Shown: positions 1 through 64,000 of the stretch, one piece after another
Numbering within the stretch: the first letter of the stretch is position 1
Layout of the letters: each line of letters opens with the position of its first letter
From: Rhodospirillaceae bacterium
Lineage (GTDB): Bacteria; Pseudomonadota; Alphaproteobacteria; Rhodospirillales; Rhodospirillaceae
Length of the DNA stretch: 64,000 nucleotides
Assembly: GCA_028822445.1 (NCBI GenBank)
Contig: JAPKDQ010000001.1
Span: forward strand, 434,001-498,000
Reading direction: 5' to 3'
Notes under the pieces: model-generated
What the model was told of the DNA's origin: nothing
The model's database searches: none
Seen by the model: only the letters and a program-made list of their open reading frames with translations
Made by a program: the position numbers and the translations under genes

Positions 1-62
1 CCTGGATTAATCTTGGTACTAAGCCAGCTTAGACCTTTGCTAGTAGACCTGGAGATATAGAT

Positions 63-359
63 ATGACGAAACCGCCTCCCAATCCCATCACGGGTTCAGA
101 CGACATGGATGCTATAATGCGAATTAATACAGAGCTCATGTCTGAGCTTTGGATTTTGAGAGACCGTGTCGCCGTGCTTGAGAAGCTGCTCGATGAAAAA
201 GGCGTAGTTGCGCGTAAATCAATAGATGATTATGCGCCAGAAGGTGACTTCGCCAAGGAGCTCGACGAGGAGCGTGATCGTTTTGTCCGCCGCGTTGCTG
301 GAGCTCCGTGGGAAGTCGAGTTTACTGTGGAGTCCCTTGTCAAACGGGGCCAACGATAG
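63..359 (+). CDS. Hypothetical protein, 98 aa, predicted coiled-coil segment
   Basis: ORF track; complete ORF 12 nt upstream of the MFS gene on the same strand; no family recognised. Confidence 0.6.
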   Translation: MTKPPPNPITGSDDMDAIMRINTELMSELWILRDRVAVLEKLLDEKGVVARKSIDDYAPEGDFAKELDEERDRFVRRVAGAPWEVEFTVESLVKRGQR

Positions 360-371
360 AAGGCCTAACCC

Positions 372-1784
372 ATGAACGACCCAACGCTGGAAACGGCTGA
401 TATCGCAGGCGTTTCATCAGGTGATTCTGATCGTAGATTATCTCTCAAGGTCTGCATGGGCTGGGGCGTTGGTAGTCTCGGCATGGCCATAATGTTTGGT
501 CTCATCAATACCTTCGCTTTATCTTTTATGGTTAATCAGCTTGCTATTGGTGCAGGCGTTGCTGGCCTTTTGCTTGGCGTGTCTAAGATTTATGACGGCT
601 TCACAGACCCTTTGATGGGAGTACTTTCTGATAAGACGGAGACTAAGATGGGCCGCCGTCGACCATATCTCCTCGCCGGTGCATTTATGCTCTCCGCGAC
701 GATGGTGCTGATGTTCAACGTCCCGGATTTTGCGTCCGAGAACGGTTCCACCATTTACATGGTCGTAATCTTGTTGCTCTACGCAACAGCTTACACAGTG
801 TTTAATGTGCCCTATTTGGCAATGCCTGCAGAAATGACTGAAGGGTATCACGAACGGTCTTATCTCATGAGCTTCCGCGTTTACGGAATCGCAGGGGCAG
901 GGTTTGTTGGTTTAGCGGCTGGGCCGATGCTGATTGATGGTTTTGGTGGCGGGCGTGGCGGTTTTGAGGCAATGTCCTGGGTCATGGGTGGCGCTGTTCT
1001 TTTGGCATCTCTTCTGTGTTTTTACTTCACGAAAGATGCCCCGTTTAAGAATCAGGTGGAGACGTCGCACTATTCAATGAAGGATCAAATCAGACTTGCG
1101 GCTGAGAATAGACCATTCTTGTGGCTCATGATTTCGAAACTTTGTGGACTTGTGGGTTCGGCTCTTAGCGCTCCTGCTAAGGCGTTCTTTTTTCCCTTGG
1201 TGCTCGGCGCAAGCTTGACCAGCTTCGGCTATTATTGGGTCGCGTTTTATCTAGCGATGATATTGTCGCAGCCGTTCTGGCTCGGTCATGGCAAGACCCA
1301 CGGCAAACGGAATATATTTATCTTTGCTCTATTAGCGACAGCGGTCGTTAATTTGACCTGGTTGCTCGCAACCCCAACCGAGCCTTACGCAATAACGATT
1401 GTTCGTGGTGTATTTCTTGGCTTTCTTGGTGGGGCAACACTACTCATGGGGCAAGCCATGCTTCCAGATACAATGGAGTATGACCTTCGCCGAACGGGAT
1501 TGCGCCGTGAAGGCATTTACGCTGGGTTTTATACGACGATTGAGAAATTTTCCTATGCTATAGGTCCGGCAATCACTGGCATTGTGCTCGGGGCAATGGG
1601 GTATGTCGCGTCAAAGGATGGTATGGCGGAGCAACCAGAAAGCGCGATAATTGCCGTTTATATTTGCGCTGCGGGGCTTCCGGCATTTATGGGTATTATT
1701 GGGGCGGTCTCCCTTACCCGCTACGACCTCACTGAAGAAAAATTAAAGGCGACGAAACGTGTCGACGCCGCTGGTTCCGTTTGA
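372..1784 (+). CDS. MFS transporter, GPH (glycoside-pentoside-hexuronide:cation symporter)-like family
   Basis: Multi-TM; motifs DPLMGVLSDKTETKMGRRRPYLL and FNVPYLAMPAEMTEGYHERSYLMSFR typical of the GPH/MFS_2 family; paralogous to the protein at 47056-48420. Confidence 0.85.
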   Translation: MNDPTLETADIAGVSSGDSDRRLSLKVCMGWGVGSLGMAIMFGLINTFALSFMVNQLAIGAGVAGLLLGVSKIYDGFTDPLMGVLSDKTETKMGRRRPYLLAGAFMLSATMVLMFNVPDFASENGSTIYMVVILLLYATAYTVFNVPYLAMPAEMTEGYHERSYLMSFRVYGIAGAGFVGLAAGPMLIDGFGGGRGGFEAMSWVMGGAVLLASLLCFYFTKDAPFKNQVETSHYSMKDQIRLAAENRPFLWLMISKLCGLVGSALSAPAKAFFFPLVLGASLTSFGYYWVAFYLAMILSQPFWLGHGKTHGKRNIFIFALLATAVVNLTWLLATPTEPYAITIVRGVFLGFLGGATLLMGQAMLPDTMEYDLRRTGLRREGIYAGFYTTIEKFSYAIGPAITGIVLGAMGYVASKDGMAEQPESAIIAVYICAAGLPAFMGIIGAVSLTRYDLTEEKLKATKRVDAAGSV

Positions 1785-2023
1785 GCGGTAAAGCCCGTGG
1801 CGGATATCCACACTTTGCGATTGCACGCGGCTCTAGGTGATGGCTTTTTTGCCGTTTGAGGGAGCAGCAGTCCACCGCAATTGGAGCGTCCGTTGCCGGC
1901 TGATCCGAAAGTATAGAAAAATGCGGTGTTTCTCTCAATCATTGCCGATGAGCGGCCAGAAGCTATCGTGAACGCCCTTAACGATGCAGATTCAGAAGGC
2001 GTTCAGGTGTTGGTGCGTTAAGC

Positions 2024-3427
2024 TTATAGTGACTTAAGGAACGCGACGAGATCATCACGCGCATCCTTCGGCATAGTCCGGAAATTCTCCTTCGACGCCT
2101 TGGCTTCGCCACCATGCCATAGGATAGCTTCTTCAAGCCCACGGGCGCGACCGTCGTGCAAATAGCGTTCGTGGCCGGTCACTTTCTTCGTTAATCCTAT
2201 TCCCCACAATGGGGCGGTGCGCCATTCAGAGCCAGTAGCTAAAAAATCAGGCCGGCCGTCGGATAAGCCTTCGCCCATGTCATGAAGCAAAAGGTCTGTG
2301 AAGGGGTGAAAGGTTTGCTCTGCAAGGTCTTGGTTTCGGGGGTCTACGCCGGTCTCTAGCGTCGGTATGTGACAGGCTTGGCATCCAGCGTCATAGAATT
2401 GGGTTTGCCCGCGAATGACTTCGGGTAATCCAGGGCCGCGTTGCCGGGGTACTGCGAGGCGTCTAGTGTACACATTTATTTGGTTTAAGAATATTTTTGT
2501 CATCTCAACACCGTTGTGAACGGCTGAGGCGGCGCACAATCCCTGTCCAACGCCGCAATTATCATCTGGACGGATTGGGGTTGTGATTCCCATATCCCCT
2601 AACGCTGCACCAGAATTCTGGTTGGTGAGATTGGGGGAGTTCGCTTTCCAGCCAAATTTGCCGGTTGCCATTGTTTTATCGCGGGCATCCCACACGACGT
2701 TAACTCGCCCCGAGATACCATCCATATCAACATCGTTTGGGTCGGCTAGGGTGTAGAGTAAGTCCTCGGATACCATTTCTAGAAGACCGAGCCCGATCAT
2801 GGGATTGGCTACGCGGGGCGACGTCATCAGATTGCCCGGCATGGGGCCAAATGCAAGGTCTGTGAATAGGACGGTTGGCTTGCGCAGCGAGTATGGCGTT
2901 CCGTCATCATACGAATCCGCAATCTCTTTCCACTCTATAATCGCTCGACCCTCGGCCGGAACGCCTTCAACCCCGCGGTCTTGAAGTTGATCCCCGTATC
3001 CTGGAACACTTACTGGTCCGCCATTTTCGTCTTTACCTGGCACACTAAAGCGCACCAACATTGAGTCCATTGGCGCCCCGACTTCGGGTGGCGGCAGACC
3101 TCTACCGTTATTGATATGGCAGTCCGAACAGGCCTCTCGGTTAAAAACTGGCCCTAGTCCGTCCGTGGTGATCTGTGGCCCAGGCGCTGGAAACCAAACT
3201 GTGTTGAACAATTGATTGCCAAAGGTGAACCCGACTTTGACCTTTTTGGGAGCGTTAGCCGAAATGAAGGTGAAGGCCTCTGCTGTTGCGAGGGGGCGTG
3301 TCGTATCGCCACCCAGTTCAGATGTTAAGGGTATCGCGAGTAGGCGGTCCCGAACACTGGTGTCTAATGCATGACCTTGGCTCGTAGCGAACATCGCCGC
3401 GACAATAACAAGACCTGTCCGCTTCAT
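2024..3427 (-). CDS. Di-heme oxidoreductase-like protein (DUF1111 / DHOR family)
   Basis: Signal peptide; two CxxCH haem motifs (CSDCH, CQACH); FNREACSDCHINNGRG and DGRARGLEEAILWHGGEA typical of the family. Confidence 0.85.
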   Translation of the reverse strand: MKRTGLVIVAAMFATSQGHALDTSVRDRLLAIPLTSELGGDTTRPLATAEAFTFISANAPKKVKVGFTFGNQLFNTVWFPAPGPQITTDGLGPVFNREACSDCHINNGRGLPPPEVGAPMDSMLVRFSVPGKDENGGPVSVPGYGDQLQDRGVEGVPAEGRAIIEWKEIADSYDDGTPYSLRKPTVLFTDLAFGPMPGNLMTSPRVANPMIGLGLLEMVSEDLLYTLADPNDVDMDGISGRVNVVWDARDKTMATGKFGWKANSPNLTNQNSGAALGDMGITTPIRPDDNCGVGQGLCAASAVHNGVEMTKIFLNQINVYTRRLAVPRQRGPGLPEVIRGQTQFYDAGCQACHIPTLETGVDPRNQDLAEQTFHPFTDLLLHDMGEGLSDGRPDFLATGSEWRTAPLWGIGLTKKVTGHERYLHDGRARGLEEAILWHGGEAKASKENFRTMPKDARDDLVAFLKSL

Positions 3428-4107
3428 GGCATAGCCCCTGGTACAGCGTCTGCGTCAATACGTTCTTGAGCCCATGCCTTGGTGTTGAAGGGGCGAGCAA
3501 TCTTGGCAATAAGCTCTACCTTGTGAACGGTCAGCTGTAATCGTTCAAACCGGCGTTTCTCAGCGCCTGGCGATAGTGTGAACAGGCTGAACTCGTCACC
3601 TGTTGCCATTTCCACCACGACGCTGGCGTGGCCGGTGCCGCGCTCAGGGCCTGGCGTTTTGACGGCGAGAGCTGTTAGTTCTCCCGGTCGAGTAAGGCCG
3701 CCACGATGCCAGACGTGGAGGTGGACAATAACTTCGCCATTGGTGGCACCCTCTTCAGCGCTGGTCATGTAATCAACGTTGAAGCTATAGAGGCCAGGGC
3801 ATAGAGGTTTGTATACTGCGCCGGTCCATTCGCCTGGGTTTGCGTTGACGTTAGTAATCTGACGCCCGCTAAACCATACGCGCTGGTGCGGTGTTGTATG
3901 CACCAGGTCGCGGGTTTCGACTGATAGTGCGCGAGGGGAATCCTCGCAGTGTTTTACAATGTCATCGGCCGAGACCGACCCGCTATCATCAATTAGACTA
4001 AAGAACTCGAAATCTGGCTCGTCATCTTCGACCGATTGTGCAGATGAGGTCGCTACGCCAATAATCGACGCAAGAATTGAAATGGTTAGAAACGCGAAAA
4101 ATCTCAT
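3424..4107 (-). CDS. Secreted hypothetical protein, translationally coupled to the downstream di-heme oxidoreductase
   Basis: Signal peptide MRFFAFLTISILASIIGVATSSAQS; 4-bp ATGA overlap with the 2024-3427 gene. Confidence 0.65.
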   Translation of the reverse strand: MRFFAFLTISILASIIGVATSSAQSVEDDEPDFEFFSLIDDSGSVSADDIVKHCEDSPRALSVETRDLVHTTPHQRVWFSGRQITNVNANPGEWTGAVYKPLCPGLYSFNVDYMTSAEEGATNGEVIVHLHVWHRGGLTRPGELTALAVKTPGPERGTGHASVVVEMATGDEFSLFTLSPGAEKRRFERLQLTVHKVELIAKIARPFNTKAWAQERIDADAVPGAMP

Positions 4108-4224
4108 AGCACTTCCTTTAAATCTTTGCGGTTAAGCATGCTGGCGCCCTTGAGCACGAGTGAGACTTTTGGTTCTGCCTGATGGGTTCGGCTACCGCGA
4201 TTTTTATGCAAGGGTTGGATGCTC

Positions 4225-4962
4225 TCAAGTGTGGGTGAAGCTCAGAATAGCCTTAGCAATGTCTTGGGGTCTCTGTTCTAAGGCATCACGGTCACTTCCT
4301 TCAAAAGTGTGTGTGCGAGCGTTTGGAATTTTGGCCGCAACTTTTGAGGCTTGGCGGCCCAGACATGACTCTTCCAGAGTTGCAAGCTCTAGTACCATGG
4401 TCAACACATTGAGAGATTTTAAGTTGTGAGTTAGATCAAAACCGTAGTTCGCCGCATAGATGGCTTCTACGCTTGGTGCACCCTGTTTGCGGTCGTTCTT
4501 CTCATCTTTGGAGATGTTTTTTTTGTTAAAAGGTGAGTTAACTATTGACCTGATGGCTGCCTCTCGAGCCGCACGGTCTAAGATGATTGAGTGTGTCATG
4601 CCGCAAATAATGAGACGGGAGACTAACTCGGGCCAGATAGATGTTAATGCTACGCCGATTTTGTTTCCTGTATGCAAACCAAAAACGGCAGCCGGTTTTA
4701 TATCTAAGGTATTCAAAACGTCGGCCATGGCTTCAGCCAGAATTTTTATGGTGACCTGTTTGGGTAGAGGGCCGGAATCACCAAAGCCCAGTGTGTCCGG
4801 CGCAATTACGCGGTGATGAGTTGCGAGATGCGGTATAAGGCTTAAAAAGGAGCGCGATGACCTTGGTGTGGCGTGTAGAAGTATGAGCGGTGGCCCGTCG
4901 CCTATAGCTCGATAATGCACCTTCCCATGGCGTGTATTTGTGAATTTACTTTCTAGTTTCAT
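4225..4962 (-). CDS. Alpha/beta-fold hydrolase
   Basis: N-terminal PPLILLHATPRSSRSF and RVIAPDTLGFGDSGPLP motifs of the alpha/beta hydrolase fold. Confidence 0.8.
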   Translation of the reverse strand: MKLESKFTNTRHGKVHYRAIGDGPPLILLHATPRSSRSFLSLIPHLATHHRVIAPDTLGFGDSGPLPKQVTIKILAEAMADVLNTLDIKPAAVFGLHTGNKIGVALTSIWPELVSRLIICGMTHSIILDRAAREAAIRSIVNSPFNKKNISKDEKNDRKQGAPSVEAIYAANYGFDLTHNLKSLNVLTMVLELATLEESCLGRQASKVAAKIPNARTHTFEGSDRDALEQRPQDIAKAILSFTHT

Positions 4963-5231
4963 TCTGGCCTTGACGCTGGATGTTTAAGGCGAGCTCTATA
5001 AGTAAAGCATAAGTGATATGATCTGTTGAAGTTTTTGTCTTCAGCGGTGCCTTGTTCTGGGGCGTGATAACTACTTTCAAAACAGAAAAATTACGAGGTT
5101 TTATAGAACCGGGCACCACCGTGAACTGATAGCTGCGTTCGAGGCCCGGGATGCGCTATGGACGTAAACCCATACGCTCACTCATATGGCATTGGCCAAG
5201 AACGGCAAGAGAGGGTGGCTAGTTTTAGATT

Positions 5232-6231
5232 TTAGCTTTGTCCTTTAACCGCCATTGGTGATCGTAGTTTTTTGTACACATTGAAGCTAGAATTGTTCGA
5301 TGTGCCCCAGCTTTCGGGTGCTGGCGGTGCTAAGAACTCAGGGTATTCCCGTTCAGCTTTTTCTAAAAAGGCGTTCGGTAAATCTTCCACCCGCGTGAAC
5401 TTGTGCATGGAGCAGCGGTAGTAAAGGTGCCCTTCAGTCTGCCCCATCAACATCCATGGCAAATACGGCGCAAGGCGCATCCAGGTACCCACGTATGGGA
5501 TTGATGTAAGGTCTTGGTTCTCTAAATCTTCGGTGCGGCAATGACGATGAAACATTTCTGATATCCTCATCATCTCGCCGGAACTTTCACGAGGCCATTC
5601 ATCAGGTTGTAGTTCTGACTTAAGCTGCTGGTGGACTTCGAAAAGGGCGAGTGCCGAGCCGTTCAAGATTTCCCATGGCGGATTGAAAGGTGACCGAACG
5701 ATCGTGCCTTCCATATCGAATTCAAATATGGGCGCGATTTCGGCATTCACTGTCATGTTCTGTATCGGCAAGACTTCGACTGTCTCGTTGTTTAGAGGGT
5801 TCTTCCAAACATCAACAAATTCTCCGGTGTTGATGTCCGAATAGAACGCCAGTTCCCGGTTGAAGACGCGATACTTGTTTTCTGGTTGAGGCTCAATGCG
5901 GCGCACACCGATGCCAGCTAGTCCGCATAAGGGTGTGACTTTCTTCCAATCGCCAATGACGTTGTAAATTGTACCCGAGTAGTAGCCGACTGAGGCATTG
6001 GAGGAGTCTAAATCACCCTGTAGGCGGATGTAAGATTTCAAATTTTGCGCGGGATCTGATAAGTCTATGCTGATTTCATCGCTGCCTGGCGTTAAGCCAG
6101 CATGTGATTGCCCGGCGCCAAAAGCGGCTCCCATAAAACCAGCGCCACCGAGACCGCCCAGAGCTTTAAGGGCACTGCGGCGGTTTAGATCAGCCATAAC
6201 GGGGCGCGACATTGGGTAATGAAAGTTCATG
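5232..6231 (-). CDS. DUF1838 family protein with Tat-like signal
   Basis: ORF 5232-6377; likely start at MNFHYPMSRPVMADLNRRSALKALGG near 6231; family call from remembered overall sequence (YYSGTIYNVIGDWKKVTPLC, PYVGTWMRLAPYLPWMLMGQTEG). Confidence 0.7.
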
Positions 6232-6250
6232 AGAGGCTCCTTTTCAGTCT

Positions 6251-7594
6251 CTAGGGTGTTTCTTCTGCCGGGGTGTCGTGCGTCGAAGGGTCGGCAAGTA
6301 TACGAACAGATAGGGCGATGATGAAGAGGGTGGCATTGGCGGCGCCCATAAGCACGAACGGTCCTGCTGGCATCCACGCGTCGAACAGGTATCCGCCAAT
6401 GGAGGCGGCTAGTAGGATGCCGATAGCACCAAAGAATCCGAATACGCCAACAACTGCACCACGTCCATCTTTCGGGGCTTCTTGACCAATTAAAGCCTGG
6501 GCGGCGAGCACGGCGTTGATTTCACCCATGCCCAGAATGACGGCGGCACCGTACATGATGGGTTGCGTTGGGTCGCCAATAAAGCCGAGAGACAAATAGC
6601 CAGTGGCTGCAATGGCCATAGCGATACTGAGGGCAGTGACACGGTCGAAGCGATCAATGATCAATCCAGCGAACGGAGCCCACAAAACAGCTACTGCTTG
6701 GACTAGTATGAAGAATAGGCCTCCTTTGGCCAGGGCTTCCTCCACCGTGTAACCACTGGCCATGCCGGCTTGGACTAGCCAGAGGGAGAAAAACGTACTG
6801 ACGACGGTGAGATCCCCCCGGGACACAAAAGCAGCAACGTAGGACAGTGCGATGCGTGGATTTTTCCCAGCTTTGAAACCTCGTTTGAGAAGTGTGGGTA
6901 GGGGTTCTTTTTCTGTCTTGACTGACGGAATACCGCCCTTGAGCCCGAGGCGGACAATAACCGCGTTGATTAAGCAGATCACCGCAAAGGTCCAGAACGC
7001 CATGCGCCCGGCTGAGATTTGATCCATGCCGTGTTCGACAAACCAACCTGGCAAGATGCTTGAGGTGCGCAAAACGATCACAACGCCGATGCCTTGGAGC
7101 AGGCCGCAGAGGCCCAAGAGTTTTCCTCGCCACGCATCCTGTGGATAGTCGGCCTGAATGGTTGCAACCATCGCTGTGTTACAGGCGACGCCAATGGCAA
7201 ATACCATGCGATATAGGGTTAGTTCAGAAATGCTCTCGGCGGTCGGGTAGAGCATGTAGCCGATGAATAGGAAGAAATAGCCCGCCGCGTAAATAGGGCG
7301 GCGGCCAATTTTGTCGGCGAGTATTCCGAGAGGCCCGATTAAGAGGATGACGACCAGTTCATTGAATAGAACTAGGCGTCCAGACAATGTCCCTTGGGTC
7401 TCAATAGGAATATTGAGGATAGTGTTGAATAGATAGGGCTGGGTGAAGCTCAGAAATACCGAGCTGGCGATGGTGAAGAATGATGCATATAGAAGGGTGT
7501 AGACGTTTAGGCGCGAAAAGCCCGGCTCAATCCATACGGGGCCGACCTTAATGCCGCTGTAGTCTGGTTCTGCTGTCGCGGAATCGTATGCCAA
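6251..7594 (-). CDS. MFS transporter
   Basis: About 12 TM; GILADKIGRRPIYAAGYFF MFS motif A; directly upstream of the DUF1838 gene on the same strand. Confidence 0.8.
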   Translation of the reverse strand: MAYDSATAEPDYSGIKVGPVWIEPGFSRLNVYTLLYASFFTIASSVFLSFTQPYLFNTILNIPIETQGTLSGRLVLFNELVVILLIGPLGILADKIGRRPIYAAGYFFLFIGYMLYPTAESISELTLYRMVFAIGVACNTAMVATIQADYPQDAWRGKLLGLCGLLQGIGVVIVLRTSSILPGWFVEHGMDQISAGRMAFWTFAVICLINAVIVRLGLKGGIPSVKTEKEPLPTLLKRGFKAGKNPRIALSYVAAFVSRGDLTVVSTFFSLWLVQAGMASGYTVEEALAKGGLFFILVQAVAVLWAPFAGLIIDRFDRVTALSIAMAIAATGYLSLGFIGDPTQPIMYGAAVILGMGEINAVLAAQALIGQEAPKDGRGAVVGVFGFFGAIGILLAASIGGYLFDAWMPAGPFVLMGAANATLFIIALSVRILADPSTHDTPAEETP

Positions 7595-7831
7595 TACTGG
7601 TAACTTCCTTTTTAGGAAGCCCGATTTTAGAGGAGTGGCGCCAGACTGTCTGGCCCCAACGCCCTAATTGGCCGCTAGGCGGGTTAGAGCCCTTAAGTGT
7701 TTTAGGGCTATGTCTTGTGGGCCTTGCGCAAACGGATAATAAAACCTCTGCCCTCAGTGAAGGACTATTCACAAACCTCTATGTTACGGTTATTCCGTTA
7801 AGCCGCAGTGTAACGTGTGTGAAAGCGGTCT

Positions 7832-8911
7832 ATGGTGAACAATCAGAACAGCAAAGATTCCGGCCGGTTGGCTGTTGTCATCTTTAATCTGGGTGGCCCA
7901 GACTCTCCCGAAGCAATTCAGCCCTTTCTATTTAACTTATTTAATGATCCGGCGATCTTGCGGTTGCCGAACCCGTTGCGCTGGTGTTTGGCGAAGCTGA
8001 TTGCTTGGCGCCGTGCACCGGTGAGCAAAGAGATTTACAAACAGGTTGGTGGGAAATCTCCGCTGCTTCCCTATACCGAGGAGCAGGCCACAGCTTTAAA
8101 GGCCGAGGTCGAAGGGATCGCGGATCACGTCGAAGTTTTTATTTTTATGCGCTATTGGCATCCCATGGTTGAGGAAACCGTCGGCAAGATTAAGGCCTTT
8201 GATCCTGACCGTATTGTGATGCTGCCGTTGTACCCTCAGTTCTCCACGACGACCACGGGAACATCGTTAAAGGCCTTTGATAAAGAGGCCCAGCGCCAAG
8301 GGCTCGATGCGCCGCGAAATACCATTTGCTGTTATCCGGTTCACCATGGTTTTTTGGATGCCACGGTCGCCAACATCCGCAAAGCCTTAGAGGAAGCTTC
8401 TCGGCATGGCACGCCGCGGCTTTTGCTATCGGCGCATGGGTTGCCGGAGCGCACTGTGAAAGCGGGCGACCCGTATCAATGGCAAATGGAGCAAACCTCC
8501 ATGGCGATTGCAGAAGCTTTGGATGTTCCCGATCTGGACTGGCTGACCTGTTATCAAAGCCGAGTTGGGCCAGTGAAATGGATCCCTCCCTATACGGAAG
8601 ATGAAGTGCGGCGGGCTGGTGAAGATGTTGTTCCCATCGTGATTGTGCCCATTGCCTTTGTTTCAGAGCACGTCGAAACTTTAGTTGAGTTGGACATAGA
8701 GTTTCGAGACCTGGCGGAGGAAAGCGGCGTTCCGCATTTCTCCCGTGTCCCAGCTGTTGCAGCGGACCGTACCTTTATTCGCGGATTAGGTGATTTGGTT
8801 CGTGGCGCGTTAGACCATGATGGACTTACCTCAGATATTGGTATGCGACGGTGTCCAATGGACCAGAATACTTGTCCAAACCGGGTTGGCATCAGCGCAA
8901 CGGTTTCCTGA
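7832..8911 (+). CDS. hemH: Ferrochelatase
   Basis: VVIFNLGGPDSPEAIQPFLFNLFND, LLSAHGLPERTVKAGDPYQWQ, TCYQSRVGPVKWIPPYTEDEV, PIAFVSEHVETLVELDIE are diagnostic. Confidence 0.97.
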   Translation: MVNNQNSKDSGRLAVVIFNLGGPDSPEAIQPFLFNLFNDPAILRLPNPLRWCLAKLIAWRRAPVSKEIYKQVGGKSPLLPYTEEQATALKAEVEGIADHVEVFIFMRYWHPMVEETVGKIKAFDPDRIVMLPLYPQFSTTTTGTSLKAFDKEAQRQGLDAPRNTICCYPVHHGFLDATVANIRKALEEASRHGTPRLLLSAHGLPERTVKAGDPYQWQMEQTSMAIAEALDVPDLDWLTCYQSRVGPVKWIPPYTEDEVRRAGEDVVPIVIVPIAFVSEHVETLVELDIEFRDLAEESGVPHFSRVPAVAADRTFIRGLGDLVRGALDHDGLTSDIGMRRCPMDQNTCPNRVGISATVS

Positions 8912-9005
8912 AAAAGAGAATCTCATCATGAATCGTGTCGCGATTAAGGAGGAATGGGCGTCCGCGCAAAGATCTCGCCCGTCTCTTAGCCTTTTTTAAT
9001 GCTAT

Positions 9006-9036
9006 TAATAATTATTCGCATTGAGAATGGTTATTA
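9006..9036. promoter_or_regulatory. Putative tandem Fur boxes
   Basis: Two 15-mers, TAATAATTATTCGCA (9006-9020) and TGAGAATGGTTATTA (9022-9036), each matching 11 of 14 informative positions of the 7-1-7 Fur consensus TGATAATNATTATCA. Confidence 0.45.
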
Positions 9037-9069
9037 ACTCTGGTATAAGTTCGTCATTCGTCGATACCG

Positions 9070-9633
9070 ATGGAACAAAAACCAGGGGCGCGCGTGGATT
9101 CAAGAGAGTGGCGGTTCAGGGTCTTAGAAAGCAGCGAAAGCGCATCGACTCAGCCAGATTTATCATCGACCAGTGGCCTGCAGACGGCAGAGCTTGTTTT
9201 GCTCATTGGCCTCAGGCTTGAACGGTCGCCGGACACTTTGATAGCGGCGGAACATTGGCAGCGATGTAAGGTTGGGGGCGCTGCTGCTCCGATCAAGTCG
9301 TTACAACAGGTGCTTGAGGTGGCTTGCGATAAGCCTTTCGTGACGAATATCACTGATGAGCCTATTCTTTCAGATGACGAAAAACGCATTCTTTGGGCCG
9401 TATCATCAATTCAGAATGGACGCCCAATCGAAGCGTTTGATATTTTTATCAGTTGTTTGCCTGGTGTTGCCGTCCGTATTGCACTCAATTTTACGCGGAC
9501 CTTAGCAAACACTTTTGTAGGCGCTGGCTTTTATCTGCCAGACAGGTTTTGGTCTGTAAAAGGGCTGTCCGTTCACAGATCACTCCGTGCGCCAGCGAGC
9601 ACGTGCCGTGGGGTTCGCTACAGCTTCCATTAA
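9070..9633 (+). CDS. Hypothetical protein, 187 aa
   Basis: ORF track; sits just downstream of the Fur-box-like element; no family recognised. Confidence 0.5.
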   Translation: MEQKPGARVDSREWRFRVLESSESASTQPDLSSTSGLQTAELVLLIGLRLERSPDTLIAAEHWQRCKVGGAAAPIKSLQQVLEVACDKPFVTNITDEPILSDDEKRILWAVSSIQNGRPIEAFDIFISCLPGVAVRIALNFTRTLANTFVGAGFYLPDRFWSVKGLSVHRSLRAPASTCRGVRYSFH

Positions 9634-9812
9634 CGCGTGCGATGCATAAAGAAACCCTCGTGATAGCGGGCTCCTCTCCCTACGGAATTTCGCAGGAATG
9701 GTCGGGGCTTTGGCTGCCTCCCGTATCGTTCGGTTCGGTAAACTAGGCTTGCCACCTTGCTCACGCGTGGAGGCATGTTCTACAACTCAGGTTCCCGCGT
9801 AGCAGGTGAGAC

Positions 9813-10283
9813 ATGACTGAACCTAAAACCGATAATCGGCCGGCCGGATGGACTGGTGCTAAGCCGCCGCCGTTGACGCATTCGAGTCTGTGCCCCGTGT
9901 TTCTGGCCGTGGGCTGGATCTGCGTAGGTCTCGGTTTTATCGGCGCATTTCTGCCCGTCTTACCGACCACGGTTTTCCTGATTATTGCGTTATGGGCGTT
10001 CTCTAAGAGTTCGGATCGGCTGCGCTGGTGGCTTTGGACACACCCGCGGTTCGGAAAGACGCTGAGGGAATGGCACCTGCACCGGGTTATTCCACCACCT
10101 GCGAAAATGGCTGCGGTGGCAATGATGATGTTCAGCGTCGCGATTATTTCTGTGACGGCCGGATCTTGGCAGGCGCCCACAATTCTTGCGGCTGTTCTTG
10201 CCCCCATAGCGGTGTGGATTGTCACTCGCAGGAGCGCACCGCCGCTCGACGCCGGACATGAGACGGGACAGGAAACGACCTGA
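9813..10283 (+). CDS. YbaN-like DUF454 inner membrane protein
   Basis: GFIGAFLPVLPTTVFLIIALWAFSKSSDRLRWWLWTHPRFG...WHLHRVIPPPAKMAAVAMM is typical of DUF454/YbaN. Confidence 0.85.
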   Translation: MTEPKTDNRPAGWTGAKPPPLTHSSLCPVFLAVGWICVGLGFIGAFLPVLPTTVFLIIALWAFSKSSDRLRWWLWTHPRFGKTLREWHLHRVIPPPAKMAAVAMMMFSVAIISVTAGSWQAPTILAAVLAPIAVWIVTRRSAPPLDAGHETGQETT

Positions 10284-10751
10284 TCCTTCGTTCAGTTTTC
10301 TGACACCTCTCTATATCCAATTTTTCAATCTGCTGCCTGCCTAACTTACTGCGCAAGCAAATGTGATCTGCGGTGGAGCAGTGCGAGGGGTCAGCCAGTT
10401 GTGTTCTCATGGATCCATATGGAAACTCTGTGCTGATTGATCAGTACGTTTGAAGAAAGGTCTCTATACCCAACCGCCACCTCTCTTAAGTTTGAGGGGG
10501 GGGGGCGCTTGAGGCAATGGGCGCCTGAACCTGCACAACGGGGAATTACTGTGGCGGCACTCGAGCCGTCGGTTGTCCTGCTGGTGTCACTGTTCTAGAC
10601 GTTACGGGCGTTGCTGTACGTGATGCATCTGCCCGGGCTGTTTCTTAGACGAGACGAAGTAATTCTTTAGAGGGTACATGGACCACAGCAGTCTGGGTCG
10701 CCTCGTCTGTGACAAGCCCGCGGCACTTGAGCGCTCGGGGCTGTGGCCATG

Positions 10752-11582
10752 TCAGCCGGCGATCAGCCTTTCGGCAACGGCCGTAATGTCCAAAGAGGCT
10801 TCCGAATTTGGTGAGCGGATTAGAATTGGTGTTTGATTGCGTATAGTTTCACTTACACGTGCGTCGCTACGAATGATTCCTGCAAGCGAAGGTGAAACCT
10901 TCAGAAATGTATGGCAGGCTTTACACAACGTTTTATAGGTTCGCTCGCCTGCGCGCGTTGAATTAGATGCGTTTATGATGACCCGTATGTCCAGGTTCGG
11001 GCGTTTGAGCGCGGTTAGCTTGATAAAAGCATACGCGTCTGCAAGCGATGTTGGTTCATCTCTAGTGACGACTAAAACAGTATCAGCCGCGTGTAAGAGC
11101 TGGCGGACTGAATTTTCAACACCTGCCACAAGATCAAGGATGACCCTGTCGTAGCGCGCCGCCATAAGTAATAAATCTTCGCTAAGGATCTGCAAGCGCG
11201 ATGTGGGAATGTTTGTTAGGCTTCCCGACCCTGAGCGCCCGGCAATAATATCAAACCCGCCTTGTTCGTAGTGCATGGATGCTTGATTGAGAGACAGCTT
11301 ACCGGCGATGACGCTACCAAGATCGTAATGCGGCATAAGGCCCAATTGGATGTCGACATTAGCCAGGCCAAGGTCGCCATCAAACAACAGAACACGTTCA
11401 CCACGCATGGCTAGGGCATGACTTAACGTAATTGAGAAAAACGTTTTTCCAACCCCACCTTTGCCAGAGGCAACGGCAATGATGCGTCCGCGCTTGGCGG
11501 ATACAGCGGGGCGACCTGCAAGAGACAGACCCTGAGGGTCACTTGGACCTTGAGGCGATGGTGGGAAATCGGAATTCATCAA
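10752..11582 (-). CDS. flhG: FlhG/FleN-like MinD-family ATPase
   Basis: Deviant Walker A KGGVGKT; FDGDLGLANVDIQLG; overlaps flhF by the ATGA junction, the canonical flhF-flhG order. Confidence 0.85.
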   Translation of the reverse strand: MMNSDFPPSPQGPSDPQGLSLAGRPAVSAKRGRIIAVASGKGGVGKTFFSITLSHALAMRGERVLLFDGDLGLANVDIQLGLMPHYDLGSVIAGKLSLNQASMHYEQGGFDIIAGRSGSGSLTNIPTSRLQILSEDLLLMAARYDRVILDLVAGVENSVRQLLHAADTVLVVTRDEPTSLADAYAFIKLTALKRPNLDIRVIINASNSTRAGERTYKTLCKACHTFLKVSPSLAGIIRSDARVSETIRNQTPILIRSPNSEASLDITAVAERLIAG

Positions 11583-12601
11583 GACACTTCAGTTCTGGGG
11601 CCTTCGGGTCGTTCTGGCATTTTGTTATCTTCAAAGTGAGCCGGTTGCAGGTCTTTGTCCGGCGGTAAAATCATGCGCGCCATGGAAACAGGATTGATGG
11701 CGCAAAGACCAGTCGCAACGTGAGGGTTGATACTCACCTCTGAAAACATTAACTGTCCGGCGTCGGCGGCTGCGAGTATGGAGCCCAGCCTTCTGGTCAT
11801 ATCAAGTCTGGTGGCTAGGACTCGGGTCGCGCCACAGGCTGAGAATGATTCCCCGATATCAGCGGCCTCGCCAGCGTCGCCGCCTGCCGCCAGAACAAGA
11901 ATTGGTTCGATATCCGCACTGTGCGTTAGTGCCTTAAGGTAATTCATGTCGTGATGGCTAAATGGATTCAGTCCTGGGCTATCGATGAAGACTAAATCAT
12001 AGTTCTCTATCATTGTGGCTACCGCATGAGGGAGGGTATCTGTTCCGCGAACTTGATGAATTTCAACCTCAAGAATTTTTGTGAATGCGGTGAGCTGTTC
12101 AACGGCTCCAGCGCGAATGGTATCTATTGTGATGACGCCAACAGGCCGACCGGCGAGCCGCGCACGTGCTGCGAGTTTGGCGACGGTGATGGTTTTTCCT
12201 GATCCGGGTGGGCCAACCAACATAAAGGGTCGAGGCGCCTTGCGTTCTGGCAATGGAGCAAAATCGAAATGGCCTTCGAGCGCGGCAGCGCAGGCCATGG
12301 TTGGTGAGCCAACCTCTACGGAGCGCGCTGTCATAACCATTTTTTCGATCAAGCGAGCCGGAACGCCGTGGTATGTCAAGGCTTCTCGTACGCCCTCCGA
12401 GAAAGGTGTCGTATTCTCACCTGCTAGCGCACGCGTTATATTCTCATCGCCATCTGGTGCTTCAAGAGCGGCTGTGATGCGCACACCCTGTCCATCTGAA
12501 GACCGCTGGGTCGAGACGATGATTGCATCTTCTCCCAGTTCTTGGCGAACTAAGTTCATGGCCTCTGCCATGTTGGCGGCTGTGTAGGACTTTAGACGCA
12601 T
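11579..12601 (-). CDS. flhF: FlhF-like SRP-type GTPase (flagellar placement)
   Basis: N-terminal MRLKSYTAANMAEAMNLVRQELGEDAIIVSTQ typical of FlhF; G1 GPPGSGKTITVAKLA; SRP-GTPase layout; downstream flhG. Confidence 0.88.
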   Translation of the reverse strand: MRLKSYTAANMAEAMNLVRQELGEDAIIVSTQRSSDGQGVRITAALEAPDGDENITRALAGENTTPFSEGVREALTYHGVPARLIEKMVMTARSVEVGSPTMACAAALEGHFDFAPLPERKAPRPFMLVGPPGSGKTITVAKLAARARLAGRPVGVITIDTIRAGAVEQLTAFTKILEVEIHQVRGTDTLPHAVATMIENYDLVFIDSPGLNPFSHHDMNYLKALTHSADIEPILVLAAGGDAGEAADIGESFSACGATRVLATRLDMTRRLGSILAAADAGQLMFSEVSINPHVATGLCAINPVSMARMILPPDKDLQPAHFEDNKMPERPEGPRTEVS

Positions 12602-13043
12602 CGTTTAAGACCTATCGCGCTCCCCAACGCTTTCCGTGTAGGCACAAGACCCAATTGTAGACCTTATTATATGTCAGGTTTGCCCGACAGTTGTGATTTT
12701 TGACTTCTAGCCTATGTCGTTTTGTGACGTCACGAATGCGACCAGCTAGAATCTATCAATGATGGACCGAATGCACGTGTGAATCATAGGCGATGTCAGC
12801 ATCGCCGGCGTTTCGTGTTGCATGGCGCATGGTTCGAAATTTTGTCGGACGGCTGTGCTCACTTCCTGCAATAGTGATGGCGCCGTGGAGAGTTAATGCT
12901 CATCACCTTAACCCACCAGGGCCCAGTAAGGGCTTGTCGCCTCGAGTTTCGGACGTTAATGAGGCATGCCTTAATAAGGCGTCAATACTTGGCAAGAATT
13001 GCCGGGTTGACCCCAGCCAAGAAGCAACGCCCACTAAGGGATT

Positions 13044-14039
13044 ATGAATAAAGACCAATCATCGGGCTCGAATCAGGCCGTTCTTCTAGATCTTGGAGCC
13101 GTTATTGCGACGGTTACGGTTGATGAGCCACGCGTTTTGCTGGTTGGGCCCGAGGAGCTAAATTCTAGGCCTCGGTTGCCTTCGGGTCCATTTGATCCGG
13201 ATTCTGACCGGACAATGGAAGAAGGGCTTCGCCGCTGGGTCACAGATCAAACTGGACTCAATTTAGGGTTTGTGGAGCAGCTCTATACGTTCGGTGACCG
13301 GTTCCGCGATCCAGATGCCAGAGCTGGCGGCCCGCGCTCGATTTCCGTGGGATACGTGGCGCTTGTGCGGCAGTCAGCGGCGAAACGGCCAGCGGGCTCG
13401 GATTGGTTCGATTGGTACCGCCTGTTTCCTTGGGAAGATTGGCGTAATGGCATACCAGCGATGCTTGAGAACCTTCTTCAGCCGAAGATTTTAAGCTGGA
13501 TAGATGGCGGAGAAAGTTCAAAAGCCCGGAAGGGGCGTCAAGAAAGAGCTGATGTCGCTTTTGGTTTTAGCGATGCGGGTTGGGATGCGGACCGTGTTCT
13601 TGAGCGCTATGAGTTGTTGTATGAAGCTGGACTGGTCGCTGAAACCGTTACTGATGGGCGAATTAAGACCGGATTTGATCAATCTGATGCCCATACCTTG
13701 ACGGGGCTTCCGCTCCATCAGGATCACCGGCGTATTTTAGCTACTGCATTGGGGCGGTTGCGCGGAAAAATTCGCTACAGACCTGTTATTTTTGAAGTTA
13801 TGCCAGCAGACTTTACCCTTTTACAATTGCAAAGGGCAGTGGAGGGGCTGGCTGGTGCGCCGTTACACAAGCAAAATTTCAGACGCCTGGTGGCTGCGGA
13901 GGGCCTCGTTGAGCCTACAGGGCAGTTCTCTTCTGAAACTGGCGGGCGGCCTGCAGAGTTGTTCCGCTTTCGGCCAGGCGTGGTGCGGGAACGGCCAGCG
14001 CCAGGAGTTCGTATGCCTCGCGGAAAGCGCACAAAATAG
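13044..14039 (+). CDS. nadQ: NadQ/NrtR-like regulator (degenerate Nudix domain plus C-terminal winged helix), probable NAD biosynthesis regulator
   Basis: Nudix-like fold with degenerate box (EEGLRRWVTDQTGL in place of REUXEEXGU); C-terminal wHTH resembling NrtR (LQRAVEGLAGAPLHKQNFRRLV..TGGRPAELFRF); immediately upstream of nadA-nadC. Confidence 0.75.
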   Translation: MNKDQSSGSNQAVLLDLGAVIATVTVDEPRVLLVGPEELNSRPRLPSGPFDPDSDRTMEEGLRRWVTDQTGLNLGFVEQLYTFGDRFRDPDARAGGPRSISVGYVALVRQSAAKRPAGSDWFDWYRLFPWEDWRNGIPAMLENLLQPKILSWIDGGESSKARKGRQERADVAFGFSDAGWDADRVLERYELLYEAGLVAETVTDGRIKTGFDQSDAHTLTGLPLHQDHRRILATALGRLRGKIRYRPVIFEVMPADFTLLQLQRAVEGLAGAPLHKQNFRRLVAAEGLVEPTGQFSSETGGRPAELFRFRPGVVRERPAPGVRMPRGKRTK

Positions 14040-14176
14040 AGGCTTATGAACTATTTTCGTTGATTCATAGACGTCGTGGCGCTTTTTACGCGCTAGCGGT
14101 TTCTTGACTTATGGCAGCCTTATGAATAGGTTCAGCTCAACACGAGCATAAGGACGGTGTGGCTATTCGTCCAATA

Positions 14177-14195
14177 TATGCTCAATTTAAGTATA
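14177..14195. promoter_or_regulatory. Putative NadQ operator (imperfect palindrome) upstream of nadA
   Basis: TATGCTC-AATTT-AAGTATA; the right arm matches the reverse complement of the left (GAGCATA) at 5/7; a TATAAT-like -10 follows at 14203-14208. Confidence 0.4.
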
Positions 14196-14217
14196 AGTAT
14201 CATATAATTGTAATAAA

Positions 14218-15258
14218 GTGAGTGGCGGAATGAACGCTTCAAACCTTGCCCCGGTTGACCTGACCTTTAACGAGGAGATCCAGAGCCGAACCGCGCCGTT
14301 GTACGAGCGGGTTAAGAAGGTCATTCCTGAAATAGAGTGGGCTGTGCATGCCCCCAAGATTGACGCGATCAATCGCCTTAAGACGGAGCGTAATGCTGTA
14401 ATTCTTGGCCACAATTACATGACCCCAGAAATTTACCACTGCGTCGCCGATATTGTGGGTGATTCTTTGGCGCTGGCCCGCCATGCCGTTGACACGGATG
14501 CTGACGTTATCGTTATGGCCGGGGTTCACTTCATGGCTGAAACAGCGAAGCTGATTAATCCTAACAAGACGGTTTTAATTCCGGACACGCGGGCAGGGTG
14601 CTCATTGGCGGCATCTATAACTGCTGCAGATGTTCGGCTCATGAAAGAGAAGTATCCCGGTGTGCCCATCGTCACGTACGTCAATACGTCAGCAGATGTT
14701 AAGGCTGAATCTGACATCTGTTGTACGTCCGGCAATGCGGTGGAGATTATTGAATCCCTTGGCGTCGACAAAGTCATCATGCTGCCAGATGAATACCTGG
14801 CGCTGAATGTTGCCCGTGAGACAAAAGTTGAAATAGTGACCTGGAAAGGTCGATGCGAAGTCCATGAACAGTTTACGCCCCAGGATATCCGTGAATTCCG
14901 TGAGAACTATCCCGGTGTTGTTGTCCTCGCTCACCCTGAATGTCCGCCCGATGTTATTGATGAGGCAGACTATTCAGGCTCTACGGCCGGTATGGCCGAC
15001 TACGTCGGTGAGAATAAACCGGGCCGCGTCGTATTGGTTACGGAATGTTCCATGAGTGATAATGTGTCTGCGCAATACCCAGATATTGAGTTCGTAAAGC
15101 CGTGCAACCTGTGTCCGCATATGAAGCGTATCGAGCTCGATAATATTCTAACCGCTCTGCAAAATATGGAGCATGAAGTGACCATTGACCCGGCCATTGC
15201 AGATAATGCACGGCGGTCAGTTGATCGTATGCTCAATGGTTGGAAACCCGGTGAATAA
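14218..15258 (+). CDS. nadA: Quinolinate synthase NadA
   Basis: [71 protein letters not shown]; start GTG 14218 or ATG 14230. Confidence 0.96.
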
Positions 15259-15294
15259 CTGGGGCATTGGCGCCTTAGCTATCAGGATCAGTCT

Positions 15295-16152
15295 ATGACA
15301 GCACCCGTTTTTCCGCTGCCTGTCTCTTTGCTTGATGGCATCGTTGCCTATGCTCTTCAAGAAGACTTGGGTACAGCCGGCGATATCACATCCAGCATAA
15401 CCGTCTCCGAGGATGCTCAGGCCGTCGCGAACGTCGTGGTGCGTCGTCCAGGAACGGTCTCTGGGTTGCCGGTTGCTGTCCAAGCCTTTAGGTCGGTGGA
15501 CCCTACTCTGTGTCTTAAAACCCTCTGTGCTGATGGAAGCCAGGCAGTACCGGGTGATGTTATTCTAAGTGTATCAGGGCGAGCTCGTTCGGTGTTAACG
15601 GCTGAGCGGACGGTTCTAAATTTTCTCGGGCACCTTTCCGGTGTCGCAACTGAAACCCGGACGCTTGTTGATGCGGTAGCCCATACCAAGGTTCGTATTT
15701 GCTGTACGCGGAAGACAACGCCTGGTCTGCGGGTCCTTGAAAAATATGCGGTTCGCTGTGGCGGAGGTTTTAACCACCGGTTTGGTTTGGGTGATGGCCT
15801 ATTGATAAAAGACAATCACATCATTGCAGCTCAAGGTATTGCCGCGGCGGTTGTTGAGGCGAAGGCTAAGGTCGGTCACATGGTTAAGATTGAAGTTGAG
15901 GTTGATCGCATTGATCAAATTGAACCTGCGTTATCTGGTGGCGCTGACGTGATTATGTTGGATAATATGGATCCACCGACAATGGCGGAGGCCGTCACAC
16001 TTATTGCCCGACGTGCCATCGTCGAAGCATCAGGGTCTATTACCAAGGATACTGTTAAAGCTGTGGCTGAAAGTGGAGTTGATGTCATCTCGGTCGGATG
16101 GATTACGCACTCTGCGCCAACCCTTGATGTTGGGCTCGATTTCCAACATTAG
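15295..16152 (+). CDS. nadC: Nicotinate-nucleotide pyrophosphorylase (carboxylating) NadC
   Basis: ALQEDLGTAGDITS, ERTVLNFLGHLSGVAT, CTRKTTPGLRVLEKYAVRCGGGFNHRFGLGDGLLIKDNH are diagnostic. Confidence 0.96.
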   Translation: MTAPVFPLPVSLLDGIVAYALQEDLGTAGDITSSITVSEDAQAVANVVVRRPGTVSGLPVAVQAFRSVDPTLCLKTLCADGSQAVPGDVILSVSGRARSVLTAERTVLNFLGHLSGVATETRTLVDAVAHTKVRICCTRKTTPGLRVLEKYAVRCGGGFNHRFGLGDGLLIKDNHIIAAQGIAAAVVEAKAKVGHMVKIEVEVDRIDQIEPALSGGADVIMLDNMDPPTMAEAVTLIARRAIVEASGSITKDTVKAVAESGVDVISVGWITHSAPTLDVGLDFQH

Positions 16153-16173
16153 CCATTTGTATTGAGAATATAA

Positions 16174-16209
16174 AAAGTCCCGAAGACACTGTCCTCAGGG
16201 CTTTCTAAT
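16174..16209 (+). terminator. Putative intrinsic terminator after nadC
   Basis: AAAGTCCCGAAGACA-CT-GTCCTCAGGGCTTT imperfect hairpin directly after the nadC stop. Confidence 0.5.
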
Positions 16210-16655
16210 TAGGTTATGGGTTTATTTTTAACGATTAACTCTAAGCAATTCGTCGAGCATATTATCTGACTTCGTGGCAACCTTGGCGGCACGCCTTGCT
16301 TTTGTTTGCGCCATTAGCAGTCATGGTGAATGCTGCATTTTCTGATAACCTAGATTTAGTCTCTGCCGTGGCGCCCTATCTGTGTCAGAATGGTTGCAAG
16401 CTAAATGCGTCTCATTGGAACAATGACAACGCATTCGGCTATCGATTCTAGACCGTATTGATGCTCTTTCTTTTTTCCAAAGAACGCCTTGGATGAACTT
16501 GCACTTGATCGCGTATAACGCCGCCAAAAGCGCAGCCTATATGGTGCGGTTGTCACACTTTTATACGGCTAAGAAAAACGGGTGTGCGAACTTGAGGTGG
16601 GTCACGCTACTCGAAGTGACCATATCGCTCAACTTGAAGACACGCTGATAGCCTT

Positions 16656-18419
16656 TCAGATACTCCTGTTTAGTTGATTTTCGAAAGCCTGCCAGATCAG
16701 TTCCCCAACTTCACCGCCGATGAAGTCAGACCGGCCAAGTCCTGCGCGGTCTGTCATTTCTTCGACGGCTTGTGATATTTCGTCTCGAAGAGACGTATCG
16801 CTGCTGAGCCTCACAGCGACTGCGACGTAGTCATCACGTGATTCCGTGATCATCACGCCTAGGTCTATCTCCCTGAGAAGGGCAGCGCTTTGACGACATC
16901 GAGCAGTTTCCCCTGACAGTACGACCGGGGGGCACCCGCATAGAAGGGGATCAATGATTGAAACAGCACCAGAGTAAGGGAAGCTGTCTAGATAGATATC
17001 AGCTAGTTTAAGTAATCCAAGTATTGGCGCACGCGACGACTGAGGTTCCAAGAGATGCAGTCGACCTATATCAATCCCGGCGGCAGTAAACCGGTCGTGA
17101 AGGAATTTTACAAAGCTTTTTCTTTGCGGATAATGCGCCGCCCAGGTTGGGTTGAATGGATAAAGGACCATGTGTGAGTCTTTCACTGCTCCAAGGATAT
17201 CTGTCCAAGCGTTCAGGAGGTCTGGGCCTATTTTGAACGCATTCGCGCCGGAGACGAACACTATTCCGGTGTCTGGCAAGCCTAGATCGCTTCGCGTAAG
17301 CGATTGGGGTTCTACCGCTCCATCAATAAAGTGATAGTGGTTAGAGGACCCTTCTACTAAGGCTAATTGTTCCGTGTAATCGGCCTCGGCGTCCTCTGGT
17401 TCATTCAGAACCCCATTAATGTACAGGTCGACTGTATCGAAACCCGACGTCACAGGAGACGTGTGCATGACGACCTGCAATCTAGCCAACCTTTGAGCCA
17501 TAAGTTGGGTCCAGGGGAATGTGCAGATATTTGTAATGTTGGCCGCACAAATTAGGACGTCCAAGTCTTCCCTGATGATCATTGCTGCTGCTTCTGCAAT
17601 GTCGTCTGCCGGCAGAGAGATAAGTGCGTCCGCTAAATCATCCAGACCTCGGCTTAGAATGTCGGCCGCAGCATCTGGAACGAAGGCTGTGATGTTAAAG
17701 TGTTTTTTTGATAAACCGATTAGGTGGCCCCTGATCGCAGCCATTTCTGATTGAGCGCTTGGACTTAAGATGCCGATTCTTAATTGTCCCGGCAATTGGC
17801 TTGGCCAAACAGGAACGTGCTCATGGAGAAGGCCGGCGATTTTGAGATGCAACTGAATGAGTTCGGCGCGTTTCACAATGATATCGTGCAGCGATACGTC
17901 CTCGCAATACACTGGGGTCAAAATAAATCCATCAAGGAAACCATTTAAAACGTTGCGTTGAAAATTGATTTCATCGATCACACGAGCAGCCTTATGAATT
18001 TCCTCAGTGGCCTTTGATAGATGCGTTAACGCTTGGCGGCGCGCCCCAACTTTCTCGAAAAAATGGGGTAGGCCGAGAAGAGCGCGAACCATAGTTGCCA
18101 CGATTTCTTTCGGCACATCGATGAGTTCAAAAGAGCGTTCTATTCGGTATGAATACATAAATAGGGATAGAGCTAGGTACGCACATGCTTTGCGAACGGG
18201 GTCGTGTTCCATGGTTAACATGCGATGGCAACGTTCGGCGACGGCTTGATCGAATTTGCTCATCGGAAGCTGACGTAAGTTCGTGTTGTAGATGGCGGCA
18301 AGCGCGTCGCCTGTAGGCGCGTTGCTTAGTGCTCCAATCTTATCGATGCGTGCCTCAAGGCATATTTCGGCCAACTCTAGACGCAAGTCGCGTAATTTAA
18401 CTTCGGTTTCTGAATCCAT
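16656..18419 (-). CDS. SPINDLY/OGT-like glycosyltransferase (COG3914-type C-terminal domain)
   Basis: LRIGILSPSAQSEMAAIRGHLIGL..; TSGFDTVDLYINGVLNEPEDAEADYTEQLALVEG; YLDSFPYSGAVSIIDPLLCGCPPVVLSGETARCRQSAALLREIDLG, typical of the OGT/SPY catalytic region. Confidence 0.75.
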   Translation of the reverse strand: MDSETEVKLRDLRLELAEICLEARIDKIGALSNAPTGDALAAIYNTNLRQLPMSKFDQAVAERCHRMLTMEHDPVRKACAYLALSLFMYSYRIERSFELIDVPKEIVATMVRALLGLPHFFEKVGARRQALTHLSKATEEIHKAARVIDEINFQRNVLNGFLDGFILTPVYCEDVSLHDIIVKRAELIQLHLKIAGLLHEHVPVWPSQLPGQLRIGILSPSAQSEMAAIRGHLIGLSKKHFNITAFVPDAAADILSRGLDDLADALISLPADDIAEAAAMIIREDLDVLICAANITNICTFPWTQLMAQRLARLQVVMHTSPVTSGFDTVDLYINGVLNEPEDAEADYTEQLALVEGSSNHYHFIDGAVEPQSLTRSDLGLPDTGIVFVSGANAFKIGPDLLNAWTDILGAVKDSHMVLYPFNPTWAAHYPQRKSFVKFLHDRFTAAGIDIGRLHLLEPQSSRAPILGLLKLADIYLDSFPYSGAVSIIDPLLCGCPPVVLSGETARCRQSAALLREIDLGVMITESRDDYVAVAVRLSSDTSLRDEISQAVEEMTDRAGLGRSDFIGGEVGELIWQAFENQLNRSI

Positions 18420-18421
18420 TC

Positions 18422-19702
18422 TTAAGGGGGCGGAGTTAGTCGCGAGGGGTTTGTGATCAAGTCTATAATGGCGCCCGTCGTTAAGGTGAGGCTTTCCTCT
18501 CCGTCACTAAAAATGCCGTTCGCAGCGCTGGCTAGGGTCTCTCGAGCGGTTTTGTCTTCGAGTAGAGTGGCGACAGTGCGAGTTAGGCCTTTTGGACCGC
18601 AAACCTGGAGGGCCATTTTGTGAGCAGTCATTTTGTCGGCGATATTTTGGAAGTTTTCCATATCCGGGCCAAACAGTATTGCACAGTTGAAGTGGCTGGG
18701 CTCAACAGGGTTCTGTCCGCCAGTTGAGGCAAGGCTCTTACCCACGAATACGATGGGGCAGACCGAGAACATTGTTCCCAGTTCACCTATGGTATCAACA
18801 ATGTAAATATCCGTTGAGCTGTTGATCGGCTGGCCAAGACTGCGGGTTGCAGTTTCCAGGCCGGAAGCTTTCCCAAGCCCAGCTATCTTCTTACCCCGGC
18901 TTGGGTGGCGTGGAGCGATAATGGTCAAGAGATCAGGAGTCTGGTTGGCTATCTCTTTGTGAGTTGCGAATGCAATTCCCTCTTCTCCTGGATGCGTACT
19001 TGCTGCAAGCCAAACAGGTCGCTTATCTATCATCGCCCGGAGGTAGTCCGCATCGGGCAGGCTTACTGGAAGTGCGGGCGCCGCTAACTTGATGTTTCCG
19101 GTGACCCTTACAGATCTAGCACCTATTGCTTTGTACCTGGCTGCGTGTTCCTCCGTCTGGGCAAGAACCAATGTGAGTGAAGCCATGATTCTTTGGGCAG
19201 TGACGGGAAACCGGCGCCACCCTCGAACGGTGCTTTCTGACAGTCGAGCGTTAACTATAACGGTTGGAATCTCTTGATCTCTTAGAGCAAAGAGTGTGTT
19301 GGGCCAAAGCTCAGATTCCATACGTATGGCTACGTTGGGCTGCCACAGCGATAAAAAACTGCCTACCCAGGCGCGACGATCCCACGGCGCAAATTGATGT
19401 GTCGCTCGGTCAGGTAGTCTCTCGGCAAGAACGCGGGCGCTTGTGTTGGTTCCTGTCGTTATCAAAATACTCAGTTTTGGGTTTTCTAGAAGTCGCTCAA
19501 TGAGCGGTAATAACGCGAGAGCCTCGCCAACACTGGCTGCATGACACCAGATAAGTTGGCCGGTCGGTCTTATTTTTGAGGTTAGTCCGCGCCGTTCTCC
19601 AAGCCGTGAGTAATCCTCTTTTCCCCGCAATGCCCTGGCGCATAGCAATACACGCAGCGGCCAGGCCGCGATGAACGTTGCAAATCTATATAGAGAAATC
19701 AT
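18422..19702 (-). CDS. waaA: 3-deoxy-D-manno-octulosonic acid (Kdo) transferase
   Basis: WCHAASVGEALALLPLIERLL, SELWPNTLFALRDQEIPTVIVNARLSESTVRGWRR, GGQNPVEPSHFNCAILFGPDMENF. Confidence 0.95.
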   Translation of the reverse strand: MISLYRFATFIAAWPLRVLLCARALRGKEDYSRLGERRGLTSKIRPTGQLIWCHAASVGEALALLPLIERLLENPKLSILITTGTNTSARVLAERLPDRATHQFAPWDRRAWVGSFLSLWQPNVAIRMESELWPNTLFALRDQEIPTVIVNARLSESTVRGWRRFPVTAQRIMASLTLVLAQTEEHAARYKAIGARSVRVTGNIKLAAPALPVSLPDADYLRAMIDKRPVWLAASTHPGEEGIAFATHKEIANQTPDLLTIIAPRHPSRGKKIAGLGKASGLETATRSLGQPINSSTDIYIVDTIGELGTMFSVCPIVFVGKSLASTGGQNPVEPSHFNCAILFGPDMENFQNIADKMTAHKMALQVCGPKGLTRTVATLLEDKTARETLASAANGIFSDGEESLTLTTGAIIDLITNPSRLTPPP

Positions 19703-20057
19703 AGACCGTCACACAGCCGTAGAAACATCGTCCGGGGCAGATTATCGCTCCGGGCTGGGGGATAGTATGACGTGAAAGATAGGTTTTGGTTAGGCTTTTT
19801 TATGGAAGGTTTGTCCTGGCCCTCACAAGTTGACAGTATGCTTAAAGTCATTGATCTGGCGTCATAGGCTTGCGCTCAAACCTGAGCGCACTAATTTTGC
19901 CAAGTTGTTCGCTTTACTGTTGTAAACCCTTTGGCGAACTTATGCCCACTCAATTTTATTTCATGTGCGCTGGGTTTAGTCGCTTGTCTTAACTATCAGG
20001 ACACAACCGTGAGCTGGATCGAAGCATGTTAATGCAGGGCGGTCTATTATTATGAGC

Positions 20058-20471
20058 ATGAAACCAACAGTATAAAAATCCAAATATGTTAAGGGTCTGG
20101 AATGTCCTAAAGCGCTCTGGTTTCATCATCATTGTAAAGACCTAAGGCCAGAGATTAGCGCTGGAACCCAAGCTGGAGAAAAGGCCGTCCGGCTAAGAGC
20201 GTAGTTCCTCATTTATAAAGATGGAGAGCTTTTAAAGGACATCAAAAAGAATGAAGTCCAGAAAACGCATGGCTATCATACCGGCGCCAAAAACGCGGTT
20301 TTCGAATTTAAGGAGGTGGCAGCCAGCGTTGACATACATGGTTTTCTGGCAGGGGAGGACAAAAAACAGCGTTTTAGCCATAGCCCCCTTAGCAAGGTTG
20401 GATCGCTAAGGTGGATAATTTCTAAAACAATGGCGTATATCCGCGCTGTATTGCTATTCTTGGGCTTGTAA
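20058..20471 (+). pseudogene. Decayed DUF2779-like (Cas4/PD-(D/E)XK-associated) gene
   Basis: One reading frame translates MKPTV*KSKYVKGLECPKALWFHHHCKDLRPEISAGTQAGEKAVRLRA*FLIYKDGELLKDIKKNEVQ...TGAKNAVFEFKEVAASVDIHGFLAGED...; the N-terminus resembles DUF2779 proteins (SKSKYxxGLQCPKxLW...xxATQ); in-frame stops at 20073 and about 20202. Confidence 0.5.
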
Positions 20472-20562
20472 CGACCCTGATGAGTCGTTTCTCTATTGCG
20501 GCTTAAAAACTGTATCCCTATAGTCCCGCGCGATTGATACAGACACCCATGGTTAGGGGCCT

Positions 20563-20979
20563 ATGACTGTTACTCTTCCGCCAGATTACAAACCGACCAA
20601 GAAAGAGGGTTTTATGGATCCTCGTCAGCAGGAGTATTTCCGCCAAAAGTTGATCTCATGGCGCAATGAGCTGATGAAAGAAACAGAGGAAACCTTAGAG
20701 AGTCTTCAGGATGGTGGCCTGCAAGAGCCAGACCTTTCTGATCGCGCAACTGCAGAGATGGAACGGTCCCTTGAGCTTAGAACTCGGGACCGTGCGCGAA
20801 AGCTGGTCTCTAAGATCGATTTAGCTCTCAAACGTCTTGAAGATGGTACCTACGGGTATTGTGATGAAACAGATGAGCCGATCGGCCTAAAGCGCCTCGA
20901 AGCGCGTCCAATCGCGACCATGAGCCTGGAGGCTCAGGAACAGCACGAACGGATGGAAAAAACTCATAGGTCTGATTAA
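20563..20979 (+). CDS. dksA: DksA family RNA polymerase-binding factor (alphaproteobacterial type, incomplete zinc finger)
   Basis: MDPRQQEYFRQKLISWRNELMKE...DLSDRATAEMERSLELRTRDRARKLVSKIDLALKRLEDGTYGYCDETDEPIGLKRLEARPIATMSLEAQEQHE. Confidence 0.93.
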   Translation: MTVTLPPDYKPTKKEGFMDPRQQEYFRQKLISWRNELMKETEETLESLQDGGLQEPDLSDRATAEMERSLELRTRDRARKLVSKIDLALKRLEDGTYGYCDETDEPIGLKRLEARPIATMSLEAQEQHERMEKTHRSD

Positions 20980-21004
20980 GAACTTAACTCAATAAATTTT
21001 TTTA

Positions 21005-21040
21005 CCGGGCGCACCCTGCGGGGAGCACCCGTTTTAGTTT
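21005..21040 (+). terminator. Putative terminator after dksA
   Basis: CCGGGCGCACCCTGCGGGGAGCACCCGTTTTAGTTT, nested hairpin followed by a T-rich tract. Confidence 0.55.
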
Positions 21041-21083
21041 AAGATTACAAGTCCCAAGCTCTGTGCTCCGGTTCGGATAGGGA

Positions 21084-22586
21084 TCAGTCCGATAATTCGA
21101 GAGTGTGGTATTGAATGAACCCATAGGGTGCTTCGTACGTTGTCACGGTGTTGCTGATGCCATCGACGTGGACGTTTTCGTAGAGGTAGATACCCGGTGG
21201 ATCGTCATGCAAATCTCTTAATATGCTTCTCACGATTTGGCGGCGGGCATCCGGGTTGAATTCCCGATCTGCGGCGAGGGTACGGTCAGCAATACCCTGG
21301 CGACAAATCCAGGGCCAAGGCCATAGACAAGAGTGGTAGCGCATTGAGGCGAGGGGATCGAGCGAGGGCAGGGAGCCATAATTCATATTGAAAGCTAAGC
21401 CATCCCAGGGCGCGCCGTATACACTTTGAACCTGTTTGGTGAATGGAACCCTGATTAACTCGACATCAACGCCGACGTGTTTTAGGTCCTGTGCGACCTG
21501 GATATAAACGGATTCTTCTTCTGCACTAGATGCAGCGACTTGAAACGGAATTGAAAACCCATCCGGGTACCCTGCTTCCGTCAAGAGCGCCCGTGCTTTG
21601 GCGGGGTCGTAAGGGTATGGCGCAAGTGTGTCGTCGAACCCAAAAGTACCGTGCGCTGCAACCTGGCTCGCTGGATACATAATCCCTTGAAGCAACGCTT
21701 CGACAATAACGTCAATATTTACCGCGTAGTTCAGTGCCTTCCGTACGCGCTTATCGTTGAGTGGGCTTTCTTGTTCAGTCACGAATTGCCACATCTGCAC
21801 CGAAGCGCGTGTTCTATAATCGACGCGAGCGCCGGCCCGTTCAACCTGAAATATGTCTGTTGCGCCGAGGTCGAAGGCGATGTCTACAGCGTCCGAAATA
21901 AGAGCTTGTATACGAGCGGTTGAATCGGGGGCGGCGGTGTACTCAATACGGTCGACTTGTGCTGGCCGCCAGGCATTTGGATTTTTAATGAGGCTAGCGC
22001 GGCCTGTCTTCCAGCGTTCCACCATAAATGGTCCAGTGCCGTGCGGTTCTAGAGCGAAGGTCCCAGGTCCGACATCTGCAAAGTATTGTGGAGGGAGAAT
22101 GCGAACGCCAGCGAGGCGGCCAGGGATCATGCTGTCAGGTTGAGTTGTCTTAACTTCTAGTGTTAAGCGGTTGCGCGCAGAGGCACTTGCGACCGTGCGC
22201 AATTCACGGTAGGCCGAAAATGTTCGTCCTTCGTCAGACAGTAAATAGTTAATTGTCGCGGCCGCCGCGGCGGCGTTAAGGGGCTCGCCGTTGGAGAAGA
22301 GAATGTTGTCTCTTAGTTCGAATATCCAGGTTGTCTCGTTCTCATGGTGCCATGACGTTGCTAGCAAGGGCCCTAAAGCGCCGTCTTCGCCGATGGCTGT
22401 CAGCGGCTCAAACAGAGCGGGCCAGATGAGAAGCGGAGGCCAACCGCCGGACGTGTGAGGGTTGGCGTTACCTGGCGGCATGGACCGCAGAGCCATCCGA
22501 AGCGTATCCGCTTGTGCATTGAGCGCTAACATTCCTGTGAGGAATATGGTGGTTAGCAGAGTTAAAATGTTAGGTGGCTGTCTCAT
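21084..22586 (-). CDS. ABC transporter substrate-binding protein, peptide/nickel family (SBP_bac_5)
   Basis: Signal peptide; WPALFEPLTAIGEDGALGPLLATSWHHENETTWIFELRDNILFSNGEPLNAAA; VRKALNYAVNIDVIVEALLQG; no permease or ATPase genes adjacent. Confidence 0.88.
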   Translation of the reverse strand: MRQPPNILTLLTTIFLTGMLALNAQADTLRMALRSMPPGNANPHTSGGWPPLLIWPALFEPLTAIGEDGALGPLLATSWHHENETTWIFELRDNILFSNGEPLNAAAAAATINYLLSDEGRTFSAYRELRTVASASARNRLTLEVKTTQPDSMIPGRLAGVRILPPQYFADVGPGTFALEPHGTGPFMVERWKTGRASLIKNPNAWRPAQVDRIEYTAAPDSTARIQALISDAVDIAFDLGATDIFQVERAGARVDYRTRASVQMWQFVTEQESPLNDKRVRKALNYAVNIDVIVEALLQGIMYPASQVAAHGTFGFDDTLAPYPYDPAKARALLTEAGYPDGFSIPFQVAASSAEEESVYIQVAQDLKHVGVDVELIRVPFTKQVQSVYGAPWDGLAFNMNYGSLPSLDPLASMRYHSCLWPWPWICRQGIADRTLAADREFNPDARRQIVRSILRDLHDDPPGIYLYENVHVDGISNTVTTYEAPYGFIQYHTLELSD

Positions 22587-23099
22587 AATTAAAAGGTGTC
22601 CGCTGTGTTGGCAATCTTAGGGTTTATAATGAGTATATGGCTCCAATTAAGTTCGAGGGCTGGATGGTTGAAGGGTCTGTCCTGAAGTTAATGATAGCAG
22701 TTATGATTTCTTGTTTAGCGTCTTTACTTTTGTTCCCTCAAGCATCGCCCTGAAGTTTATTAACCAATGTGTCCGTTCTGCTCTTATCGCCGCAGGACCC
22801 CTCGTGCAGACCAATGCGCACCTCACTTTGGCAGCGAGCCTAGCGATGTCCTCTTCAAAGAGAAGGTTGTTGAATAATAACAATGCCTTCTGGAAACTTT
22901 TTACAAAGGAAAGAAATGCATAGCTCATACAGTTAAGGGGTTTCCTCGCGTTGGGTCTTTAGCCAGGGCTCAGGTTGGGGGTTTAACCCTTTATTATGGG
23001 CTTTCACCTACATTGTAATTTGGATGAGGCAGGCACTGGCTCAGCGTTACTCTACTGGGTGATGTTTGGCGGCCAGCAAGAGATAGAAAAGGCGGACGG

Positions 23100-23729
23100 A
23101 TGATGGAAATGCCACCTGACACGATTATGGACTTAGCAATCATTCTACTTCTCGTTCCGACAATCGTCTATGCAGTCATTCTCAATCGTCGTTTATCAGC
23201 ACTCCGAAATTCTAGAGAAGAGCTCGCAAAAGTTATCGGCAGCTTTAATGAAGCGACCATGCGGGCTGAAGTGGGTATTCCAAAATTAAAGAAAGCGACG
23301 CTTGATGCGAATAGTGCTTTGCAAGAGCGCTTCGAGAAAGTGCACGCGTTGCGAGACGACCTTGCATTTATGATTGAGCGCGCTGAAGAAATAGCTAACC
23401 GGCTAGATGGGTCTATAAAATTGGGGCGAGCGACTAAACCTTCTCAGGCGCCTGCGTCGTCATTTGTGCCTATGCGTCCAGCGTCCCAACGCCCGGTGCT
23501 TTCTGTTGCTCAACCGCCAATTCCCTCTCAAACGCTCGCGGGAGCTTCTAATGTGGATCATGACCTGGTGACAGGTGCGGCTGGCACTGAAGCGAAGGTC
23601 AGTGGCCAACGCGAGGCAGCCCCGGCATTTGGCACAGTGCGCCCAATCGGTGCGGAGGTTTTACCCGTTGATGGAGAACGTTCTGAAGCCGAAAGAGAGC
23701 TTCTTAAGGCCCTGCGATCTAAGCGTTAA
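23100..23729 (+). CDS. DUF6468 family protein (family usually found in alphaproteobacterial flagellar clusters)
   Basis: N-terminal TM followed by LNRRLSALRNSREELAKVIGSFNEATMRAEVGIPKLKKATLDANSALQERFEKVHALRDDLAFMIERAEEIANRLDGSI. Confidence 0.7.
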   Translation: MMEMPPDTIMDLAIILLLVPTIVYAVILNRRLSALRNSREELAKVIGSFNEATMRAEVGIPKLKKATLDANSALQERFEKVHALRDDLAFMIERAEEIANRLDGSIKLGRATKPSQAPASSFVPMRPASQRPVLSVAQPPIPSQTLAGASNVDHDLVTGAAGTEAKVSGQREAAPAFGTVRPIGAEVLPVDGERSEAERELLKALRSKR

Positions 23730-23759
23730 ATCAGCACCAAATTATGGTATCTTGAACTC

Positions 23760-24080
23760 GTGATGACTAAGAATAAAAGATATCCTAAGCCTACAGAGAT
23801 TAAGGGCGAACGCGAATCTGGTTCTCCTCGTAAGAGATCAGTTAAAACGCCTTCATGGGGCCGGGCCTCGGTTATAAGAGTGTTGCCGCTATTGATTGTT
23901 GCAGCCGCATTCGTGCTTGGCTTCCGCGTCACTGCCGTCGTTCAAGATATGCGTTCGATGGTCGCGTTAGTCAATGCCGAATAATTGACAGTATTTATTC
24001 AAGAATATGGCGGCGCACGCGTTGACGAAAAAATTTCTAAACTGCAGTAGGAGCTAACGGTCCTGATTGCTGAAGCCGAT
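23760..24080 (+). pseudogene. MotE-like (flagellar chaperone) relic
   Basis: Same frame throughout: TM segment ASVIRVLPLLIVAAAFVLGFRVTAVVQDM..., TAA at 23982, then ARVDEKISKLQ, TAG at about 24048, then ELTVLIAEAD; resembles the MotE N-terminal TM plus (R/A)xDEKIxxLQ coiled coil with nonsense codons. Confidence 0.5.
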
Positions 24081-24118
24081 TTCCCCACACAAGTTTTTTA
24101 TCCGGAGGCAGTATCGTC

Positions 24119-24322
24119 GTGCGCGATACGTCTTACTACGCAATTGCTTTAATTTACGATATGGAAGCGCAAGACGGCGGTGGTAAGGGTCCTCTGCTAG
24201 CCCATGCACAGTATGCTGTAGTTGAGGTTGATCAAGAGATTCTACCAGAGCACTATAAGGCCGTTGCCGAGATTGTCGGTTACGTAATGCAAGTCAACGG
24301 TAAGGGCCAGGCTGATAGCTAA
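24119..24322 (+). pseudogene. FlhB C-terminal domain relic, internally deleted
   Basis: SYYAIALIYDMEAQDGGGKG...VEVDQEILPEHYKAVAEIVGYVMQVNGK resembles the FlhB C-terminus (NPTHYAIALKYD.......VEIDQEIPPEHYKAVAEIIGYVMRLKGK) lacking the intervening ~35 residues and the whole membrane domain; lies directly before cckA. Confidence 0.6.
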
Positions 24323-24386
24323 TTCAAAGCCTCTGTTTGCACTAGTCCTAAGCGCGTTAGCGATTTTAGGGCTAGCGCTTAATCTC

Positions 24387-26819
24387 GTGTTCGACGGTGT
24401 GCCGTGGTTATGGGCTGTGGCTGCAGTCTCATTTCTATGGCTCTCCGCCATCGTGCTGACCTGGTCCGCCTTGTCTCAGCCACCCTCTATCAAGCAACGG
24501 CTAGACTCCGTTACTGCGATTTTTGAATCTGAACCTGGGCCAAGATTTGTAACTGACGATAGCGGCAGCACCATTTATTCAAATGTCTCTGGCTCTGATT
24601 GGCTTAAGGGTGCCTCACCCCTGGTCCGGTTGGAGACGCTGGCGGCGCGTGAGTATTACGGCGGCGAGTTGGTTAAACGGTTAAGATTAGCGGCCGAAGC
24701 GCGTCTCACAGATCAAATTGAAGTTCAATTGCACGGTGATATGCCAGAGCCGGATTGGTTTCAGATTGCTATTCGTCCTCTAGAGTCTCTGCCCGATTTT
24801 CTACTATGGTCATTGGAAGACATAACGGCCCGAAAAGCGATCAACGACATCTTGGGTCAGGAGCGCCAAGACCTGGCTGACTTTATGGACTTTATCCCGA
24901 CGGGCATCTATTCCGTCGATGTTGACGGGGCGTTCCACTATGCCAATGAGCGGTTTGCTCAATGGCTGGGCCGAAGCCCAGATGATTTCATCGGCTTGTC
25001 TTTAGACGACGTGCTCGCAGGGACAATTCGCCCGGAGCTTGACGGTGAATGGCACGGCCATGTGAGGTTCCTGTCGATGCAGGGCGAAATGGTTGAGACG
25101 CTGGTATTCCAAAGCACGTACGACGCTGGTGGTGTGATGCGAACACGAACGCTCGTTATGCGTGACGTGAACTCCGAAACCGGGAAGAATGATGGGTCGC
25201 ATCAAAGCGGATTTCGCGCGTTGTTCGATTCTGCTCCAGTCGCCATTGCTATCACCGAGCCAGATGGGTTCGTAACGGACTGTAATCATGCCTTTGCACG
25301 GTTGGTAAACCAAGGTCGTGACGCGGTCATAGGAAGCGGCTTATCCGAATTTTTAATTGAAGGCGACCGACGTGCGCTTCGGGGTGAATTGGATAGGGTC
25401 GTCTCTGGAGTGTCCAAAAGTGCGCAAGTCGATATTCGCCTAGCCAGAGGAGGGGTCGGTCGTGATGCTGTTCAGGCCTCTGTTTTTCTTGGCCCGATGG
25501 CCGGCCCTGTTTCTGCTACAGGCGAGATTGAAGGCGCGGTTGTTCATGTCATCGATACTACTGAGCAAAAGAGTCTCGAGGTTCAGTTTGCACAAGCTCA
25601 GAAAATGCAAGCCATGGGGCAACTCGCTGGGGGCGTTGCTCATGACTTTAATAACCTTTTGACGGCTATGATCGGTTTTTGTGACTTGTTGTTGCAACGG
25701 CACGCCGCAGGCGACCCTTCTTTCGCTGATATCATGCAAATTAAACAAAATTCCAATCGTGCGGCCAATTTAGTACGTCAGCTCTTGGCGTTTTCTCGTA
25801 AGCAGCCCCTCCAACCTAAAGAACTCAATTGCACAGACCATCTAGCAGAGTTGTCTCATTTGCTAACCCGGCTCATTGGTGAGTCTATTGAATACAAGCT
25901 TATCCACGGACGAGACTTGGGTGCAGTCCGCGTGGATCCAGGGCAGTTTGACCAAATTATTATTAACCTTGCCGTTAATGCGCGCGATGCGATGTCGGGC
26001 GGCGGTACGTTGACTATAGCAACAGATACAAAGGTATTTGAGCGGCCGACCCAGATTGGGGCAGACCAGGTGCCTGCAGGTCGGTACGTTACTATTTCAG
26101 TGACTGATACGGGGAAGGGTATTGCTCGGGAGGACATCGGCCGAATTTTCGAACCGTTCTTCTCGACAAAACAGGAGACACCTGGAGCAGGCACTGGATT
26201 GGGACTAGCGACGGTATATGGAATCGTACGTCAGACCGGTGGATTCATATTGGTTGATTCGTCGCCGGGTGACGGGGCTAGATTCATTATCTACCTGCCT
26301 CGTTTAGAGCCCGAAGGAGATGAGCTAGAGCAGAGTGATGTAGCCGTAACAGAACTTAAACAGGCGGGCTCTTTAGATAGCGGGGACCCAGGCGCACTGG
26401 CTGGTAAAATTGCTAAAAGTCCGAGCAAAGGGGGCTTATCAGGGAGTGGCACTATCCTGCTCGTCGAGGATGAAGATGCCGTGCGTGTGTTCGCTGCCCG
26501 TGCACTTAAGAACAAAGGGTACAACATCTTAGAGGCCCGGACCGGAGAGCAGGCAATAGAAATGCTGTATGACGCCGAGAGTTTGGACCTTTTGATCACA
26601 GATATGATGATGCCCGGTATGGATGGCGGCACTCTCGCCCGATTTGTAAAGGTGGAGCGTCCAGAAGTGCAGGTGATATTAATTTCGGGTTATTCTGAAG
26701 AAGTCGCAAGAGGCGACGTCCTCGATAGCCCTGATATTCATTTCCTGCCGAAGCCATTTAGCTTGGGACAGCTAGCAAGTAAGGTAAAAGATGTTCTGGC
26801 TCTGCCGGTCGATTCTTAG
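24387..26819 (+). CDS. cckA: CckA-like hybrid histidine kinase (PAS, HisKA, HATPase, receiver)
   Basis: AQKMQAMGQLAGGVAHDFNNLLTAMIGFCDLLLQRH; N/G boxes; C-terminal receiver ILLVEDEDAVRVFAARAL...LITDMMMPGMDG. Confidence 0.92.
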   Translation: MFDGVPWLWAVAAVSFLWLSAIVLTWSALSQPPSIKQRLDSVTAIFESEPGPRFVTDDSGSTIYSNVSGSDWLKGASPLVRLETLAAREYYGGELVKRLRLAAEARLTDQIEVQLHGDMPEPDWFQIAIRPLESLPDFLLWSLEDITARKAINDILGQERQDLADFMDFIPTGIYSVDVDGAFHYANERFAQWLGRSPDDFIGLSLDDVLAGTIRPELDGEWHGHVRFLSMQGEMVETLVFQSTYDAGGVMRTRTLVMRDVNSETGKNDGSHQSGFRALFDSAPVAIAITEPDGFVTDCNHAFARLVNQGRDAVIGSGLSEFLIEGDRRALRGELDRVVSGVSKSAQVDIRLARGGVGRDAVQASVFLGPMAGPVSATGEIEGAVVHVIDTTEQKSLEVQFAQAQKMQAMGQLAGGVAHDFNNLLTAMIGFCDLLLQRHAAGDPSFADIMQIKQNSNRAANLVRQLLAFSRKQPLQPKELNCTDHLAELSHLLTRLIGESIEYKLIHGRDLGAVRVDPGQFDQIIINLAVNARDAMSGGGTLTIATDTKVFERPTQIGADQVPAGRYVTISVTDTGKGIAREDIGRIFEPFFSTKQETPGAGTGLGLATVYGIVRQTGGFILVDSSPGDGARFIIYLPRLEPEGDELEQSDVAVTELKQAGSLDSGDPGALAGKIAKSPSKGGLSGSGTILLVEDEDAVRVFAARALKNKGYNILEARTGEQAIEMLYDAESLDLLITDMMMPGMDGGTLARFVKVERPEVQVILISGYSEEVARGDVLDSPDIHFLPKPFSLGQLASKVKDVLALPVDS

Positions 26820-26840
26820 AGTACCTTAATCGGTGGCGCG

Positions 26841-26960
26841 CTAAATCTTTTTTCCGGCCTTCTGAATATCTTTTTCCATGCCCTTAATTGTGTTGCAGCC
26901 CGCAAGGGATATCTGGAAACCAGGTGCTATAGTGAGAGAAAGAATACGCAGACAGGACAT
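26841..26960 (-). CDS. Entericidin-like small lipoprotein, 39 aa
   Basis: Below the ORF-track length cutoff; translation MSCLRILSLTIAPGFQISLAGCNTIKGMEKDIQKAGKKI has lipobox LAGC and the CNT(I/V)xGxxxDIQxxG motif of entericidin EcnA/B. Confidence 0.65.
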   Translation of the reverse strand: MSCLRILSLTIAPGFQISLAGCNTIKGMEKDIQKAGKKI

Positions 26961-27150
26961 GTGGCGCCCCTCTATTAAACTCTTGGCATAAAATAGGGCG
27001 ACTGCTTTCCGTAATTTATAGGATTTGTCGAATTCGGGGTGCGTGTGCCCTCGTTTGTGTCTCAGGCTCTAATACTTAACCCTACTGCACTCAGAGTTTA
27101 AACATCTCCATACCTTTTAACCCTTTGTTTAATTTGTATTTTTTTAATAT

Positions 27151-27165
27151 GTTCTATTATTGTTC
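27151..27165 (+). promoter_or_regulatory. LexA SOS box upstream of recA (alphaproteobacterial direct-repeat type)
   Basis: Exact GTTC-TATTATT-GTTC (GTTC-N7-GTTC) 88 bp upstream of the recA ATG. Confidence 0.85.
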
Positions 27166-27252
27166 TTTTCTCTAGACTATGAGAACAAAATAGGTACATT
27201 AACTCTCATTGCAGAGTCAGCGTGACCGCACTAAATACAGAGGGAGGCAAAC

Positions 27253-28350
27253 ATGGCCGAAGCGAATCTCAGGATAGTGGATAATAAGAAGAGCATGGAT
27301 AAGACCAAGGCCCTAGATGCGGCTCTTTCTCAGATAGAGCGGGCGCATGGCAAAGGCTCAATTATGCGCCTTGGCCAGCGTGACTCGGCAATAGATATTG
27401 AATCCATTCCAACAGGATCTTTGAGCCTTGACCTTGCTTTGGGAATAGGTGGCCTTCCCAAAGGGCGGGTTATTGAAATCTACGGTCCTGAGAGCTCCGG
27501 TAAAACGACTCTCTCGCTGCACGTTATTGCTGAAGCACAAAAAGCAGGTGGCGTATGTGCGTTTATCGACGCTGAACATGCTCTTGATCCTGGCTATGCG
27601 CGTAAACTTGGTGTCGATCTCGATGGCCTTTTGATTTCGCAGCCCGATGCGGGTGAGCAAGCCCTTGAGATTGCCGATACGCTGGTCCGTTCAGCCGCAA
27701 TTGATGTCCTCGTTATTGATTCGGTTGCTGCGCTTACACCTCGCGCTGAACTCGAAGGTGAGATGGGTGACCACCATGTTGGGTTACAGGCGCGTCTGAT
27801 GAGCCAAGCCTTGCGTAAGCTAACGGCCTCGGTTGCCAAATCCAATACCATGATTATTTTTATCAATCAGATTCGTATGAAGATTGGCGTTATGTTTGGT
27901 AGTCCTGAAACGACGACAGGCGGTAATGCGCTTAAGTTCTATTCATCTGTCCGTTTGGATATCCGCCGCATTGGTCAAATTAAAGCTGGCGATGAAGTCG
28001 TAGGAAACCAGACCCGGGTGAAGGTTGTTAAGAACAAGGTCGCGCCACCGTTTAAGCAGGTTGAATTTGACATCATGTATGGCGAAGGCGTGTCGAAGAC
28101 GGGTGAGTTGCTTGACCTTGGCGTCAAGGCCGGAATTGTTGAAAAGTCTGGATCGTGGTTCTCCTGCCAATCAGAACGTATTGGTCAAGGCCGCGAGAAT
28201 GCAAAGACGTTCTTGAAAGAACACCCTGACATGGCGAATGAAATTGAACGACAAATTCGCGTAAACGCAGGTTTGATTGCTGACACCATGATTGGTGAAA
28301 AAGAAGCGTCTAAAAAAGACGATGATCTTGAGGCCCCAGACATCGAATAA
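27253..28350 (+). CDS. recA: Recombinase RecA
   Basis: [70 protein letters not shown]. Confidence 0.99.
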
Positions 28351-28529
28351 TTACCCCGAATTCCCGGGTCTCTTGCAGCGGCGGTGCCACCACTCAATTC
28401 GCCGCTGCACCTATATCTTCTGTACATATCTCTTTAAGTCGCATCTTCAGGTACAGCCTGTTACTTTTACCCATAACTTGATGCTATGCGGCGTTGAGAT
28501 TTTATGAGGCAATTGGGGAAAGAACGGCT

Positions 28530-29006
28530 ATGTCGACTTACGATCGCGATTACTACGTTAAGCTTGTCGAGGAAGACTATTTCGGCAATGTCATGAAAGA
28601 AGACATTGCTGCAGCGTGTGCCTGTTTTACAGCTGATTCAGAGGTCGTGATTTACCACGGTGATAACGAAGTTCGCCGTTTCTTTGGTAGTGCTGAAGGC
28701 GAGCAATTGCCCCTCGAGGCGTTCTACGATCATTTACTTGGCAATTACGACGCGTTTTTTGAGCATTTTGAACACACCGTAGATGTCGAAAGTCAAAGAT
28801 GTGCGGCTAATTTCTTGGTAACCCTGACTCCTAAACCAGGTTCAGATCATGAAAAGACTGGTGCGTTAACCTTGAACAATTCCAATTTCTTTCGCTGTCG
28901 CGATGGTAAGATCTATTACATGGTCATTTACTATGCGAACCCGACGCTGGGTGCTAAATTAGGAACGCAAACGGCAAGTCCTACGGGCTTTCCAAAACCA
29001 GCCTAG
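28530..29006 (+). CDS. SnoaL/NTF2-like domain protein
   Basis: YFGNVMKEDIAAACACFTADSEVVIYHGDN...FRCRDGKIYYMVIYYANP, typical SnoaL/NTF2-like pattern; likely start ATG 28530 within ORF 28494-29006. Confidence 0.7.
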   Translation: MSTYDRDYYVKLVEEDYFGNVMKEDIAAACACFTADSEVVIYHGDNEVRRFFGSAEGEQLPLEAFYDHLLGNYDAFFEHFEHTVDVESQRCAANFLVTLTPKPGSDHEKTGALTLNNSNFFRCRDGKIYYMVIYYANPTLGAKLGTQTASPTGFPKPA

Positions 29007-29205
29007 AATTAACCTGCTTATCAGCCACCTTAACGTAAAATCTCAGAAAGATTGTGTCTTAGCGCTTCAGCGCCGTTTCCTGGACAGTTTGGGCGGAAAC
29101 CTCTAAAAACCAGGCCTTGCAACGTGTGCAACGGCTCTATGGGGTCTCGCGACGCAGAATGCGTGGTCGTCGGCAAACAATAGTGTCGGTGACCAAATCG
29201 ATTAA

Positions 29206-31875
29206 TTGAGATTAGGTGTTATGGGCTCTACGAACGATATTCGTGCAACATTCCTGGACTACTTTGCTCGCAACGGCCATGAGCGCGTTGCGTCAAGTCC
29301 GCTTGTTCCGCGCAATGACCCGACATTAATGTTCACGAACGCTGGGATGGTTCAGTTTAAGGACGTCTTTACTGGAAATGAAACGCGGCCATATTCGCGT
29401 GCAACGTCGTCTCAAAAGTGTGTTCGTGCAGGTGGTAAGCACAACGATCTAGATAACGTTGGCTATACGGTTCGTCACCACACGTTTTTTGAAATGCTCG
29501 GTAACTTTTCCTTCGGGGACTACTTCAAAGAAGAGGCCATAAAGTTGGCCTGGGACTTGGTGACGAAAGAGTATGAGCTGTCGATAGACCGCCTTCTCGT
29601 TACTGTTCATTCCTCTGACGAACAGGCCGCGACGCTGTGGCGAAAAATTGCTGGCCTATCAGACGATAAGATTATTCGCATTCCGACATCGGACAATTTT
29701 TGGGCCATGGGTGAAACAGGGCCATGCGGACCGTGCACGGAAATATTTTATGATCATGGGGATCACATTCCCGGAGGCCCTCCAGGCTCTCCCGATGAAG
29801 ATGGCGACCGCTTTGTAGAAATCTGGAACCTCGTGTTCATGCAGTATGAGCAGATTTCTGCCGACGAACGGATTGATCTGCCTAAGCCGAGTGTTGATAC
29901 GGGCATGGGGCTTGAGCGTACCGCAGCAATACTACAAGGCACGAATGATAACTACGCCATAGATCTTATGCGGTCTCTGATTGAAGCAACGGCCCAAGCG
30001 GCTGGAACAGACCCTGATGGTAAAGATTCTGTCTCCCATCGTGTTATCGCCGACCACCTCCGAGCGTCTGGGTTCCTTATAGCAGATGGAGTGTTGCCTT
30101 CTAACGAAGGCCGCGGTTACGTACTCCGTCGTATAATGCGACGGGCCATGCGACACGCTCACATGATGGGTTGTACCGACCCGTTGCTTTGTCGACTTGT
30201 TCCGGCATTGGTGGAGCAGATGGGCCAGCAGTTTCCAGAGCTTGATCGCGCCAAAGCTCTTGTTACGGAAACGCTTCAGCTCGAAGAGACGAGGTTTAAG
30301 ACAATGCTTGATCGGGGCCTGAAGCTTCTCGAAGACGAAGCTAAAGGCCTGTCGTCAGGGAACCAGCTGCCCGGCGAAGTGGCTTTCAAATTGTATGATA
30401 CCTATGGCTTCCCTCTTGATCTAACACAAGATGCTTTAAGGCCGCGGGGCATAGACGTTGATACGGATGCCTTTGCATCAGCCATGGAACGCCAGCGCGA
30501 CGAGGCCCGCAAAGCATGGTCAGGCTCTGGTGATGCGGCTACAGATAAGCTCTGGTTCGACCTGCGCGATCAAGTGGGGGCCTCGGATTTCCTTGGATAC
30601 GCGGCTGAGACAGCACAGGGAAAGATCATCGCACTCGTTTCTGATGATGTGCCGGTTCAGAATATTTCCGAGGGGCAAGAGGTCGCCCTTCTGGCCAATC
30701 AAACGCCATTCTACGGAGAATCTGGCGGTCAGGTTGGTGATACAGGGCTCGTCGTTACGTCTTCAGGTGCGGCCATAGAAATAAATGATACCCAGAAGAA
30801 GCTAGACACTCTTCATGTCCATATGGGTAGGGTTAAGTCCGGCGTTGTAAATCTAGGCGACGAGGCGACGTTCTCGGTCGACGAAACACGTCGTGCGGCT
30901 ATTCGTGGGCATCACTCTGCGACCCACCTTTTGCACGCAGCCTTGCGTCGGACTCTTGGCGATCATGTAACGCAGAAGGGGTCGTTGGTGTCTACTGATC
31001 GGCTGCGCTTTGATATCAGCCAACCCAAACCCATCTCTAGCGATGAAATTGCGACCGTTGAGGCTATTGTTAACGAGCAAATTCGTGCCAACAAAACTGT
31101 TGAAACGAAGGTTATGGATCCTGAAGGCGCCATTAAGGCCGGTGCTATGGCTTTGTTCGGTGAAAAGTATGGCGACGAGGTGCGGGTGGTCTCCATGGGG
31201 ACGCAAGAAAATTCAGAGGACCACCAGTATTCTGTAGAACTTTGTGGCGGGACGCATGTCAGTCGAACAGGGGACATTGGCCTATTTAAAATTGTGGACG
31301 AGTCCGCTGTTGCATCTGGCGTCCGGCGTATCGAAGCCATCACGGGCTTATCTGCGGAAACTTGGGTCTCTGACCAGCAAACATTGGTTGGGCAAACGGC
31401 CGATGTTCTTAAAGTCGCCCCTCGCGATATTCCTGGCCGTGTATCGGCACTGCTTGATGAGCGACGCAAACTAGAAAAAGAAATTTCCGATCTCCGTAAG
31501 AAACTTGTCACCTCTGGTGGCGGGGGAGCGACGGCCTCTGATTCAAAGACGATAGCCGGTGTTTCATTTACGGGGCGTGTGCTTGAAGACGTCCCGGCTA
31601 AAGACCTTAAGGGTCTTGCTGATGAAATTAAGCAGGGCCAGGGCAGCGGCATCGTTGCGCTTCTGTCGGTCAATGAGGGTAAAGCATCTCTCGTCGTGAG
31701 TGTTTCAGATGACCTGACAGACCGGATTGACGCTGTGGCTTTGGTTAGGGTTGGCTCCGCTGCTGTTGGTGGCAAGGGCGGAGGTGGCAGGCCTGATATG
31801 GCCCAAGCTGGCGGTCCAGATGGCCACAAAGCGGCTCATGCTATATCCGCCATAGAGGCCGAGCTCTCCACGTAG
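29206..31875 (+). CDS. alaS: Alanine-tRNA ligase
   Basis: [97 protein letters not shown]. Confidence 0.99.
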
Positions 31876-32029
31876 AGAATAGGGTCGCGTGTTACAATCT
31901 CTTACAAAAAACCGCGCTTTTTGACACATCGATGATATCGAGTTGGGCTACAGTGGCACTCTTAATGTTTTGTCGTGCTGAGCAACGATAGGTATGCGAT
32001 CACGACTTTTTATGGGTAAGGGCTAATCT

Positions 32030-33343
32030 ATGACCGATGACAGGGCGACGGAAAAGAATACTGGCCCTAGCGCGGAAATGGCTAAGACGCTCGGTCTGAA
32101 TGAACATAAGCGCAATGTCTTAGGCCGCTACAAATGGCACACCGCGGTCGGAGTAGCGTTTCTTATTCTAGTTCTCTTGGTATTTAGGCCTGGTTCAGGT
32201 GTGGAAGAGGTCAATTTTCGCACGGCACCCGTAATCCGGGGTGACCTCACGGTTACCGTTACTGCGACAGGGACCATACAGCCGCTAAACCAAGTTGACG
32301 TTGGTGCGGAAATTTCAGGCCTCATTAAGGCCGTCCACGTTGATTTCAATGACGAAGTGACGTTGGGTCAGAAGTTAGCAACGATGGACAAAGACCAGTT
32401 GTCCGCCCGGGTTAGGCAGACAGAAGCACAACTCATTTCAGCTTTTGCAAGAGTGGAAGAGGCGAAAGCGAGTGAGTTGGAAGCACGTAACAATCTGAAG
32501 CGTTCTGAAAGCTTGCACAAAAAGGGCAACGTCTCCGAACAAACCTTAGACAATTCCAGTGCGGCCCACGCCCGTGCGCTCGCGGTTCTCGCCAGCGTGA
32601 AGGCCCAAGTGACTGTGGCAGAAGCCAACTTAGCCGCCGATGAAACCAATCTCGCCAAGACAGACATCACAGCACCGATCGACGGTATTGTTTTGACCCG
32701 TCAGGTCGAGCCTGGTCAGACCGTTGCAGCGTCTCTCCAAACTCCAGTTTTGTTTACGCTGGCAGAGGATTTGTCGGCGATGAAATTGGTTGTTGATATC
32801 GACGAGGCCGATATCGGACAAGTTAAAGAGGGTCAGATAGGATTTTTCTCCGTAGACGCCTATGCGGGGCGCGTGTTCCCGTCATCGATTACATCTGTCC
32901 GGTTTGCACCAAAAGATGATGGCGGCGTTGTGACCTATGAGGCGCTGCTATCTGTCGACAATTCAGATTTGGCTTTAAGGCCTGGAATGACAGCGACAGC
33001 GACTATCACTACGGCAACGCGGACCGGTGCAGTGATGGTGCCTTATGCGGCTCTGCGCTTTACACCGCCAAGACCGCCGAAAGATGAGGAACAACCTGCT
33101 GCGAACCGTCGCGGCGCGCCCGGTTTAATGGGAATGATGATGCCTCGCTTTAATAGAAACCGTGGAGATCGACAAACGCCGCTCCAGGTTGGCGCGCTAG
33201 GGCGCGTGTGGGTTATTGAAGACGGGCGTCCTATGCCCATCCAAGTTGAGGTTGGTTTGCTAGATGGTGAAAGCGCTGAAGTGATAGCGGACGGTATAGC
33301 GGAAGGTTTGAAGGTCATCATTGGTGTTCAGGCTGCTAACTGA
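32030..33343 (+). CDS. Efflux periplasmic adaptor subunit, MacA/HlyD family
   Basis: One N-terminal TM; VTVTATGTIQPLNQVDVGAEISGLIKAVHVDFNDEVTLGQKLATMD; followed by MacB-like ABC genes. Confidence 0.88.
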   Translation: MTDDRATEKNTGPSAEMAKTLGLNEHKRNVLGRYKWHTAVGVAFLILVLLVFRPGSGVEEVNFRTAPVIRGDLTVTVTATGTIQPLNQVDVGAEISGLIKAVHVDFNDEVTLGQKLATMDKDQLSARVRQTEAQLISAFARVEEAKASELEARNNLKRSESLHKKGNVSEQTLDNSSAAHARALAVLASVKAQVTVAEANLAADETNLAKTDITAPIDGIVLTRQVEPGQTVAASLQTPVLFTLAEDLSAMKLVVDIDEADIGQVKEGQIGFFSVDAYAGRVFPSSITSVRFAPKDDGGVVTYEALLSVDNSDLALRPGMTATATITTATRTGAVMVPYAALRFTPPRPPKDEEQPAANRRGAPGLMGMMMPRFNRNRGDRQTPLQVGALGRVWVIEDGRPMPIQVEVGLLDGESAEVIADGIAEGLKVIIGVQAAN

Positions 33344-34071
33344 TGTCAGAGAATGAGCTATCAGAAAGAGACCATGAGGGTCCCGTCGTTGCGTTTGAGC
33401 ATGTCGCCAAAGTATACGGCGACGGCGAGATGGCGGTCCGGGCGTTGGATGACGTCAGCTTCGAAATCCATGCTGGAGAATTTGTCGCGGTCATGGGGGC
33501 AAGTGGGTCCGGAAAATCGACGACTATGAATATTATGGGGTGCCTGGACACCCCATCGTCTGGGCAATATTTGTTTAAGGGGGTAGACGTCAAAACGCTC
33601 TCGCGAGACCAACGCGCTCTTTTGCGTCGGCATTACCTTGGCTTCGTGTTTCAAGGCTTTAACCTTCTGTCTCGCACGACAGCTCTCGAGAATCTCGAAT
33701 TACCGCTGATCTATCGACGCATTGCGAAAGCGGAGCGCCGAGATATGGCGATGGCGGCTCTGAATGCCGTCGGGTTGGAAAACCGTGAACATCACACGGC
33801 TGCCGAATTGTCTGGCGGCCAGCAGCAACGTGTTGCCATTGCGCGCGCCATGGTCACAACTCCATCCTTATTGCTTGCTGATGAACCCACCGGGAATTTG
33901 GATACCGCACGCAGTCAGGAAATAATGGAGCTCTTGGCTCGGTTGAACGAGGACAAGGGCCTTACGATCGTTCTTGTCACCCATGAAGACGATATGGCTG
34001 CGTTTGCCCGGCGCACACTTGTTTTCCGAGATGGAAACATTGTTCATGAAACTCGGTCTCAGGCGGCATAG
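33343..34071 (+). CDS. ABC transporter ATP-binding protein, MacB/LolD-type
   Basis: Walker [10 protein letters not shown]; signature [15 protein letters not shown]; Walker [13 protein letters not shown]. Confidence 0.93.
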
Positions 34072-34080
34072 GGGCAAGAT

Positions 34081-35286
34081 ATGATCGGTAATATTTTACT
34101 TCTTTCGATGCGTGAGATACGGCGCAATGTGTTGCGTTCAATTCTGACCACGCTAGGGATTGTTATCGGTGTGGCCGCGGTGATTGTTGTGGTGACCCTC
34201 GGTGCAGGGACCAAAGCCCAAGTCCAGGAGGAAATTTCTAAGCTCGGAAGCACAATGCTGACAGTCTTCCCCGGGCAGCGCAGAAGGGGCGGAGCCGCGC
34301 AGACCGCACCACCATTTGAAATTGACGATGTTAACGCTTTGCGTCGCGAGACCACCTTACTCTCAAGCGTTGCTCCAATGTCTATCGGGCGCAAGATGAT
34401 TGTCTACGGGAACGAGAATAGACGATCACAGCTTGTGGGAACGGACAGAGAATTCGTCAACGTTCGCAACTGGGCTTTAACAGCCGGCCGACTTTTTTCC
34501 CCGGCGGAAGAGCAGTCGGGCAAGTCGGTTTGCATTATTGGCCTGACAGTCCGAAAAGAATTATTTAAAGACGAGCCCTACTTGGGTAACGTCCTGCGGA
34601 TTGGTAAGGCGTCGTGTGAAGTCATCGGGCTTTTAGAGCCGAAAGGGCAGGTGATGTTCTCCGGTGACCAGGATGATGTGGTTGTAGTGCCGATTAAATA
34701 TTATCAGCGACGAATTTCTGGAAATACCAATGTGGATCAAATCTACGTCTCGGCTTTGGATGACGATTTGGTTCCGGCCGCACAGGCTGAGGTTGAGATG
34801 ATTATGCGGGAACGCAGGCCATCACAGCCCGGAGCGGAAGATCTTTTCTCGGTACGCGGCGTCCAAGAAATGTCGACCGCCTTTCAAAGCTCAACGGCTG
34901 TGATGACCGCCTTTCTGTCTGCGATCGCAGCTATAAGCCTGTTGGTCGGTGGCATCGGCATTATGAACATTATGTTGGTTTCAGTGACCGAGCGGACCCG
35001 CGAGATTGGTATTCGTATGGCTATCGGCGCACGCGAAAAAGAGGTGCTGCTTCAGTTCCTCGTTGAGGCGGCGATGCTGGCAGGGTTTGGTGGGCTGGTT
35101 GGCATTGCCATTGGCCTTGGCGGCGCAATGGCATTGGCGCCACTTCTCAATGTTCCCTTTATCGTGCAACCGGACATGATGGTAATGGCGTTTGTGTTTT
35201 CAGCTCTCGTCGGCGTGGTGTTTGGTTACATGCCAGCGCGCAGCGCGGCTCGACTAGATCCGATAGACGCCTTGCGCCACGAATAG
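34081..35286 (+). CDS. ABC transporter permease, MacB-type (MacB_PCD + FtsX)
   Basis: N-terminal MREIRRNVLRSILTTLGIVIGVAAVIVVVTLGAGT; SLLVGGIGIMNIMLVSVTERTREIGIRMAIGAR; GYMPARSAARLDPIDALRHE. Confidence 0.93.
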   Translation: MIGNILLLSMREIRRNVLRSILTTLGIVIGVAAVIVVVTLGAGTKAQVQEEISKLGSTMLTVFPGQRRRGGAAQTAPPFEIDDVNALRRETTLLSSVAPMSIGRKMIVYGNENRRSQLVGTDREFVNVRNWALTAGRLFSPAEEQSGKSVCIIGLTVRKELFKDEPYLGNVLRIGKASCEVIGLLEPKGQVMFSGDQDDVVVVPIKYYQRRISGNTNVDQIYVSALDDDLVPAAQAEVEMIMRERRPSQPGAEDLFSVRGVQEMSTAFQSSTAVMTAFLSAIAAISLLVGGIGIMNIMLVSVTERTREIGIRMAIGAREKEVLLQFLVEAAMLAGFGGLVGIAIGLGGAMALAPLLNVPFIVQPDMMVMAFVFSALVGVVFGYMPARSAARLDPIDALRHE

Positions 35287-35312
35287 AAAAGAGCGCTTTA
35301 ACCCCATTTTGG

Positions 35313-35815
35313 TTAGTGTTCCTCCGGATAGGGCATGCCATCGTTATGCAGGAACCTCGGACTATTTTTATCAGAGACCAGCTGCATGTCGACATCTGGG
35401 TAGGTAACGTGCTCGGGGTTTGAGCGATCACCAACACAGAGATAGGTGACGACTCCAGTGCCTTTGTTTTCAAGCATATGCCTATCCGCAACACCTGCTT
35501 TGAAGCCGGTGCAGTGCCCCGCATTGACTGGCGTTTCGCCAGCGTTACTCATCACAGTGACCGTGCCCGCAATGACGTAAACGAACTCATCCTGGGTCTT
35601 GTGCCAATGGCGTTCCGCAGGCCGCCCCCTGGCGGGAGGGTGACTATGTTGATCCCAAAGTTCGTCAACCCGAACATGGCGCCGACAGGTTTCCATGTCA
35701 TGTCAGGATTGAATTCATCGTTATACCGCGGCGGGTTAGGGCTCTTGGCTGGCCTGGATGTCACCTCAGTGTGGTTCAGCGGCGGAGCGTGCCGGTCGGT
35801 TTGTGTCTCGGACAT
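35313..35815 (-). pseudogene. Cupin-domain protein gene with apparent frameshift near 35625-35640
   Basis: Frame A (from 35815) encodes ...KPVGAMFGLTNFGINIVTLPPGG; frame B continues RPAERHWHKTQDEFVYVIAGTVTVMSNAGETPVNAGHCTGFKAGVADRHMLENKG; junction lies at a GGGGGCGG run. Confidence 0.7.
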
Positions 35816-35839
35816 AACATTTAGCCTCAGTTCAACGCG

Positions 35840-36352
35840 TTAATCTTGGCTGGCAGGATCACGCTCAATCAGATTGACCATGATTCCATCTGGGTCGCGA
35901 AAGGTCATCTCTCGTTGGCCGCGGTCTGCGGACTTGATTGCGCCGCCTTCAATATCGACTTCGAGATGGGTTGGTGGGCAAAGAACTATGTGGCTCCCGA
36001 CTATCAGCCGGTCGTGTACGACGTCTAGATTGGCACAATAAAAAACCATGCAAGCCTCGCCAATACTGCATCCATATTCTCTCTTCTGAACGCGCGGGGG
36101 GCTAGGCTTTTTGAGTTCAAATAATCCAACCATGCCTTTATTCAAACCGGCGGATCGAAAAACCCGATACCTGACGTTGGTTTCTGGCGGCATGCCAAGT
36201 AATTTGGCGGCCGTGGCATGGGTTAACCCGCCTTCTGCGTAGACCTCTTCCAGGTCGAAAATATCACGGTAGAACGCGGATGATTTCTCAATATCGCTCA
36301 CAAAAAGTGCGGTTCGCACCATGGGGCTAATTAGGGACATGTCTTGTCTCAC
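35840..36352 (-). CDS. VOC/glyoxalase family protein
   Basis: VRTALFVSDIEKSSAFYRDIFDLEEVYAEG...QREMTFRDPDGIMVNLIERD. Confidence 0.82.
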   Translation of the reverse strand: MRQDMSLISPMVRTALFVSDIEKSSAFYRDIFDLEEVYAEGGLTHATAAKLLGMPPETNVRYRVFRSAGLNKGMVGLFELKKPSPPRVQKREYGCSIGEACMVFYCANLDVVHDRLIVGSHIVLCPPTHLEVDIEGGAIKSADRGQREMTFRDPDGIMVNLIERDPASQD

Positions 36353-36563
36353 TCTATTGTGCGGTGATCATTCGCTGCCATTCTGATCTAGTATGACGTC
36401 AACGAGAGGGTGAGGGCTATGCTATGGAATTGTCAAACTCATCAGATCTATGGGGCGCTGAAGCATCATTTTTAAGATCGCGATGAGGTCCTCAGGAAGA
36501 TGGCTCCGAAGGGGTGGCTGAAATCCAAATAGAACGGTATACCCGAGAGAGATTGGCAACGTT

Positions 36564-38003
36564 TTGGGACGACTAAAAATGGGCCGTACACTTGTTCAGA
36601 AGCTGTGGGATGCGCACACCGTTGCGGACCTTGGTGATAACGCAACACTCCTCTATACGGATCGCGTATTTCTCCACGAGAGAACGGGGTCTGTCTCGTT
36701 AAAGGGGCTGGAGGCAGCTGGCCGCAAAGTTCGAAACCCCGAGCAGGTGTTCTGCACGATGGATCACATCGTTGATACCCTTCCAGGGCGCGGCGACGAT
36801 ACGATTATGCCGTCTGGTAAAGACTTCATCACGACCACACGTGATGCCGCGAACGAAGCTGGGATTACCTTGTTCGATATTGGTGATGACAGACAAGGCA
36901 TAGTGCACGTGGTATCGGCAGAGCAGGGCATTACGCTGCCCGGCTTAACTCAAGTGTGTCCTGATAGTCATACCTGCACGCTCGGCGCGCTCGGCGCGCT
37001 GGCCTGGGGAATTGGCTCCACGGAAGGTGAGCACGCTTTAGCCACCAAAACTTTGGCGGTCAACAAGCCGAAGTCCATGCGCGTCTCGTTTGACGGTCAG
37101 CTCGGTTATGGTGTGACGGCAAAAGACATGATCTTGCATTTGATCGGCGCCTATACGGCGGCTGGTGGTGCTGGTCATGCCATCGAATTCACAGGATCAG
37201 CCATTCGGTCATTGCCACAGGAAAACAGATTCACCGTCTGCAACATGGCCGTGGAATTCGCGGCGTTTACCGGCCTCATTCCGCCGGACGACACCACGAT
37301 TGATTACATCCATGGTCGCCCCTATGCGCCGACCGGTAGAAATTGGGATGCAGCCGTTGACTATTGGCGGACGCTGCAAGCAGACGGTGATGCAGCGTAC
37401 GATAGAAATATTTCCATCGATTGCGCGGACATTGTTCCGACTGTGAGCTGGGGGACCAGTCCGGGCCATACCGTGCAGATCGATGGTGTTGTCCCAGATC
37501 CATCCGACGCCCCAGACGCCAATACCCAAACATCGTGGGCGCGGGCGCTTGAATATATGGACCTTAAGCCGGGCACGCCCCTTGAAGGCGTTCCCATAGA
37601 TGGGGCCTTTATCGGCTCATGCACGAACTCGCGCATCTCTGACCTTCGCGAGGTTGTTAAAGTTGTCAAAGGCCGACGTGTGGCAGTTGGTGTTAAGGCG
37701 ATCGTCGTTCCGGGCTCTAGCCAGGTTAAGTTGGCTGCAGAAGCGGAGGGCATCGATAAGGCGCTCGTTGAAGCTGGCTTTGAGTGGCGCGAAAGCGGCT
37801 GCTCTATGTGTTTCTATGCGGGTGGCGAAAGCTTTGGAGACCAAGAGCGGGTGATTAGCTCGACCAACCGAAACTTTGAAAACCGCCAGGGTCCAAGAAC
37901 GCGCACGCATCTTGCGAGCCCGACATCAGTGGCCGCCTCCGCTTTGGCTGGTAAGATTTCTGATGTCCGGAAGTTTAGGCAGGGGGCTAGTTATGACACT
38001 TAG
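36564..38003 (+). CDS. leuC: 3-isopropylmalate dehydratase large subunit-like (LeuC family aconitase-type hydratase)
   Basis: VCPDSHTCTLGALGALAWGIGSTEGEHALATKTL; FIGSCTNSRISDLREVVKVVKGRRV; ESGCSMCFYAGGE...STNRNFENRQGPRTRTHLASP; divergent enough to be a paralogue. Confidence 0.85.
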   Translation: MGRLKMGRTLVQKLWDAHTVADLGDNATLLYTDRVFLHERTGSVSLKGLEAAGRKVRNPEQVFCTMDHIVDTLPGRGDDTIMPSGKDFITTTRDAANEAGITLFDIGDDRQGIVHVVSAEQGITLPGLTQVCPDSHTCTLGALGALAWGIGSTEGEHALATKTLAVNKPKSMRVSFDGQLGYGVTAKDMILHLIGAYTAAGGAGHAIEFTGSAIRSLPQENRFTVCNMAVEFAAFTGLIPPDDTTIDYIHGRPYAPTGRNWDAAVDYWRTLQADGDAAYDRNISIDCADIVPTVSWGTSPGHTVQIDGVVPDPSDAPDANTQTSWARALEYMDLKPGTPLEGVPIDGAFIGSCTNSRISDLREVVKVVKGRRVAVGVKAIVVPGSSQVKLAAEAEGIDKALVEAGFEWRESGCSMCFYAGGESFGDQERVISSTNRNFENRQGPRTRTHLASPTSVAASALAGKISDVRKFRQGASYDT

Positions 38004-38625
38004 AATGCAAAAATTTAAAACGCTGTCGTCTGTTGCGGCCCCCATCATGCGCGTCAACATCGATACAGATGCGATTATTCCCAGCCGTGAGATGAAGGGT
38101 GTGACCAAGGACGGCCTGTCCGTTGGAATGTTCGCCAATTGGCGCTACACGGACGTGGATGCCCGCGTCGAGAATCCGGATTTTATTTTGAACAAGATTC
38201 CATTCCGCGACGCAGAGATTCTGTTGTCCGGTGAAAACTTTGGATGCGGTTCTTCCAGAGAACATGCCGTATGGGCTCTCAAGGAATGGGGCATGCGCTG
38301 CGTCATTGCGCCGAGTTTTGGAACGATATTTTATGGCAACTGCGTGCGGAACGGGATATTGCCGGTTGCATTGCAGGAGGCCGTTGTGAAGGCCTTTGCT
38401 GAAAGCGCAGAAACTGGGGCGGAAACGGCGGTTTTTGTTGTCGACTTACCAAGTCAGACAGTGACGGGCCCAGACGGCGATACGCATGGTTTCGACATCG
38501 CGCCTGCCGATAAGGAAATGCTTGTCCAAGGTCTGGACCCAATCGGTCTGACACTGAAACGAGATGATGAAATCATAGCGTTTCGAGAGAAAGACAAAGC
38601 GGAGAGGCCCTGGGTCTACTTGTAG
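37993..38625 (+). CDS. leuD: 3-isopropylmalate dehydratase small subunit-like (LeuD family)
   Basis: MRVNIDTDAIIPSREMKGV; LLSGENFGCGSSREHAVWALKEWGMRCVIAPSFGTIFYGNCVRNGILPV; likely start ATG 37993, overlapping the leuC stop. Confidence 0.88.
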   Translation: MTLRMQKFKTLSSVAAPIMRVNIDTDAIIPSREMKGVTKDGLSVGMFANWRYTDVDARVENPDFILNKIPFRDAEILLSGENFGCGSSREHAVWALKEWGMRCVIAPSFGTIFYGNCVRNGILPVALQEAVVKAFAESAETGAETAVFVVDLPSQTVTGPDGDTHGFDIAPADKEMLVQGLDPIGLTLKRDDEIIAFREKDKAERPWVYL

Positions 38626-38643
38626 GTCTTTCGGATACTCAGC

Positions 38644-39549
38644 ATGGAACTCTGGATTCCCTTAACGATCGCTGCGGCTGGGGTGCAAGCGGCCCGCACC
38701 TCTTTGCAGAAGCATTTGGCTGCGGAGCTGTCTGTTTTTGGCGCGACGTTCGCGCGGTTCTTGTTCGGCTTCCCTATGATCCTGGCGGGTTTAGCCGTGC
38801 TGGTAACCGTCACCGGACAAAGCGTTCCTGAGTCCAACTGTGTATTCATCGCCTACGCGTGGGTCGGTGGTCTGGTCCAATTACTAGGGAATGCGCTGCT
38901 TTTACACCTGTTGACCCTGAGTACGTTCACCGTCGGAACGACATATACAAAGACAGAAGTTATTCAGACTGTTGGGGTCGGATATGTGGTTCTGGATGAG
39001 CAGGTAGGGCCTGCTGGGTTCCTTGGGATCCTCGTCGCTTTTTTCGGTGTTTTGTTGATGGCAACAGGCCGCGCAGGCTTGTCAGTCGCGAGCCTCGCTG
39101 CTGCGCTAAGACATAAGCCAGCGCTGTACGGTATCTGTGTTGGTGCACTCTACGCCGTTGCCGCTGTTTTTTATCGAGCTGCAGCGCTTTCGTTAGACGA
39201 GGGTGATTTCGTGCTTCGAGCAATCACGACGCTCGCCTGGGTCACGACTGCTCAAATGCTTGCAATGGCAGTGGTGTTGCGCCTGCGTCAGCCAGGTCTC
39301 GTGACAAAGGTCTTTCGCGCTTGGCCCATTGGTTTATGGATCGGATTTACCGGCATCGTGGCATCCGCTTGCTGGTACTGCGCGTTCACCTTGCAAAATG
39401 CCGCGTACGTTATGGCGCTTGGCCAGGTCGAGCTTGTCTTCATCTATATCGCCTCAAGGTTTGTTTTTCACGAGAGAATGGTTGCACAAGAGGCCTTTGG
39501 CGTGGCGGCCACGGCTTTGGGAATACTAGCGGTGGTCCTCTATGGATAG
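38644..39549 (+). CDS. EamA/DMT-superfamily transporter
   Basis: About 10 hydrophobic segments, DMT-like internal duplication (VVLDEQVGPAGFLGILVAFFGVLLMATG; RFVFHERMVAQEAFGVAATALGILAVVLYG). Confidence 0.8.
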   Translation: MELWIPLTIAAAGVQAARTSLQKHLAAELSVFGATFARFLFGFPMILAGLAVLVTVTGQSVPESNCVFIAYAWVGGLVQLLGNALLLHLLTLSTFTVGTTYTKTEVIQTVGVGYVVLDEQVGPAGFLGILVAFFGVLLMATGRAGLSVASLAAALRHKPALYGICVGALYAVAAVFYRAAALSLDEGDFVLRAITTLAWVTTAQMLAMAVVLRLRQPGLVTKVFRAWPIGLWIGFTGIVASACWYCAFTLQNAAYVMALGQVELVFIYIASRFVFHERMVAQEAFGVAATALGILAVVLYG

Positions 39550-39699
39550 TGCTTTTGCCTTGACGCTGAAAGCGATGCGGTAAAGAGAGTTAGCTTAATA
39601 TCCTGGGATCCATACAGGCTCGTTGGCATGGACAGTGTTAGTGAGTGTTAAAAAAACCAGCCGCCGCATGGATTGCTGGTTCCCGTTGGTACCAATGAA

Positions 39700-40902
39700 T
39701 TACTCCCCAGCCGCTATGCCGTCCTCAAGCATTTTAGAAACTGCGGCGTCATCATGGCCGAGCTCGGCTAGTACCTCGCGGGTGTGCTGTCCTTCACGGG
39801 GAAGGTCGCGGCGCACGCCGAGACGGTCACCGCCAATTGAAAGGGGCATGTTGGGAAGTTTGATCTTCCGGCCTGCACCATCGCCGTCTGTAAGTGTAAC
39901 TTCAGAGAGGCCGTCACCCGCATTGAGGTGTGGATCATCAAATAATTCATGGGGCTTGGCGATTGGGGCAAAGGGCATGCCGGTGGCCTCAAGCTTGGCC
40001 ATAAGGTCGGTTTTGTCATAACCTTTAAACAGCTCCTCGATCTGAGGTTTAAGCCAGGAGCGGGCATCGACCCGACCATTGTTGAGCTTTAGCTCTTCTT
40101 TGGCCCAAAGCGTATCTAGCCCGAAGGCTTCACAGAAATTTTTCCACTGGGTATCTGAGACGACACCGACGAAGACCTTATCTTCATCCTTAGTTTCGAA
40201 GACATCGTAGATTGCCCAAGCTGAAACACGTGCAGGCATAGGGGCGGCGGGCGCGCCTGTTACGCCATACTGAGCCATATGCTGGCCAACAAGGTAGACT
40301 GCGGTCTCATATAGGCTTGCAACGACATGCTGCCCCTCTCCGGTGGCATTGCGCCCTACCAGCGCAGAAAGAACGCCGATAACGCCGAACATTCCGCCAG
40401 CGATATCAATAACTGATGCGCCAGCGCGCAGGGGTTGTCCCGGAGGCCCGGTCATGTAAGCCAAACCGCCCATCATTTGCGCGACTTCATCCAATGCTGT
40501 GCGGTGTTCATATGGTCCAGCAAGGAATCCTTTTTCAGAACAGTAGATGAGCCCTTTGTTGATCTTCTTAAGGTCCTCATATCCAAACCCGAGCTTATCC
40601 ATTGCCCCAGGGCGGAAATTTTCAATAACGATGTCCGCTTGTTTGATTAGGTCTAAGGAGATGCCATGACCTTTTTTATTCTTGAGGTCCAAACAGATTG
40701 ACCGCTTGTTGCGGTTGAACATGGGGAAGTACCCGGAGCCAGAGCCTTTCAGCCGACGTGTGTTATCGCCCTTAAGAGGCTCTATTTTTATAACTTCAGC
40801 GCCAAGGTCGGCAAGAATGCAGCCAACGGTAGGGCCCATGACCATATGCGTGAATTCAACGACTTTTGTTCCGGACAAAGGAAGGTTCTGCGTGTCCGTC
40901 AT
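39700..40902 (-). CDS. CaiB/BaiF (class III) CoA-transferase
   Basis: GTKVVEFTHMVMGPTVGCILADLGAEVIKIEPLKGDNTRRL; NRNKRSICLDLKNKKGHGISLDLIKQADIVIENFRPGAMDKLGFGYEDL. Confidence 0.95.
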   Translation of the reverse strand: MTDTQNLPLSGTKVVEFTHMVMGPTVGCILADLGAEVIKIEPLKGDNTRRLKGSGSGYFPMFNRNKRSICLDLKNKKGHGISLDLIKQADIVIENFRPGAMDKLGFGYEDLKKINKGLIYCSEKGFLAGPYEHRTALDEVAQMMGGLAYMTGPPGQPLRAGASVIDIAGGMFGVIGVLSALVGRNATGEGQHVVASLYETAVYLVGQHMAQYGVTGAPAAPMPARVSAWAIYDVFETKDEDKVFVGVVSDTQWKNFCEAFGLDTLWAKEELKLNNGRVDARSWLKPQIEELFKGYDKTDLMAKLEATGMPFAPIAKPHELFDDPHLNAGDGLSEVTLTDGDGAGRKIKLPNMPLSIGGDRLGVRRDLPREGQHTREVLAELGHDDAAVSKMLEDGIAAGE

Positions 40903-41320
40903 GTGATAATATCCTTATTAATCAATATCTTATAATTATTAGGCTCATCGAGCCATTGGACCTAATGGTGTCCTGATCATATATCCTGGGGGACGCACGG
41001 CAAGCATGCCTAAATAAGAAAACGGTGTTCCATGGCAAAGAAACATTACCCTTGACCAAATCGACTTAGCATTGCGCTGTCGGAAAAGGCGTACACGGGG
41101 CTCCGTGCAATCAATGCCGAGTAAGGATGTAGCAATAACTACTGTCTTACGTTTCTTCTAGAGAATTTTGACCATGTAGCCGATATGTAAAACTCTATCA
41201 GGGTTGTCGCGGTATTGCCGCTGAATACGGATCGCCAAAAGCTACATAATCTCCGCTCAAGCCGTGACAGAGGCCACGCGCATGGCTTAAAAGAGCGCAC
41301 TCACAGAAAGGACACACGAC

Positions 41321-42295
41321 ATGACCGATGTAATGGACGACATTGATATCCTTATTAGCGAAGTGGGGCCACGGGATGGTCTTCAATCGGTCAATTCGGT
41401 TATGCCGACAGAGGCAAAGAAGGCGTGGGTTAAGGCTGAAGCTGAAGCCGGCGTTCGGGAGATCGAGGTGGGATCGTTTGTTCCACCAAAGCTGTTACCG
41501 CAATTGGCAGACACCAGTGAGATCGTCGAATACGCGCGATCTATCCCAGGTCTTCAGGTGGCCGTGTTGGTGCCGAATTTTAAAGGCGCTGAGAACGCTA
41601 TAAAAGCCGGAGCCCATAAAATCACGATTCCGTTATCCGTTTCTGAAACTCATTCACAAGCCAACCTCCGTAAAACCCATGCGCAAGTGCTGGAAGAGGT
41701 CGTGAAGATCGTCGATCTGATCAAGACGCTACCGGAAAACGAGCGGCCACATTTTGAAGGTGGTTTGTCGACGGCATTTGGTTGCACGCTGGAAGGTCAT
41801 GTTCCTCAAGCCAAAGTCGTTGAGATGGCAGAGAAATTAGTTGAACTTGGCTGTAGTGAGGTTGGTCTGGCTGATACGACAGGCTACGCAAACCCGCTGC
41901 AAGTTAAGAATATGGTCAACGCGGTTTGGGCGGCTGTGGGGCGAGAAAAGCTCAAAGGCATCCACTTGCACAACACGCGCGGGCAGGGGCTTGCCAACGT
42001 GATGGCGGCGCTGGATATTGGTCTAGATACGCTTGATAGCTCTCTCGGCGGCCTTGGTGGCTGCCCATTCGCTCCGGGTGCATCCGGTAATATCGTGACC
42101 GAGGACCTGGTGTTCTTGCTGGATAGCATGGGTCTAAAGACCGGAATTAACTTGGATAAGTTAATGAGCGTGCGCGATATCGTTACCGCAGCTTTGCCAG
42201 ACGAACAGATGTACGGCTTCACGCCTGATGCAAGTCTACCGAAAGGCTATGTGCAGACGCTAAACGGCGGAACCGGCTGGGGAACAGGCAACTAG
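41321..42295 (+). CDS. Hydroxymethylglutaryl-CoA lyase-like (HMGL family)
   Basis: ISEVGPRDGLQSVNSVMPTEAKKAWV; EIEVGSFVPPKLLPQLADT; LGGLGGCPFAPGASGNIVTEDLVFLLDSMGLKTGINLDKL. Confidence 0.92.
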   Translation: MTDVMDDIDILISEVGPRDGLQSVNSVMPTEAKKAWVKAEAEAGVREIEVGSFVPPKLLPQLADTSEIVEYARSIPGLQVAVLVPNFKGAENAIKAGAHKITIPLSVSETHSQANLRKTHAQVLEEVVKIVDLIKTLPENERPHFEGGLSTAFGCTLEGHVPQAKVVEMAEKLVELGCSEVGLADTTGYANPLQVKNMVNAVWAAVGREKLKGIHLHNTRGQGLANVMAALDIGLDTLDSSLGGLGGCPFAPGASGNIVTEDLVFLLDSMGLKTGINLDKLMSVRDIVTAALPDEQMYGFTPDASLPKGYVQTLNGGTGWGTGN

Positions 42296-42302
42296 AAAAC
42301 AG

Positions 42303-42326
42303 ACAGCAGTTCTAAGTTGCTGCTGT
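42303..42326. terminator. Putative bidirectional hairpin between convergent HMGL-like and MFS genes
   Basis: ACAGCAG-TTCTAAGTTG-CTGCTGT, perfect 7-bp inverted repeat in the convergent intergenic gap. Confidence 0.4.
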
Positions 42327-42331
42327 TGTGT

Positions 42332-43678
42332 CTAGATATTTCCTGCTGGTCTCCAGTTCACCCGTGTGAGGCTTTCCCGGTAGGCCTTGAGTCCATATGC
42401 GATAAGCAGCGACCCAAGTGAACCCATAACGATGGTGACTAATGCCATTGAGTAATGTATCTGATTGGGGTCTCCAAACACGTTGTCGGTCACCCAGCCC
42501 ATGGCGAAGGGCCCTAGGCCAGCACCACCTATACCTATGACCAGGATATAAACCGAGGTGACGGTGCCGCGCAGTTGGTTGGGTGTCATGTCGTTGACGG
42601 CGGCCAACGCCTGCGCTGGTGGCCAGTTTGCGAAGACACCAGCCACAGCAAAGAACGCTAGGCAGAGTTCAGGTGTTGGCATCAACGGAGCGACTGTTGT
42701 GCCAATAGTGAGGCCGACACCACCCCACAAGACGGTGCGCATGGCGCCGTCTGTGTGTCCTTTGTCTTTGAACCAGTTGGTTACAAAGCCACTCGAGATC
42801 GCTGAAAAAATACCAAACAGGCCGCCGAAGATGCCGTACCAAATGCTGAATTGCGGGATCGACCAACCATGAACGCGGTCAAATAAGGAGGGCAGCCAAT
42901 TCACCCAGCCGTACACGGCCATGAGAATAAACGCGACGCCGAAGTGGTGGCAGATCAGCGTTGTCTTGTTTTGTTTAAGGAACGTGAAGATTTCGCCCCA
43001 TGATGGTTTCTCACTATGATCTGCGGCTATTTCTTTGCGTTTCGGTTCGCGCACGGTGAATGCCATGAGAAGGGCGGGAATTAACCCTGCAACGCCGATG
43101 ATAATAAACACGGCTTGCCAGCCGGGAACGAGGCCCAAGAACGGCATGTTGACGCCTTGCATCGTGAATGCAATCAGCAATCCACCGAAGACGTAGACTA
43201 GGCCCGTGCCGAAGGCTGTGGCCATGGTGTAGATGCCAAACGCCTTGGGTCGGTCACGGGGTTCAAAAAGGTCGCCAATGAGAGATGCCGTGCATGGGTT
43301 CAGGGTCGATTCGCCGATGCCGACGCCGACGCGCATACCGAACAGGCCACCAAAGCTTCGCACAAGGCCGCTGCCTGCCGTAAAGAGACTCCAGACGGCT
43401 GTTCCTGTGGTCAGAATCTTTACGCGGCTGTAGCGGTCAGCGGCCCAACCAATGGGAATGACGAAAAGTGAATAGAAAACGGCGAAGGCCAGACCCTGAA
43501 TTTGCCCCATCTGGGTATCGGTGAAACCCAGATCCGCTTGGATGGCCGGGGTTAATAGTCCGACGATCAGGCGGTCCATAAAGCCGAAGAAGTAGGCGAA
43601 GCAGATGACTCCAAGACAGTACCAAGAATAGCGCGGACTCGATCCCGTTGGGCCAGGTGCTTCGATTGCGTCGGCCAT
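42332..43678 (-). CDS. MFS transporter (Spinster/ACS-like)
   Basis: YFFGFMDRLIVGLLTPAIQADLGFTDTQMG; IGWAADRYSRVKIL; GVGIGESTLNPCTASLIGDLFEPRDRPKAFGIY. Confidence 0.88.
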   Translation of the reverse strand: MADAIEAPGPTGSSPRYSWYCLGVICFAYFFGFMDRLIVGLLTPAIQADLGFTDTQMGQIQGLAFAVFYSLFVIPIGWAADRYSRVKILTTGTAVWSLFTAGSGLVRSFGGLFGMRVGVGIGESTLNPCTASLIGDLFEPRDRPKAFGIYTMATAFGTGLVYVFGGLLIAFTMQGVNMPFLGLVPGWQAVFIIIGVAGLIPALLMAFTVREPKRKEIAADHSEKPSWGEIFTFLKQNKTTLICHHFGVAFILMAVYGWVNWLPSLFDRVHGWSIPQFSIWYGIFGGLFGIFSAISSGFVTNWFKDKGHTDGAMRTVLWGGVGLTIGTTVAPLMPTPELCLAFFAVAGVFANWPPAQALAAVNDMTPNQLRGTVTSVYILVIGIGGAGLGPFAMGWVTDNVFGDPNQIHYSMALVTIVMGSLGSLLIAYGLKAYRESLTRVNWRPAGNI

Positions 43679-44068
43679 GGTTCAACCTCCCCCGGAAAAA
43701 AACTAATAAGCGTCTGTAGCAGGACTTGTGCTGGTTCGCTAGCGTTCAACTCAGTCGGTATCGTTAGCCCGCTGTATGGCTTAAGCTTTTTCTGATCCCC
43801 AGGAGAATGGCCACAGCCTACCATACAACCCTTGTAAGGCCTGTATTGTGCCGCGCCGCTCATAGATGTCCCGTTTCCGGGGGTGGGTTTTGCGTCCGAG
43901 ATGGTGCTTTAAGGATAAAATGTATTGCTTTAGCGCTAGCTCGTCATGGTTTGGTGGGCTAAGCATTTCATGTTTCGGGTTTCTAACCATGATAATCCTC
44001 AGTAAGTAGTGACTTAATATACAAGCATTATAGTAACTCTACGCGGGGGTTGCTTTGGTTCGGATCAG

Positions 44069-45199
44069 TTAACAGCAAGACGCATCACCCGCCCGCGTCT
44101 CTGGTGCAATACCAGACTTAGTTTCGTGGGGGGGTCGTAGCGTATCTCCGGAAGGTTCAAAAGGAACCTCTTCCGCTACGATGGCCTGGGCAGGGACAGG
44201 GTAGAAGTGATCGGCATATGGCTCTGAATTGAGAATTTTATAAGTCTTTTCACAGACCGCGATTGGCTGACCGCGCGCATAGGTATGGCCATCATCATCA
44301 GTGATGCTGGAGAAGGGGCCTCTGTAAATGACGGCCTCATTTTTGTCCCAACACGGACCTTCCTTACCCTTCCAGGCGAGCACTGTGACGGACCGATACT
44401 CTATGCCATCGATCACTTGCCAAGGATCAGCCTCACGCTTTTCAAGCGTGATCCCATAGAAACCAACTTCTTCAAGAAGCGCGATAAATTCATGCTCCTG
44501 AAGTGCGCCTGAGATGCAGCCGCTCCAAAGATTTTCGTCCTTCTTGAGGTGGTCTGGGGAGGTTTCGTCAGACACAATATCGGATATCGCTATGCGCCCC
44601 CCTTTTTTCAGCACGCGGAACATTTCTTTAAAGAGGGCTGGTTTGTCTGTGTCTGCCACGAGATTGAGGACGCAGTTGGATACGATGACGTCAATCGAGT
44701 TGTCGTTTACCAATGGTTTTTCGGCGCGCTGTTTTGCGCGCACGGCTTCGAAATCTACCAGCGCAGCGGCAGAGTTGAGGGGAGTGGTTGCAAGAACGCT
44801 GTCGACTTCGGTTAGGTCAGTTGCGAGGTCTTCGATGTGTCCGCGTCTAAAGTCGACGTTAGCGTATCCTATGCAGTCCGCGACGATAGGTGCGTTACGC
44901 CGCGCGATATCAAGCATCTCATCGGTCATGTCTATCCCGATGACGTTGCCCTGGGGGCCGACCACCTGAGAGGCAATAAAACAAATCTTACCGGTGCCCG
45001 AACCGAGATCGAGAACCGTTTCGCCTTCTCGGACATACTGAGATGGATCGCCGCAGCCGTAGTCTCTCTCGATCACTTCTTCAGGAATAACCTTCAAGTA
45101 CTTAGGATCGTAATCGACAGGGCAACATAACGCCTCTTCTCGTTCTTGAGCGCCTGCGCCGTAGCGTGCTTTGATCACGTCTTGAACCATATCTTGCAT
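44069..45199 (-). CDS. SAM-dependent methyltransferase, ArsM-like, with C-terminal extension and Cys pairs
   Basis: ALCCPVDYDP; YGCGDPSQYVREGETVLDLGSGTGKICFIASQVVGPQGNVIGIDMTDEML; NCVLNLVADTDKPALFKEMFRVLKKGGRIAISDIVSDE; C-terminal ...DASCC. Confidence 0.75.
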   Translation of the reverse strand: MQDMVQDVIKARYGAGAQEREEALCCPVDYDPKYLKVIPEEVIERDYGCGDPSQYVREGETVLDLGSGTGKICFIASQVVGPQGNVIGIDMTDEMLDIARRNAPIVADCIGYANVDFRRGHIEDLATDLTEVDSVLATTPLNSAAALVDFEAVRAKQRAEKPLVNDNSIDVIVSNCVLNLVADTDKPALFKEMFRVLKKGGRIAISDIVSDETSPDHLKKDENLWSGCISGALQEHEFIALLEEVGFYGITLEKREADPWQVIDGIEYRSVTVLAWKGKEGPCWDKNEAVIYRGPFSSITDDDGHTYARGQPIAVCEKTYKILNSEPYADHFYPVPAQAIVAEEVPFEPSGDTLRPPHETKSGIAPETRAGDASCC

Positions 45200-45315
45200 C
45201 GCGAGAAACTCCTTGAAAAAAATGTCTATTTTGGCCGCCTGAAAAACCGTATTAGTTCATAACATATTTCTTTTGGAGCAATCCAAGGTCACAGCCCCTA
45301 CCGCTTCACGTTTTC

Positions 45316-46353
45316 GTGTGGTTTGTTGTCTCTATGAGGAAACCCATGAATTTTTGTACCGCCTTCATAGCCCTTACGGTGGCCATCCATTCTAGTTTAG
45401 TCAGCGTGGCGAGCGCAGAACCACCGAAAGTTGCCGGCTTTGCAGCGCCTGGAACGGCTGGGGAAGTCTATTGGCAGAAGTTCTACGATTCTGTTGTTGA
45501 GCTCGGTGAGGGGCGCCTAGACGCAACTCTGATGGTGCTCGGAGAAGCCGGGCCCGAAGAAACCCAATTCGCCGGGCTTCGGAGAAACAGATTGCAGATG
45601 GGCGGCATCTCTACCGGTACGTTAGGCCTGGCACTTCCAGAGTTGGCCGTGCTGCGTGCTCCCTATTTGTTCGAGTCCATCGAAGAAGCTTCCTATGTGC
45701 TCGATGAATACCTTTTGGATTCTCTCTCGCAAAGATTCGCAGAAAAGAATCTCGTTCTCCTATCATGGATGATGGATGGCTGGATGGATTTGTACGCGAC
45801 GTTTAGGATTGGTCTTACCACGGACGTGCGTGGACGAAAGATGCGGGTGTCGGCTGATGATTCTGCCTTATTATTTATGGCGGCCCTGGGAGCCGACGTC
45901 ATTCAAATTCCATTGAGTGATGTTATCCCAGGGATGCAAACTGGATTGGTCGAGGGCGGTGAACAAAGCATACAAATATTTGCATTGGCAGGCCTTGATT
46001 CAGTTGCGCGGAACTTTGCGCTTACTCACCATTCCTATTCAACAGCCGGTGTCGTTGCAAACAAAGATTGGTGGGACGGTTTGTCTGAGCAAGATCAGTC
46101 AGTCTATCGCCGCTCTGTTCCCGGCGCCGGTTGGTATCGTAGAGTGGTTCAAGACCGGAACGCTCAATATTTGGAAAGGGCGGGAGACGTGGGTTTGAAA
46201 GTGTTGCGTCTGTCAGGGGAGCAGCACGCGTCTTGGCAATCTATCGGCCTCGATATTCATTCCGAACTTATTATGAAGATCGGTGGAGATGCTGCTGCAC
46301 TCTATGATGAGATTATGACTGCAAAAAAAGCGTTTGCGGAACGCGATCAATAG
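45316..46353 (+). CDS. TRAP transporter substrate-binding protein (DctP family)
   Basis: Signal peptide; LPELAVLRAPYLFESIEEASYVLD; RGRKMRVSADDSALLFMAALGADVIQIPLSDVIPGMQTGLVEGGEQS; no DctQ/DctM gene adjacent. Confidence 0.8.
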   Translation: MWFVVSMRKPMNFCTAFIALTVAIHSSLVSVASAEPPKVAGFAAPGTAGEVYWQKFYDSVVELGEGRLDATLMVLGEAGPEETQFAGLRRNRLQMGGISTGTLGLALPELAVLRAPYLFESIEEASYVLDEYLLDSLSQRFAEKNLVLLSWMMDGWMDLYATFRIGLTTDVRGRKMRVSADDSALLFMAALGADVIQIPLSDVIPGMQTGLVEGGEQSIQIFALAGLDSVARNFALTHHSYSTAGVVANKDWWDGLSEQDQSVYRRSVPGAGWYRRVVQDRNAQYLERAGDVGLKVLRLSGEQHASWQSIGLDIHSELIMKIGGDAAALYDEIMTAKKAFAERDQ

Positions 46354-46925
46354 AGAGCCAGGCGCCCTAACGCGATGTCCGCTTCAAAATCTCTCATCCA
46401 GCCTAGGATTCCAAGCCGGAGCAGTGCTTCCAAATTGAGGGGCGTTTCTATCGCGCTCGGTTCGAATTTTGACCATGGCAGTTTAACAGTCGTCCAGGAT
46501 TGAGGTGCCTTAAAGGTGGCGCGATAGGACTGGTCATACCGCCGAACATCTGTTGTTCTCAGGTGGCAATTATATGATTCACCGTTTCCATATACATCAA
46601 GTTCGACACCGGTGTAACTTCGCCCATCAAAGGGTCTTTGGTTTTTGCCAAGGTCAATCGCTAACTGTATGAACCCGCCGTCTCTTGTATCCACAGTGCC
46701 TGTCAGACGTATGCAGGGGCGTCCATCTATCTCGTCTAGGTTGGCGCCGCCAGTGCTGCGCCCGCCCATCACTTGATCCGTAAAACCCACCCATCGGTTT
46801 CCAGATAAGGCAATGCCTGTCCCTGACGCGAAATCGTCAATTATGAGCCGGCTCGCATTTTCTGCTGATGCCGAGCCAAGCGTGAGTGAGGCAGATGATC
46901 CAGCCATAAATCCGCGCCGATGCAT
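46347..46925 (-). CDS. CIA30-like protein (complex I intermediate-associated protein 30 domain)
   Basis: DQVMGGRSTGGANLDEIDGRPCIRLTGTVDTRDGGFIQLAIDL...YTGVELDVYGNGESYNCHLRTTD; Tat/Sec-like N-terminus MHRRGFMAGSSASLTLGSASA. Confidence 0.85.
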   Translation of the reverse strand: MHRRGFMAGSSASLTLGSASAENASRLIIDDFASGTGIALSGNRWVGFTDQVMGGRSTGGANLDEIDGRPCIRLTGTVDTRDGGFIQLAIDLGKNQRPFDGRSYTGVELDVYGNGESYNCHLRTTDVRRYDQSYRATFKAPQSWTTVKLPWSKFEPSAIETPLNLEALLRLGILGWMRDFEADIALGRLALY

Positions 46926-47055
46926 TATCGGCCTCCTTTTCTAGCACATTTTTTTGTTTACGACCGGTGGGTGGTTTTGGATCGAAAGGAAACCTAGTAG
47001 CGTCGGAGAAAACAAGCATAATAAATTTTACGTAATAAAGTTTCTTGGAGGGGAC

Positions 47056-48420
47056 ATGAACAGTTCAAAAAGCGCTGATATAAAGCTACCACTTTCGGTG
47101 GCGATTGGTTGGGGTATTGGCACCGTAGTGCCGTCGATTATGTTCAACATTACCAACGTCTTCCTGATGCGGTTTATGACGGATCTCTTAGGAATCGCAG
47201 CAGCGACGGCGGGTGCAGTGTTCGCGGCTTCGAAAATATATGATGCAGTAACTGACCCTGTGATGGGTACGATTAGCGATAGAACGCGTTCGCCCTGGGG
47301 GCGGCATCGGCCGTATCTGTTATTAGGCGCTGTGGTTTGCGGTGCCTCCCTCGTTGCTATTTTCGCGCCACCGGGCTGGGTCGTGGAATCGAACGCCGCT
47401 TGGTACATGCTTGGCGCGCTGGTGCTCTATTCCACTGGTTACACAATCTTCAACGTTCCGTATCTGGCAATGCCCGCTGAGATGACCGAGAACTATCATG
47501 AGCGTTCATTCCTTATGTCCTGGCGGGTCACAGCTATCAATGTGGCGCAAGTTGGTGGGCTCATTCTCGCGCCTGTGATCTTAGTTTCAGCCGGCGGTGG
47601 GCGTGAGGGGTACGCCGTTGTTGGCTGGGTCATGGCGGGGGTCGTGATACTAGCTGGTATCATCAGTTTTACGATGACGGCTAAGGCGCCCTATCATGAC
47701 GTTCCGTCTGGTCCATCTCCTAGCTTTAAGGATCAGGTACGGACCGTAGCTGGCAATAAGCCATTCTTAAAGCTGATCGTGATTAAGTTCTTCATGCTGC
47801 TCGCAAACTCGTTTTCCTTTGGGGCGTACGCCTATTTTGTTCAGCGGGTGTTGCAGCAGCAAGACACAACCCTCTCTTACATGTTTATGACCTCTACCGC
47901 TGCAAGCTTGTTGGCTATACCCATCTGGTTGAAGGTGTCTAAGCGGGTCGGAAAAGCGCGTACGCTGATGATAGCCTGCTCAATCTTGTCGCTCGCATCG
48001 TTGTCTTGGTTGTTGGCAGGCTCAAATGAACCACTACTTCTGATCCTGATGCGGCCTATGGGTACGGGTATAGCTGCGGCTGGAATACTATTGATCGGCC
48101 AATCCATGCTGCCTGATACCATTGAGTACGATCGCCGCAGGACCGGTATGGAACGCGCCGGAATTTTTGCAGGTATTTACACTACGGCTGAAAAGTTCGC
48201 CTATGCGCTTGGGCCAGCAATTACCGGGATTTTACTGGGTGCAATGGGCTATATCTCTGGTACGGGGGGGGGTGGGATTGAGCAGCCTGAAAGTGCGATT
48301 ACGGCGATTTACTTGGCCATCGCTGTGGCGCCACCCATTTGCTTAATGATGGCGGTCGGCATGTTGTTCTTCTACGACCTGGATGAAGAAAAGCTAAAAG
48401 CTACAACGCAAGAGATCTAA
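47056..48420 (+). CDS. MFS transporter, GPH-like (paralogue of 372-1784)
   Basis: DPVMGTISDRTRSPWGRHRPYLLLGA; FNVPYLAMPAEMTENYHERSFLMSWR; likely start ATG 47056 within ORF 46954-48420. Confidence 0.87.
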   Translation: MNSSKSADIKLPLSVAIGWGIGTVVPSIMFNITNVFLMRFMTDLLGIAAATAGAVFAASKIYDAVTDPVMGTISDRTRSPWGRHRPYLLLGAVVCGASLVAIFAPPGWVVESNAAWYMLGALVLYSTGYTIFNVPYLAMPAEMTENYHERSFLMSWRVTAINVAQVGGLILAPVILVSAGGGREGYAVVGWVMAGVVILAGIISFTMTAKAPYHDVPSGPSPSFKDQVRTVAGNKPFLKLIVIKFFMLLANSFSFGAYAYFVQRVLQQQDTTLSYMFMTSTAASLLAIPIWLKVSKRVGKARTLMIACSILSLASLSWLLAGSNEPLLLILMRPMGTGIAAAGILLIGQSMLPDTIEYDRRRTGMERAGIFAGIYTTAEKFAYALGPAITGILLGAMGYISGTGGGGIEQPESAITAIYLAIAVAPPICLMMAVGMLFFYDLDEEKLKATTQEI

Positions 48421-48435
48421 GGCGTTCTAAATAAG

Positions 48436-48475
48436 AAAAACGGCGCCGCTCCGATGGAGGGCGCCGTTTCTTTTG
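48436..48475. terminator. Intrinsic terminator between convergent MFS and icd genes
   Basis: AAAAACGGCGCC-GCTCCGATGGAG-GGCGCCGTTTCTTTT: strong GC stem flanked by A and T tracts. Confidence 0.8.
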
Positions 48476-48492
48476 GATCAAAATCTGGCGGC

Positions 48493-49707
48493 TTAGGCCA
48501 TCTCTGTCTGAAGCATTTCATCGAGCTTCTCTAGGAATTGACTGGTTGTCATCCAGGCTTGCTCAGGCCCGATCAGGATGGCTAAATCTTTCGTCATAAA
48601 GCCACTTTCAACGGCATCAACGCAGACCTTCTCCAGAGTTTCAGCGAAGCCAACAACATCAGGTGTGCCATCAAACTCGCCACGGTATTTGAGGCCACGG
48701 GTCCACGCAAAAATAGACGCGATCGGGTTGGTGGATGTTTCCTTGCCTTCTTGGTGCAAGCGGTAGTGGCGGGTCACTGTTCCGTGGGCCGCTTCTGCTT
48801 CCACAGTTTTGCCGTCTGGCGTCATCAGTACAGATGTCATCAAACCGAGTGAACCGAAGCCCTGGGCCACAGTGTCTGACTGCACATCGCCGTCGTAATT
48901 TTTACAGGCCCAAACGTAACCGCCAGACCACTTCATCGCGCACGCGACCATGTCGTCGATTAGGCGATGCTCATAGGTAAGGCCCTTGGCGTCGAATTCA
49001 TCTTTGAATTCACTGTCAAATACCTCTTGGAAGAGATCTTTGAAGCGGCCGTCATAGGCTTTTAGAATTGTGTTCTTGGTAGACAGATAGACAGGGTAAT
49101 TGCGTTGCAGTCCGTAATTCATACATGCCCGCGCAAAACCACGGATCGATTCATCGAGGTTGTACATGCCCATGGCAATGCCTGGTTCTTGGAATTTGTA
49201 CACTTCCAAGTCGATTGGATCACTGCCGTCTTCGGGCTGAAATTTCATCGTAAGGGTTCCTGCACCAGGCACTAAAAAGTCCGTTGCACGGTATTGGTCA
49301 CCAAACGCATGACGTCCGATAACTATCGGCTGGGTCCAACCGGGAACATAGCGTGGGACATTTGAGCAAATGATCGGCTCGCGGAAAACGGTCCCGCCTA
49401 AAATATTCCGGATTGTTCCGTTGGGGGACCGCCACATCTTCTTAAGGCTGAACTCTTCGACCCTGTCTTCATCAGGTGTGATGGTGGCGCACTTTACGCC
49501 GACGCCGAATTCTTTAATGGCATTGGCTGCGTCGATGGTGATCTGGTCATCCGTCTCGTCGCGCGCTTCGACACCAAGGTCGAAGTATTTCAAATCGACG
49601 TCCAGGTATGGGAGAATCAGTTTACTCTTTATGAACTCCCAAATAATTCGTGTCATCTCATCGCCGTCCAACTCGGCGATGGGGTTTTTAACTTTAATCT
49701 TACTCAC
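48493..49707 (-). CDS. icd: NADP-dependent isocitrate dehydrogenase
   Basis: [102 protein letters not shown]. Confidence 0.98.
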
Positions 49708-49828
49708 GTATGGCTCCCTTCTGCTGCGGGCTTCTCCCGCTTAGTTTTGTGGGGCATTGGCCCCGTGTTTGAGTGCCCGGAAAGTAGGGCAATGGGGCGT
49801 TTGGGTGCAAGCCTAGTGGCGCGAGAGT

Positions 49829-50446
49829 TCAGGTTTCGGGCAAATCCGGGTGCTTTATGCCGGGGTCCGGCTGAAAACCGACCAGTTTTTCTCGAATATT
49901 GGGTAGAATATCGGTCACGGAATGGACGGTGGTGAAGAGGTCTTCGGTTGGGCCGTAGCCGAAACCGCCGGCGTTCACAGCGTCGGCGAGCGCTACCAGA
50001 TTGTTCCAGTATCCCTTCCAGCTGGCCAAAATGACGGGTTTGTTGTGCACCGATAGCTGCCGCCAAGTGATAATCTCGAGAAATTCTTCCAGTGTTCCGA
50101 TGCCACCCGGCAGAATGCAGAATGCATCCGAATGCTCAAACATCATGCGTTTTCGGCTATGCATGTCGGGCACAACGATAATTTCTGCTGATTGGTGGCC
50201 GATTTCGCGGTCTTTGAGAAACTTTGGGATGACCCCAAGCGCCTGCCCGCCATGATTTAGGATTGCGTCCGATATCGCGCCCATGAGCCCAGCTGAGCCG
50301 CCCCCGTAGACCAGTTTAACATTTGAACGAGCCATAATCTCTCCAAGTTCGGCCGCAAATTTTTCAAAGTCAGGGTCTGCGCCAGACCGTGAGCCACAAA
50401 AGACGCAAAGGCTAAAACCCTTATTCTGTTCTTGGTATTGTTGCAT
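49829..50446 (-). CDS. LOG family / TIGR00730 Rossmann-fold protein (cytokinin riboside phosphoribohydrolase-like)
   Basis: LCVFCGSRSG; LVYGGGSAGLMGAISDAILNHGGQALGVIP; HSRKRMMFEHSDAFCILPGGIGTLEEFLEIITWRQL (PGGxGTxxE). Confidence 0.95.
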   Translation of the reverse strand: MQQYQEQNKGFSLCVFCGSRSGADPDFEKFAAELGEIMARSNVKLVYGGGSAGLMGAISDAILNHGGQALGVIPKFLKDREIGHQSAEIIVVPDMHSRKRMMFEHSDAFCILPGGIGTLEEFLEIITWRQLSVHNKPVILASWKGYWNNLVALADAVNAGGFGYGPTEDLFTTVHSVTDILPNIREKLVGFQPDPGIKHPDLPET

Positions 50447-50575
50447 GGGGTGGGATTAAGTCCGGGTTGCCAGTGATAAACGAACTATGTACTGCTTAGG
50501 CACGCACTGAACCTACACTTATATCGACTGAGATGAAGTGCTGAAGAGTTAACCAGGGTTCTGCCGGAGGAAAAT

Positions 50576-51013
50576 ATGATGTTTAAGTATCTAGGTGCAG
50601 CTCTTGCTGCCGCAGTATTCACATTCGGACTTTCAACAGCGCATGCTGCAGACAAGGATGTTGTTGATTACCGACAAAATTTGATGAAATCTCTAGGCGC
50701 GCATGCGGCTGGACTTGGGGCGATTGCCCAAAACAAGGTTCCCTATGGTGATAATCTCGCACACCATGCCGATGCGATTGCAGCCGCTGCAGATGCTGCT
50801 CAGCTAGCATTTGACCAGAATCTTCCCGGAGGAAAAGCCGGAGCAAATATTTGGGAAAATTGGGAAGACTTTAGCGGACGGTTTAAGGCGTTAGCGAGCT
50901 CGGCGAGAGAAGTTGCTGCTGCTGCCCGGAGTGGCGGAATGGCAGAAGCGGGCCCAAAAATAGGCGGCTTATTTACATGTAAATCTTGCCACGATTTATA
51001 TAAGACTGAGTAG
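50576..51013 (+). CDS. Cytochrome c' (class II c-type cytochrome)
   Basis: Signal peptide; four-helix pattern; C-terminal haem motif CKSCHDLYKTE; IWENWEDFSGRFKAL. Confidence 0.92.
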   Translation: MMFKYLGAALAAAVFTFGLSTAHAADKDVVDYRQNLMKSLGAHAAGLGAIAQNKVPYGDNLAHHADAIAAAADAAQLAFDQNLPGGKAGANIWENWEDFSGRFKALASSAREVAAAARSGGMAEAGPKIGGLFTCKSCHDLYKTE

Positions 51014-51039
51014 CACGTTCTAATACCATAGAGTTTTGG

Positions 51040-51069
51040 CCGCCAGTTCTTCACAGGACTGGCGGTTTT
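51040..51069. terminator. Intrinsic terminator between cytochrome c' and cytochrome b561
   Basis: CCGCCAGTTC-TTCACAG-GACTGGCGG-TTTT hairpin plus T tract. Confidence 0.75.
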
Positions 51070-51085
51070 CTATGTCTGAACGGGT

Positions 51086-51847
51086 TTAGAGCCTCTCGGC
51101 GTTGAACAAAAGCCACATGAGGACAGAGACCCCTAGAGTTATTGCGGCTCCAAGCCTTGCGCTTGCAAAGAATAGTTTTGGTTGTTTTCTTCCGTCTGGC
51201 AATCTGCGGCGCCCCGTGATCATCGCCATGATGAGACCCTGTTTTTTAACTAGCCAGTAAAATAGGTTCGCGGCTATGTGGAGTAAGATCAGGGTGACCA
51301 AGCAGTACGACCAGATTTTCTTGTGGATGCCCGTAACTTCTTTGCTCGTTTCATCTTCTACGAGGAAGGCCAGGGGGCCTTTCGTTGCGAAAAATGAGTC
51401 GTCTTGCGAAAACAGCCCTGTCCCGGTCTGCGCCAGGAGGGCCAGTAGAATAACCATGACGACGGCTCCACCGGCTGGATTGTGTCCGGCAAAGAAGGTC
51501 GACGGTCCTTTGAAAACGGTTTTGACGTATGCGAGTGTTTTGATGGGGCCTGTTACAAAGTTTGTGAACCGAGCTGTTGTCGACCCTGTTATTCCCCAGA
51601 TGACCCTAAAAATAATGAGGCCAAGAATTGTTACGCCGCTTAAGGCATGTACATTCATGTTTGAAATAAATTGATTAGTACCCGGTAGAGTGAAATCTAA
51701 GCCTCCGATTTCTCCAGTGACGTAGCTCAGCGCAATGAAAAAGACTAGGAACCAGTGAAAAAACCGCACCCAGATATCCCAAACTTTGATTGTTAGTTTG
51801 GTGTTTGGTTCGGAATTGGGAGTGTTTGTCATAAAGAAACCTATCAT
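51086..51847 (-). CDS. Cytochrome b561 family protein
   Basis: VWDIWVRFFHWFLVFFIALSYVTGE; NMNVHALSGVTILGLIIFRVIWGITGSTTARF; conserved TM histidines. Confidence 0.9.
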   Translation of the reverse strand: MIGFFMTNTPNSEPNTKLTIKVWDIWVRFFHWFLVFFIALSYVTGEIGGLDFTLPGTNQFISNMNVHALSGVTILGLIIFRVIWGITGSTTARFTNFVTGPIKTLAYVKTVFKGPSTFFAGHNPAGGAVVMVILLALLAQTGTGLFSQDDSFFATKGPLAFLVEDETSKEVTGIHKKIWSYCLVTLILLHIAANLFYWLVKKQGLIMAMITGRRRLPDGRKQPKLFFASARLGAAITLGVSVLMWLLFNAERL

Positions 51848-51957
51848 AGCTATGCTTGACCGCCTTTAAGGCAGGCTGCTATTCGCATAAGGACATCATA
51901 AAGGACGGGCCTTAGCGGGAGCAATCATGTGATTCACCTGTTCGCCCGAAAAATATA

Positions 51958-52791
51958 TTGGCTGGATTTTTACCGTATTTCATTCCTTTTGGCGTGGCGT
52001 TGGCCACGGGGGGAGCCCTGCGCCTAGCTGCAGGTCCAGAACGTGGCGCACGCGTTGCAGGGCTATGCATTCTTTTCGGATTTTCCGCGGCTTGGAACTG
52101 GCTACTACTGACACCATGGGTTCCTATTGATGCTCTAAGTCGAGTGATTCATATCGCGATTGGAGGGTTTCTAATTGGATTTGCGGTGGATCTTATTCAG
52201 CCAAAACGATCATGGAACATTGTTCTTTCCGTCATTTACGCCGCAGGTAGCGTTTGGATCACGGTTTCTGGCAGTTTGCTAGGTGCCGCTCCTACAGAAG
52301 CTGGGGAGTGGCTTAGGTTGGTCCTTTACCTATTGCTTTGGCTTGGATTGATCCGGCGGCTCAATGTGCAGCGTTCAGAGGGGCCGTCTGTTCTAGTTGT
52401 TTGCGTTATGTTGTCGTTGGGGCTTGGCTTGGTCAGCCAGATGTCAGGAGAAGACTCGATTGCGGCTGTCGCATACTGCCTAATGGCAGCCTTGGCCGGA
52501 TACCTAGCTCTTTCATGGATTTTAGCCCTCTCTATTGGAAATGCAGTGGTTCTGGGCAGCGGTGGAGCTGTTTTAGGGGTTGCTGTGGCGCTCATGGAAC
52601 CCGTATCCCAAGCGCCTGCAGTCGCGTTGTTGTGCCTTATTCTCGTGCCATTCGCGGATGGAACCGCCAAACGATTGCCTCTTGGTCCGGCGGCATTTCG
52701 ACGAACATTTTACCCGCTAGCGTTGATAGCGGTAGCTCTGTTACCTATATCCCTGGCGGCAATCATGGCGTATTTATTCGCCGGTCGCTAA
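51958..52791 (+). CDS. Hypothetical polytopic membrane protein
   Basis: ORF with multiple TM segments, TTG start proposed by the ORF track; no family recognised. Confidence 0.6.
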   Translation: MAGFLPYFIPFGVALATGGALRLAAGPERGARVAGLCILFGFSAAWNWLLLTPWVPIDALSRVIHIAIGGFLIGFAVDLIQPKRSWNIVLSVIYAAGSVWITVSGSLLGAAPTEAGEWLRLVLYLLLWLGLIRRLNVQRSEGPSVLVVCVMLSLGLGLVSQMSGEDSIAAVAYCLMAALAGYLALSWILALSIGNAVVLGSGGAVLGVAVALMEPVSQAPAVALLCLILVPFADGTAKRLPLGPAAFRRTFYPLALIAVALLPISLAAIMAYLFAGR

Positions 52792-52893
52792 CAAACTATC
52801 ATCACAGGTTGGCGACCAGGTGACCACGCCCGTTGCTTCGAGCGCCGCAATCGCTTAATAAAAGAAATTGCTTGGGCCAAGCTGGGAGGCGCT

Positions 52894-53865
52894 GTGAACC
52901 GTCCGCTTCTGGTTGCGATTGTTGGCGTATTAGTCGTGATCGCGGCCATAGTATTGAATTTTACTTTGGAAGACCCCGGCGCTCCTGCATCGGAGCCTGC
53001 TGCAGTTGACTCTGGCAGCACGACTGATGGCGTGTCCAATACGAATGGCTCTCTAGAACTAGATGGTCCCGTATTACCCAGCTTCGATGTCGTTCGTATA
53101 GACCCTCAAGGGAATACGGTCATGGCGGGGCGCGCAGGCCCTCTATCGACCGTTTTGATCTTCGATGGAGAAATAGAAATTGGTCGCATCGCGACAGACG
53201 GTCGGGGGGAGTGGGTTTTTATTCCGTCCGAAGTGCTGGGCGCAGGCACACATGAATTATCGTTGCGCGTAGATCAGGATAACTCAGAGGCCTTGGTTTC
53301 AGACAGTATTGTAGTGATGTCTATCCCTGAGCAAGGTGCTGGCATATTAATTATAGAAACTGCCCGCGACGGCGGAGCAAGCAGGATCCTCCAAGCACCG
53401 TCTCAGCAGAGCCCAATCGATCTTAGCGTCGAAACCGTTGACTATGACGATCAAGGCCGGGTTTTTCTTAGTGGTCATGCATTGGCAGGAAATAGCATAC
53501 AGGTCTATCTCGACAATACGTTTGCAGGCCGTGCTGAGGTCGATAGCACAGGTTACTGGAGTATCGAATCCAGTGAGCTTGCTATGCTCGGCCAACATAC
53601 AGTTAGAGCGGACGGATTAGATGCTGAGGGTATGGTTGTGGCGCGGGTTGAGGTGCCGTTTAATAGGCAAGCTCCACAGCCAGGCGCGCAAACCGGAGCA
53701 ATGACGGTCGTAAAGGGAAATAGCCTATGGCGGATTGCGCGGCGGGTTTATGGCGAAGGCGTCATGTTTACGCTGATTTATGAAGCCAACCAGGACCAGA
53801 TCAAAGACCCAGATTTGATATATCCGGGACAGGTCTTCACGTTGCCGGTTCGAGACCGACTGTAG
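52894..53865 (+). CDS. LysM domain-containing protein with N-terminal TM anchor
   Basis: N-terminal TM; C-terminal MTVVKGNSLWRIARRVYGEGVMFTLIYEANQDQIKDPDLIYPGQVFTLP is a LysM domain. Confidence 0.88.
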   Translation: MNRPLLVAIVGVLVVIAAIVLNFTLEDPGAPASEPAAVDSGSTTDGVSNTNGSLELDGPVLPSFDVVRIDPQGNTVMAGRAGPLSTVLIFDGEIEIGRIATDGRGEWVFIPSEVLGAGTHELSLRVDQDNSEALVSDSIVVMSIPEQGAGILIIETARDGGASRILQAPSQQSPIDLSVETVDYDDQGRVFLSGHALAGNSIQVYLDNTFAGRAEVDSTGYWSIESSELAMLGQHTVRADGLDAEGMVVARVEVPFNRQAPQPGAQTGAMTVVKGNSLWRIARRVYGEGVMFTLIYEANQDQIKDPDLIYPGQVFTLPVRDRL

Positions 53866-53957
53866 CTCGTAAATAGCGCATGCTTTGGGTTGTGGCTAAA
53901 AACCGCTAAACTCAGTATCGGTAAACCAACATAAAAATATATTGCCGGGAGTAGCCA

Positions 53958-54665
53958 GTGAACAGCCGTGAAATTACTTGGAAAGATTATCTTTTTCCGC
54001 CTTTGCATCCTGAGGGACCAGGGTTCTTGGCGGTCTTTGCGTTTTCGACGTTCATACTCTGGCTGATTTGGTCTCCGCTTGGCCTGGTCGGAGGGCTACT
54101 AACTATCTGGTGTTTCTATTTCTTCCGCGATCCGGATCGCGTCACGCCCGACCGTGAAGGGCTAGTGATCAGTCCAGCAGACGGTGTGGTGCAATCTATC
54201 ATCGAGATGAATGGTCCTCGTGAACTCGATCTGGAGCAAAAGACGTTCACGCGGGTTAGCGTCTTTATGAGCGTGTTCGATTGTCATGTTAATCGTATAC
54301 CTATAGCCGGTGAAATCACGAAGGAGGTCTACGTTCCAGGGCTCTTTTTGAATGCCACACTAGACAAGGCAAGCGCTAATAATGAGCGCCAATGTTTGCA
54401 GGTCATGTCAAGCATTGGAAAAGAATTTGCTGTTGTCCAAATTGCTGGCTTGGTGGCGCGACGAATTCGGTGCGAAGTGCAGACTGGTCAGCATCTCGAG
54501 ACTGGCGAGCGCATAGGGCTTATTCGCTTTGGCAGCCGTGTCGATGTCTACTTGCCGAAGGGTGTGAATCCGCTGGTGTGTCTTGGTCAAAAGATGGTCG
54601 CTGGTGAAACCGTTCTTGCAGACGCTAAATCTCGTGAAGCACAACGCGACGGTGAGGTTCGTTAA
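53958..54665 (+). CDS. psd: Phosphatidylserine decarboxylase proenzyme
   Basis: [63 protein letters not shown] (alphaproteobacterial autocleavage-site region). Confidence 0.96.
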
Positions 54666-55481
54666 ATGACGGGTAATTTGGCCAACAATCAGGAGAAAGA
54701 ACGGTCTCAGCCGCGCACAATGTCTTTCAATAAGCTGTTTCCGAACATGTTGACTGTGTTAGCGCTATGCAGTGGTTTGACGTCGATCCGCTTTGCAATC
54801 AGCGAAGACTGGGAAAGGTCTGTGATAGCACTTGTTATTGCATGTTTTCTTGATGGTATTGATGGCCTCGTGGCTCGCTTGTTGCGTGGCACTACGAAGT
54901 TTGGTGCCGAACTCGATTCTCTGTCTGATGCCATTAGTTTTGGAATGGTGCCGTCAATTTTACTTTATTTATGGGCTATGCAAGGGGCGGGCACCTTGGG
55001 TTGGGCCTTATGTCTTCTCTACGCTGTTTGTTGTGTCCTTCGTCTTGCGCGGTTTAATACGATGGTCGGTGACCCTGGGCTACCGAGTTGGGCTCATAAC
55101 TATTTTACCGGTGTCCCATCTCCGGCGGCGGCTGGGCTGGTTATTCTACCGATGATCTTATCGTTCTACTTCAATGCGGGCGTTTTTAGTAACCCCTGGG
55201 TCGTGGGTATTTTCCTTGGCACCGTTTCTTTTCTAATGGTCAGTAAGGTGCCGACCTTTTCGATTAAAAAGTTGCGTGTGCCCCGTCAATTCGCACTTCC
55301 CATGATGTTACTAATCGCGTTATTTGCCGGTTTTATGGTCACGGAAACCTGGATAACGCTCGGTCTCATGGGCGTAATCTACCTGGGCAGTATTCCCTTC
55401 AGTATTGTCACGTTCGCCCGCCTGTCTAAGCGTGGTGGCCTGACTGAAGAAGAGCTTGCTGAAGTCGAAGCGGAAGACTAA
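54666..55481 (+). CDS. pssA: CDP-diacylglycerol-serine O-phosphatidyltransferase
   Basis: DGIDGLVARLLRGTTKFGAELDSLSDAISFGMVPSILLYLW matches the CDP-alcohol phosphatidyltransferase motif; follows psd. Confidence 0.97.
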   Translation: MTGNLANNQEKERSQPRTMSFNKLFPNMLTVLALCSGLTSIRFAISEDWERSVIALVIACFLDGIDGLVARLLRGTTKFGAELDSLSDAISFGMVPSILLYLWAMQGAGTLGWALCLLYAVCCVLRLARFNTMVGDPGLPSWAHNYFTGVPSPAAAGLVILPMILSFYFNAGVFSNPWVVGIFLGTVSFLMVSKVPTFSIKKLRVPRQFALPMMLLIALFAGFMVTETWITLGLMGVIYLGSIPFSIVTFARLSKRGGLTEEELAEVEAED

Positions 55482-55487
55482 TTTCAT

Positions 55488-58400
55488 CTACTCTGCGTGC
55501 TGATTAACGAGGCCAGATTTGAATGACCGCAGATGTGCAATCTTACCCTGGACATCTTTGCGAAACTTTAACGCGCAAGGGGTGACGACTAGTGTGAGAA
55601 CTGTCGCAAACGTCAGTCCGCAAACGATGGCGATCGAAAGCTGTTGCCACCATTGCAGTGAAGGTGCCCCGATGTGAACAGCCCGCTGAACAAAATCGAC
55701 ATTGATTTGAAACATCATCGGCATCAATCCGAGTACTGTGGTGACGGTGGTCAGTAGAACGGGCCTTAACCGCTGCACACCAGTTTGAATTATGGCATGG
55801 ACTGGGTCGTCAAAATCCTTCTTCAGCCGGTCATAGGTATCGATGAGGACGATATTGTTATTCACAACAATGCCAGCCAAGGAAATAACGCCGACGCCAG
55901 ACATAACCACGCCAAAGGGCTGCTGGAAAATGAGCAGACCCAAGAACACACCAATAGTCGACATGAGTACGGCGCTCAGAATTAAAAATGCAGAATAAAA
56001 ACTATTGAACTGCGTGACGAGAATTACACCCATTAGAAACAGCGCAACTATGAATGCACGTTGAAGGAATGCAGCAGACTCCTTCTGTTCTTCATCCTCG
56101 CCCTTGAAAGCCCAAAGTATTTCTGGATCCCAATTTTTGTTCTCTTTGAGCCACCCCTCAATTGACCGGACTTTCTGATCAGGCAAAATTCCATCTTCGA
56201 CGCTAGCGATTATAGAAATAACCCGTCGGCTATCTATACGATTAATCTCACCTGAATCTTGTTTGGCGACGCGGCGTACGAAGCTGGATATAGGGATTTG
56301 ACCCGCCGGCGTTGTCACTCTGATTTCGTCGAGTTCGTCGAGAGTTCGGTATTCTTTTGGAAAGCGCACGACAATATCAATCTCGTCGTCTGCGTCATCT
56401 GGCCGGTAGTCTGAAAGCTTCAAGCCTTCCGTCACCAACTGGACCATGTCGCCGATGCTGCCGATGTCGACACCAAATTTCGCCGCTTGTGCCCGATCGA
56501 CTTCCAGTTCCCATTCAATACCGGGTAACGGTAGGGTGTCCTCAATGTCAATAAACCCGCCTATTCTAGCCAATTCAGCGCGAACCATGGTGACATGCTC
56601 GGCGAGCACATCAAAATCCTGTCCCATAAGATTGAGGTGGAATTGGCGACCGGTCGGCGGACCCATTTTTTCTTCCCACACTTCAATCTTTACGCCAGCT
56701 AAGTCTGCTAAGCGCGCGCGCATGTCGGAGACAACTTCAGCGGAGGTGCGGCGATTCTCCCAATTCTTGTACTCGAATTGAACAGCACCGACGATGTCAG
56801 CTGATCCGCCATCACGATAGCGGGCTCCGGCTGCAGATCGCGCGTAGAGTGTGCTGAACTCTGGCAAGTCGAAAATGCGCTCTTCCACCTGGCGCGTTAA
56901 TCGATCTTTGTCATCAACCGATAGATTGCCTCTAGCATGGACGTAGACTGCACCTCTTTCGGGTTCAGAATCAGGCATGAACTCGATGCCTTTTCCGAAG
57001 TTCCAATACAGAACTTGAGCGGACACCAACATGACGACGGCGCCAATGAGTACAGCACCAGAATTGCGTAAGGCATAACCTAATAGCCGCGCATATCTTC
57101 CGGTCAAACCGGGTAAGGTCGTTAAATCGGTATTTTGGCCTGCAGCCATAGCCCGCATGAGGTCTGGATTGCCGATGCTTGGCCGACCAACCCGCGACCC
57201 CAATGTTGGTACGAAAATCAGCGCCATAAGGAGTGAGGCAGTTAATGTCGCTATCAAAGTAATTGGCAGGTACTTCATAAACTCGCCGAACAATCCGGTC
57301 CAGAACAGAAGAGGTGCAAACGCTGCTAGGGTTGTTGCTGTTGATGCTGTGACCGGCCAGGCCATTCGCTTTGCCGCCAGTCCATAGGCTTCTTTTCTGT
57401 CTAAGCCTTCGGTCATCTTCCGATCAGCGTATTCCGTCACGACGATTGCGCCATCGACCAACATTCCTACGGACAAGATAAGGCCGAATAGCACCACCAT
57501 GTTAATCGTCATGCCGAAGGTGTAGAGGACAAGAATCCCCATCAGAAATGAGCCCGGGATTGCAATGCCAACCAAGAGGCCCGTGCGCAAACCGAGCGCG
57601 GCAACAACGACGATCATCACGAGAAGGACCGCAGTCACAACGTTGTTTTGCAACTCGAACAACATGTCCTTGATCATCTTTGACTTGTCTTGGAAGTAGT
57701 TGACCTGAATGCCTGGTGGCCATGATTTGCGGTCTTCTTCAACAATGGCGCGCACGATTTCGACAGTCTGAAGAATGTTCTCTCCAACCCGCTTAGAAAT
57801 CTCCAGCGTCAAAGATGCCTGGCCGTTGACCCTTGCATAGCCGTCGGCGTCTTTAAACGTGCGGCGACCTTTGGCGACATCTCCAACGGATATGGATGCG
57901 TCACGGCTCGACACGATGGGTAACTCAAGAACGTCCTCTACACCTTCAATGAGGCCTGGGACATTGATCGCAAACCGACCTGTGCCGGTGTCTAGTTCGC
58001 CAGCAGCAACCACCGTATTGTTGCGTTTTAGGAAGTTTGTGAATTCATTTGCGTCTATTCCATATGATTTAAGAAGAGCAGGGTCGATGATGACTTCCAT
58101 CTGCTCTTCGCGGCCTCCTGCAATATCAGCTTCAAGAACCATCGGAACATCTTCAATTTTATCTTTTAGGCGCTTCGCAACGGTAAATAGAGTTCTTTCC
58201 GGAACGTCACCGGATAAACTGACCGCTAGGATTGGCAGTAGGCTCATGTTTACTTCGTTGACTGTCGGCTCCTCAGCCCCTGCTGGCAGTTCAGCTTTGG
58301 CAACGTCAACGGCTTCGCGTACATCTTGTATCGCTCTGTCGACGTCAAACCCGGCTTCAAATTCTAGGGTGACGTTGGCCCCATTAGGGTATGACTGTCC

Positions 58401-58646
58401 CTTGATCTCTTTAACGCCCTCAACGGACCGCATTTCGCGTTCCATCGGGCGTACAAGAAGGCGTTCACCATCCTCAGGCGAAATGCCACGATAGACCATG
58501 CTGACGTATATGGTTGGCACTGGAATATCAGGTTCCGCTTCTTTGGGAATATCGACAAACGCGATAATTCCAGCTACCAAAATCATGGCAAGCAGAGATA
58601 GGACGGTGCGCGAGCGACCCAGAGCCGCTTCTATTAGGGCCGTCAT
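55488..58646 (-). CDS. Efflux RND transporter permease (AcrB/HAE family)
   Basis: 1052 aa; LSLLAMILVAGIIAFVDIPKEAEPDIPVPTIYVSMVYRGISPEDGERLLVRPME; duplicated 12-TM layout. Confidence 0.96.
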   Translation of the reverse strand: MTALIEAALGRSRTVLSLLAMILVAGIIAFVDIPKEAEPDIPVPTIYVSMVYRGISPEDGERLLVRPMEREMRSVEGVKEIKGQSYPNGANVTLEFEAGFDVDRAIQDVREAVDVAKAELPAGAEEPTVNEVNMSLLPILAVSLSGDVPERTLFTVAKRLKDKIEDVPMVLEADIAGGREEQMEVIIDPALLKSYGIDANEFTNFLKRNNTVVAAGELDTGTGRFAINVPGLIEGVEDVLELPIVSSRDASISVGDVAKGRRTFKDADGYARVNGQASLTLEISKRVGENILQTVEIVRAIVEEDRKSWPPGIQVNYFQDKSKMIKDMLFELQNNVVTAVLLVMIVVVAALGLRTGLLVGIAIPGSFLMGILVLYTFGMTINMVVLFGLILSVGMLVDGAIVVTEYADRKMTEGLDRKEAYGLAAKRMAWPVTASTATTLAAFAPLLFWTGLFGEFMKYLPITLIATLTASLLMALIFVPTLGSRVGRPSIGNPDLMRAMAAGQNTDLTTLPGLTGRYARLLGYALRNSGAVLIGAVVMLVSAQVLYWNFGKGIEFMPDSEPERGAVYVHARGNLSVDDKDRLTRQVEERIFDLPEFSTLYARSAAGARYRDGGSADIVGAVQFEYKNWENRRTSAEVVSDMRARLADLAGVKIEVWEEKMGPPTGRQFHLNLMGQDFDVLAEHVTMVRAELARIGGFIDIEDTLPLPGIEWELEVDRAQAAKFGVDIGSIGDMVQLVTEGLKLSDYRPDDADDEIDIVVRFPKEYRTLDELDEIRVTTPAGQIPISSFVRRVAKQDSGEINRIDSRRVISIIASVEDGILPDQKVRSIEGWLKENKNWDPEILWAFKGEDEEQKESAAFLQRAFIVALFLMGVILVTQFNSFYSAFLILSAVLMSTIGVFLGLLIFQQPFGVVMSGVGVISLAGIVVNNNIVLIDTYDRLKKDFDDPVHAIIQTGVQRLRPVLLTTVTTVLGLMPMMFQINVDFVQRAVHIGAPSLQWWQQLSIAIVCGLTFATVLTLVVTPCALKFRKDVQGKIAHLRSFKSGLVNQHAE

Positions 58647-59800
58647 TGTTGGTTCCCGTCGTGTTGCGCAACTCTCTTTTGCTCGACCTCTGTAGATGGC
58701 AAACGGCCGATTGGTCCAATGAGGCTGGTGTCGATCAAGACGGGATCAACTTTCTGGCCGACGGTCACGAATTCTTGGCCGACTGTAATAATCTCAATGG
58801 TTGGCGAAAGACCAACGAGCCATACGCTATCGGCCGAGGCGGACGAGGCTGATACTTCCACGAAGGATACGACACCATCTGAATCAACTACTTTTACACC
58901 TACAGCACCGTTTCCACCCAAGGTGAGCGCAGCTGGAGGGACGCTGTGAGCCATCACTTCCTGGGCGGGTAGGCGCAATGTTGCCGTCATGCCATCGATA
59001 TAGGCGTCGCCGGGGTTAGGTATAGAAATTTCTACCGTGAATGTTCGGGTCTCTGGTGATGCTGTGCTTGAGACAAAAGAGACTTCGCCTTGGACAGTCC
59101 GGCCGTCGATCAGATCAGCGCTTGCTCTCGACCCTGTTTTGACTTGACCGACGGCGAGTTCCGCTAGTTCGCCGATGACTAGAATTGGATCTAGATCGAC
59201 CATATCGGCAATTTCATCGCCGAGACGCAAGTAGTCTCCAACTTCAGCGTGATTACGATTAAATACGCCATCGAATGGTGCTCGCAAAGTTGTGCGGGCG
59301 AACTCTATCTCAGCTGATCTCAGATCAGCACGTGCAGATTCCAATTCGGCTTTTGCGTTCGCAAGCGATACTTTAGACGCAAACGATTTCTTCGAAAGAT
59401 TCTCCGAAGCGTTGAATTCCATTTCCCGTTTTGACAAAAGGGCCGCAGCTTTTGTGAGAAGGGCCTTGCGGTTTTCTATTGAAAACCGAACAAGTGGATC
59501 GCCTTGGTTGACGATTGAGCCACGAGGCACAACCAATTCAGTGACCGTTCCTTCAATTTCTGACCGCATAGTAATCTGTCGCGAGGCCTTTGTTCGCCCA
59601 GCTATTTTTATTTCCCTTATGCGGGGGACAGCGCGCGACCGTATCACTTGAACGCGTTGAAGACCTTCGGGTTTATTCAAATTTGCTTGCTCGATAGCAG
59701 ACAGCTCGATTTCTTTCGCTGACCTAAACACAACACCAGAGGCCACCCATAAGGTCGCAGCAGTGGCGATGCCACCGGCAATCAAATATGATTGGTTCAT
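58643..59800 (-). CDS. Efflux RND transporter periplasmic adaptor (MFP)
   Basis: IRSRAVPRIREIKIAGRTKASRQITMRSEIEGTVTELVVPRGSIVNQGDPLVRF; ATGA overlaps with padR and the RND permease gene. Confidence 0.92.
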   Translation of the reverse strand: MNQSYLIAGGIATAATLWVASGVVFRSAKEIELSAIEQANLNKPEGLQRVQVIRSRAVPRIREIKIAGRTKASRQITMRSEIEGTVTELVVPRGSIVNQGDPLVRFSIENRKALLTKAAALLSKREMEFNASENLSKKSFASKVSLANAKAELESARADLRSAEIEFARTTLRAPFDGVFNRNHAEVGDYLRLGDEIADMVDLDPILVIGELAELAVGQVKTGSRASADLIDGRTVQGEVSFVSSTASPETRTFTVEISIPNPGDAYIDGMTATLRLPAQEVMAHSVPPAALTLGGNGAVGVKVVDSDGVVSFVEVSASSASADSVWLVGLSPTIEIITVGQEFVTVGQKVDPVLIDTSLIGPIGRLPSTEVEQKRVAQHDGNQQ

Positions 59801-60378
59801 TGCATGCCCGCTGACACTGCGGGTCGGTTCTTGATGGGGGTGGCTGGGTCACGCGCTAAGCTCAGTTCTTCCGTAAGGTCTGCGCGGTGAGTCCGAAGGT
59901 AATCAAGTGCAGTTTCGTACACCGCAATTCCAAAGTTATGAACAAATCGCCGAACCGCAGGCAGAACTGTGTCATCGGCACAGTTGTGAATAGCGGCAAT
60001 ACGAGCTTCGTAGTTTGAGATATAGCGGTCGACGAGTTTTATGACATCTGCTCGAGGCAGGTGGTCACCAAAGGATAGAATGAAAAGCATCTCAGATTGC
60101 ATCTTGTCAGGTGCTGGTGTGGAGGCGAGGCCATTCAGGAATGCGGCCCGCCCGCCCGGAGTAATGCTGTAAACTTTCTTATCAGGGCGGCCATCTTGCT
60201 TAGCTACGCAACAGGTTACCCATTCCTCATCAAGCAACCGGGTCAGGGCTGGGTAAATCGACCCATAGCTCACATCGCAAATGGGGCTAAAGGGGCCGTC
60301 TTCGAACAGCTTTCTAATTTCATATCCTGATGCTTCGCCATGCATTAGCGCGCCTAGGCATAGTGTTCTTGCGTCCAC
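59797..60378 (-). CDS. PadR family transcriptional regulator
   Basis: ARTLCLGALMHGEASGYEIRKLFEDGPFSPICDVSYGSIYPALTRLLDEEWVTCCVAKQDGRPDKKVYSITPGGRAAF; ORF opens at 60468 but a GTG start at 60378 fits the domain better. Confidence 0.9.
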   Translation of the reverse strand: MDARTLCLGALMHGEASGYEIRKLFEDGPFSPICDVSYGSIYPALTRLLDEEWVTCCVAKQDGRPDKKVYSITPGGRAAFLNGLASTPAPDKMQSEMLFILSFGDHLPRADVIKLVDRYISNYEARIAAIHNCADDTVLPAVRRFVHNFGIAVYETALDYLRTHRADLTEELSLARDPATPIKNRPAVSAGMQ

Positions 60379-60452
60379 GGTGGGCCTCAGATTTTTAGGT
60401 TGATTGGGGTTGCGTGTTGTATCTCTATAGCAGAAGGGTTTGTATCGGTTCA

Positions 60453-60473
60453 GTATATGCTGGGTCAATATAC
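60453..60473. promoter_or_regulatory. Putative operator for the PadR-RND operon
   Basis: Perfect inverted repeat GTATAT-GCTGGGTCA-ATATAC upstream of padR. Confidence 0.4.
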
Positions 60474-60559
60474 ATTTGTTCCTTACCTGCTATGCGCTTT
60501 GCGAATAGCAGGTGGAATAAGGCCATTATTTTTAATGGGTTATGTCGACCTAGAGCGCC

Positions 60560-62725
60560 TTAGCGCCGGCGTGACTGCTGCCGTTTTCGAACCGCTCTAC
60601 CTTTGCTCTTAGCCCCGGGTTCATAAACCTGGGCGCGGTTTGTCTCTGCTTCGGCTTCTAGGCCGGAGATCGCATCCGGTGCGGTTTCGAGCTCTAGGTT
60701 CTCTAAACGGCGGATTTCGTCACGTAGCCGCGCAGCTTCTTCGAATTCCAGGTCACCGGCGGCAGTTTGCATTTTCTTTTCTAGGCCGACAATCACGGCT
60801 CGTAAATTGTGACCGCGTAATTCAGTTTCTTTAGGAAGGCCAGCATCCACAGTAACCCGATCTTGTTCGTAGACGCTTTCTAGAAGATCTCCGATTTCTT
60901 TGCGTATGCTTCTCGGTATTATGCCGTTGGCTACATTAAAGGCCTGCTGCCTTTCTCGCCGACGATTTGTTTCGCGGATCGCGGTTTCCAGGCTACCGGT
61001 CATTTTATTCGCGTAAAGAATGACTTTCCCATCAATGTTGCGGGCTGCTCTTCCGATTGTCTGAATGAGAGAGCGAGCCGAGCGCAAGAACCCTTCTTTG
61101 TCTGCATCTAAGATTGCGACCAAGCTGCATTCTGGGATATCCAATCCTTCACGGAGCAGGTTAATACCGACCAAAACATCAAAGACACCAAGGCGCAGAT
61201 CTCGAATGATCTCGATGCGCTCGAGTGTCTCGATATCTGAATGCATATAACGTACGCGTACGCCATGCTCGGTGAGGTACTCAGTGAGATCCTCAGCCAT
61301 ACGCTTAGTTAATGTGGTGACCAAGGCTCTCATGCCCTTGGCCGCTACATCGCGGACTTCAGACAAAAGGTCGTCGACTTGGCTATCGGCCGGCCTAATC
61401 TGGCAGATAGGATCAATCAATCCGGTGGGCCTAATGATTTGCTCTACGAACGCCCCACCCGTTCGCTCCATTTCCCAGTCTCCAGGGGTCGCAGATACGA
61501 ACACAGTCTGTGGTCTCATCGTTTCCCATTCTTCAAACTTCAAAGGTCGGTTGTCGCAGCAGGATGGCAGCCGGAACCCGAAGTTTGAGAGGGTTGATTT
61601 ACGCACAAAGTCGCCACGATACATGCCGCTAATCTGCGGCACAGCGACGTGACTTTCATCCACGAAGAGCAAGGCGTCGTCGGGTATGTATTCAAACAGT
61701 GTCGGCGGAGGTTGACCGGGAGATCGACCCGTGAGGTAGCGAGAGTAATTTTCGATACCCTTGCAATGCCCCGTTGTTTCCATCATCTCTAAATCAAAAA
61801 TCGTACGTTGTTCGAGGCGTTGTGCTTCCAGTAACTTCCCTTGGTTGTTAAATTCGTTTAGCTGGCTCTTTAGCTCAGTTTTGATTCCCTTAACCGCCTG
61901 TGAAAGTGCTGGTCTGGGCGTCACATAGTGACTGCTAGGGTAGACGGTGATTCTTTGGAGGGAGGCCGTTTTTTCGCCAGTCAAAGGGTCGAATTCTTGG
62001 ATCGATTCAACTTCGTCGCCAAAAAGGGACAGGCGCCAAGCTCGATCTGCATAGTGAGCAGGAAATATTTCTATGACATCGCCACGGACACGAAAACTCC
62101 CCCGCACAAAGGATATGTCGTTACGCTTATACTGAAGGGCCACCAACTGCCGTATTAATTCTGGCCTTGGGAAATCCTTACCTTCCTCAATCGTAAACGT
62201 CATCCGTGAGTACGACTCTACCGACCCTAATCCGTACAAGCAGGATACGGAGGACACGATGATCACGTCACGGCGCTCTAAGATCGAGCGCGTAGCCGAA
62301 TGACGCATTCGGTCGATCTGTTCATTAATGCTGGCATCTTTTTCGATATAGGTGTCGGTTCGGGGAACGTAGGCTTCTGGCTGATAATAGTCGTAATAGG
62401 ATACGAAGTATTCGACCGCATTGTCTGGGAAGAAACTTTTGAACTCTCCGTACAACTGGGCAGCTAGGGTTTTGTTGGGCGCTAAAATTAAGGCAGGGCG
62501 ACCCGTCCGCGCAATAATCTGCGCCATAGTAAAGGTTTTGCCAGACCCGGTGACGCCGAGAAGAACTTGGTCACGTTCGCCTGCTTCGAGGCCTTTTTCC
62601 AATTCGGCGATTGCAGTCGGCTGGTCACCCGCCGGTTCAAACGCACTAACGAGTCGGAATTCTGCACTCTCTATGGCAGCGGGTTTCTTGCGTATTGGCA
62701 GGGTTAAGGACATGGCCGCTAACAT
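60560..62725 (-). CDS. uvrB: Excinuclease ABC subunit B
   Basis: [88 protein letters not shown]. Confidence 0.99.
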
Positions 62726-62743
62726 AGGGATTGTTATAAGTGA

Positions 62744-64000
<1,257 letters not shown>

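Follow-up and report, generated by a model that had tools for sequence, protein, structure and literature searches.

The window analysed here is a stretch of 64,000 nucleotides from a Rhodospirillaceae bacterium (GenBank assembly GCA_028822445.1, contig JAPKDQ010000001.1, positions 434,001 to 498,000), and it contains the remains of a flagellar gene cluster. Synteny with flagellated sister genomes, a comparison proposed in the first-pass annotation, reveals what was lost: a flagellated congener (G001) has a cluster of ~90 kb at the matching place. Only flhG, flhF and a DUF6468 gene of this cluster are intact in the window, which has the following features:

10516..10747, minus strand: faint relics of a 705-aa gene, function unassigned, located 3' of flhG in flagellated congeners (G004 ORFs as tblastn queries, E 1e-4 to 2e-7)
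10752..11582, minus strand: flhG, MinD/FleN-like ATPase, frame intact (FleN structures, E 1e-40; Walker A KGGVGKT retained)
11579..12601, minus strand: flhF, SRP-type GTPase, frame intact (TIGR03499, E 2.6e-45; GTPase motifs GPPGSGKT, DSPG and TRLD retained)
12680..12946, minus strand: FlhA C-terminal relic adjoining flhF (4 in-frame stops in 89 codons)
16284..16653, plus strand: frameshifted relic of a 217-aa gene, function unassigned, of the congeners' cluster (three tblastn pieces with frame changes, E 1.7e-29)
20563..20979, plus strand: dksA, intact, non-flagellar bystander (TIGR02420, E 2.3e-42)
23100..23729, plus strand: DUF6468 gene, probable pflI, intact and fast-evolving here (PF20072, E 7.8e-21)
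23763..24090, plus strand: motE relic with premature stops (73% to G004 MotE over 89 residues, E 8e-36)
24104..24319, plus strand: FlhB C-terminal relic with an internal deletion of 25 residues (Bac_export_2, PF01312, E 8e-7; TIGR00328, E 5.5e-8; 48% to G003 FlhB, E 7e-18)
24387..26819, plus strand: cckA, intact, non-flagellar (NF046020, E 2e-185)

ORFs and HMM matches confirm the open frames of flhF-flhG, dksA, DUF6468 and cckA that the first-pass annotation had listed. Its view of dksA and cckA as bystanders of the cluster holds insofar as both are present, as intact non-flagellar genes and not as relics of the flagellum. CckA homology reaches upstream of the annotated frame (G001 CckA positions 1-836 match 24312-26807 by tblastn), and at 24312, the place that the congener alignment gives for the start codon, the window reads CTG. 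G001, G002 and G003 carry the 705-aa gene beside flhG at full length.

The relics are not chance matches, because their order and strand are those of the congener's cluster and because the FlhA, MotE and FlhB relics match their orthologues with E-values of 1e-13 to 1e-42. The FlhA relic corresponds to residues 631-725 of congener FlhA (56-58%, E 4e-21 to 5e-24); the earlier statement that no flhA is visible is thus correct for an intact gene and missed this C-terminal remnant. The proposed FlhB relic was verified by both profile matches and by its alignment to the congeners' FlhB. The motE-like relic is likewise real, but the expected HMM match was not obtained, and it was revealed only by comparison with the intact orthologue of the sister genome G004. 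Between DUF6468 and cckA, where two broken genes had been assumed, the flagellated congener G001 has ~15 genes.

FlhF has an SRP54 domain (E 3.2e-25), an intact P-loop and the FlhF N-terminal region, with a TIGR03499 score of 155.6 bits that lies below the cut-off of 174.15. A defining activity of FlhF is to recruit FliF to the pole; FliF itself is absent from G000, the window's genome. FlhG is a MinD-like ATPase with deviant Walker A motif encoded beside flhF, and its closest structures are FleN/FlhG. It carries 12 substitutions in the window's genome (G000) at sites invariant in all others, and FlhG of G009 has K34N inside the KGGVGKT motif. The DQAxxLR motif of FlhG stimulates FlhF. Described at the N-terminus of FlhG for the FlhF/FlhG system (PMC11236974), it was not seen in FlhG of the window or of its flagellated kin, and its absence is therefore a subgroup trait and not a sign of decay. 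By synteny with G001, flhF-flhG stand at one edge of the flagellar cluster.

The DUF6468 protein matches PF20072 with 74.4 bits (curated cut-off 26.9) and has one transmembrane helix, a coiled coil and a conserved C-terminal motif. PflI of Caulobacter crescentus functions in flagellum placement and is recruited by TipF. Gene order in the window's kin is fliL-fliM-DUF6468-motE, and the slot between fliL/fliM and motE is that of pflI (PMC10954123). Among 14 control genomes, PF20072 matched only that of Caulobacter, at genome level; plasmid records searched for an annotated pflI gave no DUF6468 match. Judged by gene slot and protein architecture, DUF6468 is probably PflI, and the genes left in the window would therefore constitute a flagellum-positioning set. 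As a general rule, a role as a hidden FlhF receptor (an alphaproteobacterial FipA) was rejected: DUF6468 occurs without FlhF in Caulobacter and, alongside FlhA, in many relatives.

The window's organism is a marine bacterium, and its genome is a 41-contig draft of 98.9% completeness. Genome-wide searches of G000, G005, G006 and G009 turned up neither FlhA nor FliF nor flagellin; of these three proteins, G003 has only a broken FlhA and G004 only a truncated FliF. The claim of the first-pass annotation that this lineage lost its flagella is thereby upheld, and no full flagellar set is encoded elsewhere. That a flagellum is encoded elsewhere, or that its absence is an assembly artefact, might be considered given that the named relatives are metagenome assemblies and G000 is a draft. 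This is highly improbable, as genes were missing or broken in all six genomes searched (completeness of 98% or more in five), relics are physically present on long contigs, and for FlhA, FliF and flagellin the searches have refuted the explanation. G016 looked aflagellate for want of FlhA but has FliF and flagellin, and was set aside. The flagellum is thus gone genome-wide, and only the positioning genes flhF, flhG and probable pflI are left intact.

The same outcome recurs among relatives. In the six aflagellates of the window's genus and its sister genus, the retention matrix shows the identical 3 of ~45 flagellar genes, flhF, flhG and DUF6468, to be intact in every genome. Flagellated species are interleaved with aflagellates in the clade, and AU tests rejected a single loss (p 1.7e-64) and two losses (p 2.6e-5), which implies at least three independent losses. 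The pair flhF-flhG is also retained in three aflagellates of other genera (G169, G187, G189), and G092 retains a FliF-FlhF fusion. Relics remain readable, as the earlier annotation had noted, but its dating of the loss as recent has to be qualified: judged by relic stop density, which is 2.06 per 100 residual codons in G000 and 0-0.92 elsewhere, the loss in G000 is the oldest of the nine examined.

Purifying selection on flhF and flhG persisted after flagellum loss. In G000, pN is 0.228 for the FlhA relic and 0.270 for the pooled relics, as compared to 0.056 for flhF and 0.099 for flhG (Fisher, relic versus gene in the window, p 1e-28 and 9e-15, respectively); functional FlhA has a pN of 0.010 (G002-G003). 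Omega on the G000 branch is below 1 for flhF and flhG (2dlnL 8.1 and 8.9). Constraint on the pair is nevertheless ~4-6x weaker than in flagellated kin, with significant relaxation in G000 across the three genes (2dlnL 12-32) and relaxation in G005 too. The dN/dS analysis suggested earlier therefore bears out constraint for flhF and flhG but not for DUF6468, since PflI in G000 (omega 0.33) is near neutral and inseparable from neutral evolution (G000 versus G004, relic-control comparison, p 0.13). Mosaic recombination tracts across the region (p 0.025 in the relics versus 0.083 in flhF) led us to reject G005-G006 as a clean post-loss pair.

The main rival explanation is slow decay, in which flhF, flhG and pflI are functionless, were spared by where large deletions ended, and will eventually go. 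Constraint indeed declines with the age of the loss (relaxation versus relic decay, Spearman 0.73), PflI like FlhG is altered at invariant sites, DUF6468 is missing from G189 and all three genes from G190, G014 and G032, and the edge position of flhF-flhG would fit such sparing. However, the FlhA relic beside flhF decayed while flhF and flhG did not. There are 5 stops in 243 relic codons and none in the ~825 codons of flhF, flhG and DUF6468, for which neutral simulation predicts ~6 (p 0.1) or 12 (p 0.2). PflI did not lie at an edge, as its neighbor FliM is lost and its other neighbor MotE is broken, and the identical three genes outlasted at least three independent losses. We thus regard slow decay as rather unlikely, albeit a serious contender. 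Persisting selection without a flagellum suggests that flhF and flhG probably serve a further function, either polar or in cell division; as the flagellum was deleted and the pair conserved, the conserving cause cannot be flagellar. Overall, the interpretation of the first-pass annotation is supported, with repurposing as its inferred part. Neither outcome that it had named as refuting was observed, since no flagellar set lies elsewhere and the FlhB relic matches FlhB profiles.

What FlhF-FlhG might serve can be narrowed down. MinC, the Min component sought, is absent from the 17 family genomes tested, in keeping with a division role for the pair; against such a role stand its absence from the Caulobacter control too and MipZ, the division regulator of alphaproteobacteria. 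Chemoreceptor arrays were rejected as client because CheW is absent from the window's genus, and retractile pili because their trio of motor ATPases is gone, together with the flagella, from the aflagellates of the genus. The pair could instead place another polar machine, such as a secretion apparatus, a stalk/adhesin or a pilus, and not mark the pole or division site. Cargo positioning is common for ParA/MinD ATPases (PMC10241942), and one GspE/PilB-type ATPase is left in G000 and most kin, yet G169 retains flhF-flhG without any such ATPase. Together with the missing CheW and pilus ATPases, this makes another polar machine improbable.

On balance we slightly favor, as a reading of the whole, a collapsed cluster in which flhF-flhG have a weakly constrained, flagellum-independent role at the pole or in division. 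The ~90 kb cluster collapsed by deletion and pseudogenisation. FlhF, a membrane-bound GTPase at the pole, and the MinD-like FlhG would keep a flagellum-free job, initially with the help of PflI, a coiled-coil protein of the membrane. The likeliest job may be marking the pole or, in these Min-less cells, barring division from the poles. Interactions with flagellar partners would drift freely, so that constraint would fall, and weakening would affect PflI and FlhG first and FlhF last. It is tempting, if tentative and short of an even bet, to propose that FlhF-FlhG, at first with PflI, form a flagellum-independent pole/division-site module of this Min-less family, whose role is unmasked by flagellum deletions and whose carrier is marked by the loss order PflI, FlhG, FlhF.

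Gene pair, order and domains are like those of the FlhF/FlhG system that sets flagellar number and place in Vibrio, Pseudomonas, Shewanella and Campylobacter, and the flagellated kin share its flhA-flhF-flhG order; the window differs in lacking a flagellum and DQAxxLR. The likeness to Caulobacter PflI is one of slot and architecture, but DUF6468 co-occurs with FlhF here and not in Caulobacter. C. jejuni is likewise Min-less, with FlhF/FlhG acting beyond the flagellum: flhF or flhG mutants produce minicells (PMC3228812). Its division effect, however, depends on FliF, FliM and FliN as well, except when FlhG is overproduced (PMC3228812); these proteins are lost in the window's organism, an observation that speaks against a pole/division role. 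Reductive flagellum loss in Actinobacteria similarly saw flagellar genes degenerate and vanish lineage by lineage (PMC10746217); compared with the losses described there, identical positioning genes outlive the machine in repeated losses here.

Work on FlhF and FlhG treats them as servants of the flagellum; lineages that lack it and still select for flhF-flhG are natural flagellum-null strains. With flagellated and aflagellate members interleaved, the clade samples graded stages of losing a large molecular machine.

Each of flhG, flhF, dksA, DUF6468 and cckA is found in the window with an open frame. When the translated flagellar cluster of the flagellated congener G001 was compared with the window, positions 5.2-28.3 kb proved fully syntenic, with a counterpart of ~95 kb in G001. 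The genes of that cluster were named by Pfam (flagellins, FliF and FlhA by our own searches; FliG, FlgF, FlhF and FlhG were assigned from homology together with position).

Flagellar cluster of G001
Part 1: FlhG, FlhF, FlhA, FlbD, MotA, FliN, FliH, FliG, FliF, FlgE, FlgD, FliK
Part 2: four flagellins, FlbT, FlaF, FlgK, rod-binding protein, FlgI, FliX, FlgA, FlgG, FlgF
Part 3: FliL, FliM, DUF6468, MotE, CheY-like protein, two MotB-like proteins, FliP, FlgC, FliE, FliR, FlhB

Besides flhF, flhG and DUF6468, three fragments of these genes are left in the window.

12946-12680, minus strand, FlhA relic (residues 631-725) with four stops
23763-24029, plus strand, MotE relic (residues 1-89) carrying stops
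24104-24319, plus strand, relic of the FlhB C-terminus with a 25-residue deletion

The six aflagellates of the window's genus and its sister genus all have flhG, flhF and DUF6468 intact, which holds for no other of G001's ~45 flagellar genes. The first-pass annotation had proposed that flagella were lost while these three genes were kept, possibly repurposed, and the loss holds genome-wide: whole-genome searches of the window's own genome, G000 (2.85 Mb, 98.9% complete), found FlhA, FliF and flagellin all absent, as did genome searches of the aflagellates G006 and G009. Among these proteins, the sole remnant in G005 is an FlhA trace of 37 residues, in G003 it is a stop-containing FlhA fragment (FliF and flagellin not found), and in G004 a FliF shortened to 255 aa (FlhA and flagellin not found). 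All three were found in G001 and its flagellated congener G002.

In a tree built on at most eleven non-flagellar genes, G001 and G002 fall among the aflagellates, the mutual placement of G001, G009, G002 and G003 being only partly resolved. A single loss is rejected (AU p 1.7e-64), as are two (p 2.6e-5); at least three fit, assuming that flagella were never regained, an assumption backed by the relics and by the locus being shared. The FlhA remnant covers residues 631-725 in G000, 340-726 in G003 and 1-99 in G005 and G006, with none in G004 and G009, and since deletion ends are unlike between genomes, separate loss events also fit. The sister species G005 and G006 (L051/L052 versus L053/L054) form a mosaic of 1-3% divergence tracts alternating with 8-14% tracts, and their flagellar relics sit in the former; a deletion allele may thus have spread between species through recombination.

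In polar flagella, FlhF sets the place and FlhG the count. DUF6468 is probably PflI, judging from gene context, topology and distribution: it has one transmembrane helix, matches one of 14 control genomes (Caulobacter), and occupies, with gene order alike in kin, the slot between fliL/fliM and motE that belongs to pflI (PMC10954123). Caulobacter PflI acts in flagellum placement and is recruited by TipF (PMC7987155; PMC11236974). The three survivors would thus be positioning genes.

The main rival to a retained function is slow decay of the survivors. On the G000 branch, omega from our own maximum-likelihood branch model is 0.16 for flhF, 0.22 for flhG and 0.33 for DUF6468, raised over backgrounds of 0.045, 0.037 and 0.071 (2dlnL 12.1, 32.2 and 15.1); it lies below 1 for flhF (2dlnL 8.1) and flhG (8.9) and not clearly so for DUF6468 (2.2), estimates that are imprecise on long branches with near-saturated synonymous sites, may be blurred by interspecies recombination, and come from draft genomes, the named ones being metagenome assemblies. 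Slow decay would accord with relaxed genomes being those with the most decayed relics (Spearman 0.73 for flhF; 0.59, not significant, for flhG), with 12 otherwise invariant sites changed in G000 FlhG, and with the lost first lysine of KGGVGKT in G009 FlhG. FlhF GTPase motifs are kept in all aligned aflagellates. The best control for selection is the FlhA relic in the window itself, which abuts flhF: functional FlhA is just as constrained as flhF (pN 0.010, G002-G003), and pN against G003 is 0.228 for the FlhA relic and 0.270 for pooled relics versus 0.056 for flhF and 0.099 for flhG (Fisher p 1e-28 and 9e-15). The relics carry five in-frame stops in 243 codons, the three survivors none in ~825. 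In a wider survey of 225 genomes of the order, G169 and G187, two family members without intact FlhA and without FliF, kept FlhF, FlhG and DUF6468, and G189, of the same family and likewise lacking both, kept FlhF and FlhG, DUF6468 being gone; G190, G014 and G032 have none of the three left, so retention is common, not permanent.

Three usual partners of the survivors are excluded or unlikely. CheW was not found in any genome of the window's genus. Three type IV pilus-type ATPases are present in the flagellated G001, G002 and G007 and absent from the genus's aflagellates (G000, G003-G006) and from G009, which suggests joint loss of twitching and swimming; G169 has zero ATPases of this family. 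MinC occurs in 0 of 17 family genomes. C. jejuni has no Min system; its flhF and flhG mutants form minicells, and extra FlhG acts there without the MS ring (PMC3228812). Likewise cited is that flhG deletion in Halothiobacillus disturbs the divisome (PMC10241942). On these points the preferred reading is a residual role at the pole or in division; the step from selection to such a role is our inference. Judged by titles and abstract openings, none of the papers found in the open-access literature dealt with flagellum-less bacteria that keep flhF/flhG.

Several neighbouring features were also observed. A frameshifted relic at 16284-16653 derives from an uncharacterised 217-aa gene, of which G001 and G003 have intact copies. 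Beside the flagellar locus, an open frame of 187 aa (9070-9633; 78% identity to G004, also in G001, G005 and G006) gave no match in a family search. The family-41 glycosyltransferase at 16656-18419, adjoining a waaA-like gene, is the sole copy left; the G001 cluster holds several related paralogues, possibly for flagellin glycosylation. CckA homology begins at 24312, with CTG there versus TTG at the overlapping flhB-cckA start of the flagellated congener, and flhB decay may have altered the cckA start, which would now be GTG at 24387, with the first hydrophobic helix missing. In G092, a genome from another family of the order that lacks FlhA, FliF residues 4-95, including the transmembrane helix, are fused in frame to FlhF from residue 21 (L093:10377-11576, minus strand), with an intact P-loop and flhG adjoining; the positioning GTPase and its own client were apparently brought into one protein by a deletion.
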